Shown one piece after another: positions 1 to 56,412 of a DNA stretch of 56,412 nucleotides (its first letter is position 1; every line of letters starts with the position of its first letter). Position numbers and translations under genes: made by a program. The notes under the pieces were generated by a model that saw nothing but the letters and a program-made list of their open reading frames with translations, was not told the DNA's origin and made no database searches. This stretch comes from Muribaculaceae bacterium (GTDB taxonomy: Bacteria; Bacteroidota; Bacteroidia; Bacteroidales; Muribaculaceae). The DNA lies in assembly GCA_017557625.1 (NCBI GenBank), contig JAFYYG010000044.1:1-56412 (forward strand), read 5' to 3'.

Positions 1-60
1 CAAAATATATTCTTTGTTGGATTTGTTTAATTTTGTTGGATTTGTTTGATTTATTTCAGA
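1..60. repeat. Right half of a dispersed TTTGTTTGAT-ending repeat
   Basis: Two tandem TTGTTGGATTTGTTT units end in TTTGTTTGAT at 41-50. The same right-hand arm occurs at 32403-32446 and 34035-34072, where it pairs with an upstream inverted arm. If this copy has a left arm it lies outside the window. The intergenic stretch continues to 172 and includes a small GCCCT/AGGGC hairpin near 77-87. Confidence 0.6.
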
Positions 61-172
61 TTTGTAGGATTTCTGCCCTTCAGGGCACTCCACCTTGCTT
101 CATTGTGTTTCGTTATTTTCCCAAGAGCAGAACAAGGGCAAAATGACATTTAATTAACATAATTTATTAACA

Positions 173-511
173 ATGAAGCAACTAAGTTTACTATCCAAAA
201 CATTTGCACTGATGGTTGCATTGGTGGCGATGGCGCTTCCCGCGCATGCCGACCGCGTAGTCAATCAGCTGCAATTTGGTAAGCAGACCATCGAAGTTGC
301 TGCCGACGAGGTGATTACCTTCTATGACATGAACGGTTATCAAGGCATCTCGTCATCAAGCAGCAACAACTCGCAGTCGCTCACAGTGTTCAAGCCCGCC
401 GAAGGAATGGCTATCCAGCTCACCTTCCAGAGACTTGACGTGCGAAACGACGGCACAAACTGGCCTGCCTACGTGAACGTTTATGCTCGACGACTTCAAC
501 TGCGAACGTGA
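173..511 (+). CDS. N-terminal half of a frameshifted secreted protein
   Basis: Starts at ATG 173 with a clear signal peptide (hydrophobic core LMVALVAMALP, cleavage near AHA-D). The next 80 residues look like beta-rich, CUB-like material: ITFYDMNGYQG, a serine-rich loop, then a strand LTFQRLDV leading to VNVY. The frame then runs into 12 out-of-register residues and stops. The sequence that should follow VNVY (DDFNCERD) is in another frame from about 483. I read 173-965 as one gene of roughly 260 residues broken by a single-base change near 485. The full product would be exported and would carry the C-terminal module seen on three other proteins here. It could be a recent pseudogene or a base-calling error; function unknown. 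Confidence 0.7.
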   Translation: MKQLSLLSKTFALMVALVAMALPAHADRVVNQLQFGKQTIEVAADEVITFYDMNGYQGISSSSSNNSQSLTVFKPAEGMAIQLTFQRLDVRNDGTNWPAYVNVYARRLQLRT

Positions 512-965
512 CCTTATTGAGGAGCAGATTCTCTACTATCAGGAGGGTAATTGGGCACTAGACCTGAAGAACATCTTCACTATTGTAGAAGACGGCTCCA
601 CCGTAACTTACACTCTTGAAGACCTGGGCGAAGCAACTTTGCGCGACATCGAGAGCGACGGCATAGATCTATCAATCGATGAGAACGGCATGCTCATCAT
701 CGATGCCAAGACCGACAAGAGCGGCCGTGCCATGATTGTTGGTGCCACCCAGAAGGGCAAGAGTCAGTATGCTAAACTTACCATCTATGTTGACAATACC
801 ACCGGCATCCAAGGCATTGCTGTTGAAAACGGCAAGACAGTAGAGAGCCGTCAGTATGTCAACGTGGCTGGACAGGTGAGCGACCGTCCATTCCGTGGTA
901 TGAACATTATCGTGACACGCTACACCGACGGCACTACTAGTTCGGTGAAAGCAATAGTCAAATAA
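483..965 (+). CDS. C-terminal half of the frameshifted secreted protein, with T9SS-like tail module
   Basis: This frame continues the protein begun at 173; the ATG at 483 is probably just an in-frame methionine created by the frameshift. Residues 20-105 are acidic, beta-rich and unassigned. The last 50 residues form a module with QYVNVAGQ, a short turn, then GMNIIVTRYTDG and a basic end (KAIVK). The same module ends the proteins at 20350, 24094 and 51381, and resembles a type A sorting domain of the type IX secretion system. No signal peptide is present in this half, which supports it not being an independent gene. A strong terminator follows at 1022. Confidence 0.7.
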   Translation: MLDDFNCERDLIEEQILYYQEGNWALDLKNIFTIVEDGSTVTYTLEDLGEATLRDIESDGIDLSIDENGMLIIDAKTDKSGRAMIVGATQKGKSQYAKLTIYVDNTTGIQGIAVENGKTVESRQYVNVAGQVSDRPFRGMNIIVTRYTDGTTSSVKAIVK

Positions 966-1021
966 TGATACCAACATTAATCTGAAGTCTCAGATTACAT
1001 TTATTTATATAGTAACACTAG

Positions 1022-1060
1022 AAGCCGCCTCGACGTGATGCCGAGGCGGCTTTGCCTTTT
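1022..1060 (+). terminator. Intrinsic terminator
   Basis: AGCCGCCTCG and CGAGGCGGCT pair in a 10-bp GC-rich stem with a 9-base loop, followed by a T-rich tract. It ends the 173-965 transcript and lies just past the convergent priA stop. Confidence 0.85.
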
Positions 1061-1087
1061 ACTAAAGTTAACCCCTGTGTATAAGAA

Positions 1088-3553
1088 TCAAGAGGGGTCC
1101 ACGTCGAAATATAGTCGTGTGGAGCGCATGCGGCTGTCGGCGGCAAGGAGTTGCTCGTAGAGGTCACGGAGGATTTTCTTCACCTTAACCATCGAGGCGG
1201 CGAGTTCCATCTTGAGGACTATCTGGCGGATGTAGAAAGTCTGCACCTTTGCCACCATTGGCGCTTCGGGACCGAGCACACGTTTGCCGAATACCTGCCT
1301 GAGCAGGTTGCTGTATCGCACAGCCATCTCCACCACCACGTCGTCCTGCTTGTGCTTGAGGTAGATGTTGATGATTTTTGTGAACGGCGGGTATCCAAAC
1401 TGCTGACGCTCAGCAATCTCTTGGTTGTAGAATCCTTTGTAGTCGTGCTTCACTACCCGCTCAATTACGGGATGAGAAGGGTTGCTGGTTTGTATTATCA
1501 CCTTGCCCTGCTTGTTCTTGCGCCCGGCACGCCCCGCCACCTGCTCTAGCATATTGAACGCCCGCTCGTGGCTACGGAAGTCGGGGAAGTGAATCATGGT
1601 GTCGGCATTCAGGATTCCTACGATGCTCACCGCGTCGAAGTCCAGACCCTTGGTCACCATCTGCGTGCCAACGAGGATATTTGTCTTGTGCTGCGAGAAC
1701 TCGTCAATGATGCGGTCGTAGCTGTTTTTGCTGCGAGTGGTGTCGAGGTCCATGCGCGAGATTTTCTCGCTGGGGAACACGGTGTCAATCTCCTCCTCGA
1801 TGCGCTCGGTGCCGTAGCCCACTATCTCAATACTCGGGTGGCCACACGCAGGGCATACGGTGGGCAGCGTGATGGTGTGGCCGCAATAGTGGCATGTGAG
1901 AGTCTCCACACGGCGGTGGTAGGTGAGCGACACATCGCAATTCACGCAGGTCGGCACCCATGCACACTGCTTACAGCGCACCATCGGGGCATAGCCGCGA
2001 CGATTCTGGAAGAGAATTACCTGCTCGTTGTTCTCCAACGCCTTGTGGCACTCGCCCACAAGCTCGAGGGAGAACATACCGTTCATCTCATGCTTCTTCC
2101 ACGCCTTCTTGAGGTCGATGAGCTGCACCTGCGGCATCTCGATGTCCTCGTAACGTGTGGTGAGCTCCACAAGTCCGTAGCGACCATTCAGGGCTTTGTA
2201 GTAGGTGTCGATGGCAGGTGTGGCCGAACCCAGCACCGTCTTGGCGCCGTGCATGTGCGCCAGCATGATGGCGGTGTCGCGCCCGTTGTAGCGAGGTGCG
2301 GGGTCCTGCTGTTTGTAGCTGGTGTCGTGCTCCTCGTCGATAATCACAAGGCCCAAGTTGCTGTAAGGCAGGAACACACTCGAGCGCACGCCAATTATCA
2401 CGCACGGCTCGCTCGAAGTGAGCAGTTTCTTCCAGATATCAACACGCTCGTTGTCGCTGAACTTACTATGATAAATGAGCAGACGCTCGCCAAACACCCG
2501 CCTCAACCGCTGCGTAAGCTGGGTGGTGAGGGCGATTTCGGGCACCAAATATAGCACCTGCTTACCCAGCGACAGGGCATCATTGATGAGGTGCATATAG
2601 ATTGACGTCTTGCCGCTCGATGTCACGCCGTGCAGCAGCGTTATGTCTTTCTCTTTGAAGGAGTTGTGAATACTATTATATGCCGTTTTCTGCACCTCGG
2701 TGAGCGTGGGCAGTTCCACCACTCCTCTGCCCATTGATTCAAATCGGTTTATCTCGCGCTTGTAAATCTCAAAAAGTCCGTTTTTGCGGGCCGCGGCAAG
2801 CACTGGTTGGGTGCATCTCGAGCGTTGAAGTAGCGCCTCCTGAGTGACCTCTTTAACAGGTTTGCTTCGTTGCATCCAGTGCGACAGGTCAAGGTAAGCC
2901 AGCAGCAGTTGCTCCTGCTTCTTGGCACGGCTCACACGGTCGAAAAAGCCGTGCAGCCCCTGCTCATCGTTGCGCTCAATGGTCAGCCGCACACAGGTCT
3001 CGGTCTTTGGGCGGTAGTTGTCCATCACACGCTCCGCCACATGCACCGCGCCCTTGTCAAGCAGGCGGCTCACGATGCTTTCCACATTCTTGAAGCCGGT
3101 GGCGTTGGTGAGTTCGGTAATCTGCACCTTTCCACGCTGGTTGGTGAAGTCGAGAATCACCTTCTCACGGTCGTTGAGTTCGCCTGGCGTCTCCTCCTCA
3201 TAGTCGGGATTAGGACTGATAAACGTCTCACTCTCAACCTTCAAGCCGCTCGGTACGGCAGCCTTATAGACCTCGCCCACAGTACACAGGTAATAGTCGG
3301 CTATCCACTGCCAGAACTTGAGCTGAGGATGCCGCAACACTGGCCCCTCGTCGAGCAAGGCGAGGATTTCTTTCACCTTATAGCCCTGTGGCTCGATGTC
3401 GTGAGTCATCACCACAATAGCTGTGTAGTACTTCTTGCGCCCAAAGGGTACCAGCACACGAAATCCTGCCCCAACAGTCATCGACTCGGGGATGCGGTAG
3501 GTGTAAGTGCCCTGCACCGCCAGTGGCAATACTACTTCAGCAAAATGAGACAT
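1088..3553 (-). CDS. priA: Primosomal protein N' (replication restart helicase PriA)
   Basis: 821 residues, a little longer than E. coli PriA (about 730). PriA binds abandoned replication forks, unwinds DNA 3' to 5' and reloads the replicative helicase. The N-terminal DNA-binding region (about 1-105) is followed by a superfamily 2 helicase with Walker A HGVTSSGKT (about 305-313) and Walker B DEEH (about 405). Zinc-binding cysteine pairs typical of PriA (CKQC, CVNC, CHYC, CPAC) lie at about 520-570, and a helicase motif VI-like VAGRAGR follows. The start ATG at 3553 gives the expected SHFAEVVLPLAV opening. Upstream is a microrepeat block rather than a recognisable promoter. It is convergent with the frameshifted gene to its left. 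Confidence 0.95.
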   Translation of the reverse strand: MSHFAEVVLPLAVQGTYTYRIPESMTVGAGFRVLVPFGRKKYYTAIVVMTHDIEPQGYKVKEILALLDEGPVLRHPQLKFWQWIADYYLCTVGEVYKAAVPSGLKVESETFISPNPDYEEETPGELNDREKVILDFTNQRGKVQITELTNATGFKNVESIVSRLLDKGAVHVAERVMDNYRPKTETCVRLTIERNDEQGLHGFFDRVSRAKKQEQLLLAYLDLSHWMQRSKPVKEVTQEALLQRSRCTQPVLAAARKNGLFEIYKREINRFESMGRGVVELPTLTEVQKTAYNSIHNSFKEKDITLLHGVTSSGKTSIYMHLINDALSLGKQVLYLVPEIALTTQLTQRLRRVFGERLLIYHSKFSDNERVDIWKKLLTSSEPCVIIGVRSSVFLPYSNLGLVIIDEEHDTSYKQQDPAPRYNGRDTAIMLAHMHGAKTVLGSATPAIDTYYKALNGRYGLVELTTRYEDIEMPQVQLIDLKKAWKKHEMNGMFSLELVGECHKALENNEQVILFQNRRGYAPMVRCKQCAWVPTCVNCDVSLTYHRRVETLTCHYCGHTITLPTVCPACGHPSIEIVGYGTERIEEEIDTVFPSEKISRMDLDTTRSKNSYDRIIDEFSQHKTNILVGTQMVTKGLDFDAVSIVGILNADTMIHFPDFRSHERAFNMLEQVAGRAGRKNKQGKVIIQTSNPSHPVIERVVKHDYKGFYNQEIAERQQFGYPPFTKIINIYLKHKQDDVVVEMAVRYSNLLRQVFGKRVLGPEAPMVAKVQTFYIRQIVLKMELAASMVKVKKILRDLYEQLLAADSRMRSTRLYFDVDPS

Positions 3554-3559
3554 CTTTTT

Positions 3560-3622
3560 AGTTATCAGTTATGAGTTATGAGTTATCAGTTATCAGTTGT
3601 GAGTTATCAGTTGTCAGTTGTG
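3560..3622. repeat. GTTATCAG/TTATGAG microrepeat block
   Basis: About eight imperfect tandem copies of AGTTATCA/GAGTTATG/AGTTGTCA occupy the short gap between the priA start and the pseudogene. The units are too short and too close to be CRISPR. Confidence 0.75.
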
Positions 3623-3625
3623 TAG

Positions 3626-3645
3626 GGACAAGGCCTGTCTTGTCC
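3626..3645. repeat. Small GGACAAG hairpin
   Basis: GGACAAG and CTTGTCC pair around a GCCTGT loop, followed by GTTTTTG. It may be part of the same dispersed repeat as the adjacent microrepeats, or a weak terminator on the plus strand. Confidence 0.4.
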
Positions 3646-3687
3646 GTTTTTGTCAGTCGTGAATTATCAGTTACGATAAACGAACCA

Positions 3688-4013
3688 TTAACTATCAGCC
3701 ACCTTCCAATCCTTGATGGTGCGTGTTTCAGGGTCAACTGTCACCCCGACTTTTACCTTGCGGCGAGTGTCGTTCCAGTAAGGAATGAGGTAGTTCTTCT
3801 CATCAATTTGGGCCAATGCATCATCAACAGTGGCGGTCGAGGGGTGGAGCACAGCAGAGACTTGCCGAACCGCCTGGGGCGGCTTAGGAATAACGCATTG
3901 CCATAATTGTTTGCTAGGTCATAGACATACTCGGTCTTATCGACATATACAAAACCATCTTTAATAATGCTCTCAAAGTCCTGCACTCCTACAGGAAAAC
4001 GACGTCGTACCAT
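3688..4013 (-). pseudogene. Internally deleted AAA-ATPase-like / PD-(D/E)XK nuclease family gene
   Basis: From the ATG at 4013 the first 50 codons match the start of the large AAA-ATPase-like family of Bacteroidota: GVQDFESIIKDG, YVDKTEYVYDLA, then FLSRPRRFGKSLL, which is the ATP-binding loop of that family. Homology then ends. In a different minus-strand frame, between about 3830 and 3688, the family's C-terminal end appears: ALAQIDEKNYLIPYW, VKVGVTVD and TIKDWKV before a TAA at 3688. Family members are about 500-580 residues, so roughly 1.2-1.4 kb is missing between the two pieces and the join is out of frame. A -33/-7 promoter is still present upstream. The gene is dead; family assignment is from the motifs. 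Confidence 0.8.
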
Positions 4014-4046
4014 AACTAATTAACGTGTTTTGATTATTTTATGCCA

Positions 4047-4078
4047 CAAAGATACTAAAACAAAAAACTAAAAGCAAA
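4047..4078 (-). promoter_or_regulatory. Bacteroidota -33/-7 promoter of the pseudogene
   Basis: On the minus strand TTTG (4075-4078), 20 bases, then TATCTTTG (4047-4054), which fits the Bacteroidota primary sigma consensus. It faces the pseudogene start at 4013. Confidence 0.6.
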
Positions 4079-4296
4079 TATTTTTTTCATCATAACCTCT
4101 AAACTACCTCAATTCTCAAGATTGATTTAAGTTTTATTGTTACAACGCATATACTGGTGTCTTCGCTAATAGCTTTACAAGCCGCTCAAAACAAATTCTG
4201 TTTTGACATAAATTCTAATGACCGATTTGGGGTTAAGATTTCAAGCCGCCATAAATTTTTTAAGTCTCAACATTATATTAATAGTAAAATAATCAT

Positions 4297-4304
4297 TATC
4301 TTTG
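4297..4304 (+). promoter_or_regulatory. -7 element of the kinase-TonB gene
   Basis: TATCTTTG fits TAnnTTTG and lies 24 bases before the ATG, so the leader is very short. No clear -33 TTTG is visible. Confidence 0.5.
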
Positions 4305-4327
4305 TGGTTTGAAAATTTTGATGTGTT

Positions 4328-6127
4328 ATGACAATCGAGAAACAATATGAATATGTTCTGCCTGTAGGGTATGTGCTCAAGGGTGGGGCAAGTGACTATG
4401 TGATAGAGAAAGTACTCGGCAAGGGTGGGTTTGGTATTACCTACAAGGTGAAAGGGCGCATCCTTTACCAGAACATCCATGTTGACGTGCATTTTGCCGT
4501 GAAGGAGTATTTCCCCGACAACTGCTGGCGCGACAGCGATAAAACCACGCTCTTGGCACCACCCACCAAGCAGCAAGAGATCTATGATGGACTGCAAGAC
4601 TTCATCAACGAGGGCCAACGACTGCAACAAGTGTGCAAGCTCAACCCAAATATCGTGAACGTGAACGAGGTGTTTGAGGCCAATGGCACCGCCTACTACG
4701 TGCTTGAGTACCTGGAAGGTGGCTCTTTGACCGAAAAAGTGCGCAACAGCGCTGCCAAGTGCCTGACCGAAGAGCAGATGATAGAGGTCATGATGCCCGT
4801 GGGACGAGCAGTGCAATGTTTGCACGACAACCACATGCTGCACCTAGACATCAAGCCCGACAATATTGTGATGCGCCGCGACGATAGCGACGGCACCGAA
4901 GAGCCAGTGCTCATCGACTTTGGCATTGCCGTACACTTTGGCGGCGACGGCACACCCACTAGCAAGACACCATCGTTAGGCATAAGCCCGGGCTTCTCGC
5001 CTATAGAGCAATACACTCAAGTGAAGAATTTTGACCCTCGATTTGATGTGTATGCTTTCAGTGCCACTTGCCTTTACTTGCTCACCGGCAAGGCTCCTGT
5101 TGAAGCACTGAACATACCTACTGGCTTTGTGCGGAGCGTGATTCCCTCTAACGTGAGCGAGCGCGTGGCCGCTGCCATAGAGTGCGGCATGAGCAAAGAA
5201 AAGTCGCAGCGTACCGCCTCAATCTCCGAGTTGCTCGAGAGCTTTAAGCCAATCTCTCATTCTGTGCCTCCTGAACCAGCAGTTACCCCTCCATCTGTTG
5301 TGCCCCCACCCGTCACCCTTGAGCAGGAATATATGGAAGAAGAGCCTGACAATGGTTATGTCTATGACGAGGAACTAGAGGATGGCGGCAAGAAGAAAAT
5401 GCTGTGGACCATTATCGGCGCACTGTTAGGCTTGGCGCTCTTGGCAGGTATCGTGTTCTGGGCTGTCAAAGGCTGCTCATCGGGAAACGACAAGTCTAAA
5501 TCCGATGCTGAAGACGCATCTGTTGAAGAAGTTAACAGCAATGTGGGTGGATATTACGATGAAACAGACGACAATTACACTGCAGATACCAGTTCCATGA
5601 CAATAAGCACCGAGAATCTTGTCGATGAGAAGGCCGAAGATAAAGCTCCAAGCAAGGATGTCGTCCAAAATCAGCAACCCAATGACAACAAGAGGGCAAA
5701 AGATAATAATGACAATAGCTCAACAGAAACCTACAACAAAGACCAAAGTTCCGCTGCGCAACCATCAACAACAAATAAGCAACCATCTAAAACAGATAAT
5801 GAGGTATACAAAAGTGCTGCACAACCACCCCAATTCCCTGGTGGCACTAGTGGGTTGATGAACTTCTTAAGTCAGAACATTCAATATCCACAAACCGCTC
5901 AAGACAATGGCATTCAGGGTAAGGTAGTTGTTCAATTCGTCGTGGAGAAAAACGGTAAGGTAGGAGAAGTGGTTGTGGTACGCGGCGTTGACAAAGACCT
6001 CGACAAAGAGGCAGTGCGATTGTGCAAAATGCTGCCATCATTCACACCAGGCCGCAATAGTAACGGCGATCCAATAAGAGTGTGGTACACGCTACCTGTA
6101 ACTTTCAAACTGCAAGGTGCAAAATAG
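4328..6127 (+). CDS. Membrane Ser/Thr protein kinase fused to a TonB C-terminal domain
   Basis: 599 residues in three parts. Residues 20-310 are a Hanks-type kinase that looks active: glycine loop GKGGFG (31-36), the ATP-binding lysine in FAVKEYFP (about 59), catalytic loop HLDIKPDN (about 172-179) and LIDFG (about 196-200). A charged linker leads to one membrane helix (about 358-381, LWTIIGALLGLALLAGIVFW). The periplasmic part has a 115-residue N/D/S/K-rich linker and then a complete TonB C-terminal domain (about 498-598): PQFPGG, NIQYP, GIQGKVVVQFVVEKNGKVG, SFTPGR and LPVTF. The membrane helix lacks the histidine that TonB uses with ExbB/ExbD, so classical energy coupling is doubtful. It may instead sense or tether an outer-membrane receptor or regulate it through phosphorylation (inference). 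It ends 2 bases from the convergent ABC-F gene. Confidence 0.9.
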   Translation: MTIEKQYEYVLPVGYVLKGGASDYVIEKVLGKGGFGITYKVKGRILYQNIHVDVHFAVKEYFPDNCWRDSDKTTLLAPPTKQQEIYDGLQDFINEGQRLQQVCKLNPNIVNVNEVFEANGTAYYVLEYLEGGSLTEKVRNSAAKCLTEEQMIEVMMPVGRAVQCLHDNHMLHLDIKPDNIVMRRDDSDGTEEPVLIDFGIAVHFGGDGTPTSKTPSLGISPGFSPIEQYTQVKNFDPRFDVYAFSATCLYLLTGKAPVEALNIPTGFVRSVIPSNVSERVAAAIECGMSKEKSQRTASISELLESFKPISHSVPPEPAVTPPSVVPPPVTLEQEYMEEEPDNGYVYDEELEDGGKKKMLWTIIGALLGLALLAGIVFWAVKGCSSGNDKSKSDAEDASVEEVNSNVGGYYDETDDNYTADTSSMTISTENLVDEKAEDKAPSKDVVQNQQPNDNKRAKDNNDNSSTETYNKDQSSAAQPSTTNKQPSKTDNEVYKSAAQPPQFPGGTSGLMNFLSQNIQYPQTAQDNGIQGKVVVQFVVEKNGKVGEVVVVRGVDKDLDKEAVRLCKMLPSFTPGRNSNGDPIRVWYTLPVTFKLQGAK

Positions 6128-6129
6128 TT

Positions 6130-8001
6130 TCACTCCTTCTCGCTCAATACCAACCAGCGCATCTCTTTTTCTTCGAGGAGTTGCTGAAGCTCGTTGTAAC
6201 GGGCGCTTTTGATGTCCATGTCGGTGATGACCTCGCCACTGGCGAAGAGGGTGTCGAGCTGTTGTTTCTCGGCAGTTAGCTGCTCTATTTCGGCGGTCAA
6301 AGTCTCAAACTCTTTGCGTTCTTTAAAAGAGAGTTTGCGTGAGTTGTCGCGCACGTTATATTGCACCTTCTCCTTGGGCTTGGCTGCCGCGCGAGCAGCC
6401 TCGGCATCGAGGCGGTCGTGGTAGTCTTTCCACGCCCTGTACTCGCTGTAGTTGCCTGGGAAATCTTTAACAACTCCGTCACCCATGAAGACGAAGGTGT
6501 GGTCAACAGTGCGATCCATAAAGAAGCGGTCGTGGCTCACGATTATCACACAACCGTTGAACTTCGACAGGTAATCCTCCAAAATTTCGAGCGTGGAGAT
6601 GTCGAGGTCGTTGGTCGGCTCGTCTAGGATGAGGAAATTGGGCTTGCTCATCAGCACCATCGCTAAGTAGAGTCGGCGCTTTTCGCCGCCGCTAAGGTTT
6701 CCGATATACTTCTGCTGCTCGTTGTTGTTGAAAAGGAACATGTTGAGAAACTGCGCGGCAGTATATTGCGTCTTCTCGTCGAAATAGATATACTCGGCGA
6801 TGTCGCGCACCGCGTCAATCACTGTCTTGCTATCATCGAGGTTCATACCTTCCTGACTGTAGTAGCCGAAACGCACCGTCTTGCCAATCTCGAAGCTGCC
6901 GCTGTCGCAGGGCACCTCGCCGAGCAGGAGTTTGATGAAGGTGGATTTCCCCACGCCGTTGTCCCCCACTATGCCAAGCTTCTCATAACGCGCGAAGGTG
7001 TATTCAAAGTCCTTGAGTATCACCTTGTCGCCAAAAGCCTTGCTCACCTGATGAGCGGTGAAAATCTTCTTGCCGATATAGGCGGAGTTCACGTTGAGGC
7101 GCACATCGCCACGGTCGCGGTAGCCGCGGGCACGCTCCTGGAGGTCGTAAAAAGCATCGATGCGGTATTGCGCCTTGTGCTGGCGCGCCTGTGGCTGGCG
7201 GCGCATCCATTCCAGCTCGGTGCGCAGCAGGTTGCGGGCCTTCTCAACCTGGGCGTTCTGCGCCTCGATGCGCTCGGCACGCTTCTCGAGATAGTAGTTG
7301 TAGCTACCGTCATAGGTGAAAATATCCTGATGGTCAAGCTCCATAATCTTGGTGCAGATGTTGTCGAGGAAATAGCGGTCGTGAGTAACCATGAGCAGCG
7401 TCATGGTGCTGCGCTTGAGGTAGTTCTCGAGCCATTCTATCATATCGATGTCGAGGTGGTTGGTAGGCTCGTCAAGGATGAGGAACTGCGGCTCGTCGAT
7501 GAGAATCTTGGCTAGCGCCACGCGTTTTACCTGACCGCCGCTCAGCTCTCCCACCGGTTGATGGAAGTCGTCAATCTTGAGCTGGGTGAGAATCTGCTTG
7601 AAACGCGCCTCATAGTCCCAGGCATGGCTGTTGTCCATCGCTTGAATGGCTTGTGTCATCGCCGTCGAGTCGCCGCTCGTTAGCGACCGCTCGTAGGCAC
7701 GCACCGCCCTCGATGCCTCGTCATCACCCTCGAGACACACCTCCAGCACCGTTTTTGCCGACTCAAACTCAGGACTTTGCGGCAGGTAGCCTATGCGCAG
7801 GTTGTTACGGTAGATGATAGATCCGTCACCGTCAGGACTCTCCACCCCTGCGAGCAGGTTGAGCAACGTGCTCTTGCCGGTGCCGTTCTTGGCAATCAGT
7901 CCCACCTTGTCGCCCTCGTCAAGCCCGAAGGAGATATCTGTGAACAACGGGTCGTAGCCATAGGATTTTGTCAAATTCTCAACTTGAAGTAATGCTGACA
8001 T
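6130..8001 (-). CDS. uup: ABC-F family ATPase (Uup-type)
   Basis: 623 residues with two ABC cassettes and no membrane segments, as in ABC-F proteins that act on the ribosome. The first cassette has Walker A AKNGTGKST (37-45) and signature LSGGQ; the second has GDNGVGKST (about 347-355) and signature LSGGEKRRLYL. Both have LILDEPTN Walker B motifs. The inter-domain linker is long and basic/aromatic. The C-terminal 85 residues are a charged coiled coil (SFKERKEFETLTAEIEQL), the feature that distinguishes Uup-type members from EttA. I cannot separate a Uup function from an antibiotic-resistance ABC-F by eye. It is tail to tail with the kinase gene, with no room for a terminator between them. Confidence 0.85.
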   Translation of the reverse strand: MSALLQVENLTKSYGYDPLFTDISFGLDEGDKVGLIAKNGTGKSTLLNLLAGVESPDGDGSIIYRNNLRIGYLPQSPEFESAKTVLEVCLEGDDEASRAVRAYERSLTSGDSTAMTQAIQAMDNSHAWDYEARFKQILTQLKIDDFHQPVGELSGGQVKRVALAKILIDEPQFLILDEPTNHLDIDMIEWLENYLKRSTMTLLMVTHDRYFLDNICTKIMELDHQDIFTYDGSYNYYLEKRAERIEAQNAQVEKARNLLRTELEWMRRQPQARQHKAQYRIDAFYDLQERARGYRDRGDVRLNVNSAYIGKKIFTAHQVSKAFGDKVILKDFEYTFARYEKLGIVGDNGVGKSTFIKLLLGEVPCDSGSFEIGKTVRFGYYSQEGMNLDDSKTVIDAVRDIAEYIYFDEKTQYTAAQFLNMFLFNNNEQQKYIGNLSGGEKRRLYLAMVLMSKPNFLILDEPTNDLDISTLEILEDYLSKFNGCVIIVSHDRFFMDRTVDHTFVFMGDGVVKDFPGNYSEYRAWKDYHDRLDAEAARAAAKPKEKVQYNVRDNSRKLSFKERKEFETLTAEIEQLTAEKQQLDTLFASGEVITDMDIKSARYNELQQLLEEKEMRWLVLSEKE

Positions 8002-8315
8002 ATATCAAAAATATTTTATTCAGAGTTGGTCATTATGATTATTTATGGGATGTTCTATGAATTGCTTGAGTCAGATTGGGATTGATTGTTGGGCTCGATA
8101 GAGCGGAGGCGGTATCCAGAGGGGAGCAGAACATCTCTCAACAATAGCGAGACATCGCTTTTGTTGTTCTGTTAATACCATTGAGGAGCATGGTGATTTT
8201 TTCGTGAGACGCTGCCTCACAAACTTCAAAACGATTGTGATAATGCTTTAATTTGCTTAGTTTACAATAATCGCAATCGGTATTTAGGTCGCAAGGCATC
8301 ACCTTGCAACAAGGA
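8002..8315. other. Intergenic region with one strong hairpin
   Basis: 314 bases between two minus-strand genes. The only structure I see is a near-perfect 12-bp stem, CAACAATAGCGA (8139-8150) against TCGCTTTTGTTG (8155-8166), with a GACA loop. On the minus strand, where it would terminate the SH3 gene, it lacks a T-run, so its role is unclear. Confidence 0.5.
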
Positions 8316-8669
8316 TTAGCGTCTTCTCTTTTTTGAACTTTTTTTGTTTTTGTTCTTTTTGGTGGTAGTTTTGCTGCCTTCGGGACGAATGTATTGCGTT
8401 GACACCCAGCCTTGGTCATATCCGCGGTCATGATAGGCGTTGACACGGGCATAGCCATTCTTGGTTGGCCCCACATACATCATCCTTGTGCCTTTATAAA
8501 GGAAGATTGGGCGGCCCTCTTTGGGACCAGAGTAGTAGGTGACAGGTTCATAACTCTTTCCTGGACCTATTCTGAGATACACGCTGTTACCCGTACACAC
8601 ATAGTAGGTCTGTGCATCCATCGTCACAAAGGCGAACAAAAGCAATGAAATAAAAAATAAACGTTTCAT
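8316..8669 (-). CDS. Small secreted SH3-domain protein
   Basis: 117 residues. It begins with a signal peptide (LFFISLLLFAFVTMDAQ, cut after DAQ). Residues 21-90 resemble a bacterial SH3 domain: SVYLRIGPGKSYEPV, an inner strand around FLYKGTRMMYVG, and a closing GWVSTQYI. The last 25 residues are almost all Lys, Arg, Ser and Thr, a highly basic tail that could bind cell wall, nucleic acid or acidic glycans. SH3 domains of this type usually bind peptidoglycan or proteins in the periplasm; no catalytic domain is attached. It has its own promoter, so is probably a single-gene unit. Confidence 0.75.
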   Translation of the reverse strand: MKRLFFISLLLFAFVTMDAQTYYVCTGNSVYLRIGPGKSYEPVTYYSGPKEGRPIFLYKGTRMMYVGPTKNGYARVNAYHDRGYDQGWVSTQYIRPEGSKTTTKKNKNKKSSKKRRR

Positions 8670-8714
8670 AATAGTTTCAATTAATTAAAAGTTGATGATA
8701 TTTATTATTGTTGA

Positions 8715-8722
8715 CAAAATTA
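8715..8722 (-). promoter_or_regulatory. -7 element of the SH3-domain gene
   Basis: TAATTTTG on the minus strand, 45 bases before the ATG at 8669, fits TAnnTTTG. No convincing -33 box. Confidence 0.4.
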
Positions 8723-8767
8723 TGAATAATATTTTATTTTTCCAAGTTTTCATCTTCAAAAAATCAC

Positions 8768-8775
8768 TATCTTTG
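8768..8775 (+). promoter_or_regulatory. -7 element of the DUF2027-Smr gene
   Basis: TATCTTTG followed by C, 31 bases before the ATG at 8807. Confidence 0.5.
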
Positions 8776-8806
8776 CACTAATCAAAAACAGGAAAACGAT
8801 AAAATT

Positions 8807-9886
8807 ATGGTAAAAGTCAACGATATAGTGCGCTTTCTCAATGATGTGGGAGGCGGCAAGGTGACCCGTGTGGAGGGTAAGATGGTGTATGTGGAGGATG
8901 AGGACGGCTTTGAGCGTCCTGCCCTCGAGAAGGAGGTTGTGGTTGTGGATACCGCCAAGCCGCACCATGCCACCTACGAGAAACCGCTTGTGATAAAGAG
9001 CAAACTCGTGGAGCCCGATGTGCCTGAGCCTAAACCTGAGCCAAAGCCCATCGAACCCGTCTTTGAGACCGAGGAGGGCGAGGTGCTCAACATCGTGCTG
9101 GCATACGAGCCTAAAGAGATTAAGCACTTGAATACCACCACGTTCTACTCGATGCTTGTCAACGACAGCAACTATTTCCTATATTTCGCCTACATGACGC
9201 GTGGCGACGAAGACAAGGAGTGGACCACCCGCTATTATGACCTCGTGGAGCCAAACACTCAGGTGCCGCTTGACGAGTTTGGACACAACGACCTGAACTC
9301 AATGACTCACGTGGCTGTGCAGTACATCGCCTTCAAGCAAGGCAAGGGCTTTGTTCTCAAAAATCCCGCTTTGGTGCAGCTTCGCCTTGACGTGACGAAG
9401 TTCTACAAGCTGCACTGCTTCCACGAGACAGAATATTTCGACAGCCCAGTGTTGCAACTTGAAATCACCCGAAACGACCTGCCTACTAAGCCGTTGCGCA
9501 TCGACAGCAGCGCGCTTGAGAACGCCATGCGCGACAAGCGCCGCCGGGATGAGCGCCCTCAGCGCAAGCCCAAGCCAGTGCACAAGAAAAAGAAGATGGA
9601 AACCATCGTTCAAGACTTGCACATCCATGAACTTGTGGATAATACTGCCGGATTCTCAAACGCCGATATGCTCAACTACCAACTCGCCAAGTTCTGCGAG
9701 GTGATGAAGGCCAACGAGGACAACCTCGGTCAGAAAATCGTCTTCATCCACGGCAAGGGCGAGGGAGTGTTGCGCAAGGCAATCTTAGATGAGCTGAAGC
9801 GCAAATGGCCCGCATGCACTGTGCAAGACGCCAGTTTCCAGGAATACGGCTTTGGTGCGACACAAGTCACGATACATAAACATTGA
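8807..9886 (+). CDS. DUF2027 and Smr domain protein
   Basis: 359 residues, cytoplasmic. The first 60 residues (VNDIVRFLNDVGGGKVTRVE, then VEDEDGFERP) are the beta-barrel opening of the DUF2027 family found in Bacteroidota. A Pro/Glu/Lys linker precedes a central beta-rich domain (about 85-225). After an Arg/Lys-rich stretch, residues 268-358 form a Smr domain with HIHEL, the FIHGKGEG motif and a C-terminal strand ATQVTIH. Smr domains are nucleases or nucleic-acid binders related to the MutS2 tail. The sequence has no MutS ATPase, so a role in RNA or branched-DNA processing is only inference. It has its own promoter and a terminator at 9891. Confidence 0.85.
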   Translation: MVKVNDIVRFLNDVGGGKVTRVEGKMVYVEDEDGFERPALEKEVVVVDTAKPHHATYEKPLVIKSKLVEPDVPEPKPEPKPIEPVFETEEGEVLNIVLAYEPKEIKHLNTTTFYSMLVNDSNYFLYFAYMTRGDEDKEWTTRYYDLVEPNTQVPLDEFGHNDLNSMTHVAVQYIAFKQGKGFVLKNPALVQLRLDVTKFYKLHCFHETEYFDSPVLQLEITRNDLPTKPLRIDSSALENAMRDKRRRDERPQRKPKPVHKKKKMETIVQDLHIHELVDNTAGFSNADMLNYQLAKFCEVMKANEDNLGQKIVFIHGKGEGVLRKAILDELKRKWPACTVQDASFQEYGFGATQVTIHKH

Positions 9887-9890
9887 TAAA

Positions 9891-9920
9891 AAGCCCACCG
9901 TTGCAGGTGGGCTTATCTCT
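9891..9920. terminator. Bidirectional terminator
   Basis: AAGCCCACC and GGTGGGCTT form a perfect 9-bp stem with a 6-base loop between two convergent genes, with A- and T-rich flanks on both sides. Confidence 0.8.
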
Positions 9921-9940
9921 AACCTCTAAACTTAAATTGT

Positions 9941-10570
9941 TTAGGGGATGAACTTGCGTCCGTTCCACTTCAGTTTCTTCTGCTTCTTGGTTCCGTTGTC
10001 GTACCAGTAAGTGGCGATGATGTCTTTGCCGTTGCGTGGCAGAGAGTAGGAGACGTAAGCTCCATCCACACTAATTTTAGCATCGAAGCCAGGGGCTTCA
10101 CAATAGGTCATCTTCTTTGTGGCGTTGTTGTAACGATAGAACTGGATGCCGTCAAATTGCCCTGGGTCATACTTGCCATCCCTGAAGCATGCCACGTTGT
10201 AGGCAAACAACTTGTGCTTTCCGTCGGCTTCGTTCCAGTAGCACATTTCAACTCGCCCAAGGTCTTCATTTGATTCATTCATCTCCTGATGCTCAAAGAC
10301 CGCGTAGCCGTTTTTGTTGTCAACGGTGAGTGTCTCGCCTTTTTTCTGAGAAGCTCCCTGGCGATAAAGAGTCCAAGCTTGCTTGACGCTCGATTTAACC
10401 TCATCGAGGCAATCGTCAGAGTTCTCGTCATAGACGTAATCAGAAAGGAATGCCCACGCAAAGTCGCTGATGGTGGGCTTTGCGCCTTTATAGTTCACTT
10501 TGATGGCATCTTGTGCTGCCAGTGCTAACACGCAGCATGCAAAGATGATTGCCAATGATTTTCTTTTCAT
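9941..10570 (-). CDS. Secreted protein of unknown function
   Basis: 209 residues with a signal peptide (SLAIIFACCVLALAAQ). The mature part is mixed helix (about 33-75, AWAFLSDYVYDEN) then mainly beta strands with many aromatics: GYAVFEHQE, RVEMCYWNEADG, DGIQFYRYNN and IIATYWYDNGTKKQKKLKW. The repeated YWND/YWYDNG-like strands suggest a small beta-barrel or lipocalin-like fold, but I do not recognise the family. It has its own -33/-7 promoter and stands alone between a terminator and the divergent SusC gene. Confidence 0.75.
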   Translation of the reverse strand: MKRKSLAIIFACCVLALAAQDAIKVNYKGAKPTISDFAWAFLSDYVYDENSDDCLDEVKSSVKQAWTLYRQGASQKKGETLTVDNKNGYAVFEHQEMNESNEDLGRVEMCYWNEADGKHKLFAYNVACFRDGKYDPGQFDGIQFYRYNNATKKMTYCEAPGFDAKISVDGAYVSYSLPRNGKDIIATYWYDNGTKKQKKLKWNGRKFIP

Positions 10571-10601
10571 AACGTTAGTTTTTTGTTGAACAATTTCTTC
10601 G

Positions 10602-10634
10602 CAAAGATATAAAATATTTCATTCTCAAAACAAA
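10602..10634 (-). promoter_or_regulatory. -33/-7 promoter of the unknown secreted protein
   Basis: On the minus strand TTTG (10631-10634), 21 bases, TATCTTTG (10602-10609); 31 bases before the ATG at 10570. Confidence 0.55.
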
Positions 10635-10682
10635 TTAAAGAAAAAATATTCTCGTTTTTTATTTTTTAGTCCTGAAAAGTTG

Positions 10683-10690
10683 TATATTTG
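10683..10690 (+). promoter_or_regulatory. -7 element of the SusC/SusD operon
   Basis: TATATTTG, 45 bases before the SusC ATG, fits TAnnTTTG. Confidence 0.5.
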
Positions 10691-10735
10691 TAGCAAAAAA
10701 AGATTGTCTTTTCTTGAAACCTCAAAATTATATAT

Positions 10736-13435
10736 ATGGATAAAATTATGACATTACTTAAAATTACAGCTTTAGTAGCGGTGATGATGGCTTTTGTGTC
10801 ACATTCTTTGGCGCAAAATGTCAGTGACTCGACAGGTATGCGTCCTGCCAATCCTGCCGAAATCGTCACTGAAGACAACATGAACCGTGAACAGGTATCG
10901 ACAGCTCTCGACGCCATCAACGGCCGTGTGGCGGGTCTCACCATCACCAAGAGCGACAACGGCGTGGCGGCGCTGAATGCGGTGCGCGTACGAGGCACAA
11001 CGTCACTTACTGGCGGCAACGACCCGCTGATTATTATCGACGGTGTGATAGGCGACCTCACAACCCTGTCGTCGATTTATCCTGCCGACATCGAGAGTTT
11101 CAACATCCTCAAGGATGCCAGCGAGACGGCTCAGTATGGCTCTCGCGGTGCTGCGGGCGTAATTGAGGTTGTCACCAAGAAAGGCCGTTCGGGTAAGACC
11201 TCTATCAGTTACAACGGCAGTTACGGCTTCGGCAAGGTTTTCAAGAATCTCGATATGCTTGATGCCGCAAGATATAAAAGCGAAGTGACGAGTCGTGGCA
11301 TGATGCTCGTTGACAACGGCTTCAACACCAATTGGCAAAAAGCTATTGAGCAGACAGCGTTCCTGCAAGACCACCACATCGCCTTCTCGGGCGGCGGCAA
11401 TGACAATGGCTATCGTGTGTCGCTGGGATATGTGGATCATGCTGGTGTGATTCTTCATGAGAAGTCTCGCAATTTCACCAGCAACATGAGCATGTATCAG
11501 AATATGTTTGACGGAATGCTCAAGATTGACGTTGGTATGTTTGGAAGTCTGCAAAAGAACAAGACATCTATCTACGATGTGCAGAAGACATTCTATTCGG
11601 CAGCGACATTCAACCCCACCTTCGAGGCGGCTAAGAATGCCAGTGGCGGTTATGACGGTTTCGCTTACAGCAATCAGATAAACCATCCTTTGGCGTTGAT
11701 GGACAGCCGCACTCAGGATAACACTACGCACATCAGCACTCACGCCAAACTCACCTTCCGCTTGGCGCAAGGGCTTGATTTAGCCTTGTTTGGGGCCTAC
11801 AGCCACACCGAGGTTGAGCGTCAGCAATACTTGCCCACCAGCATCTGGGCACATGGTCAAGCCTATCGCAGCACTGCAAAGACCGAGTCGCTGCTTGGCA
11901 ACATCATCCTGACCTACGACAAATCATTTGGCTTGCATCATCTTAACGCTATGGCACTTGCCGAGGCACAACGCGACACCTATAGCGGCTTTTTCACCAC
12001 TACCACAAACTTTAACAACAATGCTGTAGGTTTTGATAACATTCAGGCTGGAGCGCTCACGTTGTGGGAAGGCACAGGCAGTTACCGCGAGAAGCCGTCG
12101 CTGGTGGCATTCATGGGGCGTGTGACCTATGATTATGACAACCGCTACAGTTTCACCGTTACGGCCCGCACCGACGGCTCATCGAAGTTTGGCGACAACA
12201 ACAAGTGGGGATTCTTCCCGTCGGCATCGGCAGCGTGGACCATCAGCAACGAGCAGTTCCTTCGCGACACGCAATGGCTCGATAACCTGAAGTTGAGGGT
12301 AGGGTATGGCCTTGCGGGAAATCAGGGCGGTATCGATTCCTACTCCAGCGCACGTTACGCGCAGCCCGCCGGCATAGCACCTGTTGGCAATGAGGCGTTA
12401 GTCACATTTGCTACTTTACGCAATGTGAACCCTGACCTCAAGTGGGAAGTGAAACGCACCTTCAATGCCGGCATCGACGCGGCATTCCTCGCTGGACGGC
12501 TATTCACCTCAATAGACTTCTATACCAGCAAGACCAGCGATATGCTTTATAACTATGGAGTGCCAGTGCCGCCGTTTACTTTCAACAGTCTGCTCGCAAA
12601 CATAGGCCAGATGCGCAACAGTGGTGTGGAGATTTCGCTTGGTGCCACTCCGTTCAAGACCAAAGACATGGAGTTGAACGTGAACATCAATCTGGCGTTC
12701 CAGCGTAACAAACTGCTCTCGCTTAGCGGAGAGTATCAAGGCTATCACATCGATGCCGATGACTATGTGGTAATCTCAAGCCTTAACGGAGCGGGATTCC
12801 ACGGTGGTGACAACAACATCGTCTATCAAATTGTGGGAGAACCGCTTGGTACATTCTATCTGCCACATTGCACAGGTCTGAAGGCAAATGATGACGGCAG
12901 TTATACTTATGACATTGAAGATATTGACGGCGACGGCATCATTGATCTCGAGAACGGCAAAGACCGACAGATTTGCGGACAAGCTACTCCAAAAGCTTTG
13001 CTGGGTACAAACTTCAGTTTCCGCTATAAGAACTTTGACATAGTGCTTCAGATGAACGGCGCATTCGGCCACAAAATCTACAACGGCACGTCGCTTACAT
13101 ATATGAACATGAACAGTCTGCCTGGATATAACGTGCTGAGCGATGCGCCCGAGCGCAACATTGCCGACCAGACTGCTACCGATTACTGGCTTGAGAACGG
13201 CGATTACCTCAATTTCGATTATCTCACTTTGGGGTGGAACGTCCCGGTTAAGTCAAAGCATGTCAGCAAACTGAGGCTTTCGCTCACGGTTGGCAACCTT
13301 GCCACCATCACCAGTTATAGCGGCCTTACGCCCATCATCAACAGCAACAGTGTTGACAGCACTCTTGGCGTTGACGACAAGAGAACTTATCCTTTGGCGC
13401 GCAACTACACATTGGGAGTAAACATCACATTCTAA
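10736..13435 (+). CDS. SusC/RagA-family TonB-dependent outer-membrane transporter
   Basis: 899 residues. A signal peptide (ITALVAVMMAFVSHSLAQ) is followed directly by the plug domain (about 45-155): ALDAINGRVAGLTI, NAVRVRGTTSLTGGNDPLII, DGVIGDL, FNILKDASETAQYGSRGAAG and VIEVVTKKG, all standard SusC plug motifs. The rest is a 22-strand barrel ending in an aromatic C-terminus (YTLGVNITF). SusC proteins normally have a carboxypeptidase-regulatory-like domain of about 80 residues before the plug; it is absent here, which explains the short length. SusC imports glycan or peptide pieces captured by its SusD partner, which starts 11 bases downstream. No anti-sigma factor, sensor or CAZyme gene is adjacent, so the substrate cannot be told. 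Confidence 0.93.
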   Translation: MDKIMTLLKITALVAVMMAFVSHSLAQNVSDSTGMRPANPAEIVTEDNMNREQVSTALDAINGRVAGLTITKSDNGVAALNAVRVRGTTSLTGGNDPLIIIDGVIGDLTTLSSIYPADIESFNILKDASETAQYGSRGAAGVIEVVTKKGRSGKTSISYNGSYGFGKVFKNLDMLDAARYKSEVTSRGMMLVDNGFNTNWQKAIEQTAFLQDHHIAFSGGGNDNGYRVSLGYVDHAGVILHEKSRNFTSNMSMYQNMFDGMLKIDVGMFGSLQKNKTSIYDVQKTFYSAATFNPTFEAAKNASGGYDGFAYSNQINHPLALMDSRTQDNTTHISTHAKLTFRLAQGLDLALFGAYSHTEVERQQYLPTSIWAHGQAYRSTAKTESLLGNIILTYDKSFGLHHLNAMALAEAQRDTYSGFFTTTTNFNNNAVGFDNIQAGALTLWEGTGSYREKPSLVAFMGRVTYDYDNRYSFTVTARTDGSSKFGDNNKWGFFPSASAAWTISNEQFLRDTQWLDNLKLRVGYGLAGNQGGIDSYSSARYAQPAGIAPVGNEALVTFATLRNVNPDLKWEVKRTFNAGIDAAFLAGRLFTSIDFYTSKTSDMLYNYGVPVPPFTFNSLLANIGQMRNSGVEISLGATPFKTKDMELNVNINLAFQRNKLLSLSGEYQGYHIDADDYVVISSLNGAGFHGGDNNIVYQIVGEPLGTFYLPHCTGLKANDDGSYTYDIEDIDGDGIIDLENGKDRQICGQATPKALLGTNFSFRYKNFDIVLQMNGAFGHKIYNGTSLTYMNMNSLPGYNVLSDAPERNIADQTATDYWLENGDYLNFDYLTLGWNVPVKSKHVSKLRLSLTVGNLATITSYSGLTPIINSNSVDSTLGVDDKRTYPLARNYTLGVNITF

Positions 13436-13446
13436 ACACAAGCAAT

Positions 13447-15075
13447 ATGAAACGCATTATTATATATTTTGGGGCAGTGCTAATATTCGCATTCACATCG
13501 TGCGACAAGTTTCTCGATGAGAACCCTACTGACCGAATAACCGACAGCGAGGCTTACAATACAGAGGGCGACCTCTATCGCAATGCTGTGGCGGCACTTT
13601 ATAAATATGTGGGTGGCAACAGCAACAGTCAGGGGTTGCAAGGCACTGGGCGAGGAGTCTATGACCTCAACACCTTCACCACCGACGAGGCCATTATGCC
13701 CACTCGTGGTGCCGACTGGTTTGACGGTGGTTTCTGGCAAGACCTCTTCACTCACCAATGGGGAACAAGCAATGGTGCCATCGACGGTACATGGGACTAC
13801 TTGTTCCAAGCCATCATCAAGTGCAACGAGTCGCTTGAGCATATCGATGCCTTCCTCGCGCTGCATCCGAGCAACGATAAGGTGGCTGCTTACCGCGCTG
13901 AGGTTCGTGGTCTCAGGGCTATGTTCTATTTCTACGCTATGGACCTATATGGCCGAGTGCCGATATTCACCAATTCAAGCCCCGATGTTGCCGACATGAA
14001 GCTGCAACCTCGCAGCAAAACCTTCGACTTCATTCGTGGCGAACTGCTCGACGTGCTGTTATTGCTAAGCCATGACCACAGCAATAAGCCTGGAGACTAT
14101 TACGGCCGATTCACGGAGCCAGTGGCATTATTCCTGCTCGCAAAGTTGGCACTCAACGCCGAGGTCTATACTCACGACAACTGGACTGATGCCTCATCAC
14201 GTCTCGATGGCAAGAACATCATGTGGACAATATACGGCAGCAATTACAACACTTGGGAAGCAACAATATACTTCTGCAATGAGTTGGAGCACTATGGTTA
14301 TACTCTCGACAGGGATTTCATCACGCCATTTTTAGTGAATAATGAAGCTTCTTCCGAGAATATTTTTACCATACCTATGGATAAATATCTCTACACCAAT
14401 CAGTATATCTACCTGTTCCGCTCACGACACTACAACCATGCCGCTGCGTTAGGGCTCAACGGCGAGAACGGATCGAGTGCAACAATTGAGGTGCTCAACA
14501 CTTTTAAATATGGCACAGCCGAAGAAGACCCGCGTTTCACGATGAGCTACTATGCGGGCGAGGTATATGATTATAATGGTAACCAAGTGCTGCTCGATGA
14601 CGGCACACCGCTGGTCTATGAGCCGTGGAAAGTGGCTCTTGACGTGAGCGGCAAGCCCTGGGAAAAGACGGCGGGAGCGAGAATGCGTAAATATGAGATT
14701 GACCGTACTGCAACTAAAGACGGAAATCAGAGCGACAACGACATCGTGCTCTTCCGTTATGCCGATGTGCTGCTGATGAAAGCCGAGGCACTGGTGAGAA
14801 ACGGACAAAGTGGCGACGAGCCGCTCAACATGGTGCGTGACCGTGTGGGAGCGCCACACCGCAGTGCCACTCTCGCCACTATTCTTGATGAGAGAATGCT
14901 AGAACTTGCATGGGAGGGATGGCGCCGCAACGACCTGGTGCGTTTCGGTCTCTTCACAAGAGCCTATACCGACCGTCCGCAACTTCCTGGCGAGGCAAGT
15001 GGCTACACCACAGTGTTCCCCATCCCCGGCAAAATCGTCGCCCTGACAGGTGGCACGCAAAATCCTGGATATTAA
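13447..15075 (+). CDS. SusD/RagB-family substrate-binding lipoprotein
   Basis: 542 residues. The N-terminus is a lipoprotein signal ending FAFTSC-DKFLDENPTD, with the lipobox cysteine at about 19. Residues 30-330 have the SusD helical TPR-like scaffold (GTWDYLFQAIIKCNESLEHI, YRAEVRGLRAMFYFYAMDLYG). The C-terminal part has the usual closing motif VLLMKAEALVRNG, then ERMLELAWEGWRRNDLVRFG near 485-510. SusD caps the SusC barrel on the cell surface and binds the nutrient. It is co-transcribed with susC. I see no terminator downstream; the 65 bases to the convergent gene are a microrepeat. Confidence 0.93.
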   Translation: MKRIIIYFGAVLIFAFTSCDKFLDENPTDRITDSEAYNTEGDLYRNAVAALYKYVGGNSNSQGLQGTGRGVYDLNTFTTDEAIMPTRGADWFDGGFWQDLFTHQWGTSNGAIDGTWDYLFQAIIKCNESLEHIDAFLALHPSNDKVAAYRAEVRGLRAMFYFYAMDLYGRVPIFTNSSPDVADMKLQPRSKTFDFIRGELLDVLLLLSHDHSNKPGDYYGRFTEPVALFLLAKLALNAEVYTHDNWTDASSRLDGKNIMWTIYGSNYNTWEATIYFCNELEHYGYTLDRDFITPFLVNNEASSENIFTIPMDKYLYTNQYIYLFRSRHYNHAAALGLNGENGSSATIEVLNTFKYGTAEEDPRFTMSYYAGEVYDYNGNQVLLDDGTPLVYEPWKVALDVSGKPWEKTAGARMRKYEIDRTATKDGNQSDNDIVLFRYADVLLMKAEALVRNGQSGDEPLNMVRDRVGAPHRSATLATILDERMLELAWEGWRRNDLVRFGLFTRAYTDRPQLPGEASGYTTVFPIPGKIVALTGGTQNPGY

Positions 15076-15079
15076 CAGT

Positions 15080-15129
15080 AGAATACTCGAACATTCGAAT
15101 ACTCGAAAATTCGAACATTCGATTACTCA
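15080..15129. repeat. GAATACTCGAA-type microrepeat array
   Basis: Five to six imperfect 8-9 base units (ACTCGAAT/ATTCGAAC) fill the gap between two convergent genes. Related arrays occur at 43515-43551 and 51221-51247. Confidence 0.75.
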
Positions 15130-15140
15130 AGCTATGATGA

Positions 15141-15902
15141 CTAATAAACCACTTGCAGCCAGTTGCTCTGGTAGCGGGTGTTGAAGAAGTGTTCGGAGAG
15201 CTCTTTTGTGGGCTTTCCGTTCTCTCGCACCCATCCCCATGCCCAAGAGCCCATGTCAAGGTAAAGGGCCTGATTGGCGCCAAGAGATACCAGTGCATCT
15301 ATAAATTCTCCACAACACATGGGCTCGTCGCCCTGCACGATGGCGAAGCTGCCGTCGCTCATCACGCAAGCGGCGCGATAGATGATATGCGCCTTTCGGT
15401 CGCGGATGGCTTTGGGGATACGCTCCACTATACCCTTTCCGTTCTCCATAATAAGACATTGCTGGAACAGGAAGCCTTTGCCTTTTACAGCAGCTTCAAT
15501 CGACTCTTCAAGGAAACTGTTGCTCTTGATGGTCACTTTGTTGTCAAGAATAAGCATGTGACCAGTTGCTGTGACATCATCATAGCCCTTAATGCGCTCG
15601 CCAGCTACCACATGGTCGCCGCACACGTCCATCGATTCGGTGTCGAGGGTGAACGCTGCCGCCACGTTGAGCACAATGTTATCATCGTCGATGCTTGGCG
15701 CTCCTTTGAAGTCGCTTTGCTTATGGCTCACGAAACGCACTTGGGATTTCTCGTCTGGTTTCATCACCATGAGTTTATGTCCATCGGCTTCAATATTATT
15801 CACTGTCATCATTTCACTGCTCTTTACAAGTAAAGACTTAGTGCCACACCCCATGAGAGTCACGGGCAAAACACCAAGCAATATCCATTTAAAGATCTTC
15901 AT
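15141..15902 (-). CDS. Putative phosphodiester glycosidase-family (NAGPA-like) lipoprotein
   Basis: 253 residues. The N-terminus is a lipoprotein signal with lipobox LMGC at about 19. The C-terminal half resembles the phosphodiester glycosidase (NAGPA) family: FQQCLIMENGKG, RAACVMSDGSFAIVQGDEP and especially LGANQALYLDMGSW, which corresponds to the family's conserved A-x-N/Y-LDGG segment, and an NWL end. The usual GG is MG here. Family members in eukaryotes uncover mannose 6-phosphate; bacterial relatives act on exopolysaccharide or wall phosphodiesters. The assignment rests on these motifs only. It has its own promoter and converges on the SusD gene. Confidence 0.65.
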   Translation of the reverse strand: MKIFKWILLGVLPVTLMGCGTKSLLVKSSEMMTVNNIEADGHKLMVMKPDEKSQVRFVSHKQSDFKGAPSIDDDNIVLNVAAAFTLDTESMDVCGDHVVAGERIKGYDDVTATGHMLILDNKVTIKSNSFLEESIEAAVKGKGFLFQQCLIMENGKGIVERIPKAIRDRKAHIIYRAACVMSDGSFAIVQGDEPMCCGEFIDALVSLGANQALYLDMGSWAWGWVRENGKPTKELSEHFFNTRYQSNWLQVVY

Positions 15903-15916
15903 AGAATATTTTTTTG

Positions 15917-15924
15917 CAAAGTTA
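15917..15924 (-). promoter_or_regulatory. -7 element of the NAGPA-like gene
   Basis: TAACTTTG followed by C on the minus strand, 14 bases before the ATG at 15902; the leader would be very short. Confidence 0.45.
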
Positions 15925-15966
15925 AGACTTTTCTTTAAATAATTCCCTATAATTTATATAGTGCTC

Positions 15967-15997
15967 TTGCAAATGACAAGGAAAAATGGTACATTTG
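15967..15997 (+). promoter_or_regulatory. -33/-7 promoter of the sdhCAB operon
   Basis: TTG (15967-15969), 20 bases, TACATTTG (15990-15997), giving a leader of about 85 bases before sdhC. Confidence 0.6.
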
Positions 15998-16089
15998 CAC
16001 TTTAATTCCACCGTGTTTGTTCGCTGGCGGATACTATTGTATTGAAAATTAATTAACTAAATCAATTAATAACTAAATTCAAAACTACT

Positions 16090-16770
16090 ATGTGGTTATT
16101 TAACTCTTCGATAGGTAGGAAAGTGGTGATGAGTGTCACTGGTCTTTTCCTTATCCTATTTCTAACTTTCCATGCGCTGATGAACGCTGTGGCAGTCTTT
16201 TCGCTTGATGCTTATGAGGCTGTGTGCGAGTTTCTTGGCGCTAACTGGTATGCCCTCTTGGGCACTGCGCTTCTTGCCGCAGGTTTTGTGATTCACATCA
16301 TCTATGCTTTCTGGCTCACGTTTCAGAATCGCAACGCGCGTGGCAGTAACAACTATGCTGTTACCAAGCGCCCTAAGAGCGTGGAGTGGGCATCTCAGAA
16401 CATGCTCGTGCTGGGTATCATTGTGGCGTGCTTCCTCGTGTTGCACCTCTATCACTTTTGGGCAAAGATGCAATTGCCAGAGATTATGGGCAAAGCTCCC
16501 GACTCGGGTTATGCCGCTCTGAAGGCAACCTTCGAGCAGGCATGGGTTCTGCCGGTTTATCTGATTGGCTTCTTTGCCGTATGGTTCCACATCACTCACG
16601 GCTTCTGGAGTGCTTTCCAGTCGATTGGTGTTAACAACGACAAGTGGCTCAACCGCTGGAAATGCATTGGCTGGTTCTGGGCTACCTGTGTCATGGTGCT
16701 CTTTGCTGTTTGCGCTATCGCTCTTACTGGCAAGTTTGCCTGGGGATGGACATGCGTGGGTGGATGCTAA
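16090..16770 (+). CDS. sdhC: Succinate dehydrogenase/fumarate reductase cytochrome b subunit
   Basis: 226 residues with five predicted membrane helices, the layout of the single-subunit diheme cytochrome b anchor (B. subtilis/W. succinogenes type). It starts with SSIGRKVVMSVTGLFLILFL, where helix I begins. Histidines that could ligate heme lie in helices I (TFHALMN), II (FVIHIIYAF), IV (HLYHFW) and V (WFHITHGFW). It passes electrons between the menaquinone pool and the iron-sulfur subunit in the inner membrane. It is the first gene of the operon, 38 bases before sdhA. In gut Bacteroidales the complex works mainly as a fumarate reductase. Confidence 0.92.
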   Translation: MWLFNSSIGRKVVMSVTGLFLILFLTFHALMNAVAVFSLDAYEAVCEFLGANWYALLGTALLAAGFVIHIIYAFWLTFQNRNARGSNNYAVTKRPKSVEWASQNMLVLGIIVACFLVLHLYHFWAKMQLPEIMGKAPDSGYAALKATFEQAWVLPVYLIGFFAVWFHITHGFWSAFQSIGVNNDKWLNRWKCIGWFWATCVMVLFAVCAIALTGKFAWGWTCVGGC

Positions 16771-16808
16771 AAAATGCTGAGTAATTAATCATTTAAAATT
16801 TTACGAAA

Positions 16809-18818
16809 ATGGAAGAAAACTTAAAGAACAACGTTGCTCAGCCTGCTATTGACTCTAAGATCCCTGAGGGACCAGTAGCTGAGAAATGGACCAATTATAA
16901 GGCTCATCAGAAACTTGTGAACCCTGCCAACAAGCGCCGTCTTGACATCATCGTTGTGGGTACCGGACTGGCTGGCGCCAGCGCCGCAGCCACTCTGGGC
17001 GAGATGGGCTTCAAGGTGTTGAACTTCTGCATTCAGGATTCACCCCGCCGCGCCCATTCTATCGCCGCTCAGGGTGGTATCAACGCAGCTAAGAACTATC
17101 AGAACGACGGTGACTCGGTTTACCGCCTATTCTATGACACTGTGAAAGGTGGCGACTACCGCGCCCGTGAGGCCAACGTGTATCGCCTTGCCGAAGTGTC
17201 GAACAATATCATCGACCAGTGCGTAGCACAGGGTGTGCCCTTCGCTCGCGAATATGGAGGCTTGCTCGCCAACCGCTCCTTTGGTGGCGCTCAGGTGAGC
17301 CGCACATTCTATGCCAAGGGTCAAACAGGCCAGCAGTTGCTGCTTGGTGCCTACTCGTCGCTCAACCGTCAAATCAAGATGGGTAACGTCAAGAGCTACA
17401 ACCGCTATGAGATGCACGACGTGGTAATCATTGACGGCCGCGCACGCGGTATCATCGCCAAGAATCTCGTCACTGGCAAACTTGAGCGTTTCGCTGCCCA
17501 TGCTGTGGTAATCGCAACTGGTGGCTATGGCAACACCTATTTCCTCTCGACCAACGCCATGGCCTGCAACGTGAGTGCCGCTATGGCTTGCTACCGCAAG
17601 GGTGCTTACTTCGCTAACCCGGCCTATGTTCAGATCCACCCCACCTGTATCCCACGCCACGGCGACAAGCAGTCGAAGCTCACCCTGATGAGTGAGTCGC
17701 TGCGTAATGATGGCCGCATCTGGGTGCCCAAGGATCTTGACGCTGCCAAGCGCTTGCAGAACGGTGAAATCAAGGGTAGTGACATTCCCGAGGAGGAGCG
17801 TGACTATTACCTCGAGCGCCGCTATCCAGCCTTCGGTAACCTTGTTCCACGCGACGTGGCAAGCCGCGCCGCTAAGGAGCGTTGCGACAAGGGCTATGGT
17901 GTCAACAACACTGGTCAAGCCGTGTTCCTCGATTTCAGTGAGGCCATCAACCGTTTGGGCATCGATGTGGTGCGTCAGCGTTATGGCAACCTCTTCGATA
18001 TGTATGAGGAGATCACCGACGTGAACCCTGGCAAGAAGGCCAGCACAATCAATGGTGTGGATTATTACAATCCAATGATGATTTACCCTGCTATCCACTA
18101 CACTATGGGCGGTATATGGGTTGACTATGAGCTTCAGACCTCCATCAAGGGCCTCTTCGCCATAGGCGAGTGCAACTTCAGTGACCACGGTGCTAACCGA
18201 CTCGGTGCTTCGGCACTGATGCAAGGTCTTGCCGACGGCTACTTCGTGCTGCCTTACACCATCCAGAACTACCTGAGTGACCAAATCACTGTGCCCAGAT
18301 TCTCCACTGATCTCCCAGAGTTTGAGGAAGCCGAAGAGCGCGTTCAGGCCGACCTTGATCGCCTTATGGCTATCCAGGGCAATCGCTCGGTTGACTCCAT
18401 CCACAAGGAATTGGGTAATATCATGTGGGACTATGTTGGCATGGGACGCACTAAGGAGAGCCTTGAGACCGCTATCGAGAAAATCAAGGAGCTGCGCAAA
18501 GAGTTTGAGACCAATCTCTTCGTGCCTGGCAATCAGGATGGCATGAACATCGAGCTCGACAAGGCGTTCCGTCTGCGTGACTTCATCACTATGGGTGAGC
18601 TCATCGCCTACGATGCTCTCAACCGCGAGGAGTCGTGCGGTGGACACTTCCGCGAGGAGCACCAGACCGAAGAAGGCGAAGCAAAGCGCGACGACGAGAA
18701 CTTCTTCTACGTGGCATGCTGGAAATACAACGAAGACGACACCAAGGCACCGTCATTGATTAAGGAGCCGCTCCATTATGAGGCAATCAAAGTACAAACA
18801 AGAAACTATAAGTCATAG
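16809..18818 (+). CDS. sdhA: Succinate dehydrogenase/fumarate reductase flavoprotein subunit
   Basis: 669 residues. The FAD-binding fold starts with [19 protein letters not shown] (about 50-68). [14 protein letters not shown] is the segment carrying the histidine that binds FAD covalently. Catalytic-domain motifs follow ([11 protein letters not shown], then YTMGGIWVD and [19 protein letters not shown]). It interconverts succinate and fumarate on the cytoplasmic side of the membrane. Its TAG stop (18816-18818) abuts the left arm of an inverted repeat. The iron-sulfur partner gene is separated from it by 563 bases containing a foreign-looking gene, which is unusual for this operon. Confidence 0.95.
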
Positions 18819-18821
18819 TTT

Positions 18822-18839
18822 AGTAAACGAGTTAACAAG
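18822..18839 (+). repeat. Left inverted-repeat arm (18 bp)
   Basis: AGTAAACGAGTTAACAAG, starting 4 bases after the sdhA stop; exact reverse complement at 19345-19362. Confidence 0.85.
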
Positions 18840-18875
18840 TTTACAAGTTAACAAGCAGTTACATTTTTTGGTTCC

Positions 18876-19235
18876 ATGGCAGTATATTCTACGCATAAAG
18901 AGTTGAGTGTTTGGAAAAAGAGCATACAATTAGTTAAAGAAATATATTTGACTACTCAATCTTTTCCTTCAGAAGAGCGATTTGGCATAGTAAATCAGAT
19001 GAGAAGGGCTGCAGTATCTATTCCTTCGAACATTGCAGAAGGCTATGGTCGCAAATTCGAAAAAGAACGCTCACGCTTTTTAAATATTGCTTTGGGTTCG
19101 GCCTCTGAGCTAGAGACTCAAGTAATAATAAGTGGAGAACTATCTTTTGTTGACGAAGATGCATATAAAACATTGATTAATCTTACAATGGAGGTTATCA
19201 GGATGCTTGCATCTTTAATCAAAACTATGGAATGA
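18876..19235 (+). CDS. Four-helix-bundle protein (S23 / 23S-rRNA-IVS family)
   Basis: 119 residues with the family's full signature: ELSVWKKSIQLVKEIY, TQSFPSEERFG, QMRRAAVSIPSNIAEGYGR, RFLNIALGSASELETQ and a final helix. The fold is four helices that form a pentamer; relatives include the Avd accessory protein of diversity-generating retroelements, which binds nucleic acid. The biological role of stand-alone members is unknown. It lies between sdhA and sdhB in the same direction, inside an inverted repeat, and its codon and base use are more AT-rich than its neighbours, suggesting it arrived later than the operon. No reverse transcriptase or rRNA is nearby. Confidence 0.9.
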   Translation: MAVYSTHKELSVWKKSIQLVKEIYLTTQSFPSEERFGIVNQMRRAAVSIPSNIAEGYGRKFEKERSRFLNIALGSASELETQVIISGELSFVDEDAYKTLINLTMEVIRMLASLIKTME

Positions 19236-19344
19236 TGCGGTTTAACTTGACTTGTTGATTGCTATATTCGTTAAAAATTAATATTTTATAATTTACAGGT
19301 AAAGGGAGTTTTTCATGTGACGACAAAGTGTATCTGCTTGTTTA

Positions 19345-19362
19345 CTTGTTAACTCGTTTACT
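19345..19362 (-). repeat. Right inverted-repeat arm (18 bp)
   Basis: CTTGTTAACTCGTTTACT, the reverse complement of 18822-18839; it ends 19 bases before the sdhB ATG. Confidence 0.85.
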
Positions 19363-19381
19363 TGTTAACTAAAGAAAAAAT

Positions 19382-20137
19382 ATGGATACTAATATAAGCG
19401 TAAAACTAAAAATTTGGAGGCAGGCAAATCCTAAAGCGCAGGGTAAATTTGTGACCTATGAGTTACAGGATATTCCTACTGATACCTCATTCCTCGAGAC
19501 TCTTGACATCCTTAATGAGCAGCTTGTTGAGAAGGGCGAAGAACCCGTAGCTTTTGATCATGACTGCCGCGAGGGAATCTGCGGCATGTGCTCGCTATAC
19601 ATCAATGGACATCCTCATGGGCCCGCTACTGGAGCTACAACTTGCCAGCTCTATATGCGCCGCTTCCGTGACGGCGAGACCATCACTGTAGAGCCCTGGC
19701 GTTCGGCAGCGTTCCCTGTACTTAAGGACTTGATGGTGAACCGCAACGCGTTTGACCAGATTCAGCAGGCTGGTGGCTACGTGAGCTTCAACACTGGCGG
19801 TGCTCAGGATGCCAACGCTATCCCCATCAGTAAGGTGGATGCTGACGAGGCAATGGACAGCGCAACTTGTATTGGTTGCGGCGCTTGCGTGGCTGCCTGC
19901 AAGAACGGTTCGGCTATGCTCTTCGTGGCAGCCAAGGTGAGCCAGTTTGCCCTCCTGCCACAAGGTAAGGCCGAGGCAAAGAAACGCGTGAAAGCCATGT
20001 TAGCAAAGATGGATGAGTTAGGATTCGGCAACTGTACCAACACTGGTGCCTGCGCCGCCGAGTGTCCCAAGAACATCAAGCTCAGCAACATCGCACGCCT
20101 CAACCGCGAGTTTATTTGCGCCAAAAGCAGCGATTAA
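19382..20137 (+). CDS. sdhB: Succinate dehydrogenase/fumarate reductase iron-sulfur subunit
   Basis: 251 residues. It carries the three cluster-binding sets of the family: CREGICGMC for the [2Fe-2S] centre (about 63-71), [11 protein letters not shown] (about 162-172) and [12 protein letters not shown] (about 219-230) for the [4Fe-4S] and [3Fe-4S] centres. It relays electrons between the flavoprotein and the cytochrome b subunit. It closes the operon and is followed by a strong terminator. The interruption upstream means its expression depends on read-through across the cassette or on a promoter inside it; only a weak candidate (TATATTCG at 19263-19270) is visible. Confidence 0.95.
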
Positions 20138-20160
20138 TATCGCGAAATTCTGGATAATAT

Positions 20161-20198
20161 CAAGTCACCCACGATAACCATGGGTGACTTGTTTTTTC
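20161..20198 (+). terminator. Intrinsic terminator of sdhCAB
   Basis: CAAGTCACCC (20161-20170) and GGGTGACTTG (20182-20191) form a perfect 10-bp stem followed by a run of seven T. Confidence 0.9.
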
Positions 20199-20265
20199 TT
20201 GGAACGCGGTTTTCGTTCGCTCACAACATTATTATGCCTTTTTGTTGCATGATTCATTGAAATAA

Positions 20266-20297
20266 TTTGTATAATTAGTTGAATTTTACTAACTTTG
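20266..20297 (+). promoter_or_regulatory. -33/-7 promoter of the 1158-residue secreted protein
   Basis: TTTG (20266-20269), 20 bases, TAACTTTG (20290-20297), then C; a textbook fit. Confidence 0.7.
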
Positions 20298-20349
20298 CGA
20301 CCAATTTACGAGAATATACAATTGTTTTTAAAATTAATTTTACACAAAA

Positions 20350-23300
20350 ATGAGAAAAATTCTAACCTTTTTGATGCTCCTGACCTTAGCCACCACGGCA
20401 TGGGCAGGAGAAAAAACTATTACCATCTCACGTAACGACGTAGCATGGGAAAGTGCCAACACCGTTTACAACGTTACTAAGGGTGGTGTCGAGTTGGTAA
20501 TGTCGGGCGGTATGAACAACCCCAACTTCCTACTGATGAAGCAGCACACCACTATCACAGTGAAGTCGCACAACTTCAACATCAAGAGGATTGTGTTCCA
20601 CTGTTTGGACAACTACACCAACGACAACCTCGACCCATTCTACTGGGGTCCTAGAACGCTGCACATCCAGTATAGTCAGACTCATGCCGAGACTGCTGGA
20701 ACGCTGACCTATAATTATGGTGGCAGTAGCTACGACGCCCTCTGGGTATCGACTAAAAGCAGCTCTCCAGGAAACTACCCCGACGGTCTTCCTGCTGGCT
20801 ATGAGCTGATGTTTGAGAACGAAGGCAAACCAGTGCGCTTCGCTTCTATCGACATTACTGTAGAGCAAGAATCAGGCGACATGTATGAGCTGGTGACAAG
20901 TACCAGTGAGTTGAACACCACCAGTAACTACATGTTGGTGGGAAGGTCCACGTCACAAGCCACCGATGGATATGCCATGAGCGTTAACACTACTGGCTCA
21001 TCTGCCACCGACAACATAAAATCGACAAAGGTTCAGATGATTGATAATGGTCTGCGTGTGAAAGCTAACGATGAGACTCAATTCATCAAACTTCAAACAG
21101 GAACAGGAAATAACACTTACAGATACTATATAAAGGCTGGAACTAATACTATAAGGAGCCAATCAACTTATGAAAATTCACAAAACTATAATCATGGATT
21201 CTGTTTGACAAAGGTGAACAATCTGCCTTCTGCAGACTATGTCATCACAAAGATTACAATCAATGACCCAGGAGAGAATTATGCGTCTAACTGGGATTAT
21301 TACGCCGATATTAGGTATAAATTTTCTAACCCATACTCAAACGGCAGTTCTTATGCTTTGCGTCACAATAATGATTACAAGCAATTTAGGAATCTTTATG
21401 ACAACAATTCCCGTCAGCGCGTCTATCTCTACAAGCCAGCTCAGCAGTATAAGGTGACCACCGAGGTTCAGCCCGATGCATCTTATGGCAGCATCTCGCT
21501 GCGCGACGGTATCTTGGTGGATAACGGTATCAACTGGTCGCAGAAGATGGACACCGTTCAATTCCTTGTGACACCTGCTGATGGCTATAAGGTGAAAAGC
21601 ATCACCATTCAGCAATTAAATGGCACTGAGGTGGTTGGCACTGTTGATATCTTGAGCAGCAGCCAATCTATCAACGGTACGCTTTATAATTTCGTGATGC
21701 CAGGCAACGATGCTAATATTGTCGTTGAATTTGAGGAAGTTGAATACCACAACGTTAACATGGTAATAAAACCTCGTTCGGTGTGCGGTAATATCTTCCT
21801 TACCGAAGGATATGTGGTTCAGAACGATCAAGTGAAGTCCTACGATGGGCAAACTGTAGTGTTTAACGTTACTCCAAACCCCATCAATCCAGCAAATGAG
21901 TCTGAAGGCTATTATGAACTCTCTTACGTCACTATCACCGACAATGTTACTGGCATTGAGACCACTCTTGTTCCTGATGCTCAAGGCAACTATTCATTCA
22001 CTATGCCCGATAATGAAGTGACCATCACTGCATACTTCTATGATAATACAAAGTCGCCATTGTGGTTGCTGGGTACTGCCAACGGCAATGATACTTGGCA
22101 CACCTACGGTCCACGCTTCAACTACAACGATGAGACCGATGAGTACTATATTGACGTATATTTCACAGGTACAGGCAATTATGGCGACCAAAATGGCGAG
22201 GCCTTCGGTCGTTTCAGCGTGACTTGGAAAATTGATCTCAACGACAACTGGGGCAATATCAATAATCAGAATCTGCGTGGTGTGCCAGGTGAACCCGATT
22301 ATCTTGTGAATGAAAATTCCCAAAATGTTTACTTGTGGTACGGAAATGCTTATGAGAACAACTCCTTCAAGATTCCAGCAGGTATCTATCGTATCTATGT
22401 CGGAACTACTGCAAGTGAAAATAAGGGTAATCTGCATAACAACGAGTTGAAGATTGAGAAATACAACCCAACCCTCGCCTTCAATCCTGCTGGTGGTGCC
22501 GATGCTGCAAGTGCTGTTGAAGTTCCACAGAATCAATTGGTATCTCTCGTTGGTGACCTTTATACCAAAGTTAAGGGCATTAATCCTGATGAGGCTGACG
22601 CAAACTTCATGTACAAAGCCACCAAGACCGTTGATGGCAATGCAACTACCGAAACTGAGAACGCTACAACTGCCACCAACAATATCTCTGTTCTCGACGT
22701 AGTGAACGATGGCGAGACCGTTACTCAACTCGATGGTTGGAACTACCTCGGCTGGATTGTTGCTAACAACACTGCTTACTACAAAGTTACTGAGACTCCA
22801 CTCCACTGGATTGAAGAGTTTGGTGAGAAGGACAAGACCTACACCGTTAGCGACCGTCTGCAGGGTGTTTATGCACAAGGCTCAAGTCTGTGGTGTAAAG
22901 ACCTCGGTGACATCTCGATTGTAAAGACCGTGCCTTATGCCGGCCAAGTTGACTATTTGGCAAGCACTTTAACCACCACCAATCATCTATTCCCCGATGC
23001 TATGCGCATAGGCAATTGGGACCAGAGCAACTGGGTAGAACTTGACTTCTCAGGCTTCGGCGCTTCGGGTAACGCTATGGCAAGCGCTTTAGTGAACAAT
23101 TACATCCAAGAGAAGACAATAACTGGTGTATATACCGATGATGTGAACTACACCATCAAGGTTACCTCCTCGCCAGTTGCCGATGGCGGTGCAAGCTATG
23201 TGCCAAACACCTATTGCGTTTCTAACTTCTTGGAGAGCAACCTCACTCTCAAAGATGGTGACACAGGTCCAAGTGTTACTAAAGATGGTACAACCACCTA

Positions 23301-23826
23301 TTACTACTTCTTGAATCCTAAGGTTCAGGAGTATGCCATCATCACTTACGCTATGTGGGATAAGGATAACCAAATCATGATTATCCCTGATAATAACCCA
23401 TTCAATGGTGCTGCATGCATTGGACGTTGGGACTTGAATGAGTTTGACAATCAGTTAACAGCTCTTGATGCTGCGTTTGATGCTCCCCAGACTTGTGACA
23501 ATGAGTATGAGTTCCATATCATAGTTCAGCGCACCAACAAGAGCTATGGCTCACCAGTAAGTAGTGGTGCCAAGGCTGGAGCTGACGCACCTTCAGGCAA
23601 AAGCAATCAGACCGCTTCGGATGTGATCCGCACTCAACCTCTTGACTTGAAGGCAAGCAGTCCGCTGCCAACAGCTATCAATGGTGTGATTAGCAATGCT
23701 CAGGTAGTAGGTGTAGAGTACGTCAACATCGCTGGCATGCGTAGCAGCAACCCCTGGCAAGGCGTGAACATTATTGTGACTCGCTATAGCGACGGCTCAA
23801 CTACAACCACTAAGGTTGTGAAGTAA
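20350..23826 (+). CDS. Large secreted multidomain protein with InlB-repeat-like domains and T9SS-like tail
   Basis: 1158 residues. Signal peptide MRKILTFLMLLTLATTAWAG. Residues 20-175 are beta-rich with FNIKRIVFHC, like other Bacteroidales surface proteins. Two successive domains at about 370-565 have the divergent InlB B-repeat pattern: YKVTTEVQPDASYGSISL, a middle strand, then a closing MPGNDANIVVEF, and a second copy closing MPDNEVTITAYF. The middle and C-terminal parts are unassigned beta-sandwich-like sequence. The last 50 residues are the shared module VEYVNIAG, GVNIIVTRYSDG and TKVVK. It is probably a surface or outer-membrane-anchored adhesin-like protein; no catalytic motif is visible. 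The neighbouring gene at 24094 shares only the tail and general architecture. Confidence 0.85.
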   Translation: MRKILTFLMLLTLATTAWAGEKTITISRNDVAWESANTVYNVTKGGVELVMSGGMNNPNFLLMKQHTTITVKSHNFNIKRIVFHCLDNYTNDNLDPFYWGPRTLHIQYSQTHAETAGTLTYNYGGSSYDALWVSTKSSSPGNYPDGLPAGYELMFENEGKPVRFASIDITVEQESGDMYELVTSTSELNTTSNYMLVGRSTSQATDGYAMSVNTTGSSATDNIKSTKVQMIDNGLRVKANDETQFIKLQTGTGNNTYRYYIKAGTNTIRSQSTYENSQNYNHGFCLTKVNNLPSADYVITKITINDPGENYASNWDYYADIRYKFSNPYSNGSSYALRHNNDYKQFRNLYDNNSRQRVYLYKPAQQYKVTTEVQPDASYGSISLRDGILVDNGINWSQKMDTVQFLVTPADGYKVKSITIQQLNGTEVVGTVDILSSSQSINGTLYNFVMPGNDANIVVEFEEVEYHNVNMVIKPRSVCGNIFLTEGYVVQNDQVKSYDGQTVVFNVTPNPINPANESEGYYELSYVTITDNVTGIETTLVPDAQGNYSFTMPDNEVTITAYFYDNTKSPLWLLGTANGNDTWHTYGPRFNYNDETDEYYIDVYFTGTGNYGDQNGEAFGRFSVTWKIDLNDNWGNINNQNLRGVPGEPDYLVNENSQNVYLWYGNAYENNSFKIPAGIYRIYVGTTASENKGNLHNNELKIEKYNPTLAFNPAGGADAASAVEVPQNQLVSLVGDLYTKVKGINPDEADANFMYKATKTVDGNATTETENATTATNNISVLDVVNDGETVTQLDGWNYLGWIVANNTAYYKVTETPLHWIEEFGEKDKTYTVSDRLQGVYAQGSSLWCKDLGDISIVKTVPYAGQVDYLASTLTTTNHLFPDAMRIGNWDQSNWVELDFSGFGASGNAMASALVNNYIQEKTITGVYTDDVNYTIKVTSSPVADGGASYVPNTYCVSNFLESNLTLKDGDTGPSVTKDGTTTYYYFLNPKVQEYAIITYAMWDKDNQIMIIPDNNPFNGAACIGRWDLNEFDNQLTALDAAFDAPQTCDNEYEFHIIVQRTNKSYGSPVSSGAKAGADAPSGKSNQTASDVIRTQPLDLKASSPLPTAINGVISNAQVVGVEYVNIAGMRSSNPWQGVNIIVTRYSDGSTTTTKVVK

Positions 23827-23863
23827 AAAGGGCCTATCGCGCATTTGTGCAATTCCTAATATA

Positions 23864-23900
23864 AACGTGTTCCTCGCATTATTGTGGGGAGCACGTTTTT
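23864..23900 (+). terminator. Intrinsic terminator
   Basis: AACGTGTTCCTC (23864-23875) pairs with GGGGAGCACGTT (23886-23897) with G-T pairs, then a T-run. Confidence 0.8.
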
Positions 23901-24021
23901 CATATCTCTCATAAAGGTTCTCTGTACGGTGTCTTTGGTGTCGTGCCATCATCGTGCCATCATATTTTTCTCTGTGTGAAAAAATTAGCCTACAGGTAAT
24001 TAATAACTAAAAACTTTTTTG

Positions 24022-24029
24022 TAACTTTG
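24022..24029 (+). promoter_or_regulatory. -7 element of the 1362-residue secreted protein
   Basis: TAACTTTG then C; 64-base leader to the ATG at 24094. Confidence 0.55.
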
Positions 24030-24093
24030 CACGATTTTTTAAAAACAGGATTTGTATCTTCTTTAAAGGACAATTTTATAAATTAAACATACG

Positions 24094-27000
24094 ATGAAAA
24101 TGAAACGACAATTTACTTTACTCATTATCGCCGTTATGGCAATGATTGCCTGGGCGCAGCCCACAGCGGTGAAGAATAGGGCGTTCTTTGAGGGCATCAG
24201 CTACAGCTGGCCTTTCAACGCGCCTGTATCAGCTCAGCAGACCAGTAATCTCGGCGAGGTTGCTACCGACCCCGACCAGATTATCGCCATGCTGCGAGAA
24301 ATCTACAGTAACAAAACCATCCCCGGCAACTATACTCGAGGATACTCTGCTCTAAACACCCCAGAGGGAACATGGACTAACGGCGTTGCCACAGGCAACT
24401 ACCCCGTGGCATATCCGGCGATAGGAAAAATTGGCATGGATGCGAATGCCAACATCGGTTATAACAACTCCTATGGATGGAATGTGGACGGTGTCGTGTA
24501 TAAGCAGTCACCTGCGGGAACAGTTTCTTTTACACGTGCCAACGACCGCACTCGAGCCTCTTTTGTGAGGAAGAATGGAATTACGCTTAGTATGTATCAA
24601 TTATATGGAAATTCGGGTACTACACAAAGTCCAACATATTACTTTAATGCTGGTTCAAGCCAAGATATCGTAGTGGAAGCCGAAGCCGACAAAGTGATTA
24701 CAAGTATAAAGTTTACATTTGTGTCTAGTTATGGCACTATTACAAGCGCTGTTGCTACTGGAGGCAGTGGTTCTTATTCTTCGGGAACATGGACAGGCTC
24801 GGCGCAGAAAGTAACCTTCAAACATTCAAGTCAGGTGCGTCTGACGCAAGTGGATGTCAGTTATGAGCCGGTTGGTCCTTTAACTACCTTCGAAGGTGAC
24901 TACGAGACAGTAACATATATCCCTGGCACAGATTTAGGCAACAATGTGAATTCTGGTGGCACTACCGGCACCAAGTCGGTCAAGGGAGGCTTCTATGTGG
25001 ATTACATGAGCAGTGGATTTGGCTCAACCACATCAACCTGGTATCAAGCCGCAAGCAGCTATGATGCTCGATTCTACACATACGATGGTTACACGATAAC
25101 AAATATGAATTTCACTCTTCTCCCCGATTATGGCACTGGTACTGCCAATGATGGTAGCAATCTTATGTACATTAAATATTTGAATGGTGATGGTGTCGAA
25201 GTTACCATCAAGAATACGTCATCGCCATCGTTTGCCGATTTAATTGCATCGGGTGACTTGGTGTTCTCAGATAATGGCTTGTCAATGACGTTGAATATTC
25301 CTACTAAGAAAATATGGATAAAGCCTGCCAACAACAAAAATCTGCGCTTCTCCCGCATTGAGGCCACCTATAAATATGATGGCCCCAACATCAATTATTT
25401 TGCTCCCGAAACTTACCTCCCCAACGAGGAGGGCAACACGTTGCTGCTTGTCGAAGTTAAGGACGGCGTAACACCAAATACTCTCAAGCAAGCTGGATTG
25501 GCTACATTTACTAATAATACTTTTGACTACTACAATATCAGCGACTATAATTCATTGCGCAATGTTGTAGAAGCCACAATTAAATCGGTGCGCGTAGTAA
25601 CTGAATCCAAGCGCATGGGTGAGGGACTTGATGCTGGCACTCTGTTCAAGATTGATTGCGACAAGCTTAACCGTTTCTTCCTGCTTGGCAAAGGTCAGTT
25701 GCGTTACTTCGACAACGACTATGCCGACAATAACGTCAATGCGACTACACCGCCACGCAGTGTAAGTCAGTCAATCGGCAACCAGCCCTATTGGAATGGT
25801 GCGGGTTACTTCGACCAAAGTATGGAATACCTATTCGGCCATATGTTTGAGCAGTTTAGTCCCTCAATGGCAAGTGGTGGCACTTCACTCAATGATATTT
25901 ACAAACTGTTGGCAGTGAACATGAAGAGCTTCAATGTTGTTCACGACTGCATCGATGTTCTCTCGGCCGAAAGTACCGGTCATGAGTTCAATATGTACGG
26001 CAAGACATCGACAAGCGATGACTGTCAGGATGTGCGCGACATGATGTTCTTTGTGCCCGATTACCGCATGTTGGCTCATGAGGGCAATGCCGATGTGAGC
26101 AAACGCGACCCATATAAGGCACAAAAATTCCTTTACTATAATCCCGACCATGCTCCAAAGATGGGCCTATTTGTCATCAAGCTTGACGAGATTACCGAGG
26201 ACAAAGCTGTGAAAGTAGAGGGCCAAGATGCCTATGATGTAGTCCTTACTTGGAATTCGAACCTTCTTAACTTCCTTCCTGGTGAAGATGGTGTTTACAA
26301 TCTTTACCGTGTGACCAACGTGGACGGCATTGAGACTTACACTCCTGTAACCGATGGCACTGGAAATCCTGTAACCATAACCGCCAACACTCAAGCTGGT
26401 CTCACCTATACCGACCGTGTGGCTCAACTGCCCAACGAGGGTCAAACTATCACCTACGTTGTTCGTGGACGTGACGCTGGCAACTTCCTGAGTCTGCAAA
26501 TGTCGAACAAGGAGAGTGTGTACATTCCTGGCATCGATGTTAGCGAGGATCTGAACCTCAAGCTCACTGCTGACTACTACAGCCGCTTCGACCCACAAGA
26601 GGAGAAGAACAACTACTCTAACCTTGTGACTATGGGTACCGTCGTTTCAAACATCACTGCCGCAGAGCTACAGCAAGGCACTCTCACCTTCACACGCGCC
26701 TATACCGATGCCACTGGCAACCACTGTGACCCCATCGCTGTTGGCACCGTAACTAGCATGTCCAATGGAAACGGAACAATGACCGTAGTGATGCAGAACC
26801 AAGACTTCTTCAAGTATGGATATAACAGCAACGGCACAGCAAGCGCAGCCTCTCCTAACCCCACATTCACAGCCGCATTCACCTATAATGCCAATGGAGT
26901 GACCTTCACTGGCAACGGCATTAAGTTCTACGACAACTTCTCGGCTTCGGTGGCAGGAAACGCTCACCCAAGCAAATACACCTATCAAGTGAACTTCGTC

Positions 27001-28182
27001 TTTGGCGACAAATATGCCAACAGCAACACTATGGACATCTACGTTCATAAGACCCAGCTCGTGATGGATCCTGAAGGCAACCGCAGCGTTACTGCTGACC
27101 AAATCGCCAGCGACGATGAGACGATAGACCGCGCACTGCCTGCTAACGGTCCTATTGAGTTTGGCATCGATGTGAAATACAGCAGCAAGAGCGAGATTCT
27201 GCGTTATGACGCTTATCGTTGGCTGGCAGGTGCCGACCGCTATATCATCGAGCCAAGCAGTGCCGCAAACAACGAGCAGGATGTGGCTCCAAATGGCATT
27301 GCCGGCAACCAGGGCACCTATTATACTACCGCCATGAATGCCGTGGCAGGTAATGATGTGCAAGTAACTGAGGGCCAAACTGCTCAGGCATTATTCTCTG
27401 ATCCCTATCCCGTTACAAACGTCGGCTCTTATATTTACGCCCCCGTTGTTGAGACCTTCGCTCCCGACGAGAACCGTACCGACTACAATACCTACGGTGC
27501 ACCATTGCAACAAGCAGCTACAGGAAATATCGCTGTTAGTGTGATGACTCCAAATGAGGATTATCCATTTATGAGCGGTTACACCTGGGAGGAGGCTAAT
27601 GGTGATAAATATGCTTATTACAACATATATCTGCAAGTTGACCAGAGCAATATTCCTACTGGCTATAGCATCTACAAGGTGCGCGCTTGGCGCAAGGTAG
27701 CCCCAAGTTTACTTGGTGAGGAGTTCAGCAGCTTCTATTACCGCATGGGAATCAACGGAGAGTATCTCTATGAGGAACTTGATGGCGTTGAGCTGAGTCA
27801 GGGCGATATCCTCGGCACAGACAAGGTTAACGGCCAGATGAAATGTACTTTCGGAGCCCGCAAGCTGCGCACAAGCGAAGACGAAGATGGTGTGATTGAC
27901 GAGCTACCAGCTGAGTTTGTTGTTCGTATCTATTTCACTCCAATGACCAAGAGCGAAGGTGATGCTAACTACTATGTGATTGAAGGTGCTACCGACCGCA
28001 CCTTCAACTGGCAAGAAGGCATCGTGACTGGCGTGGCAAGGCTCACCACCAGTGGCGAGGTTCAGAGCGTGACATACTACAACGTAGCAGGTGCTGCCAG
28101 CAGTCGTCCCTGGCAAGGTGTGAACATCATGGTCACCCGCTACAGCGACGGCACAACTTCTACAACAAAGGTTGTGAAGTAA
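24094..28182 (+). CDS. Very large secreted protein with T9SS-like tail
   Basis: 1362 residues, signal peptide ending MIAWAQ (about 21). Residues 130-260 and 330-430 are repetitive Gly/Ser/Thr-rich beta sequence of the kind seen in Bacteroidales surface proteins. A helical, less repetitive stretch follows at about 500-690 (ATIKSVRVVTESKR, EQFSPSMASGG, KRDPYKAQKFLYYN). The 700-1000 region contains fibronectin-III-like segments (VVLTWNSNLLNFLPG, YTDRVAQLPNEGQTITYVVRG). The last 50 residues are the shared module TYYNVAG, GVNIMVTRYSDG and TKVVK. I recognise no enzyme motif. It follows the 1158-residue protein but has its own promoter and terminator, so the two are separate units of like type. Confidence 0.85.
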   Translation: MKMKRQFTLLIIAVMAMIAWAQPTAVKNRAFFEGISYSWPFNAPVSAQQTSNLGEVATDPDQIIAMLREIYSNKTIPGNYTRGYSALNTPEGTWTNGVATGNYPVAYPAIGKIGMDANANIGYNNSYGWNVDGVVYKQSPAGTVSFTRANDRTRASFVRKNGITLSMYQLYGNSGTTQSPTYYFNAGSSQDIVVEAEADKVITSIKFTFVSSYGTITSAVATGGSGSYSSGTWTGSAQKVTFKHSSQVRLTQVDVSYEPVGPLTTFEGDYETVTYIPGTDLGNNVNSGGTTGTKSVKGGFYVDYMSSGFGSTTSTWYQAASSYDARFYTYDGYTITNMNFTLLPDYGTGTANDGSNLMYIKYLNGDGVEVTIKNTSSPSFADLIASGDLVFSDNGLSMTLNIPTKKIWIKPANNKNLRFSRIEATYKYDGPNINYFAPETYLPNEEGNTLLLVEVKDGVTPNTLKQAGLATFTNNTFDYYNISDYNSLRNVVEATIKSVRVVTESKRMGEGLDAGTLFKIDCDKLNRFFLLGKGQLRYFDNDYADNNVNATTPPRSVSQSIGNQPYWNGAGYFDQSMEYLFGHMFEQFSPSMASGGTSLNDIYKLLAVNMKSFNVVHDCIDVLSAESTGHEFNMYGKTSTSDDCQDVRDMMFFVPDYRMLAHEGNADVSKRDPYKAQKFLYYNPDHAPKMGLFVIKLDEITEDKAVKVEGQDAYDVVLTWNSNLLNFLPGEDGVYNLYRVTNVDGIETYTPVTDGTGNPVTITANTQAGLTYTDRVAQLPNEGQTITYVVRGRDAGNFLSLQMSNKESVYIPGIDVSEDLNLKLTADYYSRFDPQEEKNNYSNLVTMGTVVSNITAAELQQGTLTFTRAYTDATGNHCDPIAVGTVTSMSNGNGTMTVVMQNQDFFKYGYNSNGTASAASPNPTFTAAFTYNANGVTFTGNGIKFYDNFSASVAGNAHPSKYTYQVNFVFGDKYANSNTMDIYVHKTQLVMDPEGNRSVTADQIASDDETIDRALPANGPIEFGIDVKYSSKSEILRYDAYRWLAGADRYIIEPSSAANNEQDVAPNGIAGNQGTYYTTAMNAVAGNDVQVTEGQTAQALFSDPYPVTNVGSYIYAPVVETFAPDENRTDYNTYGAPLQQAATGNIAVSVMTPNEDYPFMSGYTWEEANGDKYAYYNIYLQVDQSNIPTGYSIYKVRAWRKVAPSLLGEEFSSFYYRMGINGEYLYEELDGVELSQGDILGTDKVNGQMKCTFGARKLRTSEDEDGVIDELPAEFVVRIYFTPMTKSEGDANYYVIEGATDRTFNWQEGIVTGVARLTTSGEVQSVTYYNVAGAASSRPWQGVNIMVTRYSDGTTSTTKVVK

Positions 28183-28211
28183 GGCATCTTGACAGTTACA
28201 ATTATTATATT

Positions 28212-28247
28212 AAGCGGCATCCTCTTAAGAGTGGGTGCCGCTTTGAT
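28212..28247 (+). terminator. Intrinsic terminator
   Basis: AAGCGGCATCCTCT and AGTGGGTGCCGCTT form a long stem with a TAAG loop, followed by TGATTTG. Confidence 0.8.
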
Positions 28248-28278
28248 TTGCTCATAATAGAATAAATGTGTAACTTTG
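28247..28278 (+). promoter_or_regulatory. -33/-7 promoter of kdsC
   Basis: TTTG (28247-28250), 20 bases, TAACTTTG (28271-28278); 21 bases before the ATG. The -33 box overlaps the preceding terminator. Confidence 0.65.
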
Positions 28279-28299
28279 CCAAAATAATATCATATAATT

Positions 28300-28809
28300 A
28301 TGGACTTGACACATATTAGAGGAATCGCGTTTGATGTGGATGGCGTGTTGTCGCCGAGCACTATCCCCATGAGCGAGGACGGGATGCCGTGCCGTATGCT
28401 CAACATCAAGGACGGATATGCCATTCAGTTGGCGGTGAAGAAAGGCCTTAAAATCGCCATCATCAGCGGCGGACGCTCCGAGGCTGTGGAGCTGCGCTAT
28501 CGCAGTTTGGGAGTGGAAGATATCTATATGGGTGCAGCATTCAAGCTGCCTTTGTTTGAACAGTGGCTCAAAGACAGAAGTCTTGATGCCAGCGAGGTGA
28601 TTTTCGTGGGCGACGACATCCCCGACATTCATACCATGCGGGCCGCAGACCTCTCGGTGGCTCCAGCCGATGCTGCATGGCAGGTGAAGGAGGTTGCAGA
28701 CTACATTTCGCCCTGCGACGGAGGTCACGGTGTAGCCCGCGACATAATCGAAAAAGTCCTCACCGCCCAAGGCCTGTGGATGGACGATGAACACGCATTT
28801 GGCTGGTAA
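28300..28809 (+). CDS. kdsC: 3-deoxy-D-manno-octulosonate 8-phosphate phosphatase (KdsC-type HAD hydrolase)
   Basis: 169 residues, the normal KdsC length, with a C0-type HAD fold lacking a large cap. It shows FDVDGVLSPSTIP (nucleophile and acid Asp), NIKDGYAIQLA, IISGGRSEAVELR and VGDDIPDIH, which are the KdsC motifs. It hydrolyses KDO 8-phosphate to KDO for lipid A-linked core synthesis in the cytoplasm. It leads a short operon with maf, 76 bases downstream, and an AlkZ-related gene. Other kds genes are not in this window, so a related sugar-acid phosphatase (NeuA/KDN type) is a small possibility. Confidence 0.85.
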   Translation: MDLTHIRGIAFDVDGVLSPSTIPMSEDGMPCRMLNIKDGYAIQLAVKKGLKIAIISGGRSEAVELRYRSLGVEDIYMGAAFKLPLFEQWLKDRSLDASEVIFVGDDIPDIHTMRAADLSVAPADAAWQVKEVADYISPCDGGHGVARDIIEKVLTAQGLWMDDEHAFGW

Positions 28810-28885
28810 GCCTTCAATGCATAATCTTTTTTAATGCACAATTTTTAATCTATGATTTATAGATAATCTAAAATTATTCACAGTT

Positions 28886-29479
28886 TTGCTATTACAAGAA
28901 TTAAAACAATATAATGTGATATTGGCGAGCAATTCTCCTCGCAGGCGGGAACTGCTGGCTGATTTGGGAATTGAGTTTCAGGTGAGGACTCTTGAAGGCA
29001 TCGACGAGAGTTATCCTCACGACCTGCCAGTGCTGGAAATTGCCGAGTATATCTCTCGCAAAAAGGCTCATGCCTACCAAGCGGAGATGGCTGATGATGA
29101 GCTTATCATCACTGCCGATACGGTGGTAATTCTCGGCGACGAAGTGCTTGGAAAGCCCAAAGATGCCGACGACGCTCGACGAATGCTCCGCGAGCTATCG
29201 GGGAAAACCCATAAAGTGGTGACGGGTGTGACCATCGTAACGGCGAGCGCCACACGCTCCTTCAGCGCGGTAACCGATGTGGAGTTTGCCGAACTCAGCG
29301 ATGAGGATATCAATTACTACGTTGACAACTACCGCCCGCTCGACAAGGCTGGTGCCTACGGCATTCAGGAGTGGATAGGCTGTATGGGCGTGCGTCACAT
29401 CAACGGCAGCTTCTACAACGTGATGGGCTTACCTCTCCACCGCTTATATACAGAGATTGAACACTTGCTCAATGATTGA
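28886..29479 (+). CDS. maf: Maf-type nucleotide pyrophosphatase
   Basis: 197 residues, the usual length. It opens with the Maf signature ILASNSPRRRELL, then ADTVVILGDEVLGKPKD and KTHKVVTGVT, and ends with AYGIQEWIGCMGV, NVMGLPLHRLY. Maf proteins hydrolyse dTTP, UTP and modified pyrimidine triphosphates and are linked to housecleaning and septum control. The start appears to be TTG at 28886: the frame has a stop at 28853 and no ATG before the conserved region. The next gene starts inside its stop (ATG 29472, TGA 29477-29479), so they are translationally coupled. Confidence 0.9.
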   Translation: MLLQELKQYNVILASNSPRRRELLADLGIEFQVRTLEGIDESYPHDLPVLEIAEYISRKKAHAYQAEMADDELIITADTVVILGDEVLGKPKDADDARRMLRELSGKTHKVVTGVTIVTASATRSFSAVTDVEFAELSDEDINYYVDNYRPLDKAGAYGIQEWIGCMGVRHINGSFYNVMGLPLHRLYTEIEHLLND

Positions 29480-30146
29480 AAATATGAGAAGAAATATCGG
29501 CACTTGCCACGAACTGATGGCAGCGATTGAGGAACTGGGCTTTTTGCCGTTGCTCGATGGGGGAGTGGTGGGCTTCAGCGCCGAGGAAATGGTGGACTCT
29601 GACTGCCGATATGTGGCTACTGCCGACGGCTGGGACTGGCCGCTATGGAAGTGGAAAGGTCCCATCATTACAGAGGGTAGCTGCGTATATGGCAAGTTTT
29701 TCAACGGGAAAGCGGGTTTTGTGAGTAAGCGGTGGTGGCCCGATTGGTGCAACTGGCGCCGAAGCACAAAGTCAGAGCCTGCTCCAGGGTCGATAGAGGA
29801 GACCATATTGCTCATTTTACATGAGCATGGCAGCCTCATCACCCGCGAATTGCGTGCTATGTGCGGCTTTACAGGTGGTAAGATGCGTAGCCGCTTTGAC
29901 ACCTATGTCACGCGCCTGCAGATGCAGTGCCGCATCGTCACAGAGGACTTCGTCTATCCCCGCGACCGTCACGGCAAGGAATTCGGCTGGGGCTGGTCGC
30001 TGCTCACCACCCCCGAGCGCTTGCTCGGCAAGGATATGTGCCAATGTGACAACACCCCAGAGCAATCGCGCAAGCTCATTGCCTCACACCTGCGCCACAT
30101 TCTGCCTACTGCCAGTGAAGCCCAGATTGACAAGATAATAGGGTAA
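29472..30146 (+). CDS. AlkZ-related winged-helix protein
   Basis: About 224 residues. I chose ATG 29472, which overlaps the maf stop, over the ATG at 29457. Recognisable segments are NIGTCHELMAAIEELGFLP, WKWKGPIITEGSCVYGKFF, GKAGFVSKRWWPDW and, later, SLITRELRAMCG and MRSRFDTYVTRLQMQCRIVT, a winged-helix-like part. These match proteins in Bacteroidales annotated as AlkZ-related; AlkZ/YcaQ is a DNA glycosylase for interstrand crosslinks. This protein is about half the AlkZ length, so enzymatic activity is not assured. Co-transcribed with kdsC and maf. Confidence 0.7.
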   Translation: MIENMRRNIGTCHELMAAIEELGFLPLLDGGVVGFSAEEMVDSDCRYVATADGWDWPLWKWKGPIITEGSCVYGKFFNGKAGFVSKRWWPDWCNWRRSTKSEPAPGSIEETILLILHEHGSLITRELRAMCGFTGGKMRSRFDTYVTRLQMQCRIVTEDFVYPRDRHGKEFGWGWSLLTTPERLLGKDMCQCDNTPEQSRKLIASHLRHILPTASEAQIDKIIG

Positions 30147-30200
30147 GAAGTTAGAAGTATAAAGAAGGGGGGATTTTGGATTCTTTCTTTTTTAAAATTT

Positions 30201-30233
30201 TGAGACATTTGGGGTCTGACCCCAAATGTCTCA
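30201..30233. repeat. Perfect 15-bp palindrome with GGGGT/ACCCC centre
   Basis: TGAGACATTTGGGGT (30201-30215) and its exact reverse complement (30219-30233) flank a 3-base CTG loop, followed by ATTTTTG. It can act as a terminator of the AlkZ-related gene, but its perfection and its GGGGTCTGACCCC core resemble dispersed REP-like palindromes. Confidence 0.8.
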
Positions 30234-30254
30234 TTTTTGAAGATTTTAGAATAA

Positions 30255-30290
30255 AACGCCAAGTCCTGTGTGGACCTGGCGCTTTGTTTT
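30255..30290. terminator. Bidirectional terminator between the AlkZ-related gene and rpsA
   Basis: AACGCCAAGTCC pairs with GGACCTGGCGCTT around TGTGT, one base bulged. T-runs are present on both strands (TTTTATT on the minus strand). Confidence 0.75.
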
Positions 30291-30312
30291 TCTCAAGAAA
30301 TCGATTATGGGG

Positions 30313-32109
30313 TTACTCGCCCTTCTCGAGTTTCTGCTTCAGTTCGGCAAGTGCGTCGATGTCACCAAGAGTGGTCTTCTCGACGTTGCTCGACTGTGCT
30401 ACTGGCTGCTCCTCGGCAGGTGCTGCCTTAGCGGTAGCCTTCTTAGCCTTGCGAGCTTCGGCCTTCTGCTCATCCTCGAAGATGCGGCTGTGGCTCAAGA
30501 TGATGCGTTTAGCATCCTTGTTGAACTCGATAACCTTGAACTGCAATTTCTCGTCTTGTTTAGCTGGAGTGCCGTCTTCCTTAACAAGGTGTTTAGGAGT
30601 GGCAAAACCCTCAACGCCGTAAGGCAGGCTGATCACTGCGCCCTTGTCGAGGAGCTCGGTGATGGTTCCCTCGTGGATGCTGCCCACGGTGTAGATAGTC
30701 TCGAAGTTATCCCAAGGATTGTCCTCGAGCTGCTTGTGGCCAAGGCTGAGGCGACGGTTGTCCTTGTCAATCTCAAGAACTACAACGTCGATGTCGGCAC
30801 CAATCTGAGTGAACTCACTTGGGTGCTTGATCTTCTTGGTCCAAGAGAGGTCGCTGATGTGGATAAGTCCGTCAACGCCTTCCTCAAGCTCTACAAATAC
30901 ACCAAAGTTGGTGAAGTTGCGAACCTTTGCAGTGTGCTTCGAGCCAACAGGATAACGCTCCTCGATCTTGTCCCAAGGATTCTCCTTGAGCTGCTTGATG
31001 CCAAGCGACATCTTGCGCTCGTCGCGGTCGAGAGTGAGGATTACGGCCTCTACCTCGTCGCCCACTTTGAGGAAGTCCTGAGCGCTGCGCAGGTGCTGCG
31101 ACCAGCTCATCTCGCTCACGTGGATAAGACCTTCTACGCCAGGAGCAATCTCTACGAATGCGCCGTAGTCGGTCATAACGACAACCTTACCGGTAACCTT
31201 GTCGCCAACCTTGAGGTTCTCGTCAAGCTTATCCCATGGATGTGGCTGCAACTGCTTCAAGCCGAGAGCGATACGCTTCTTCTCCTCGTCAAAGTCGAGG
31301 ATAACAACGTTGAGGTTCTGGTTTGGCTCAACGATGTCGGCTGGATTGTTCACGCGGCCCCAAGAGAGGTCGGTGATGTGAATAAGACCGTCAACGCCAC
31401 CGAGGTCGATGAATACGCCGTAGCTGGTGATGTTCTTAACGGTTCCCTCAAGCACTTGACCCTTCTCGAGCTTAGCGATGATGTCTTTGCGCTGTTGCTC
31501 AAGCTCGGCCTCGATAAGTGCCTTGTGAGATACAACCACGTTTTTGTACTCTTGGTTGATTTTCACAACCTTGAACTCCATGGTCTTGTCAACAAATACA
31601 TCATAGTCGCGGATGGGCTTAACGTCGATTTGGCTGCCGGGCAGGAAGGCCTCGATGCCAAATACGTCAACAATCATACCACCCTTAGTGCGGCACTTGA
31701 TGTAACCCTTGATGATCTCGTCATTCTCAAGCGCCTGGTTAACGCGTTCCCAACTCTTAGCAGTGCGAGCTTTCTTGTGCGAGAGCACCAGCTGGCCTTT
31801 GCGGTCCTCCTGATTCTCGACAAACACCTCAACGGTGTCGCCTACCTTCAGGTCGGGGTTGTAACGGAACTCGTTGTAAGGAATAATACCGTCCGACTTG
31901 TAGCCAATGTTAACCACTACCTCGCGCTTGTTGATTGAGATAACAGTACCTTCGGTTACTTCTTTGTCCTTGATTGCGCCAAGCGACTTGTCGTAGGCGG
32001 CTTCCAGAGTCTCATAAGACTCATTTTTTTTGCTATCACCTCTTTCAAAGGCCTCCCAATCGAAGTCCTCAATGGGTGAAATTGGAGAATTTTTTAATTC
32101 TTCGCTCAT
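30313..32109 (-). CDS. rpsA: 30S ribosomal protein S1
   Basis: 598 residues with six S1 RNA-binding repeats, the full-length form. Repeat signatures recur: GTVISINKREVVVNIGYKSDG, GMIVDVFGIEAFLPGSQ, GVFIDLGGVDGLIHITDLSW, GAFVEIAPGVEGLIHVSEMSW, GVFVELEEGVDGLIHISDLSW and a more divergent sixth (GAVISLPYGVEGFATP). An Ala/Lys-rich tail follows. S1 unwinds and holds mRNA leaders on the 30S subunit, which matters in this phylum because most genes lack Shine-Dalgarno sequences. It has its own promoter and a terminator. Confidence 0.96.
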   Translation of the reverse strand: MSEELKNSPISPIEDFDWEAFERGDSKKNESYETLEAAYDKSLGAIKDKEVTEGTVISINKREVVVNIGYKSDGIIPYNEFRYNPDLKVGDTVEVFVENQEDRKGQLVLSHKKARTAKSWERVNQALENDEIIKGYIKCRTKGGMIVDVFGIEAFLPGSQIDVKPIRDYDVFVDKTMEFKVVKINQEYKNVVVSHKALIEAELEQQRKDIIAKLEKGQVLEGTVKNITSYGVFIDLGGVDGLIHITDLSWGRVNNPADIVEPNQNLNVVILDFDEEKKRIALGLKQLQPHPWDKLDENLKVGDKVTGKVVVMTDYGAFVEIAPGVEGLIHVSEMSWSQHLRSAQDFLKVGDEVEAVILTLDRDERKMSLGIKQLKENPWDKIEERYPVGSKHTAKVRNFTNFGVFVELEEGVDGLIHISDLSWTKKIKHPSEFTQIGADIDVVVLEIDKDNRRLSLGHKQLEDNPWDNFETIYTVGSIHEGTITELLDKGAVISLPYGVEGFATPKHLVKEDGTPAKQDEKLQFKVIEFNKDAKRIILSHSRIFEDEQKAEARKAKKATAKAAPAEEQPVAQSSNVEKTTLGDIDALAELKQKLEKGE

Positions 32110-32174
32110 TTAAATGTTAGTAAAAAAGTTAATAATCACAGGTCTTCCAGATTCGTTCCCGGAAAACGCGACTG

Positions 32175-32204
32175 CAAAGGTAAGCATAATTTTCTTACCC
32201 ACAA
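32175..32204 (-). promoter_or_regulatory. -33/-7 promoter of rpsA
   Basis: On the minus strand TTG (32202-32204), 19 bases, TACCTTTG (32175-32182); about 65 bases before the ATG. Confidence 0.6.
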
Positions 32205-32273
32205 CCATTTTACCCCCACATTTTTAAGAAAAGTGTGAAAAATAGCCCGTTTGATGAGTTGTGGGAGGGTGTT

Positions 32274-32305
32274 TTTGGCACTTACGACAAAAAACCGTAA
32301 CTTTG
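32274..32305 (+). promoter_or_regulatory. -33/-7 promoter of miaB
   Basis: TTTG (32274-32277), 20 bases, TAACTTTG (32298-32305). The transcript would begin near 32312 and include the inverted repeat in a leader of about 200 bases. Confidence 0.65.
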
Positions 32306-32350
32306 CAGGCGATTTTTGTATGGTTGTAACTATTCAGTGATGTCATCATT

Positions 32351-32446
32351 GTCAAACAAATACAACATAACCAGACAAAAATAACTAGAAAAATTCACAA
32401 AATATTATTGTTGGATTTGTTATTACTTGTTGAGTTTGTTTGATGA
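32351..32446. repeat. Inverted-repeat element, copy upstream of miaB
   Basis: A left arm from 32352 (TCAAACAAATACAACA) pairs imperfectly with a right arm ending CTTGTTGAGTTTGTTTGA at about 32443. Arms are about 40 bases with a 15-base spacer. A second copy lies just after miaB. Confidence 0.7.
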
Positions 32447-32509
32447 TAATGTGGGTGAAAATCAAAATTGCTGGGTAGTTGCGCATGGTTATACACATTA
32501 ATATATTAT

Positions 32510-33940
32510 ATGAACTCATTGAATTTGAAATATGATGGTGGCGGGGAGTTTTCGAAGAGGCTTTTCTTGGAGACTTATGGCTGCCAGATGAATGTTGCCG
32601 ACAGTGAGGTGGTGGCGAGCGTGATGCAGATGGCTGGATATGGCACTACCGATGACCTCGACCGTGCCGATGCTTTCTTTATCAACACTTGCAGCGTGCG
32701 CGACAATGCCGAGCAGCGCATCTTCGCGCGCCTCAGGACTCTTAATGCCCTTCGCCGCAAGCGTCAGCATCGCCTTATCATCGGCATCATCGGTTGTATG
32801 GCCGAGCGCATGAAGGACGAGCTTATCAACAATCATGGGGTAGATTTAGTGGCTGGTCCCGACAGTTACCTCGAGCTGCCGAGCCTTATTGCCGCCGCTG
32901 AAAATGGCGAGAAGGCGATTAATGTGGAGCTATCGACGACCGAGACCTACCGCGACATCATCCCCACTCGCATTAGTGCCAACCGCATCAGCGGCTTCAT
33001 CTCAATAATGCGTGGATGCAACAACTTCTGCACCTACTGCATCGTGCCCTATACCCGCGGCCGTGAGCGCAGCCGTGAGCCGCAAAGCATCCTCAACGAG
33101 CTCCGCGACCTGCAACAGAAGGGCTTTAAGGAGGTGACCCTGCTTGGGCAGAATGTGAATTCTTATCTATATAAGGTTAGTAAAAATAGTGAATGTCATA
33201 CTCCCTCCAACCCCCTCTATCCTAGAGTGGGAGCTGTCGACGACAATTGCGAGGTGGATTTTGCCGCATTGCTGGCGATGGTTGCGGAGGCAGCGCCCGA
33301 GATGCGTGTGCGCTTCACCACGAGCAACCCCGAGGATTTGAGTGATGCCATAATCGACACGATGGCGAGTCACGGCAACATCTGCAACCACATCCACCTG
33401 CCGGTTCAGAGCGGCAGCAACAAGATTCTCAAACTCATGAACCGCAAATACACCCGCGAGTGGTACCTCGACCGCATAGCTCGCATCCGTCAGGCAATTC
33501 CCGACTGCGGCATCTCGACCGATATGTTCACCGGTTTCCACGACGAGACCGAGGAGGACTTCCAGGAGACGCTGAGCCTCATGCGTGAGGTGGGCTTTGA
33601 CTCGTCGTTCATGTTTAAATACAGCGAGCGCCCAGGCACCTTCGCCGCTAAGCGACTGCCAGACAACGTTCCTGAGGATGTGAAAATCGACCGCCTGAAC
33701 CGCATGATTGCCCTGCAAAATGAACTCTCGCTGTGCAGCAACCGTGCCGACGTGGGCAAGACCTTCGAAGTTCTCGTCGAGGGCTACAGCAAACGCTCCA
33801 AAGACGACATGTTCGGTCGCACCCATCAAAACAAAGTCATAGTCTTCCCAGCCGGCGACACCAAGATAGGCGACAAGGTGATGTGTAAAGTGGAAAAAGC
33901 CACCAGCGCAACGCTGATAGGAGTGATTGATAATGCATAA
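32510..33940 (+). CDS. miaB: tRNA-2-methylthio-N6-dimethylallyladenosine synthase MiaB
   Basis: 476 residues from ATG 32510; an upstream in-frame TTG would add 14 unconserved residues inside the leader. The N-terminal methylthiotransferase domain has LETYGCQMNVADSE and the later cysteines (INTCSVRDNAEQR, IGIIGCMAER). The radical SAM triad is CNNFCTYC (about 170-177), followed by RGRERSREP and LLGQNVNSY. A C-terminal TRAM domain ends at VEKATSATLIGVI. It adds the methylthio group to A37 of tRNAs reading UNN codons. Odd feature: after LLGQNVNSY there is an insertion of about 25 residues, part of which (about 229-242) is encoded by a dispersed DNA repeat. The gene is bracketed by two inverted-repeat elements. 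Confidence 0.95.
   Translation: MNSLNLKYDGGGEFSKRLFLETYGCQMNVADSEVVASVMQMAGYGTTDDLDRADAFFINTCSVRDNAEQRIFARLRTLNALRRKRQHRLIIGIIGCMAERMKDELINNHGVDLVAGPDSYLELPSLIAAAENGEKAINVELSTTETYRDIIPTRISANRISGFISIMRGCNNFCTYCIVPYTRGRERSREPQSILNELRDLQQKGFKEVTLLGQNVNSYLYKVSKNSECHTPSNPLYPRVGAVDDNCEVDFAALLAMVAEAAPEMRVRFTTSNPEDLSDAIIDTMASHGNICNHIHLPVQSGSNKILKLMNRKYTREWYLDRIARIRQAIPDCGISTDMFTGFHDETEEDFQETLSLMREVGFDSSFMFKYSERPGTFAAKRLPDNVPEDVKIDRLNRMIALQNELSLCSNRADVGKTFEVLVEGYSKRSKDDMFGRTHQNKVIVFPAGDTKIGDKVMCKVEKATSATLIGVIDNA
33195..33236 (+). repeat. Dispersed repeat segment inside miaB
   Basis: These 42 bases match the reverse complement of 54110-54149 almost throughout: GTCATACTCCC, CCCTCTATC, TAGA and TGGGAGCTG are shared in order, with a few substitutions and 1-2 gaps. 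In miaB the segment is read in frame as HTPSNPLYPRVGA. Confidence 0.75.
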
Positions 33941-33960
33941 TTCACAATGTTTCTCCATTA

Positions 33961-34072
33961 TCAAACAAAACAACAATACCTGACAAAAACAACAAGAAAA
34001 ATAAACTATTTCAGAACTGTCATAATGAATAGTCTTTTGTTGTATTTGTTCCTATTTGTTGAGTTTGTTTGA
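33961..34072. repeat. Inverted-repeat element, copy downstream of miaB
   Basis: Left arm TCAAACAAAACAACAATACC from 33961 and right arm ending TATTTGTTGAGTTTGTTTGA at 34072 form an imperfect stem of about 38 bp with a 34-base spacer. The right arm is close to those at 32403-32446 and 11-50. Confidence 0.7.
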
Positions 34073-34151
34073 TTATATATCAGCTAAACCATAATAATGT
34101 GATAAAAATAAAAGAGTTTCAACCATAATCGGTTGAAACTCTTTGCTTTAG

Positions 34152-34223
34152 TGGCGGGGGCCGGATTCGAACCAACGACCTCTGGGTTATGAGCCCAACG
34201 AGCTACCACTGCTCCACCCCGCG
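34152..34223 (-). tRNA. Initiator tRNA-fMet (CAT anticodon)
   Basis: On the minus strand a 72-base cloverleaf with CAT anticodon. It has the three consecutive G-C pairs (GGG/CCC) in the anticodon stem and an unpaired position 1-72, both hallmarks of the initiator. The sequence closely follows the E. coli initiator, with a D-loop two bases shorter. Base 72 is C, giving a C1 x C72 mismatch rather than the usual C1 x A72. CCA is not encoded (CTA follows A73). Confidence 0.92.
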
Positions 34224-34234
34224 ATTTGCGAATG

Positions 34235-34265
34235 CAAAGGTACTGCCTTTTCTGAGACTGACAAA
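34235..34265 (-). promoter_or_regulatory. -33/-7 promoter of tRNA-fMet
   Basis: On the minus strand TTTG (34262-34265), 19 bases, TACCTTTG (34235-34242), ending 12 bases before the tRNA. Confidence 0.65.
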
Positions 34266-34344
34266 ATTTTAGTGGCATTTCGCTTGAATTTTAAACAAAC
34301 TTTAACAAAATGCCACTAAATATTATTATGGTAGTATGCTTTCG

Positions 34345-36777
34345 TTAGTCGAATACGCCTTCCATGGACTCGGCCTGGTGTGTGTCATCGCGGCTCTGCT
34401 GTTCACCGCCGCCACTTCCGCCACCTCCTGATGACGATCGGCGTCCACCTCCTCCTTCTATACGTTGTGCTATGCCTTGCTCGCGATAACAGAAGTTGTA
34501 GTCTTTAGGTACATTGAACGACGCTTTGCTGGAGTAGGGGTTAGAGTCGTCGGCAAGCACCTTTTTCATAAATAGTCCCCAGATAGGCAACGCTTGTCCG
34601 GCACCTTGTCCAATGCCTCCGTTGTAGAAGCGTATGTACCGTTCTTCGCCTCCAACCCACACACCTGTTACAAGTTGTGGCGTGAATCCCATGAACCATC
34701 CGTCGCTGTTGTTGTTGCTGGTTCCTGTCTTTCCTCCCATCTCAATATTGTTGACATAGGTTCGCACTCGGCGTCCAGTACCGTGGTCGATAACGCTTTC
34801 AAGCATGGTAAGCATCTTCAGGTAGGAGTCTTCGCATAGCACTTCCTTCTGTCGTGGTGTGAACTCGGCAAGCACGTTGCCGTGGCTGTCGCAGATGCGG
34901 GACACGAAGATTGGGTCGCTGCGCACGCCATGGTTGGCAAATACCGAGTAGGCGCTAACCTGCTGACGTACTGATATTTCGCAAGGGCCAAGACACAGCG
35001 GTGCCACGGTGTCGAATTCGTTGGTAAGGCCGTAGTTGTGAAGCATGGTCACCAGGTTGGTGGGTTTGAGCAGGTCAACTAGTCGTGCAGAGCATGTGTT
35101 GTTAGAGGTGGTGAGAGCCTGCTTCAAGGTGAGCATTCCTCCTCCGCCTCCTCCGCGTGGGCTCCATCCGCCAATGGTGATTCTCTCATTGGAGATAAGG
35201 TCGCAGGGGTTGTAGCCACATTCCATAGCCAGCGAATAGAGGTATGGCTTCATGGTCGAACCAATCTGTCGCCTTCCCACCGACACCATGTCGTAAGAGA
35301 AATGGTCGAAGTCGGGGCCGCCTACATAGGCTTTTACCTCTCCAGTAGTAGCGTCCATCGACATCATGCCACATCGCAAGATGCTCTTGGTGAATAGCAG
35401 CGAGTCGAGCGGTGAGAGGAACACTTCTCTCTCTCCGTTTTTCAGGTCAAACACGGTGATGTGCTGCTTTGTCTTGAAGTTCTCCATTATCTCGTTCTCG
35501 CTCTTTCCTTGCGCTTTAAGTGTCTTGTAGCGTGTGGAGTTGACGATCGCGTTCCTGATGAGGCGGTCCTTCACCGACTGCGGCAGCTCGCTGCGGCTGG
35601 TGGTGTAGGGGTCTTTGTTGCCAGTCTCGCCAGGGTTGATGCCGTGCTCTGACCAGAACACGCCTTGCAGATATGTCATGTGTTCCTTCACGGCTTCCTC
35701 GGCATACTGCTGCATCTTGCTGTCGATAGTGGTGTAGATTTTCAGACCATCGGTATAGATGTTGTAAGGTTTGCCGTCGGACTTGTAGTTCTTGTTGCAC
35801 CATCCATATAGTGGGTTGTCAACCCATTGTGCCGAGTCGGCATAGAAAGCCTGCTTGTTCCAGGCTGGATAGTTGCTATAAATGGGTTTTGTCGCCATCA
35901 TCATGCGCACGATTTCTTCTCTGGCGTAGGGTGCGAAGCCCTCATTGTGCGTCACTGGATGGTAAGCGAGAACGATTTCGGTGTTTTGGGCGCGCTCGCA
36001 GTCGGCCTTGGTGAGGAAGCCTGCTTCATACATTTTTTGCAGCACCAAGTTGCGGCGCTCTTTCGCACGCTTGCGGTTGCTTTCTGGAATAGGATTGTAG
36101 AGAGCTGGATTCTTGCACATTCCAACCAGCAATGCAGCCTCCTGAACGTTGAGCTCGCTGGGCGAGTTCTTCCCGAAATATACGTAGCATGCGCTCTTGA
36201 TGCCCACAGCATTGTTGAGGAAGTCAAACTGGTTGAAGTACATCTGCATTATCTCGTCTTTGGTGTAGTACCTCTCGAGCTTCATGGCGATGACCCATTC
36301 TATCGGCTTCTGCATGGCGCGTTCCAGGATGTTTTTCGACGAGGGAGTGTAGAGCTGTTTAGCTAGCTGCTGTGTGATGGTGCTGCCTCCACCAGCCTCC
36401 TTCTGGCCCATTATAATGCGCTTGATGACCGAGCGTCCTATTGCCGTGGCGTCAACGCCTGCGTGCTCGTAGTATCGTTCGTCCTCTATGGCAATGAGCG
36501 CGTCTTTGAGATATGGTGAGATTTGGTCAAACTCCACATAGAATCTGTTTCCATTGCTTTGGAATATTTTTCCCATCTCCACACCGTCGGCAGTATACAT
36601 TGTTGAGGCGAAATTGTCGGCGGGATGCCGTAGCTCGTCAATGGGTGGCATATAGCCTATGATGCCGTTGTAGATAAGGAAAAACAGCACGAATAATCCG
36701 GCGAAGAAGAGAAGCAGGCTTCTCCACATCCACTTGATAATCGTGCGGTTGCGTGATGACCGGTCGGCAGTTTTCAT
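34345..36777 (-). CDS. Class A penicillin-binding protein (PBP1A-like)
   Basis: 810 residues. A short cytoplasmic start and one membrane helix (about 16-38) are followed by a GT51 glycosyltransferase domain with EDERYYEHAGVD (about 97) and GGSTITQQLAKQLYT. The transpeptidase domain has the active serine in GSTMKPYLY (about 507), TTSNNT (the SxN motif) and GGKTGTSNN (about 680). It polymerises and cross-links peptidoglycan in the periplasm. The C-terminus is a low-complexity Gly/Ser/Arg tail ending in acidic residues, not part of the catalytic fold. It has its own promoter and stands alone. Confidence 0.95.
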   Translation of the reverse strand: MKTADRSSRNRTIIKWMWRSLLLFFAGLFVLFFLIYNGIIGYMPPIDELRHPADNFASTMYTADGVEMGKIFQSNGNRFYVEFDQISPYLKDALIAIEDERYYEHAGVDATAIGRSVIKRIIMGQKEAGGGSTITQQLAKQLYTPSSKNILERAMQKPIEWVIAMKLERYYTKDEIMQMYFNQFDFLNNAVGIKSACYVYFGKNSPSELNVQEAALLVGMCKNPALYNPIPESNRKRAKERRNLVLQKMYEAGFLTKADCERAQNTEIVLAYHPVTHNEGFAPYAREEIVRMMMATKPIYSNYPAWNKQAFYADSAQWVDNPLYGWCNKNYKSDGKPYNIYTDGLKIYTTIDSKMQQYAEEAVKEHMTYLQGVFWSEHGINPGETGNKDPYTTSRSELPQSVKDRLIRNAIVNSTRYKTLKAQGKSENEIMENFKTKQHITVFDLKNGEREVFLSPLDSLLFTKSILRCGMMSMDATTGEVKAYVGGPDFDHFSYDMVSVGRRQIGSTMKPYLYSLAMECGYNPCDLISNERITIGGWSPRGGGGGGMLTLKQALTTSNNTCSARLVDLLKPTNLVTMLHNYGLTNEFDTVAPLCLGPCEISVRQQVSAYSVFANHGVRSDPIFVSRICDSHGNVLAEFTPRQKEVLCEDSYLKMLTMLESVIDHGTGRRVRTYVNNIEMGGKTGTSNNNSDGWFMGFTPQLVTGVWVGGEERYIRFYNGGIGQGAGQALPIWGLFMKKVLADDSNPYSSKASFNVPKDYNFCYREQGIAQRIEGGGGRRSSSGGGGSGGGEQQSRDDTHQAESMEGVFD

Positions 36778-36857
36778 AAATCTATTGTTTAAGTTTAGCT
36801 TTGTTGTCTTTTTTGTTTGGTTGGCTTGGAGTGTTATGTTGACATCCTTACAACCTG

Positions 36858-36865
36858 CAAAAGTA
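36858..36865 (-). promoter_or_regulatory. -7 element of the PBP gene
   Basis: TACTTTTG then C on the minus strand, about 80 bases before the ATG at 36777. Confidence 0.45.
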
Positions 36866-36983
36866 GTAATTTATTTTTAATTACACACATTATTTTAATA
36901 ATAGTTTAGATATTGTTGTTTAGAAATAGGCTTAGAAATAGGCTTGGTGATGACTATGGCGCAATTTTATAGGAGTGTGATTG

Positions 36984-37052
36984 TGTGTCATAATGGCATA
37001 TTTTTGTTGAATAAAACTGCAATTATGTCTTGTTATATGCCAAAATGACATA
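36984..37052 (+). promoter_or_regulatory. Two inverted activator-like sites upstream of the hsp20 promoter
   Basis: TGTGTCATAATGGCATA (36984-37000) matches the reverse complement of 37036-37052 (TATGTCATTTTGGCATA) at 14 of 17 positions. Each is itself an imperfect dyad TGTCA-N3-TGGCA. Centres are 52 bases apart, about five helical turns, at roughly -56 and -108 from the predicted start. This fits enhancer sites for a sigma-54 activator. Confidence 0.6.
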
Positions 37053-37072
37053 CCTGTGCAGTGTTTTTCCTC

Positions 37073-37089
37073 TTGGCACTGTGGTTGCA
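37073..37089 (+). promoter_or_regulatory. Sigma-54-type (-24/-12) promoter of hsp20
   Basis: TTGGCAC, 5 bases, TTGCA. The GG and GC dinucleotides are 10 bases apart as required, matching the RpoN consensus TGGCAC-N5-TTGC. Predicted start near 37100. No -33/-7 promoter is visible for this gene. Confidence 0.75.
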
Positions 37090-37189
37090 TAATGTAGAAG
37101 TGGATTTGTTGATGTGACACAAAAACGCATCGTTTAACCTACAAGAAACAAATATTAATAACCAATTAAAAATTATAGGAGATAAAATT

Positions 37190-37621
37190 ATGTTACTAGC
37201 ACGTAGAAATTCCAACTGGTTGCCCGATGTTTTCAACGACTTCTTCGACACCGATTTCATGCCCAAGGCATGCACTACAGCACCAGCCATCAATGTGATT
37301 GAGAAGAAGGCAGAGTATGATGTAGAGCTTGCTGCTCCAGGCATGACAAAGGATGACTTCAAGGTGAGCCTTGATGAGGACCGCAACTTGGTGGTAGAGC
37401 TTGACAAGAAGCTGGAAAAATGTGAGGAGAACAAGGACTGCGGTCACTACCTGCGCCGCGAGTTCTCTTACACTAAGTTCCATCAGACCCTGTTGCTGCC
37501 CGACGACGTGAACCGCGATGCCATCACCGCCACCGTTGAGCACGGAGTGCTGAAGGTGGTATTGCCCAAACTCCAGCCACAGGACATGAAGAAAGAGCGC
37601 ACTCTTATTGAGATTCAGTAA
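37190..37621 (+). CDS. Small heat-shock protein (Hsp20/alpha-crystallin family)
   Basis: 143 residues. A short N-terminal arm (NSNWLPDVFNDFF) precedes an alpha-crystallin domain (about 35-130) with YDVELAAPGMTKDDFKVSLDE, FSYTKFHQTLLLPDDVN and the closing strand VEHGVLKVVLPK. It acts as an ATP-independent holdase in the cytoplasm. Two features mark unusual control: a sigma-54-type promoter with paired upstream sites, and a strong Shine-Dalgarno AGGAG at 37177-37181, 8 bases before the ATG, rare among the genes in this window. A terminator follows. Confidence 0.95.
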   Translation: MLLARRNSNWLPDVFNDFFDTDFMPKACTTAPAINVIEKKAEYDVELAAPGMTKDDFKVSLDEDRNLVVELDKKLEKCEENKDCGHYLRREFSYTKFHQTLLLPDDVNRDAITATVEHGVLKVVLPKLQPQDMKKERTLIEIQ

Positions 37622-37669
37622 TGTGAAGATTTGTCTAAAGTGAATTGAAAGTCTTAAACTTAATAATCA

Positions 37670-37713
37670 CCACCCAAAGGCGGCCATTTGTTCACTTTTG
37701 GGTGGCTTTTTTT
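37670..37713 (+). terminator. Intrinsic terminator of hsp20
   Basis: CCACCCAAA and TTTGGGTGG form a 9-bp stem with a loop of about 18 bases, then a run of seven T. Confidence 0.85.
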
Positions 37714-37721
37714 CCACAAAC

Positions 37722-37752
37722 TTGCACAGTTTCCAAAAAATATATATCTTTG
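37722..37752 (+). promoter_or_regulatory. -33/-7 promoter of the 37780 gene
   Basis: TTG (37722-37724), 20 bases, TATCTTTG (37745-37752); 27 bases before the ATG. Confidence 0.6.
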
Positions 37753-37779
37753 TGAGCTATTAATAAACTCACAAAGATA

Positions 37780-38256
37780 ATGATGACACGAAGGGTTAAA
37801 AACATAATCAAGATTACACTGGGTGTGATAGTATTAATTGTCGTTACATTGGCTGGAATAATGGCATGGACCAACCCCGATAAGGAAGAACACAAAAAAG
37901 CGGTTGCTCAGATAGTGAATAAATATGACATGAACAAGCTCAACCTCACTGAGGCTGAGCGTGACCAGTACATTAACTATGTGTGCGGTGGTTCGAGTGT
38001 TAACATCTTGGCGAAGGAGGTTATGCCACGGTTTGTGGTTGACGACAATAATGCTTTGTGGTCAACAGGTTATATCATGGTCAAGGATGAAAACGATTCC
38101 ATTGTTTACAAGAAGAAGGTCACCACTGGCATTTTCAATAAGGTTAGCGTGATTGATGAGCAAGAATTGATGCAAACCCTACTTGAGGCCCACCGCATCA
38201 ATGAGAAACACACGGCAGCAGAGGCTGGAAAGCAGCAAACGCCACAGCAGCAATAG
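37780..38256 (+). CDS. Small membrane-anchored protein of unknown function
   Basis: 158 residues. One N-terminal membrane helix (about 9-30, IIKITLGVIVLIVVTLAGIMAW) is followed by TNPDKEEHKKAV and an extracytoplasmic domain of about 100 residues with FVVDDNNALWSTGYIMVKDEND and KVTTGIFNKVSVID. The TNP-after-helix start and late SxGIFxKV pattern recall small proteins of the DUF4359 type, but I am not sure. The Gln-rich tail (GKQQTPQQQ) is probably disordered. It is followed 13 bases later by a papain-like lipoprotein, so the two are likely co-transcribed. Confidence 0.75.
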   Translation: MMTRRVKNIIKITLGVIVLIVVTLAGIMAWTNPDKEEHKKAVAQIVNKYDMNKLNLTEAERDQYINYVCGGSSVNILAKEVMPRFVVDDNNALWSTGYIMVKDENDSIVYKKKVTTGIFNKVSVIDEQELMQTLLEAHRINEKHTAAEAGKQQTPQQQ

Positions 38257-38269
38257 CGTTATTATTACA

Positions 38270-38899
38270 ATGAACAGCGGGATATGGTGCCGTAGGGCAC
38301 TGCTGATGGTGGTTGTCGTTATAATGGTGACGACAGCATGTCTGCGTATTTCTAATGATGAAGGCAAGGTGCGCGACGACCTGCCACTCGATTCGCTGCA
38401 CGATGGCGACCTGGTGTTCCGCCAGGGCATGGGGCCCGAGAGTCAGGCGGTGCTGCGCCTAGACAGCGCTGGGGGACAATACTCTCACGTGGGAATAGTG
38501 ATAAATGACAACGGCAAATGGAAAGTGGTGCATGCCGTTCCAGGCGAGAGCGAGAAAGGCATCGACAGGGTGAAAATCGAACCTATCGACACTTTCTTCC
38601 TGTCCACACGTGCCGAGCACGGTGCCATCATGCGACTTAAGGGATGTGACATCACAACAGCGCAGAAAGCCGCGCGCAATGCCGCTAAATATGTTGGTAT
38701 TCCCTTCGACTACAATTACAATTGGGGCGACACCACACGCCTCTACTGCACCCAACTAATCGTCGTGGCCTATTCCAGCGCTGGTGTCAATTTGCTGAGC
38801 GATGTGCCACGTTTGGCTAACCGCAACAGCCAAAACATCATTGTTTTCCCTGGAGATATTGCCATCAACGATTCCATGCGGGTCATCTTTAAGTTCTGA
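38270..38899 (+). CDS. YiiX-like permuted papain-fold lipoprotein
   Basis: About 209 residues from ATG 38270; a longer frame would run back over the previous gene. The N-terminus is a lipoprotein signal with lipobox VTTAC at about 22. The body matches the YiiX/YebB group of circularly permuted NlpC/P60-like enzymes: LHDGDLVFRQG, the histidine in QYSHVGIVIND, and the cysteine in YCTQLIVVAY after FDYNYNWGD. These enzymes cleave amide or thioester bonds in wall peptides or lipids. It is probably in the outer membrane facing the periplasm. Likely in an operon with the small membrane protein upstream. Confidence 0.85.
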   Translation: MNSGIWCRRALLMVVVVIMVTTACLRISNDEGKVRDDLPLDSLHDGDLVFRQGMGPESQAVLRLDSAGGQYSHVGIVINDNGKWKVVHAVPGESEKGIDRVKIEPIDTFFLSTRAEHGAIMRLKGCDITTAQKAARNAAKYVGIPFDYNYNWGDTTRLYCTQLIVVAYSSAGVNLLSDVPRLANRNSQNIIVFPGDIAINDSMRVIFKF

Positions 38900-39036
38900 A
38901 AAACTATATCGAAAACGGCAAAATGAAACATAGTGGTTATATACTCCATGGATTCATTTTTAGTTAGTTGAGTGATTGTTTTCCTCCTGAAAATGTCCCC
39001 TTTAAATTTATTTAATGAATAATATTCTGTTTTTAG

Positions 39037-39067
39037 TTTGCCGTGTGTGTTTTATTTTATAATTTTG
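39037..39067 (+). promoter_or_regulatory. -33/-7 promoter of mdh
   Basis: TTTG (39037-39040), 19 bases, TAATTTTG (39060-39067); 57-base leader. Confidence 0.6.
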
Positions 39068-39124
39068 TGGGTGAAAATATCGTTATAAGAATATTAACAT
39101 ACAAAACAATAAATTTTTATAGTT

Positions 39125-40117
39125 ATGGCTTTTTTGACTAACGACAAACTTACAATCGTCGGCGCTGCCGGAATGATTGGTTCCAACATGGTTCAGACTG
39201 CCCTGATGATGGGCTTGACTAACGACATTTGCCTTTATGACGTGTTCTCGCCCGAAGGCGTGGCTGAGGAGATGCGCCAAAGTGGTTTTGGCGATGTGAA
39301 AATCACTGCCACAACCGACGCTAAGGAAGCTTTCACCAACGCTAAATACATAATCTCGAGCGGTGGCGCTCCACGCAAGGCAGGCATGACACGCGAAGAC
39401 CTGCTCAAGGGCAACTGCGAGATAGCTCGCGGCCTGGGCGAGGACATCAAGCGTTATTGCCCCGACTGCAAGCACGTGGTGATTATCTTCAACCCAGCTG
39501 ACCTGACCGGTCTTGTGACTTTGCTCTATAGCGGTTTGAAGCCTAACCAGGTAACTACCCTCGCAGGTCTCGACAGCACCCGTCTGCAGAGTGCTCTTGC
39601 CAAGAAATTCAACGTGATGCAGAGTGAGGTAACTGGCTGCGCTACTTACGGCGGCCACGGCGAGCAGATGGCGGTATTTGGCTCTCACGTTCGCATCGAC
39701 GGCAAGCCATTGACCGACATCATCGGCACTCCCGAGTTCCCTGAAGAGGAGTGGGAGCAGATGAAGCTTGACGTGACTAAGGGCGGTGCCAAGATTATTG
39801 AGCTCCGCGGACGCAGCTCGTTCCAGAGTCCTGCCTATCTTTCGGTGGAGATGATTCGTTCGGCGATGGGCGGTGAGAAATTCCGCTGGCCGGCTGGCAC
39901 CTACGTGAAGAACGGCAAGTACAACAACATCATGATGGCGATGGATACTACCCTCGATGAGAACGGATGTTCCTTCCGTGTGCCTGAGGGCACTCCCGAA
40001 GAAAACGCCAAGCTCGATGCTAGCTATGAACACCTGTGCCACATGCGCGACGAGCTTGTTGATCTCGACATAGTGCCACCCATCAGCGAGTGGACCAATA
40101 TCAACCCCAATTTGTAA
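39125..40117 (+). CDS. mdh: Malate dehydrogenase
   Basis: 330 residues. The NAD-binding start is KLTIVGAAGMIGSNM. Substrate and catalytic residues of the LDH/MDH superfamily are visible: GGAPRKAGMTREDLLKGN, FNPADLTG, GLDSTRLQSALA and the active histidine in YGGHGEQMAVF. It interconverts malate and oxaloacetate, feeding the reductive branch to fumarate and succinate that ends in the SdhCAB complex encoded earlier in the window. It is a single-gene unit with its own promoter and terminator. Confidence 0.93.
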   Translation: MAFLTNDKLTIVGAAGMIGSNMVQTALMMGLTNDICLYDVFSPEGVAEEMRQSGFGDVKITATTDAKEAFTNAKYIISSGGAPRKAGMTREDLLKGNCEIARGLGEDIKRYCPDCKHVVIIFNPADLTGLVTLLYSGLKPNQVTTLAGLDSTRLQSALAKKFNVMQSEVTGCATYGGHGEQMAVFGSHVRIDGKPLTDIIGTPEFPEEEWEQMKLDVTKGGAKIIELRGRSSFQSPAYLSVEMIRSAMGGEKFRWPAGTYVKNGKYNNIMMAMDTTLDENGCSFRVPEGTPEENAKLDASYEHLCHMRDELVDLDIVPPISEWTNINPNL

Positions 40118-40137
40118 TTAGCACATAATTGAATTAT

Positions 40138-40184
40138 AAGGCTGCAAATAACCCTCTGTAATGGCGCTTGCAGCCTTTTTTCTC
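40138..40184 (+). terminator. Intrinsic terminator of mdh
   Basis: AAGGCTGCAA and TTGCAGCCTT form a perfect 10-bp stem with a loop of about 20 bases, then TTTTT. Confidence 0.85.
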
Positions 40185-40199
40185 TTTTAAATTTATATT

Positions 40200-41609
40200 A
40201 TGAGAAAAATATTTAGATTATCTTTTGTCGCCACATTAATATTAATAAGTGGTGTGATGAAGGCTCAGGAAAATGACTCTGTGCCTTACATCAGTCTTGA
40301 CAAGATGCCAAACATCATCAATTGTCTGCCAGCACCACCTGTCCCTGGCAGCGAGATGTTTCAGCACGACATTAATAGGTATGTATGGGGCAAGGAGCAG
40401 CGGAATGACTCCTTGAGAAATGCTATCGCTCGCAAAGATGCCATCTGGGGCATGCAATATGTGCTCGACACCTTTGAAGAAGCCTTTGGGATGCACATCT
40501 CTAAAGCTGAGACCCCTGAGATTTGGAAGCTTATGCAGCATGGCGTAAACACTGTGACACAGATACGTAGCACACCAAAAGCCTTCTACCAGAGAATTCG
40601 ACCGTTCAAGTATTTTGAAGAGCATTTGTTGACTTATAATAAAGAGGAAGATGAGTCAATAATCGCCAACGATGGCTCCTATCCCTCTGGACACACTGCC
40701 ACCGCATGGGCGGCAGCAATGATACTTGCCGAACTCAATCCCGCACATGCCGACGCACTATTTGCTCGTGCCTATCAGTATGGCGAGAGTCGTCTCATTG
40801 TGGGAGCGCACTGGCAGAGTGACGTGGAAGCGGGGCGACTGGTGGCTGCCATCGGCTATTCGCAGGTGCACAACAGCCCAGAGTACTGCGAGCAGATGGC
40901 GCGAGCCAAGGCAGAGTTTAACCGCCTAAGCGGAGCTGCCGTTGCTACCGACGACTGCAGCGACTTTGTCCACATAACCGATGTGGTGCCCGATGCCATC
41001 CTCGAGATTCGTTATCACAGCACCTATAATTTCGTGGGCGAGCGCATCGACGGATATTTTGCTCCCACTGCGATGCTCAGCCGCGAGGCCGCCACAGCCC
41101 TTAAGGCGGTGAGTGACGACCTTAAGGCTCAAGGCTATCGTCTTAAGATTTTTGATGCCTATCGTCCTCAGCGTGCCGTTGACCATTTCATGCGTTGGGC
41201 GCAAGACCTGCACGCCACCGAGATGAAGCAGTATTTCTATCCCGAACTCAACAAGAATGTGCTCATCCCCGACTATATCGCCCGCAAGAGCGGCCATACT
41301 CGAGGCTCGACGGTTGACCTCACCCTCTTCGACATGAAGACTGAGAAAGAGGTGGATATGGGCTGCACTTTCGACTGGTTTGGCGTGGAGAGCCATCCCG
41401 ATTTCTGCGGCAACCCCGACACTGGCAAATACACTGGCGGCAAGTCGCCTGCGGGACGCTCCATTACTGCCGAGCAGTTCCACAATCGCATGATATTGCG
41501 CCAGGCGATGCTCCGCCACGGCTTCAAGCCCCTCGATACCGAGTGGTGGCACTTCACCCTGAAAAATGAGCCATTCCCAAATACCTACTTCACATTCCCG
41601 CTTAAATAG
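40200..41609 (+). CDS. PAP2-type acid phosphatase fused to D-Ala-D-Ala dipeptidase (VanX family)
   Basis: 469 residues with a signal peptide ending VMKAQ (about 22). Residues 110-235 are a class A acid phosphatase/PAP2 domain with all three signature parts: K-x6-RP in KAFYQRIRPF, YPSGHTATAW, and SRLIVGAHWQSDVEAG. Residues 258-469 are a VanX/DdpX dipeptidase: EIRYHSTYNFVG, FDAYRPQRAV, zinc ligands in SGHTRGSTVDLTL, and EWWHFTL with the catalytic Glu and last zinc His. Both active sites look intact. The export signal puts both in the periplasm, where they could act on lipid phosphates and on D-Ala-D-Ala released from peptidoglycan. The pairing in one chain is unusual. No vancomycin-resistance genes are adjacent, so wall recycling is the likelier role (inference). 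Confidence 0.9.
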   Translation: MRKIFRLSFVATLILISGVMKAQENDSVPYISLDKMPNIINCLPAPPVPGSEMFQHDINRYVWGKEQRNDSLRNAIARKDAIWGMQYVLDTFEEAFGMHISKAETPEIWKLMQHGVNTVTQIRSTPKAFYQRIRPFKYFEEHLLTYNKEEDESIIANDGSYPSGHTATAWAAAMILAELNPAHADALFARAYQYGESRLIVGAHWQSDVEAGRLVAAIGYSQVHNSPEYCEQMARAKAEFNRLSGAAVATDDCSDFVHITDVVPDAILEIRYHSTYNFVGERIDGYFAPTAMLSREAATALKAVSDDLKAQGYRLKIFDAYRPQRAVDHFMRWAQDLHATEMKQYFYPELNKNVLIPDYIARKSGHTRGSTVDLTLFDMKTEKEVDMGCTFDWFGVESHPDFCGNPDTGKYTGGKSPAGRSITAEQFHNRMILRQAMLRHGFKPLDTEWWHFTLKNEPFPNTYFTFPLK

Positions 41610-41610
41610 T

Positions 41611-41650
41611 GGAGAGTGGAGAGGTGAGAGTGGAGAGGCGAGAGTGGACG
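41611..41650. repeat. GTGGAGAG/GAGAGTGG microrepeat
   Basis: Four imperfect units of GAGAGTGGAG follow the stop of the fusion gene. A pyrimidine-rich TTCTCTTG repeat follows at about 41695-41722. Confidence 0.6.
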
Positions 41651-41732
41651 AACGCCGCTGATGCGGCGCAATACATTAACAGCGCCCAGGCTCGTTCTCT
41701 TGTTTTCTTGTTCTCTTGTCCCCTTTTATATT

Positions 41733-42242
41733 ATGAGATTAAAAATAGTATATTTATTGCTACTGACGATGATGTGCTGTGGCTTTTCGGGATGCGACAA
41801 AATTAACAATGAGTCGCTGAAGGGATACTCAGTGCGTATTGACCTAGGCGAGTATGGCAAGTGGAACACCTATGGCGTGCATGCCTTGGGTGAATACCGC
41901 TTCTTTAACCGCGCCAAGGGCATACCATCAAATTTTCCCTACAACGTGAACACCTACACCGGTTTTGGTGGAGTGTTGCTGTTTATGGGTCAGGACATGA
42001 ATGGCGGGCCAGTTCCGTTGGCGTTTGATATGGCGTGTCCTGTGGAGCATAACGCCGATGTCACAGTGACTATTGACGAGTCAAACCTTGAGGCCTACTG
42101 CCCGAAGTGCAAGTCGCGATACAATGTGCTGCTGGGTTCAGGTGGTCCCATCAGTGGCATGGCGATGGACCGCAAAGTGGGTCTGAACATGTACAAAGTC
42201 CGCGCCACAATCAATGGCGGTTATGTCATCACCAACTATTAG
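41733..42242 (+). CDS. Degenerate Rieske-like lipoprotein
   Basis: About 169 residues from ATG 41733; the frame extends 24 codons upstream through a microrepeat, but only this start gives a proper lipoprotein signal (LLLLTMMCCGFSGC). The body is small and beta-rich. It has MACPVEHNADV, then EAYCPKCKSRYNVLLGSGG, spaced like the two loops of a Rieske [2Fe-2S] domain. The ligand set is altered: the first loop is C-x3-H instead of C-x-H and the second is C-P-K-C, with Cys replacing His. It could bind a different cluster or zinc, or be structural. Outer-membrane or periplasmic location is inferred from the lipobox. Confidence 0.6.
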   Translation: MRLKIVYLLLLTMMCCGFSGCDKINNESLKGYSVRIDLGEYGKWNTYGVHALGEYRFFNRAKGIPSNFPYNVNTYTGFGGVLLFMGQDMNGGPVPLAFDMACPVEHNADVTVTIDESNLEAYCPKCKSRYNVLLGSGGPISGMAMDRKVGLNMYKVRATINGGYVITNY

Positions 42243-42322
42243 ACAAATAATCTAATAGGGCTTAAAATGTCAATGTTATATAAAACTTTTGCATTATCGT
42301 GTGTAATGTGAAAGTTTTTCTG

Positions 42323-42330
42323 TATTTTTG
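42323..42330 (+). promoter_or_regulatory. -7 element of the iron-type alcohol dehydrogenase gene
   Basis: TATTTTTG then C; 27 bases before the ATG at 42358. Confidence 0.5.
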
Positions 42331-42357
42331 CACTTATTTATTAAATCAAGATAGACA

Positions 42358-43506
42358 ATGTATCAGTTTAAAGTTCCCGATAAGATAATGATGGGCGACA
42401 ACATCGTCGCCTCGGTAGAGAACGTTTTTAACCTCTATGGAAAGCACGCTTTGATAGTGACAGGCCCCAATGTTGCCCGCTCGACGATGATTGCGAGCTT
42501 GGAGCGCACGCTTGATAACGACCGTGTGAAATATACTGTGATTACCAACATTGAGGGAGAACCCACAGTGAGCATGGTGGAGCATGGTGTGCAGGCCTAT
42601 CGCGAGTATGAGTGCGACTTCATCATCGGTCTCGGTGGAGGCAGTCCGCTCGATGCTGCGAAGGCAATCGCGGCTATGTCAGTGCTTGAAGGGTCGATAT
42701 CCGACTATAATGGTGTTCGTATCGATGATGCCGTGCTGCCGCCAGTGATTTGTATTCCCACAACTGCCGGTTCGGGTTCGGAAGTAACAAAATATACCAT
42801 CATAACTGACGAGAACTCAGGAGTGAAAATGCTGCTTACAGGCAACTCGCTGCTGCCCAAGATGGCTATGCTCGACTACACCTTCTCCAACGGCTGCCCC
42901 AAGATGGTGACCGCTGCCACAGGCCTCGACGCTCTAACCCATGCCATCGAGGCGTTTATCTCGGTGAACGCTCAGCCATTGAGTGACGCATTGGCATTGA
43001 GTGCCATTAAGCGCATCATGCGTTATCTGCCTCAGGCTTACCGCGATGGCAGTAATTTCAATGCTCGCCGTGAGATGGCGATAGCTGCATTGCAGGCAGG
43101 AATCTGTATCAACAACAGTAGCGTGACGCTCATTCACGGAATGAGCCGCCCCATTGGCGCAAAGTTCCATGTGCCTCACGGCATGTCGAACGCCATGCTT
43201 CTTAATGTGTGCTTGAGCGACATGGAAATGGCTGCCCGCCATAACCTTGCCCGCATTGCCACCTACCTTCGCATCCAGGCGGTGGATGAGATTGATGCCA
43301 GCGAGAAATTTGTGGAAGAGGTGGAGAAACTCATCGACAAGCTCGATGTTCCCACCATGAGCAAGTATGGCATCAATCGCAACGAGTATATGGCTGCTGT
43401 CGATGACATGAGCTTTGAGGCAATCATGAGCGGCAGCCCCTCTCACGCACCACGCGAATACACAGCCGATGATATCCGCGAGATTTATATTAAAGCGTAT
43501 AAATAA
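42358..43506 (+). CDS. Iron-containing alcohol dehydrogenase
   Basis: 382 residues, the usual type III (iron-dependent) length. The nucleotide-binding N-terminal part has GGGSPLDAAKAIA and PTTAGSGSEVTKYTI. The metal-binding helical part has TGLDALTHAIEAF and HGMSRPIGAKFHVPHGMSNA, which supplies the Asp/His ligands. It oxidises or reduces a short alcohol/aldehyde with NAD(P)H in the cytoplasm; the substrate cannot be read from sequence. It has its own promoter and is followed by a microrepeat array. Confidence 0.92.
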   Translation: MYQFKVPDKIMMGDNIVASVENVFNLYGKHALIVTGPNVARSTMIASLERTLDNDRVKYTVITNIEGEPTVSMVEHGVQAYREYECDFIIGLGGGSPLDAAKAIAAMSVLEGSISDYNGVRIDDAVLPPVICIPTTAGSGSEVTKYTIITDENSGVKMLLTGNSLLPKMAMLDYTFSNGCPKMVTAATGLDALTHAIEAFISVNAQPLSDALALSAIKRIMRYLPQAYRDGSNFNARREMAIAALQAGICINNSSVTLIHGMSRPIGAKFHVPHGMSNAMLLNVCLSDMEMAARHNLARIATYLRIQAVDEIDASEKFVEEVEKLIDKLDVPTMSKYGINRNEYMAAVDDMSFEAIMSGSPSHAPREYTADDIREIYIKAYK

Positions 43507-43514
43507 TTTTATTA

Positions 43515-43551
43515 GCTCGATTATTCGATTGCTCGATTACTCGAATACTCG
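43515..43551. repeat. GCTCGATTA/CTCGAATAC microrepeat array
   Basis: Four imperfect 8-9 base units (CTCGATTA, TTCGATTG, CTCGATTA, CTCGAATA) between two genes, related to 15080-15129 and 51221-51247. Confidence 0.7.
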
Positions 43552-43574
43552 CCCCGATAGAAATAATTATAAAC

Positions 43575-44621
43575 ATGAAATTCAACAGATTATTTTTTGC
43601 CTCCTTTTTGGCAGTTGCTACTTTGGTAATGGCTAGTGCTCAAGATAATGTCTCTGGTCTTATCACTATTGCGATGAATGGCGATATCATGACAGGCTCG
43701 ATTAAGCCCGAATATGATATGCCACCAAATGATGGAAAGGACATTTTTATAGACTGCGATTCAATCATACGCAGCGCCGATGTGGCATGCGGCAACCTTG
43801 AGGGTGTTCTTGCCGACAATGGTAAAACTCGCAAGCGCCCAGGTCGCCTATCGTTCTCGTTTATGATGCCCACCAAAAGTGTGAAACTGCTAGCTGATGC
43901 TGGTTACGACTTTATGGGCATCGCAAACAATCATATTAACGACTTCTATCCTGTTGCGATTCAATCAACCATCAAGACGTTGACCGACAACGGTATAGGG
44001 GTTGCTGGAACAAAGGATTGCGAGACCAGTATCAAAGAGATAAACGGTGTGAAGTATGGTTTCTGCGCTTTTGGCCACGAGAGCTACACCTTGCGTACTC
44101 AAGACACTGAGACAGTGAAGCGTATCGTAAAGAAACTCCGCCAGGAATGCGACATCGTGATAGTGTGCTTCCATGGTGGTTCTGAGGGGTTGGATCAGCG
44201 CCACCTGCCCTACGGCACCGAATATTTCTGTGGTGCTGACCGTGGCAACCTGCGCCAGTTCGCACATCTGTGCATTGATAACGGTGCCGACATCGTCTAT
44301 GGCCACGGTCCTCATGTGCCACGCGCTATGGAACTGTATAATGGACATCTGATTGCTTATAGTTTAGGCAATTTCGCCACTCCGCGTGGCATGAAACTAC
44401 ATTACCAGACTGCTTACGCCCCGCTGCTGGTGGTTCGCCTCGACAAGGATGGCAAGTTTGTGGACGGCAAAATCCACTCGTTCATCCAGTATCGTGACAA
44501 GGGACCTCGCTCAGACGCCACCAACGCTGCGGCTAAAGACATCCGTTCGCTTACTGAAGAGGACATTAAGGACAACCATCTCAATATTGCTGATGACGGT
44601 ACAATAACGATAAAGAAATAA
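43575..44621 (+). CDS. CapA-family exported protein (first of a tandem pair)
   Basis: 348 residues with a signal peptide ending MASAQ. The fold is the metallophosphatase-like CapA/PgsA family: ITIAMNGDIMTGS, ADVACGNLEGVL, DFMGIANNHINDF, IVIVCFHGGSEG and DIVYGHGPHVPRAMELY. The last motif with SLGNFATPRG carries conserved metal-site histidines. CapA proteins are tied to poly-gamma-glutamate or capsule export, but many Bacteroidota copies lack those genes nearby, as here. It starts a tight run of genes to 48238; the next CapA gene begins 2 bases after its stop. Confidence 0.88.
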   Translation: MKFNRLFFASFLAVATLVMASAQDNVSGLITIAMNGDIMTGSIKPEYDMPPNDGKDIFIDCDSIIRSADVACGNLEGVLADNGKTRKRPGRLSFSFMMPTKSVKLLADAGYDFMGIANNHINDFYPVAIQSTIKTLTDNGIGVAGTKDCETSIKEINGVKYGFCAFGHESYTLRTQDTETVKRIVKKLRQECDIVIVCFHGGSEGLDQRHLPYGTEYFCGADRGNLRQFAHLCIDNGADIVYGHGPHVPRAMELYNGHLIAYSLGNFATPRGMKLHYQTAYAPLLVVRLDKDGKFVDGKIHSFIQYRDKGPRSDATNAAAKDIRSLTEEDIKDNHLNIADDGTITIKK

Positions 44622-44623
44622 TT

Positions 44624-45727
44624 ATGAAAATTTTTAATTCACTGATACTTGTTGCTGTCTTAGCACTTGCAAGTTGCAGCAATGGTGCTACTGATCAACA
44701 GTCGCCTTCTCAGTCGGCCAACGATTCGACGACACAAACTGTAAGTGCCAGACCGCGCATTTCGGGAACCGTGACAATAGCGATGAACGGCGACATGATG
44801 CTTGGCTCGCTCAAACCCAACCGCATCTTGCCCGACAACGACGGTAAAGACCTGCTGCGCGATAGTTATGAGATAACGCGCAGCGCCGATGTAGCATGTG
44901 GCAACCTTGAGGGCGTGATGGCCGATGAGGGCAATACCCGCAAAGCTCCTGGGCCGCTCTCGTTCTCGTTTATGATGCCCACGAAATATGTGAATCTGCT
45001 CGTTGATGCCGGCTATGATTTCATGGGCATTGCCAACAACCACATCTATGACTTTTGGGATGCTGGCATTCAATCGACTATCAAGACATTGCGTGATGCT
45101 GGAATTGGCGTGGCAGGCACCAAAGATTGCGAGACGAGTATAAAAGAAATTAACGGCGTGAAGTATGGCTTCTGTGCTTTTGGCCATGAGGACTATTCGC
45201 TCAAGACGCAGGACACGGCAACCGTGCGACGTGTCATCACTGGCCTGAGACCTCAGTGCGATATACTGATAGTGTGCTTCCATGGTGGTGCCGAGGGCAC
45301 AAACTGCCGCCATGTGCCGTTTGGCAAAGAGTATTTTCATAATATGGACCGTGGCGACGTGCGACAATTTGCCCACATGTCTATTGACTGCGGTGCCGAC
45401 ATAGTGTATGGTCACGGACCTCATGTGCCACGCGGCATGGAGCTGTATAACGACCACCTGATTGCCTATAGTTTAGGAAACTTCTGCACTCTGGGAATGA
45501 GCACTGCAGGTCAAACCGGCTATGCGCCCTTGCTTGTCGCCAAGATTGATGGCGATGGCAAGTTTGTGGAAGGCAAGATACATTCCTTCATTCAAGGACA
45601 TCGCACTGGCCCGCGCCGTGATGCCAATAACTTAGTGCCAAAGGATATTAGGTCGCTGACTATAGAAGATTTCAAAGACAACAAACTTGATATCGCCGAT
45701 GACGGTACAATAACTCCTAAGAAATAA
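44624..45727 (+). CDS. CapA-family lipoprotein (second of a tandem pair)
   Basis: 367 residues, clearly a duplicate of the preceding gene through most of its length (ADVACGNLEGVM, DFMGIANNHIYDF, AGTKDCETSIKEINGVKYGF is shared by both). It differs at the front: a lipoprotein signal with lipobox LALASC and a Ser/Thr/Gln-rich spacer of about 30 residues, so it is membrane-anchored while the first copy is soluble. Metal-site motifs HGPHVPRGMELY and AYSLGNF are intact. Its TAA overlaps the next gene's ATG by one base. Confidence 0.88.
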   Translation: MKIFNSLILVAVLALASCSNGATDQQSPSQSANDSTTQTVSARPRISGTVTIAMNGDMMLGSLKPNRILPDNDGKDLLRDSYEITRSADVACGNLEGVMADEGNTRKAPGPLSFSFMMPTKYVNLLVDAGYDFMGIANNHIYDFWDAGIQSTIKTLRDAGIGVAGTKDCETSIKEINGVKYGFCAFGHEDYSLKTQDTATVRRVITGLRPQCDILIVCFHGGAEGTNCRHVPFGKEYFHNMDRGDVRQFAHMSIDCGADIVYGHGPHVPRGMELYNDHLIAYSLGNFCTLGMSTAGQTGYAPLLVAKIDGDGKFVEGKIHSFIQGHRTGPRRDANNLVPKDIRSLTIEDFKDNKLDIADDGTITPKK

Positions 45728-46359
45728 TGAAGAAAAGTATATTAATAGCGGCTGTGATGGCTATGGCGGCATTTAACGCTGTGGCTTATGATGGAGTTAG
45801 CAAATTTTTTGTGGAGGAAAATGGAGACTTATTCAACTCCATCACTATGTCTACACGATATGAGCTTATCAACAATTATGGCCGCTCTGACAAGACCGAA
45901 ATTCTTAACGACCTGCGCACCGAGGAGACAAAAATTATTGTCCTTGAAGACGAATACATGAAGATTGCCACCTCGTCGGCGCAAACCATAGAGCTGAAGC
46001 TGCTTCACAAGTCAAAACGCGATACTTTGATTGCTGTAATTGAGACCGTCGCCACACCCTATAAGGACAGCCGTCTCACGTTCTATGATACCAAGTGGCA
46101 AAAACTTGATGCATCGCAGTTCATAAAGATGCCCACAATAGATGATTTCATCTTGCCCTCAATGCCAAAAGACATGCGAAACGACTTGATAAACAGTTTG
46201 ATGATGACAATGATAGAACTGCGTTTTGATGGCGAGACTTTAGTTGCAGAATGCAATCTCAACAACTTCTTCATGGGCGACGACTTCAAGACTTTCCAGC
46301 CTTACCTCTCAAAGATGATAGTTTACACTATCAATAAAAATAAGTTCAAGAAGAAATAA
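45727..46359 (+). CDS. DUF3256 family exported protein
   Basis: 210 residues with a signal peptide ending NAVAY. The pattern of SKFFVEENGDLF, ELINNYG, YMKIATSSAQTIELKLL, VETVATPYKDSRLTFYDTKW and MPTIDDFIL fits DUF3256, a Bacteroidales-specific periplasmic family that I recall lying next to xseA. Its function is unknown. It starts on the stop codon of the CapA lipoprotein and ends 6 bases before xseA, so it is in the middle of an operon. Confidence 0.8.
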   Translation: MKKSILIAAVMAMAAFNAVAYDGVSKFFVEENGDLFNSITMSTRYELINNYGRSDKTEILNDLRTEETKIIVLEDEYMKIATSSAQTIELKLLHKSKRDTLIAVIETVATPYKDSRLTFYDTKWQKLDASQFIKMPTIDDFILPSMPKDMRNDLINSLMMTMIELRFDGETLVAECNLNNFFMGDDFKTFQPYLSKMIVYTINKNKFKKK

Positions 46360-46365
46360 TGCGAG

Positions 46366-47661
46366 ATGCCACAGTCTTTAACCCTACTCGAATATAACCA
46401 GCGCATCAAGAATTTGATGTGTGACCCTGATGTGCAGAATTGCTGGGTGACTGCCGAAACCAGCGACCTGCGAGTGAGTCGCGGGCACTGCTACCTTGAG
46501 TTGATACAGAAGAACGAGCAGGGCGCTACAGTGGCAAGGTTGGGGGCAGTGATTTGGGCAAACACCTTCGCTCAGCTTGATTTGCGTTTTCTCCAAGTCA
46601 CAGGCAATCATATTGCCTCAGCCATGAAAGTTTTGGTGAGAGTCAATGCCACCTTCCACGAGCAGTATGGCTTGAAGGCTGTCATCAATGACATCAATCC
46701 TGAGTTCACATTGGGCGATATGGAGCGCATGAGGAAGGAAATCATTGCTCGACTCACAAAAGAAGGCATTATAGACATGAACAAGCAGCTGTCATGGCCG
46801 CTTGTGCCACAGCGCATTGCCATCATCTCGGCAAGAGGAGCAGCGGGCTATGGCGACTTCTTGAATCAGCTGCATAACAATGCCTACGGGTTGAAGTTCT
46901 ACACCAGCCTCTTTGAGTCGGTGATGCAGGGCGTGAACACCGTGCCGAGTGTAATTGCCGCCCTTGACCGTATCGCCGCAGTGGAGGATATGTTCGACTG
47001 CGTCGTGATAATTCGTGGCGGTGGCTCGACAAGCGATCTCAACTCATTTGACAACTACGACTTAGGTGCTAATATTGCCCAGTTCCCGTTGCCTATCATC
47101 ACTGGCATAGGCCATGACCGTGACGTGACGATTCCCGACATGGTGTCGAAACTTCACGTCAAGACTCCAACTGCCGCTGCCGAGTTCTTGGTGCAGTGCG
47201 GACTGGCACAGCTTAACCGCCTCAACGAGATGGCAACGTCGGTGGTAAACTCCTCCCACGAAGCCATTGCCCACGCCCGCGAACAGCTGTCTTATTATGG
47301 TAGCTTTATTCCCCTTGCGGCACATAAACTGGTTGATAACAGCAAACTCAGGCTCAATGGCTATGCGCAGTCGATACCCTTAGTGGTTAAAGGGCGCATC
47401 GACAACCAGCGACTGTTGCTTCAGCGCTATGTAGATGTCGTCAAGGCCAGCGTGGCGAACTCTTTTGAGCGACAACGCATGTGGCTTAACGCATTGAGCG
47501 ACAAGGTGAACTTGCTCTCTCCACAAAACACCCTTAACCGCGGTTACTCGCTCACGACTTGCGACGGCCATGTGGTAACCAGTGTAAATGCTCTGAAACA
47601 AGGCGCGCACATTGTTACCACACTGAAAGACGGTAGTGTGAAGAGTGTTATCGAGAAATAA
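46366..47661 (+). CDS. xseA: Exodeoxyribonuclease VII large subunit
   Basis: 431 residues. An N-terminal OB-fold (about 5-105: LTLLEYNQRIKNLM, VTAETSDLRVSRGHCYLEL) is followed by the catalytic domain with RIAIISARGAAGYGDFLNQL, IIRGGGSTSDLNSFDNYDL and ITGIGHDRDVTIPDMV, then a coiled-coil stretch and a final domain with LNRGYSL. With XseB it degrades single-stranded DNA into oligonucleotides during repair. XseB follows 15 bases downstream. Confidence 0.94.
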   Translation: MPQSLTLLEYNQRIKNLMCDPDVQNCWVTAETSDLRVSRGHCYLELIQKNEQGATVARLGAVIWANTFAQLDLRFLQVTGNHIASAMKVLVRVNATFHEQYGLKAVINDINPEFTLGDMERMRKEIIARLTKEGIIDMNKQLSWPLVPQRIAIISARGAAGYGDFLNQLHNNAYGLKFYTSLFESVMQGVNTVPSVIAALDRIAAVEDMFDCVVIIRGGGSTSDLNSFDNYDLGANIAQFPLPIITGIGHDRDVTIPDMVSKLHVKTPTAAAEFLVQCGLAQLNRLNEMATSVVNSSHEAIAHAREQLSYYGSFIPLAAHKLVDNSKLRLNGYAQSIPLVVKGRIDNQRLLLQRYVDVVKASVANSFERQRMWLNALSDKVNLLSPQNTLNRGYSLTTCDGHVVTSVNALKQGAHIVTTLKDGSVKSVIEK

Positions 47662-47676
47662 TTAAAAAACAATGAT

Positions 47677-47901
47677 ATGGAAAACCAGGAAATTGAAAAA
47701 ATGACCTACACTCAGGCTGTCAACGAGCTTGAGGAGATAGTGAAAAAGATGCAGAGTCCTGAGTGCAGCATCGACAACCTGAGTCAATACACCGCTCGGT
47801 CGCTGCAACTGCTCAAAGTGTGCAAAGCAAAACTCACCGCCACCGACGAGGAACTAAAAAAAGTCCTCGACGAGATGAGCGACGATAAAACAAATGCATA
47901 A
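47677..47901 (+). CDS. xseB: Exodeoxyribonuclease VII small subunit
   Basis: 74 residues, the normal size, with the family motif TYTQAVNELEEIVKKMQSPE, then SIDNLSQYTARSLQLLKVCKAKL. It forms helices that wrap the coiled coil of XseA and is needed for activity. It directly follows xseA. Confidence 0.93.
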   Translation: MENQEIEKMTYTQAVNELEEIVKKMQSPECSIDNLSQYTARSLQLLKVCKAKLTATDEELKKVLDEMSDDKTNA

Positions 47902-47980
47902 AGCATAATGCGCAATGCAGTTGTAGAAAAGTTGGTAATTATAGAGAATCTATCCTCAAATAATAAATACTCCAAATATT

Positions 47981-48238
47981 ATGGAAAAAGATGATGATAT
48001 AGTTGTTTTCGCCAAGTACGATAGCCCTGTAGATGCCAATATCGTGAAAGGTGTGTTGGAAAGCAATGGCGTGATTGCCGGTGTGATGGGTGACTCCACA
48101 GCTAACGCTCTCATGCAGGGTTTTCCTCAAGGCACAATACGAGTTGTGGTTTTCCGCAAAGACCTACAAAGGGCTTTGGAGATAATGGACTCAAAACCCT
48201 TTGAGAATCCTGACATGGAAGCTGATATGGAAGAATGA
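47981..48238 (+). CDS. DUF2007 domain protein
   Basis: 85 residues. VVFAKYDSPVDANIVKGVLESNGV and TIRVVVFRKDLQRALEIM form the small alpha-beta (GlnB-like) DUF2007 fold, a putative signalling or ligand-binding domain of unknown partner. The C-terminus is acidic. It lies 79 bases after xseB in the same direction and converges on mltG. Confidence 0.75.
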   Translation: MEKDDDIVVFAKYDSPVDANIVKGVLESNGVIAGVMGDSTANALMQGFPQGTIRVVVFRKDLQRALEIMDSKPFENPDMEADMEE

Positions 48239-48263
48239 AGTCTGTCAGTGAAAAAGAGATATT

Positions 48264-49382
48264 CTACTTAATATTCTTTTTCTGTTTATACTCTCTAAGG
48301 GCTTTATGATACTTGGCGGCGTTGGCTTCGTGCTGTGCGTAGGTTTCAGCAAAATTGTGATAGCCTGATAAATCATCCTTGGCGCACATATATATGTAGT
48401 TGTGCTCAGGGGCGTTGAGAACTGCGTCGATTGTTGACTTCTCGGGCATGCAGATGGGGCCAGGAGGTAATCCTTCCACATAATAGGTGTTCCACGGAGA
48501 TTTGACGGCTAACTGATCGTAGGTGATTTGAATTAAATCAAATTTTTGGAGTGCAAACTTCACCGTTGGGTCGGCTTGCAGTTTCATATTCTGTTTCAAT
48601 CTGTTCATATATAGTCGTGCCACCATTCCTTTCTCGTCATTCTTCATGATTTCACCCTCCACGATGGCGGCCAGCGCCACCACCTCGTTAGGCGTTAGAC
48701 CTAACTTTTCGGCTTTGGACTTTCGTTCGCTATTCCAGAAGTTGTCGCTGTTTCTCTTCATGTGCTTGATGAGCTTGGCAGGTTCCACGTCCCATAGGAA
48801 CTGATAAGTGTCGGCGAGGAATAATCCCGTGATGTTGTCGGTAGTCATCCCCACGCTTTGGCATATCTCAGCATTGTTTAACGCGGCAAGAAATTCCTCT
48901 TTAGGCCTCATGAGCGTCTTTGACAGGCGTGCGGCGAGGTCTTCTTTTGTGCGCAGGTTGTTGATGGTGACTTTCACCTCATTGGCTGCTCCACTTCTTA
49001 GATGCCTGGCAACGCTATAGGCACTCTCGTCATTCTTGATTATGAATGCACCTTGCCGCTTGCTCAAGTCGGTACCTGTGTATTTCAGCAGCTTCACCAC
49101 ATTGTCGGCAAACTCCTTATCTGTAGCTTTAGCGAGAGAATCTCTAACATCCTCAAGAGTTGATCCCTGCCTTATGAAAATCATAGCATCTTTGTTGTCT
49201 TTATCTTTGCTATGATACTTTGATGTGGCAGTAGGCACAATGACTATCGCTGCCACTGCCGCAAGGACAACAAGTGCTGCCGCAACACCAACTAACCATT
49301 TGACCCAAGTTGGTCTTTTGCTTGATTTTCTGTTTGACGTTCTTGCTCTCGACGATGCTGTTTTTTTCTTGATTTCGGCCAT
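48264..49382 (-). CDS. mltG: Endolytic murein transglycosylase MltG
   Basis: About 372 residues from ATG 49382 (MAEIKKK); an upstream in-frame start adds 15 residues that overlap the promoter area. A basic cytoplasmic leader and one membrane helix (about 30-52, VGVAAALVVLAAVAAIVIV) precede a LysM-like region (FIRQGSTLEDVRDSLA) and the YceG catalytic domain: ALAAIVEGEI with the catalytic Glu, ARLYMNRLKQNMKLQADPTV, and SPWNTYYVEGLPPGPI. It cuts nascent glycan strands at the inner membrane and so ends peptidoglycan polymerisation. Confidence 0.93.
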   Translation of the reverse strand: MAEIKKKTASSRARTSNRKSSKRPTWVKWLVGVAAALVVLAAVAAIVIVPTATSKYHSKDKDNKDAMIFIRQGSTLEDVRDSLAKATDKEFADNVVKLLKYTGTDLSKRQGAFIIKNDESAYSVARHLRSGAANEVKVTINNLRTKEDLAARLSKTLMRPKEEFLAALNNAEICQSVGMTTDNITGLFLADTYQFLWDVEPAKLIKHMKRNSDNFWNSERKSKAEKLGLTPNEVVALAAIVEGEIMKNDEKGMVARLYMNRLKQNMKLQADPTVKFALQKFDLIQITYDQLAVKSPWNTYYVEGLPPGPICMPEKSTIDAVLNAPEHNYIYMCAKDDLSGYHNFAETYAQHEANAAKYHKALREYKQKKNIK

Positions 49383-49424
49383 TATTTTGATTGTGTAAAA
49401 ATCTATTGTTATTATAAAGCGGTG

Positions 49425-49432
49425 CAAAGGTA
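49425..49432 (-). promoter_or_regulatory. -7 element of mltG
   Basis: TACCTTTG then C on the minus strand, 43 bases before ATG 49382. It overlaps the 49427 alternative start, supporting the shorter protein. Confidence 0.55.
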
Positions 49433-49504
49433 GTAAAAAGTTGTCAGATATCAGTTATTAGTTGTCAGATTTTGTTCTCCGCTCGAAAAAGATGTAAGCA
49501 AAAT

Positions 49505-49534
49505 AAGCGTGACCTTGTCATAAAGGCCACGCTT
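49505..49534 (-). terminator. Terminator of the PAS-domain gene
   Basis: AAGCGTGACCTT and AAGGCCACGCTT pair (one mismatch) around a 6-base loop. On the minus strand ATTTTGCTT follows. Confidence 0.7.
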
Positions 49535-49614
49535 AATATAATTGTGTAATAGATTGTTATTTAACAATTTTGGTGGTTGAGGTGGGGTTACTTTGCTGGT
49601 CACCATATTGCTTT

Positions 49615-49956
49615 CTATCCCTTGTCTCTGTCGTAATGCGGCATGTCGTTGGGGATGACCATTGATATTTCCACCATGCCGGCGACTTTTCCGTTGACGC
49701 GCCAGGGCGATTGGTAAATCATCTTGCGCTGGCCGTTCTTGGTGATGGTGTAGGCGTTGATGGTGTCGCTCTCCATCATATGGCGTATCATCGCCTGCGA
49801 ACGCTCCTTGTGGCAGGGAAACAGGTTTTGCCCTACCATTGACTTGCCGTCTTTGTTGAATGTCTCTCGTGATTTCTCGTTCATGTAAATCACTTTCCCT
49901 TCGGTGTCGCACACCGTCACTGCACAATGCAGTCCTTCTGCCCAATCTATGTTCAT
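49615..49956 (-). CDS. Single-domain PAS protein
   Basis: About 113 residues from ATG 49956; a longer reading starts at a TTG within hairpin sequence and is less likely. The protein is a bare PAS domain: HCAVTVCDTEGKVIYMNEKSRETF, GQNLFPCHKERSQAMIRHMM, AYTITKNGQRKMIYQSPWRVNGKVAGMVEI. Such stand-alone PAS proteins may bind a ligand or heme and signal through a partner, but no kinase or regulator is fused or adjacent. The NLFPCHKE cysteine and histidine are possible ligand positions (inference). Confidence 0.8.
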   Translation of the reverse strand: MNIDWAEGLHCAVTVCDTEGKVIYMNEKSRETFNKDGKSMVGQNLFPCHKERSQAMIRHMMESDTINAYTITKNGQRKMIYQSPWRVNGKVAGMVEISMVIPNDMPHYDRDKG

Positions 49957-49984
49957 AGTTGTCACACAGTGTCGCTTCGCTTCA

Positions 49985-50019
49985 CAATGTGTTTCGCACA
50001 TTGCCAAGTCTACGACTTG
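49985..50019. repeat. Pair of small hairpins in the PAS gene leader
   Basis: CAATGTG (49985-49991) pairs with CACATTG (49997-50003) around TTTCG, and CAAGT with ACTTG (50005-50019) around CTACG. They lie 30-60 bases upstream of the PAS start. Confidence 0.5.
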
Positions 50020-50075
50020 TTAGTTAGTTTGTTGGTTGTTTTTTTGTCAAGTTGTAGTGAATACTTTTGTCTTGT

Positions 50076-51047
50076 TTACTTGTTAGCTTGTTTGCTTGAA
50101 TTAATCAGTGCCTTGAAGTAGTTAACACCCTCGTATAGTTGCATGAATGTGCCTGCGGTAGGGGAGTTGTTGAGGTGCTGGCACACAGCCTCTTCGGGGT
50201 GAAACTGCACACCTAAGGCAAAGGTCTTGTCGTTGCGCTCGATGGCCTCGATGATGTCGGTACCTTGAGTGGGTGTTATTCCGGTGACCTTGAGTTCGGT
50301 GCCTTCCACACTGCCCACCACTTGATGGTGCCACGACGGCGCATTCTTGATTTCGTCGCTCAGCGCTATGCTGTAGAGCAGCGACGAGCGGTCGGTGACC
50401 TGCACGTCGTGAGGCGTGTAGTGGCGTTTGCCGTTCTCGTCGCGCACGGATCGGTGCAGGTTGTTATAATCAACACCTTGCACCGAGTAATATGTGCCAA
50501 GGTCTTGAATTAACGTTGCCCCCGACACCACACCAAGCATCTGCATACCTCGGCACAGGCACAGCACGGGGATGTCGTGGTCGAGGCAGTAGGACATGGT
50601 GAGATACTCCGACACATCGCGCGTGGCGTTGCACACGTCGCCAGCAATGCCATGCCACGGCTGCGGCTCGCGGAATAGGGTAGAGCTGATGTCCTCGCCG
50701 CCGAGGAACACCACAGCGTCGATGCCCTTCATCAGCGAGTCGATGGTGGTGCCATGATAGGTGTTGCGCTTCACCTGGTCGGCATACTGCTGAAGCAGCA
50801 CACCATCGCTGTCGAGATATTTACTTTGAAGCTCAGTGCTGTCATAGTCAAAGCCGGCAGGACGCATTTGTGGCAAGATGACCGCCTCGCCATCAGCGAG
50901 CTCTATGGACCACGCCACTCGCTCGTAGGCTTTCTCATCAGGCTGCCACGCCATGCCCACGCGCACCACGTCCTGGGCACTGGTTACACCGCCCAGGCAC
51001 AGCCACACCATCACTAGCAGCGAGATTTTATAGATGATATTTCGCAT
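50076..51047 (-). CDS. Exported class I glutamine amidotransferase-like protein (peptidase C26 / PuuD-like)
   Basis: 323 residues with a signal peptide (LLVMVWLCLGGVTSAQ). The mature part has the class I amidotransferase triad: nucleophile in VLCLCRGMQMLGV, and His/Glu in GVQFHPEEA. AVVFLGGEDISSTLF matches the GG-D substrate loop of gamma-glutamyl-GABA hydrolases. An exported member suggests it cleaves gamma-glutamyl bonds outside the cytoplasm, in diet or wall peptides (inference). The last residues (SSKQANK) are encoded by a TTAACAAG-type microrepeat, so the natural end may have been replaced. Confidence 0.88.
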   Translation of the reverse strand: MRNIIYKISLLVMVWLCLGGVTSAQDVVRVGMAWQPDEKAYERVAWSIELADGEAVILPQMRPAGFDYDSTELQSKYLDSDGVLLQQYADQVKRNTYHGTTIDSLMKGIDAVVFLGGEDISSTLFREPQPWHGIAGDVCNATRDVSEYLTMSYCLDHDIPVLCLCRGMQMLGVVSGATLIQDLGTYYSVQGVDYNNLHRSVRDENGKRHYTPHDVQVTDRSSLLYSIALSDEIKNAPSWHHQVVGSVEGTELKVTGITPTQGTDIIEAIERNDKTFALGVQFHPEEAVCQHLNNSPTAGTFMQLYEGVNYFKALINSSKQANK

Positions 51048-51075
51048 TTTAAACTAGCAAACGATTAATCCACTG

Positions 51076-51106
51076 CAAAGATATATTATAGATATTTCTC
51101 AGCAAA
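51076..51106 (-). promoter_or_regulatory. -33/-7 promoter of the amidotransferase gene
   Basis: On the minus strand TTTG (51103-51106), 19 bases, TATCTTTG (51076-51083). Confidence 0.65.
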
Positions 51107-51198
51107 ATATTTTCAATGTAGTTTTGTGATTTTCTGCACCCACTGCCAAGTGGATAACAAATATTTTATATTAGCACACTATATTTAAAAAAATTGTG

Positions 51199-51206
51199 TA
51201 TTTTTG
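51199..51206 (+). promoter_or_regulatory. -7 element of the PKD-protein gene
   Basis: TATTTTTG then C; it implies a leader of about 170 bases carrying the TCGA microrepeat. Confidence 0.45.
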
Positions 51207-51220
51207 CATTGTAAAATATC

Positions 51221-51247
51221 GTAAACTCGAAAACTCGAATGCTCGAG
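51221..51247. repeat. ACTCGAAA/ACTCGAAT microrepeat
   Basis: Three 9-base units (AAACTCGAA, AACTCGAAT, GCTCGAG) in the leader of the PKD-protein gene, of the same type as at 15080 and 43515. Confidence 0.65.
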
Positions 51248-51380
51248 CAAAACGCACTATAAAACGCGGAACAAAAGCAGGACGGCAATTTTGGGGTTGT
51301 TCTGCTTATCCCGAATGCCAGGGTACGCTCGACGCCTGAATTGCATTACAAAAACAATTTCACTAACAACAATAAAAGCT

Positions 51381-53210
51381 ATGAAAAAAATTACTCTTTT
51401 ACTTTTTGTTTCATCACTTGTGTGCCTTAATGCAGCTGCGCAAGGGTTGACGGCGGCTTTTGGAGCCAGTGAGGCTATGGTGCCCTATTATGAGATGGGG
51501 TGGGACAGCCAGGACGAGTTCAACACTTGGAGCTACACCAGCACAAGCTCTTCTACTTGGAAACTTGGCAACCGCACCCCGTCGTTCTCTACTATCGACA
51601 GCAACAGCCAGTATTCAATGGTTCTCAATTATGCAAGTGGTCAGAACGAGGTTGCAACTTCTCCTGCTATTGAGATTTTAGACAACAGCCAGCTTGAGTT
51701 TTATTGCTACGCTAGCGGCATTTATATGGTTTATGGCGCATGGAAACTTTTTGCCAACGTCGATGGCAATTCAACACTGCTCATCGACCAGTTCCAATGG
51801 GCGCAGAATATGGGCTATGACGGTCCCAGTTGGGAGAAGTTCACCGTTAATCTTGCCGACTATGCCGGCAAGAGTGTGAAATTCTCATTTGTCTATCAAG
51901 GTGACTATGGCGAGGATGAGGCTATCGACGGCTTCAAAATAATGCAGGCCAACAATGGTGACGATGCCACTATCAACATCAAGGAGGGCGAGAGCGTGCA
52001 TTTCCTTGACATGAGCACCGGCAACGTGACATCATGGAATTGGACTTTCGAAGGCGGCACACCAGCCACCAGCACCGAGCAGAATCCCGTGGTGACCTAC
52101 GACAAGGCTGGTTCATATTCCGTCTCCCTTACCGTTGGTGACGGCAGCACTACCGCCACCGCCACACGTGAGGCTTACGTCAACGTAGAAGGCGATGCAC
52201 CTGTTGCCAACGTCGGTCTTCCCGCTGGCGCTTATCAGTCGCCGTGGGTATTTATGTTTGTGCCTGTCAACGTGCCTCTTACCTTTAAGGATGCCAGCAC
52301 TGGCAACCCCACACAATGGGCTTGGACATTTGATGGTGCCGATCCTGCAACCAGCGATGAGCAGAACCCGATAGTCACCTATACTCAAGAAGGGAACTAC
52401 GGCATCCGTCTTGAGGTGTCCAACGACATGGGCAGCAACGTGTTTGAAACCGTTGACGACGCTATTCAGGTTGGTGGCGAACAGGAAATCTGGAACATCG
52501 CTCCCGAAGAGAACAGCGACCTGATGATGATGGAGATGGGATGGTATGGCAACTATGCCGGCACCAACTGGCTCGGTATGGGCGAGTTTGCCGAGCATTT
52601 CGACGCTCCTCTCGCTGATGCCACTATCAGCAAGGTGAACATCTACTTCGGCAAAACTACCGCTGCATCGACCGATGCCGACATTGTGGTGAAGATTGTT
52701 GCAGCTGGTGACGATGGCATGCCTGGCGAGGTTTTGGGCAGCACAAGTCTCAAAGCTGGCGACCTCGCATTTGACCCGACTACTGTCAACGCCACCGAGT
52801 TTGCCTTCGACGCTCCAGTTGAGGTGAAGGCTGGCACCGAGTTCTTCGCTGTAGTGGGACCATTCCCCAACAACAATGGCGATGATATCGCCATCTTGCT
52901 GTGCCGTCGCGCCGAGGGCGAGAAATGCACTGGCTACCATTTCGTATATGACGAGGGTGCCAACTACAACTACCTTGAGACCGGCACATGGTATCAGAAC
53001 GTTGATGACCCAATCTCGTTGGCTGTCGCACCCATACTCAAGTATGCGGAACAAACAGCCATCAGCACTGTAGCCGGTGACAAGCAGGTTGTCTCTCACA
53101 CTTATTACAATATAGCCGGCGTGGCAAGTGACAAGCCGTTTGACGGCGTCAACATCGTGGTTACACACTATAGCGACGGTTCACAAACTGCGACTAAGAT
53201 AATACGTTAA
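51381..53210 (+). CDS. Secreted PKD-domain protein with T9SS-like tail
   Basis: About 610 residues from ATG 51381, which gives a clean signal peptide (ITLLLFVSSLVCLNAAAQ); a frame start at 51291 adds 30 leader residues. Residues 30-195 look like a choice-of-anchor/MAM-like jelly-roll domain (SPAIEILDNSQLEFYCYASG, WEKFTVNLADYAGKSVKF). Two PKD domains follow: SWNWTFEGGTP, NPVVTYDKAGSYSVSLTV, then AWTFDGADPATS, NPIVTYTQEGNYGIRLEV. A further beta domain lies at about 380-550. The tail module has TYYNIAG, GVNIVVTHYSDG and TKIIR. It is probably a surface adhesin or glycan-binding protein; no protease or hydrolase motif is seen. Confidence 0.88.
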   Translation: MKKITLLLFVSSLVCLNAAAQGLTAAFGASEAMVPYYEMGWDSQDEFNTWSYTSTSSSTWKLGNRTPSFSTIDSNSQYSMVLNYASGQNEVATSPAIEILDNSQLEFYCYASGIYMVYGAWKLFANVDGNSTLLIDQFQWAQNMGYDGPSWEKFTVNLADYAGKSVKFSFVYQGDYGEDEAIDGFKIMQANNGDDATINIKEGESVHFLDMSTGNVTSWNWTFEGGTPATSTEQNPVVTYDKAGSYSVSLTVGDGSTTATATREAYVNVEGDAPVANVGLPAGAYQSPWVFMFVPVNVPLTFKDASTGNPTQWAWTFDGADPATSDEQNPIVTYTQEGNYGIRLEVSNDMGSNVFETVDDAIQVGGEQEIWNIAPEENSDLMMMEMGWYGNYAGTNWLGMGEFAEHFDAPLADATISKVNIYFGKTTAASTDADIVVKIVAAGDDGMPGEVLGSTSLKAGDLAFDPTTVNATEFAFDAPVEVKAGTEFFAVVGPFPNNNGDDIAILLCRRAEGEKCTGYHFVYDEGANYNYLETGTWYQNVDDPISLAVAPILKYAEQTAISTVAGDKQVVSHTYYNIAGVASDKPFDGVNIVVTHYSDGSQTATKIIR

Positions 53211-53224
53211 TATTTAGTGTTTTG

Positions 53225-53275
53225 AGGTGTGTCGTTCTCGCTTTCAAAAGCAATGATTCGGCACACCTTTTTCTT
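53225..53275 (+). terminator. Intrinsic terminator
   Basis: AGGTGTGTCG pairs with CGGCACACCT across a loop of about 25 bases, then TTTTTCTTTTT. Confidence 0.7.
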
Positions 53276-53350
53276 TTTCTTTTGAAAAATTTGCTCATCT
53301 CGCTTTTTTTTGCGTAATTTGCTGAATAATAAATCAAAGAGAAAAATTGT

Positions 53351-54043
53351 ATGAAACGGTCAGCTTTACTATTGCTTTTTCTTGTATCTATATTAGTGGC
53401 TCACGCAGCCGATGTCTTGTTGGAATTTAAAACCTACAATTTTGACGGATGGGTATATACTCAGAGCGGTGTGGAAATCAACAACAATAATATCAGTCAG
53501 GACAACATCAATCTCTATGGGGATTATGCGCTGATATCTCCCGAGATTACTGCGCCAAATGTCAAGAGCATCACTGTGAATGTCGTTGGTCGCACTAATG
53601 GTTATGAAGAATCAGAATACAACAACACATTAGGAAAGGTTTATGTGCAGCTTATTAATGACAAGGATTCTGTGCTGCAGGAGGTTAAACACACATTTAC
53701 TACAAAAGTGCGAGACCGTAATTTTGAGGTGGATTTTGAAATCACCGATATTGCTGACGAGCCATTCAAGTTGCGCCTTGCCTGCTGGGATGCCAATATC
53801 GAATCGCGCTTCTCGGTAAGAAAAGTGTTTATGACAGTAAAGGAATATAACTTGAGTGGCGTGGTAGGCGATGTAAACAACGATGGCGTGGTGACAAGCG
53901 CTGATGTCACTTCACTTTACGACTTCTTGCTTACTGGCGATGCCAGTAGCGCTTTAAATGGCGATGTTAATGGTGACGGCTCTATCACCAGTACCGATGT
54001 GACAGAAGTGTATAATATTCTGTTGGGAGTGAGCCTCAAATAG
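53351..54043 (+). CDS. Secreted protein ending in a dockerin-like EF-hand pair
   Basis: 230 residues. Signal peptide ALLLLFLVSILVAHA, then a beta-rich domain (about 22-165: TYNFDGWVYTQSGVEI, ALISPEITAPNVKSITVNVV, FTTKVRDRNFEVDFEITDI), similar to the carbohydrate-binding-like jelly rolls of other surface proteins. Residues 175-228 are a duplicated calcium-loop unit of dockerin type I form: GDVNNDGVVTSADVTSLYDF and GDVNGDGSITSTDVTEVYNI, each with D-x-N-x-D-G spacing and a helix. It lacks the GVNIxVTRY module. No cohesin is nearby, so partner binding is unproven. It follows the PKD protein with a terminator between them. Confidence 0.85.
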   Translation: MKRSALLLLFLVSILVAHAADVLLEFKTYNFDGWVYTQSGVEINNNNISQDNINLYGDYALISPEITAPNVKSITVNVVGRTNGYEESEYNNTLGKVYVQLINDKDSVLQEVKHTFTTKVRDRNFEVDFEITDIADEPFKLRLACWDANIESRFSVRKVFMTVKEYNLSGVVGDVNNDGVVTSADVTSLYDFLLTGDASSALNGDVNGDGSITSTDVTEVYNILLGVSLK

Positions 54044-54090
54044 TTCATAATTTAGGGCTCAAAGTTCGCAGTTTTTCATTCTCTCACCAT

Positions 54091-54232
54091 CCCCCTATCT
54101 TAGCATTAGCAGCTCCCATCTAAGATAGAGGGGGGCGGGGGAGTATGACAGACTCAAGGATTTACAATTTCACTCTTGTCATATTCCTCAGTCACTTCGT
54201 GCCAGCGGATTCCTCCCCTGACTGAGGGGAGG
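54091..54232. repeat. Composite dispersed repeat with two hairpins
   Basis: Noncoding. Hairpin A pairs CCCCCTATCTTAG (54091-54103) with CTAAGATAGAGGGGG (54120-54134). Hairpin B is CCTCCCCT (54212-54219) with AGGGGAGG (54225-54232). The 54110-54149 part is repeated, inverted, inside miaB at 33195-33236. The remainder of the 54044-54304 gap shows no gene. Confidence 0.65.
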
Positions 54233-54304
54233 TGCCATAGGCAGAGAGGAGGGGTCTTAGGAAAGCAGCTGATACACAGCAATTTATTTTTCGTCGAACT
54301 CACG

Positions 54305-55108
54305 TTATTCTAGGTCAGCTTTGTCAGCTGGGTGAGGGTTGAGCTCGTTAAGCAAGGTTGGCGCAAGAGCTGGGTTTGATGCCAGGACGCTCCAGTTGCG
54401 GTCGGGGCGGAAACGCTCGGCGTAGGCCCCAGCCTCATGAGCTATGAGCATGGCGGCGCACACGTCCCACTCGTTGAGGTTCAACTCCCAATAAGCGTCG
54501 AGAAATCCCGCTGCCACATAGCAGATGTCGAGGGCAGCAGAGCCAAGCCGCCTGAGTCCTCTCACCACCGGCATGATGCGCTTGAAATTGTCGAGGTTAT
54601 TGTCTGGGTTCACTGCTTTGTCGTAGGGGAATCCTGTAGCGACAACTGCCTTAGTGAGGGTGGGGGTCTCGCTGGGCGTGATGGGCTGGCCGTTGAGAGT
54701 AGCCCCTCCACCTTTAACTGCAGCAAACAGTTCTCCCAGTCGTGGCGCATATACAACTCCCGCCACCGCCTCGCCGTGATGCTTGATTCCTATCGACACA
54801 TTGAACCACGGAAGCCCGGCGCTATAGTTTGTGGTGCCGTCGAGCGGATCGATGACCCATTCCCATTCGGGGTTGCCGTGCAAAGATAATCCCGACTCCT
54901 CGGTAAGAATCGAGTGGTCGGGATAAATGTCATTAATGAAATCAACAATCGCTCGTTCGCTGGCTTTGTCGGCAGTAGTAACTACGTCAAAGTCGTTTTG
55001 CTTGGTGGCGATGTTCAGCTCCTTTGACCTGAATAACCTGAGCTGAATCTTCCCTGCCTGTTTCGCCATTTCGATGGCGTGGCACAGGATTGCATCATAG
55101 TTGCTCAT
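54305..55108 (-). CDS. suhB: Inositol monophosphatase family protein
   Basis: 267 residues, standard length. Metal-binding motifs are present: ILTEESG, WVIDPLDGTTNYSAGLPWF and NEWDVCAAMLIAHEAGA, with GVVYAPRLGELFAAVKGGGA between. SuhB/IMPase enzymes dephosphorylate inositol 1-phosphate or related sugar phosphates, and some bind RNA polymerase. Symbol by family resemblance; a CysQ-type PAP phosphatase is less likely from the motif spacing. The C-terminus has some charged residues beyond the family core. The Lrp-type regulator gene lies 13 bases upstream, so they probably form one unit. Confidence 0.88.
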   Translation of the reverse strand: MSNYDAILCHAIEMAKQAGKIQLRLFRSKELNIATKQNDFDVVTTADKASERAIVDFINDIYPDHSILTEESGLSLHGNPEWEWVIDPLDGTTNYSAGLPWFNVSIGIKHHGEAVAGVVYAPRLGELFAAVKGGGATLNGQPITPSETPTLTKAVVATGFPYDKAVNPDNNLDNFKRIMPVVRGLRRLGSAALDICYVAAGFLDAYWELNLNEWDVCAAMLIAHEAGAYAERFRPDRNWSVLASNPALAPTLLNELNPHPADKADLE

Positions 55109-55121
55109 GAGTGATGATAGG

Positions 55122-55598
55122 TCACTTCTTGGGGGGGAGTTTCTTGATTGGAATTTGTCTCTTAAACACCTCTTTAAAGGTAATCAGAGTCTCGGTGCGT
55201 CCAAGACCCAGTTGCAGGAACTTGTCGTGGATGAGCTTGAGCAGGTGGTCGTTGTTGTGAGCATAGAGCTTCACAAACATGTCGTACTTGCCTGTGGTAA
55301 AATAGCATTCCACAACTTCAGGAAGGTCTCTAAGGTGCTCAACAACGGTCTCGAATTTTGACGAGTCATTCAGGAAAATGCCCACATAAGCGCAAGTTTC
55401 ATATCCCACTAAAACAGGATTGATGAGCGAAATCGACCCGCTGATTACACCCATAGAATTGAGTTTCTGAATTCTCTGGTGGATTGCAGCACCCGAGACG
55501 TTGCACTCTCGGGCAATTTCAAGATAAGGTTTGCGTGCGTCACTCGACAGCATGTTCAGGATTTTGTAGTCGAGGTCGTCAAGTTTTGGTGTAGCCAT
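55122..55598 (-). CDS. Lrp/AsnC-family transcriptional regulator
   Basis: 158 residues. A winged helix-turn-helix (LDDLDYKILNMLSSDARKPY, REC NVSGAAIHQRIQKL read through) fills residues 5-60. A RAM/AsnC ligand-binding domain follows with AYVGIFLND, VVECYFTTGKYDMFVKLYA and FLQLGLGRTETLITF. Such proteins sense amino acids and control transport or metabolism. It has its own promoter and likely drives the suhB-like gene behind it; autoregulation is usual in the family. Confidence 0.92.
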   Translation of the reverse strand: MATPKLDDLDYKILNMLSSDARKPYLEIARECNVSGAAIHQRIQKLNSMGVISGSISLINPVLVGYETCAYVGIFLNDSSKFETVVEHLRDLPEVVECYFTTGKYDMFVKLYAHNNDHLLKLIHDKFLQLGLGRTETLITFKEVFKRQIPIKKLPPKK

Positions 55599-55701
55599 AG
55601 TCTCTTGGGTATTTAAAATTATTTGATTAATAAGTTGTCTATTAGGTTGATAACAGGTAGAGTCACTATCTTAAAAGGTAGCTGAGTTTCAAAATCATTT
55701 G

Positions 55702-55709
55702 CAAATATA
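55702..55709 (-). promoter_or_regulatory. -7 element of the Lrp-type regulator gene
   Basis: TATATTTG then C on the minus strand, about 104 bases before the ATG at 55598. Confidence 0.5.
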
Positions 55710-55845
55710 AGAAAAAAATATTAATTTCCTAATAAATTGTAATAATTTTTTGCTGTGGCTCCAATATTTTTTTGATTTTTCATGGTAATGAGAAATAATG
55801 TTAACAAATTTACGATATATTTCAGGGATATAATAGCTGTGGCAT

Positions 55846-55886
55846 TAAAAAATCAAGGGCGTGCTACAAAATAGCATGCCCTTGAT
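55846..55886 (-). terminator. Intrinsic terminator of the CBM26/dockerin gene
   Basis: ATCAAGGGC-TGCTA pairs with TAGCA-GCCCTTGAT in a 15-bp stem with one mismatch, 5-base loop, then TTTTTT on the minus strand. Confidence 0.85.
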
Positions 55887-55928
55887 TAGATGATTTACTT
55901 CACTATAGTTGTGATGCTGTAATGTGGC

Positions 55929-56412
55929 TTATACTCCAAGTAGTATGTCATATACAGCAGTGACATCGGCGCTTGTGATGTCGCCATCGCCATTCTGGTC
56001 ACCGTTAACGAGGTTGGTGATGTCGTTGGTTAGAAGGAAGTCGTAGAGAGCAGTGACATCGGCAGCTGTTACATCGCCATCACCGTTCACGTCGCCAGGT
56101 ATTGGAGTGTTACCACCTGGGTTGGGAACGGTGTAGAGCAGCTTGCCAGACAGGTTGTAAACGCCACCAGCCACATAGTCGAGGTCGGCAGTTTGGGTAG
56201 AACCATTGTTGAAGATGATGAATTCGGTGCGGTCGGTTTCATCAATGTCAGGACCTATCCACTGGTAAACAGGACTGCCATCAGAGGTGTTGCCAACATA
56301 ATTGATGGGATCTCCAGGCCAAGTTCCAGAGGTGGTGAAGTTGGTTCCTGTAGTGTTGCTCCAAACCCACACGTTGCACTTGGTCCAGCTCTTAGGAGCG
56401 ATGAAATAGGCA
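55929..56412 (-). CDS. Partial secreted protein: CBM26-like domain plus dockerin-like tail
   Basis: Only the C-terminal 160 residues are in the window; the frame is open to the edge at 56412, so the apparent start at 56372 (GTG) is not real. The visible part begins YFIAPKSWTKCNVWVW and continues with TWPGDPINYVG, EFIIFNNGSTQTADLDY and GGVYNL, which match starch-binding module CBM26 (tryptophan, PG and FNNG-Q-T positions). After a short proline linker comes a duplicated calcium-loop unit, GDVNGDGDVTAADVTALYDF and GDQNGDGDITSADVTAVYDI, nearly the same as in the 53351 protein. The missing upstream part is probably an alpha-amylase or other GH13 enzyme (inference). Confidence 0.85.
   Translation of the reverse strand, partial: AYFIAPKSWTKCNVWVWSNTTGTNFTTSGTWPGDPINYVGNTSDGSPVYQWIGPDIDETDRTEFIIFNNGSTQTADLDYVAGGVYNLSGKLLYTVPNPGGNTPIPGDVNGDGDVTAADVTALYDFLLTNDITNLVNGDQNGDGDITSADVTAVYDILLGV

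Follow-up and report, generated by a model that had tools for sequence, protein, structure and literature searches.

The stretch of DNA analysed here (the window, 56,412 nucleotides from a Muribaculaceae bacterium whose genome we call G000) carries two host genes that we take, from the earlier reading and from familiar motifs, to be sdhA and sdhB. They are separated by 563 bases. The insertion leaves both ORFs unbroken, and the gap holds a single notable ORF (Table 1). The preliminary description had placed an AT-rich four-helix-bundle gene of the S23 type in this gap, and a match to PF05635 with 134.7 bits (curated cut-off 33.8) confirmed it. The GC content of the gene is 36%, compared with 54% in sdhA and 52% in sdhB. 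On the sense strand of the cassette there is no other ORF of at least 60 aa. The 18-bp inverted arms noticed earlier are present: AGTAAACGAGTTAACAAG lies at positions 18822–18839, and its exact reverse complement lies at 19345–19362. It turned out that these arms are pieces of two longer inverted arrays, and the real unit is not 18 bp. Both flanks of the cassette consist of an 8-bp word, AGTTAACA / AGTAAACA, repeated in tandem. The complementarity of the arms is 92% over 26 nt and 80% over 60 nt. Words similar to that of the window occur at 4 further places in G000. Rfam gave no matches in positions 15000–22500 of the window.

Table 1. Genes and repeat features at the sdhA–sdhB junction of the window.
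Feature	Position	Strand	Basis or remark
sdhA, upstream host gene	16809..18818	+	669-aa ORF
Whole S23 cassette, arm to arm	18819..19373	+	Array complementarity, gap comparison with congeners, predicted RNA fold pairing both ends
Left array, AGTTAACA-type 8-bp word, about 4 units	18821..18856	+	Starts 2 nt past the sdhA stop codon
S23 / 23S_rRNA_IVP four-helix-bundle gene, 119 aa	18876..19235	+	Profile matches, structure model
Right array, reverse complement of the left-array word, about 4 units	19337..19370	+	Repeat comparison
sdhB, downstream host gene	19382..20137	+	251-aa ORF

In 456 kb of G000 (the window and contigs 38, 58, 23 and 40, chosen for S23 genes or arm matches), we gave each of the 326 ORFs with 90 aa or more an inverted-flank score. 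The window gene had the highest score, 58, at a median of 18. A score of at least 31 was reached by five ORFs, two of them S23 genes and three of them other genes, in a scan that overlooks S23 genes in which an in-frame ATG comes early.

The protein of the window also matches TIGR02436. Its kinship with Avd is remote: the profiles bAvd (4.8e-6) and DivGenRetAVD (2.4e-5) each score below their own cut-off. The predicted structure has four helices with a pLDDT of 94.6, as the preliminary description had expected. This single-chain model was compared with solved S23 proteins of five chains each and gave a TM of 0.93 with 2gsc and of 0.77–0.82 with 2rld. Avd is a protein of DGRs that acts inside a complex of reverse transcriptase and RNA. 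The model matches Avd 4dwl (TM 0.77) and also the Avd chains of the DGR reverse-transcriptase complex 8ub7, both with a Foldseek E of about 0.02 and a probability of 1.00. Thus, the window protein is predicted to share the fold of S23 and Avd. Homology of S23 and Avd is also argued in the excerpted text of PMC10053308. The likeness to Avd consists of remote sequence kinship and the modelled fold; unlike the Avd of a DGR, the window S23 has no reverse-transcriptase (RT) match on its contig (contig 32), and the two RT matches of G000 are on contigs 34 and 46. In 14 of 17 S23 pairs, those with finite dS, dN/dS was 0.04–0.17 (dS above 2 in four). This points to purifying selection on the S23 protein, the function of which is apparently kept. 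In an alignment of 17 S23 sequences, the residues R44, E55 and R59 do not vary.

The preliminary description had suggested comparing the sdhA–sdhB spacing in relatives. Of 101 congeneric genomes, 94 gave a match to SdhB, and among the matches listed we read the junction in 30 SdhB loci, including the window. In 25 of them the gap is 5–33 nt, often 6 nt (for example, TAATGAATTATG). The remaining five (the window, L151, L152, L155 and L160) are filled with about 500–563 nt containing an S23 gene. The sdh site of G015 (L009) also carries an S23 cassette, and that of G005 carries fragments. As judged from these junctions, the arm-gene-arm unit is present in some close relatives and absent from others at one and the same site. 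The sdh-site S23 proteins form one group in the tree (96/73, the fork not starred). Their words are of three types: AAGTTAAC in G000, AGTAAAAT in G001 and CAAGAAGA/CAAGAAAA in G011 and G042. The own-arm scores are 58 in G000, 34 in G011 and 43 in G042; weak scores were found for L013 of G001 (27) and L009 of G015 (26). At a second site (clusters 4 and 5), the words are GTGGAAG (score 35), CGGGGAT (47) and CGTTTAT (52), and one member, L027, is weak-armed (23). Since the words differ between species at one site while the arms are alike, an inherited cassette apparently tends to keep its arms matched while the word changes.

We also assessed how common this architecture is among S23 loci. PF05635 matches were found in 55 of 61 congeneric genomes, with up to 9 per genome. 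The inverted-arm threshold was passed by 97 of 164 S23 loci in the genus, broad and phylum samples taken together. In the genus sample (50 loci, two skipped before scoring for want of flank), the median score was 47 for a locus's own inverted flanks versus 18 for direct flanks and 18 for the flanks of other loci; 39 of the 48 loci scored at least 31, and 9 were below the arm threshold. The broad set consisted of the best 80 of 591 confirmed loci and 12 more, from named genomes and plasmids with some Bacteroidales, and 2 of these 92 were skipped. Here 48 of 90 loci exceeded the cross-locus 99% level, 14 of 90 did so in direct orientation, and 42 failed. The loci that passed belong, among others, to Cyanobacteria (words TAGGGAG, ACAGGGA and AGGTGAC), Gemmatimonadota, Planctomycetes, Clostridia and candidate phyla. 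In the phylum sample (30 loci given, 4 skipped before scoring), 10 of 26 loci reached 31 versus 2% of cross pairs, and 16 were below. A location in rRNA was rejected as the cause of arm-poor loci: of 20 Rfam-tested loci among the 42 of the broad set at or below the threshold, L066 alone lies inside rRNA.

The arrays of the 87 armed loci have a period of 7 in both arms in 58 cases, 8 in both in 17 and 6 in both in 2, and 10 are mixed. In 66 of them, which have at least three units in each of the two arms and are therefore comparable, the identity of the word was 0.87 with the own partner arm versus 0.54 with other loci. In 51 of these 66 loci, the words of the two arms differ at no more than one position. 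The variable positions coincide between the arms (r 0.54, rotated maximum 0.18, for loci whose own words differ at no more than two positions). The upstream arm is poor in C (0.10–0.11) and richer in G (0.24–0.28), which gives the word a preferred polarity. Protein identity correlates with word identity (rho 0.34 over 1712 pairs, 0 of 200 permutations); in this and in the different-site comparisons below, some sites counted as different may be one, with other flanking ORFs picked. S23 words thus vary from copy to copy, and related S23 proteins have similar words. The idea of a fixed 18-bp arm sequence was thus abandoned, as the arms consist of a word that differs from copy to copy.

The cassettes occur as units at different places. 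Related cassettes whose word is TAGTYYC (L010, L015, L042 and L012) are found at different sites in G025, G048, G006 and G007. They have 433–520 bp in common, from one arm to the other, and their DNA similarity of 69–75% ends at the arms. Pairs of cassettes at the same site align over 1660–1670 bp, flanks included. On cyanobacterial plasmids, a cassette family is present at three sites (in Aulosira, Trichormus/Scytonema and Nostoc) with 411–427 bp in common and 78–82% DNA identity between sites. This mobile family (L289–L293) scores only 16–22 and would have failed the arm test, since it has short arms and an ORF that extends into the right one. In these relatives, rather than in the window copy, the inverted ends bound the mobile unit, as homology between sites stops at the arms.

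Filled and empty sites were then matched on related cyanobacterial plasmids. Nostoc sp. ATCC 53789 has two plasmids that are locally 91–99% identical, each with a cassette where the other is empty. Further empty counterparts were found in Nostoc carneum and Microchaete (for Trichormus), in Nostoc C057 (for C052), in Tolypothrix and Aulosira (for Calothrix) and on a second Aulosira plasmid. At six filled/empty sites the inserts are 413–518 bp and the flanks are 88–99% identical. A target-site duplication is clear at one of the six, the 5-bp GTAAT. At a second site, TTCTA could be explained either by duplication or by microhomology, as a copy at another place has these letters at its end. No duplication is evident at the other four, and at three of these the empty plasmid has 10–42 other bases between the matching flanks. 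Two of the ten plasmid pairs compared read as cassette decay. The Nostoc C052 copy (L301) has lost most of S23 and kept the left array, and Nostoc carneum (L299) has kept the left array and the first 26 nt of the S23 ORF. The empty counterparts and the armed units at unrelated sites show, at the level of sequence comparison, that the S23 cassette is mobile.

We compared the occurrence of a word pattern with that of S23 across genomes, counting matches with overlap, so that matches are not equal to arrays and the cassettes' own arms supply some of them. Among 61 congeners, the pattern had no matches in all six S23-less genomes and was present in 52 of the 55 S23-positive ones, three of which had none. 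The number of matches correlates with the S23 count (rho 0.49, kinship ignored). In 296 genomes of the phylum, where the reversed pattern, itself a heptamer pattern, was counted in addition (it was left out of the congener correlations), at least 10 matches were found in 106 of 213 genomes with strong S23, in 5 of 22 with weak S23 only (best E above 1e-9) and in 5 of 61 with none, again with kinship ignored. The array difference holds within one family (12 versus 34 genomes, p 0.001, genomes with weak S23 matches only being omitted). Arrays are present with no detected S23 in G188, G194, G204, G332 and G339. GATTAGN arrays with at least 7 matches, to which the cassettes' own arms also contribute, were found in 9 of 11 genomes with a GATTAG-type relative (an S23 at least 70% identical to the L048 protein) versus 4 of 50 others. 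A first choice of eight genomes had given 8 of 8 versus 5 of 53; it omitted three with 71–73% S23 relatives, namely G002 (other word), G021 and G035 (words unread), and kept G006, also unread. Apparently, arrays follow S23 across genomes.

In our opinion, the interval between sdhA and sdhB is probably one copy of a very small mobile element, here called the S23 cassette. Its gene lies between two inverted arrays whose repeated word is 7 or 8 bp long, and the binding of S23 to its word would bring about mobility. Protein and word similarity correlate across sites, and we therefore suppose that S23 recognises its word. The Avd fold would fit a nucleic-acid partner for S23. We infer that S23 itself causes the mobility through this binding. 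The protein would bind its own word, either in DNA or in a single-stranded copy, and then, with host replication or repair enzymes or by its own activity, would cause copying and insertion between genes. The inverted arms may anneal and template each other, whereby slippage changes would spread through both arms, and the S23 protein would follow the changes of the word. Such fold-back templating between arms combined with slippage is a possible route of DNA-level copying. Decay of the gene would leave the array behind and may be a source of gene-less arrays.

The cassette could instead be a non-autonomous element moved in trans by a host Y1 transposase (IS200/IS605-like) or reverse transcriptase, with S23 as a passenger; we regard this as unlikely. 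We know of no catalytic or nuclease domain in S23, and Avd, its fold relative, works with a reverse transcriptase. Y1 matches occur in 55 of 61 congeners, four of the six S23-less genomes have no Y1, and the Y1 count correlates weakly with pattern matches (rho 0.29, p 0.02). However, no RT match was found in 22 genomes with at least 50 pattern matches, and the RT correlation was −0.09. An RT partner is thus unlikely, and dependence on reverse transcriptase was not supported. Y1 transposases are poor candidates, since they are present nearly everywhere, G057 has 4 S23 matches and 47 pattern matches with no Y1 match, and G012 and G060 have Y1 but no pattern matches. The RT and Y1 absences are soft because the genomes are incomplete. 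It also counts against mobilisation in trans that one transposase would hardly be able to recognise every word and that the words track the S23 sequence.

The preliminary description had also considered an mRNA-borne cassette. As an mRNA-borne intervening sequence in the full sense, the sdh transcript would fold at the arms and be cut by RNase III, the sdhA:sdhB output would change, and the arms would be kept for the RNA stem. Folded in silico as RNA, the interval pairs its two ends, with an energy of −151 kcal/mol versus −119 (sd 5.9) for shuffles (z −5.46), and 0 of 100 shuffles were equally good. The anatomy is that of an S23 gene within 23S rRNA, and RNase III cutting of IVS stems is known (PMC4990558, excerpted text). 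We nevertheless hold this explanation to be distinctly improbable. Arm mismatches on the sense strand were 47 G-U versus 39 A-C in the genus set and 36 versus 65 in the broad set, which is no clear G-U excess, and selection for an mRNA stem was not supported by this test. DNA-level copying explains the co-changing arms better, because the mismatches do not favour G-U. In addition, cassettes lie between many kinds of genes and occur as movable units, and 25 of the 30 relatives read have no cassette at the sdh site. Thus, of the mobile stem-loop cassette proposed earlier, the mobile unit at different sites with empty counterparts and a predicted end-to-end fold stood, and selection for the mRNA stem did not.

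Replication slippage alone might produce the arrays, and S23 genes might settle in or between them. The 456 kb of G000 described above contain 40 noncoding arrays with periods between 5 and 12; the period is 7 or 8 in 39 of them, and 32 of these 39 are single and gene-less. Three S23-positive samples (G003, G025 and G031) contain no period-7/8 array, and 1–4 such arrays are present in the other five of eight. Heptamer repeats have been published without S23 (PMC4679880, as far as the excerpt goes). However, insertion into one array should give direct flanks, not inverted ones. Seven of the 39 arrays are in inverted pairs (at most 900 bp): six enclose four S23 genes, and one forms a pair separated by 5 bp that contains no gene. 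The S23-less genome G060 had no period-7/8 array among 2 noncoding arrays in 400 kb sampled evenly, and none was found in 114 kb sampled in total from five more S23-less genomes. Two gene-less arrays read as cassette remnants. Slippage alone is therefore, in our estimate, very unlikely. The preliminary description had named a common intergenic repeat unrelated to S23 as an argument against its reading. Such arrays are indeed common here, but wherever two inverted arrays of the census leave room for a gene between them (four loci, searched up to 900 bp), that gene is S23. Finally, a single gene between inverted arms could be a phase-variable invertible segment in which the arms recombine and S23 flips; this is scarcely credible, and inversion was rejected, as the S23 orientation is the same in all five filled sdh loci read and in L009.

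The kinship with 23S rRNA intervening sequences (IVSs) suspected earlier was borne out by L066 from the plasmid AZO_p2 of Azospirillum lipoferum. According to Rfam, its S23 gene lies within 23S rRNA. Its arms are heptamers, AGAGGAC/GGATGAC, with 36 nt at 86% complementarity by the repeat finder, and in the flank-score test this locus failed with 20. The excerpted text of PMC4990558 reports IVSs with an S23 ORF in Leptospira, Coxiella and Alphaproteobacteria, describes GACAGAT heptamers ahead of the S23 start in the Coxiella IVS, their number varying by strain, and cites older ideas of IVSs as mobile elements. In the excerpts of two further papers, 23S_rRNA_IVP ORFs are given within 16S and 23S insertions (a paper on CPR rRNA), and the 23S rRNA IVP is named in a figure legend (a CRISPR survey). 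In view of the heptamer arms of L066 and the Coxiella heptamers, the classical rRNA IVS looks like one landing site of the S23 element. In rRNA genes the hairpin of the cassette would become the intervening sequence cleaved by RNase III. Like the 23S rRNA IVS, the window cassette has an S23-family ORF in a hairpin loop and complementary ends forming a long stem; unlike it, the cassette lies between protein genes, outside rRNA. S23 cassettes further differ from this IVS in their number, which reaches 9 in a congeneric genome, in the different words of these copies, and in the movement of the gene with its arms.

In REP/RAYT systems, inverted copies of a repeat lie on either side of a gene, and further copies stand by themselves at other places in the genome. 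The flanking repeat of the S23 cassette is likewise dispersed without the gene (the 4 places in G000; GATTAGN arrays). In contrast to REP/RAYT, the gene is S23, profile search gives no Y1 transposase between the repeats, and the repeat is a tandem word changing between copies rather than a fixed palindrome. With ISs and MITEs that have terminal inverted repeats, S23 cassettes share inverted ends, filled and empty sites, gene-less remnants and, at one site of six, a clear 5-bp duplication. They differ from these in being 413–518 bp long, in encoding no known transposase and in having arrays as ends. The heptamer repeats of Cyanobacteria, Beggiatoaceae and Bacteroidetes are presumably those known under the name STRR. 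MacGregor (2015) described heptamers in these three groups (PMC4679880, excerpted text). Like the S23 arrays, the published repeats are intergenic 7-bp tandem arrays, with some phyla in common; unlike in the published account, the arrays described here are tied to S23 genes, and the terms "S23" and "four helix" are absent from the text of PMC4679880.

A broader proposal is that S23 proteins form a class of mobility factors of a new kind, which recognise an evolving 7/8-bp word, that their elements of about 410–560 bp are the source of cyanobacterial and Bacteroidota heptamer arrays, and that rRNA IVSs are copies that landed in rRNA. We see the chances of this proposal as evenly balanced. To our knowledge, about 410–560 bp is smaller than any self-encoded bacterial transposon. 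Among the open-access titles listed, with subscription journals mostly outside, we recognised no paper linking S23 to both IVSs and heptamer arrays. After 25 years, the function and origin of rRNA IVSs are called unclear in the excerpted text of PMC4990558, and a mechanism for the spread of heptamer repeats is not given in that of PMC4679880. The tie to S23 gives IVSs and heptamer repeats one testable cause, a protein co-evolving with its own tandem word. Should S23 prove to be the mover, it would be a mobility factor that lacks any known nuclease domain and whose recognition of words changes. Thus, the S23 cassette may explain the origin of a known class of bacterial short repeats.

Apart from the arrays of the S23 cassette, which bracket the S23 (PF05635) gene, the window holds seven period-7/8 arrays without an S23 gene. 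Within 900 bp, an inverted partner was absent for all four of these arrays that were tested.

Period-7/8 arrays without an S23 gene in the window
Position	Pairing test
3554-3622	
15087-15123	single
41608-41637	single
41690-41727	
43516-43553	single
50070-50099	
51218-51247	single

Elsewhere in the same genome (G000), inverted pairs occur without a gene. On contig 23 (L005, about 1509-1582), a word of the sdh-cassette type forms an inverted pair with a short loop, which is MITE-like; on contig 38 (62588-62681), a heptamer pair is separated by 5 bp. The S23 ORF of L040 (contig 58:40657-40854) is truncated, its match being interrupted by a stop codon.

In other genomes, numerous pattern hits, which count overlapping matches to an array pattern and are not arrays, accompany no S23 matches (G194, G204) or weak ones only (best E above 1e-9; G341). 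In the S23-less congener G060, only 2 of 315 ORFs have strong inverted flanks. One of them (L212:17472-17918) is overlapped by a Y1 transposase match and resembles REP/RAYT systems. The 27-nt sdhA-sdhB gap of L173 (G047) contains CTTGTTTACGACTG, a sequence similar to an arm unit that might be a scar.

On plasmids of Pseudanabaena and Anabaena, the S23 genes of L056 and L065 lie within CRISPR loci, flanked by cas6 and cas4. Possibly, these genes are cassettes rather than CRISPR parts.
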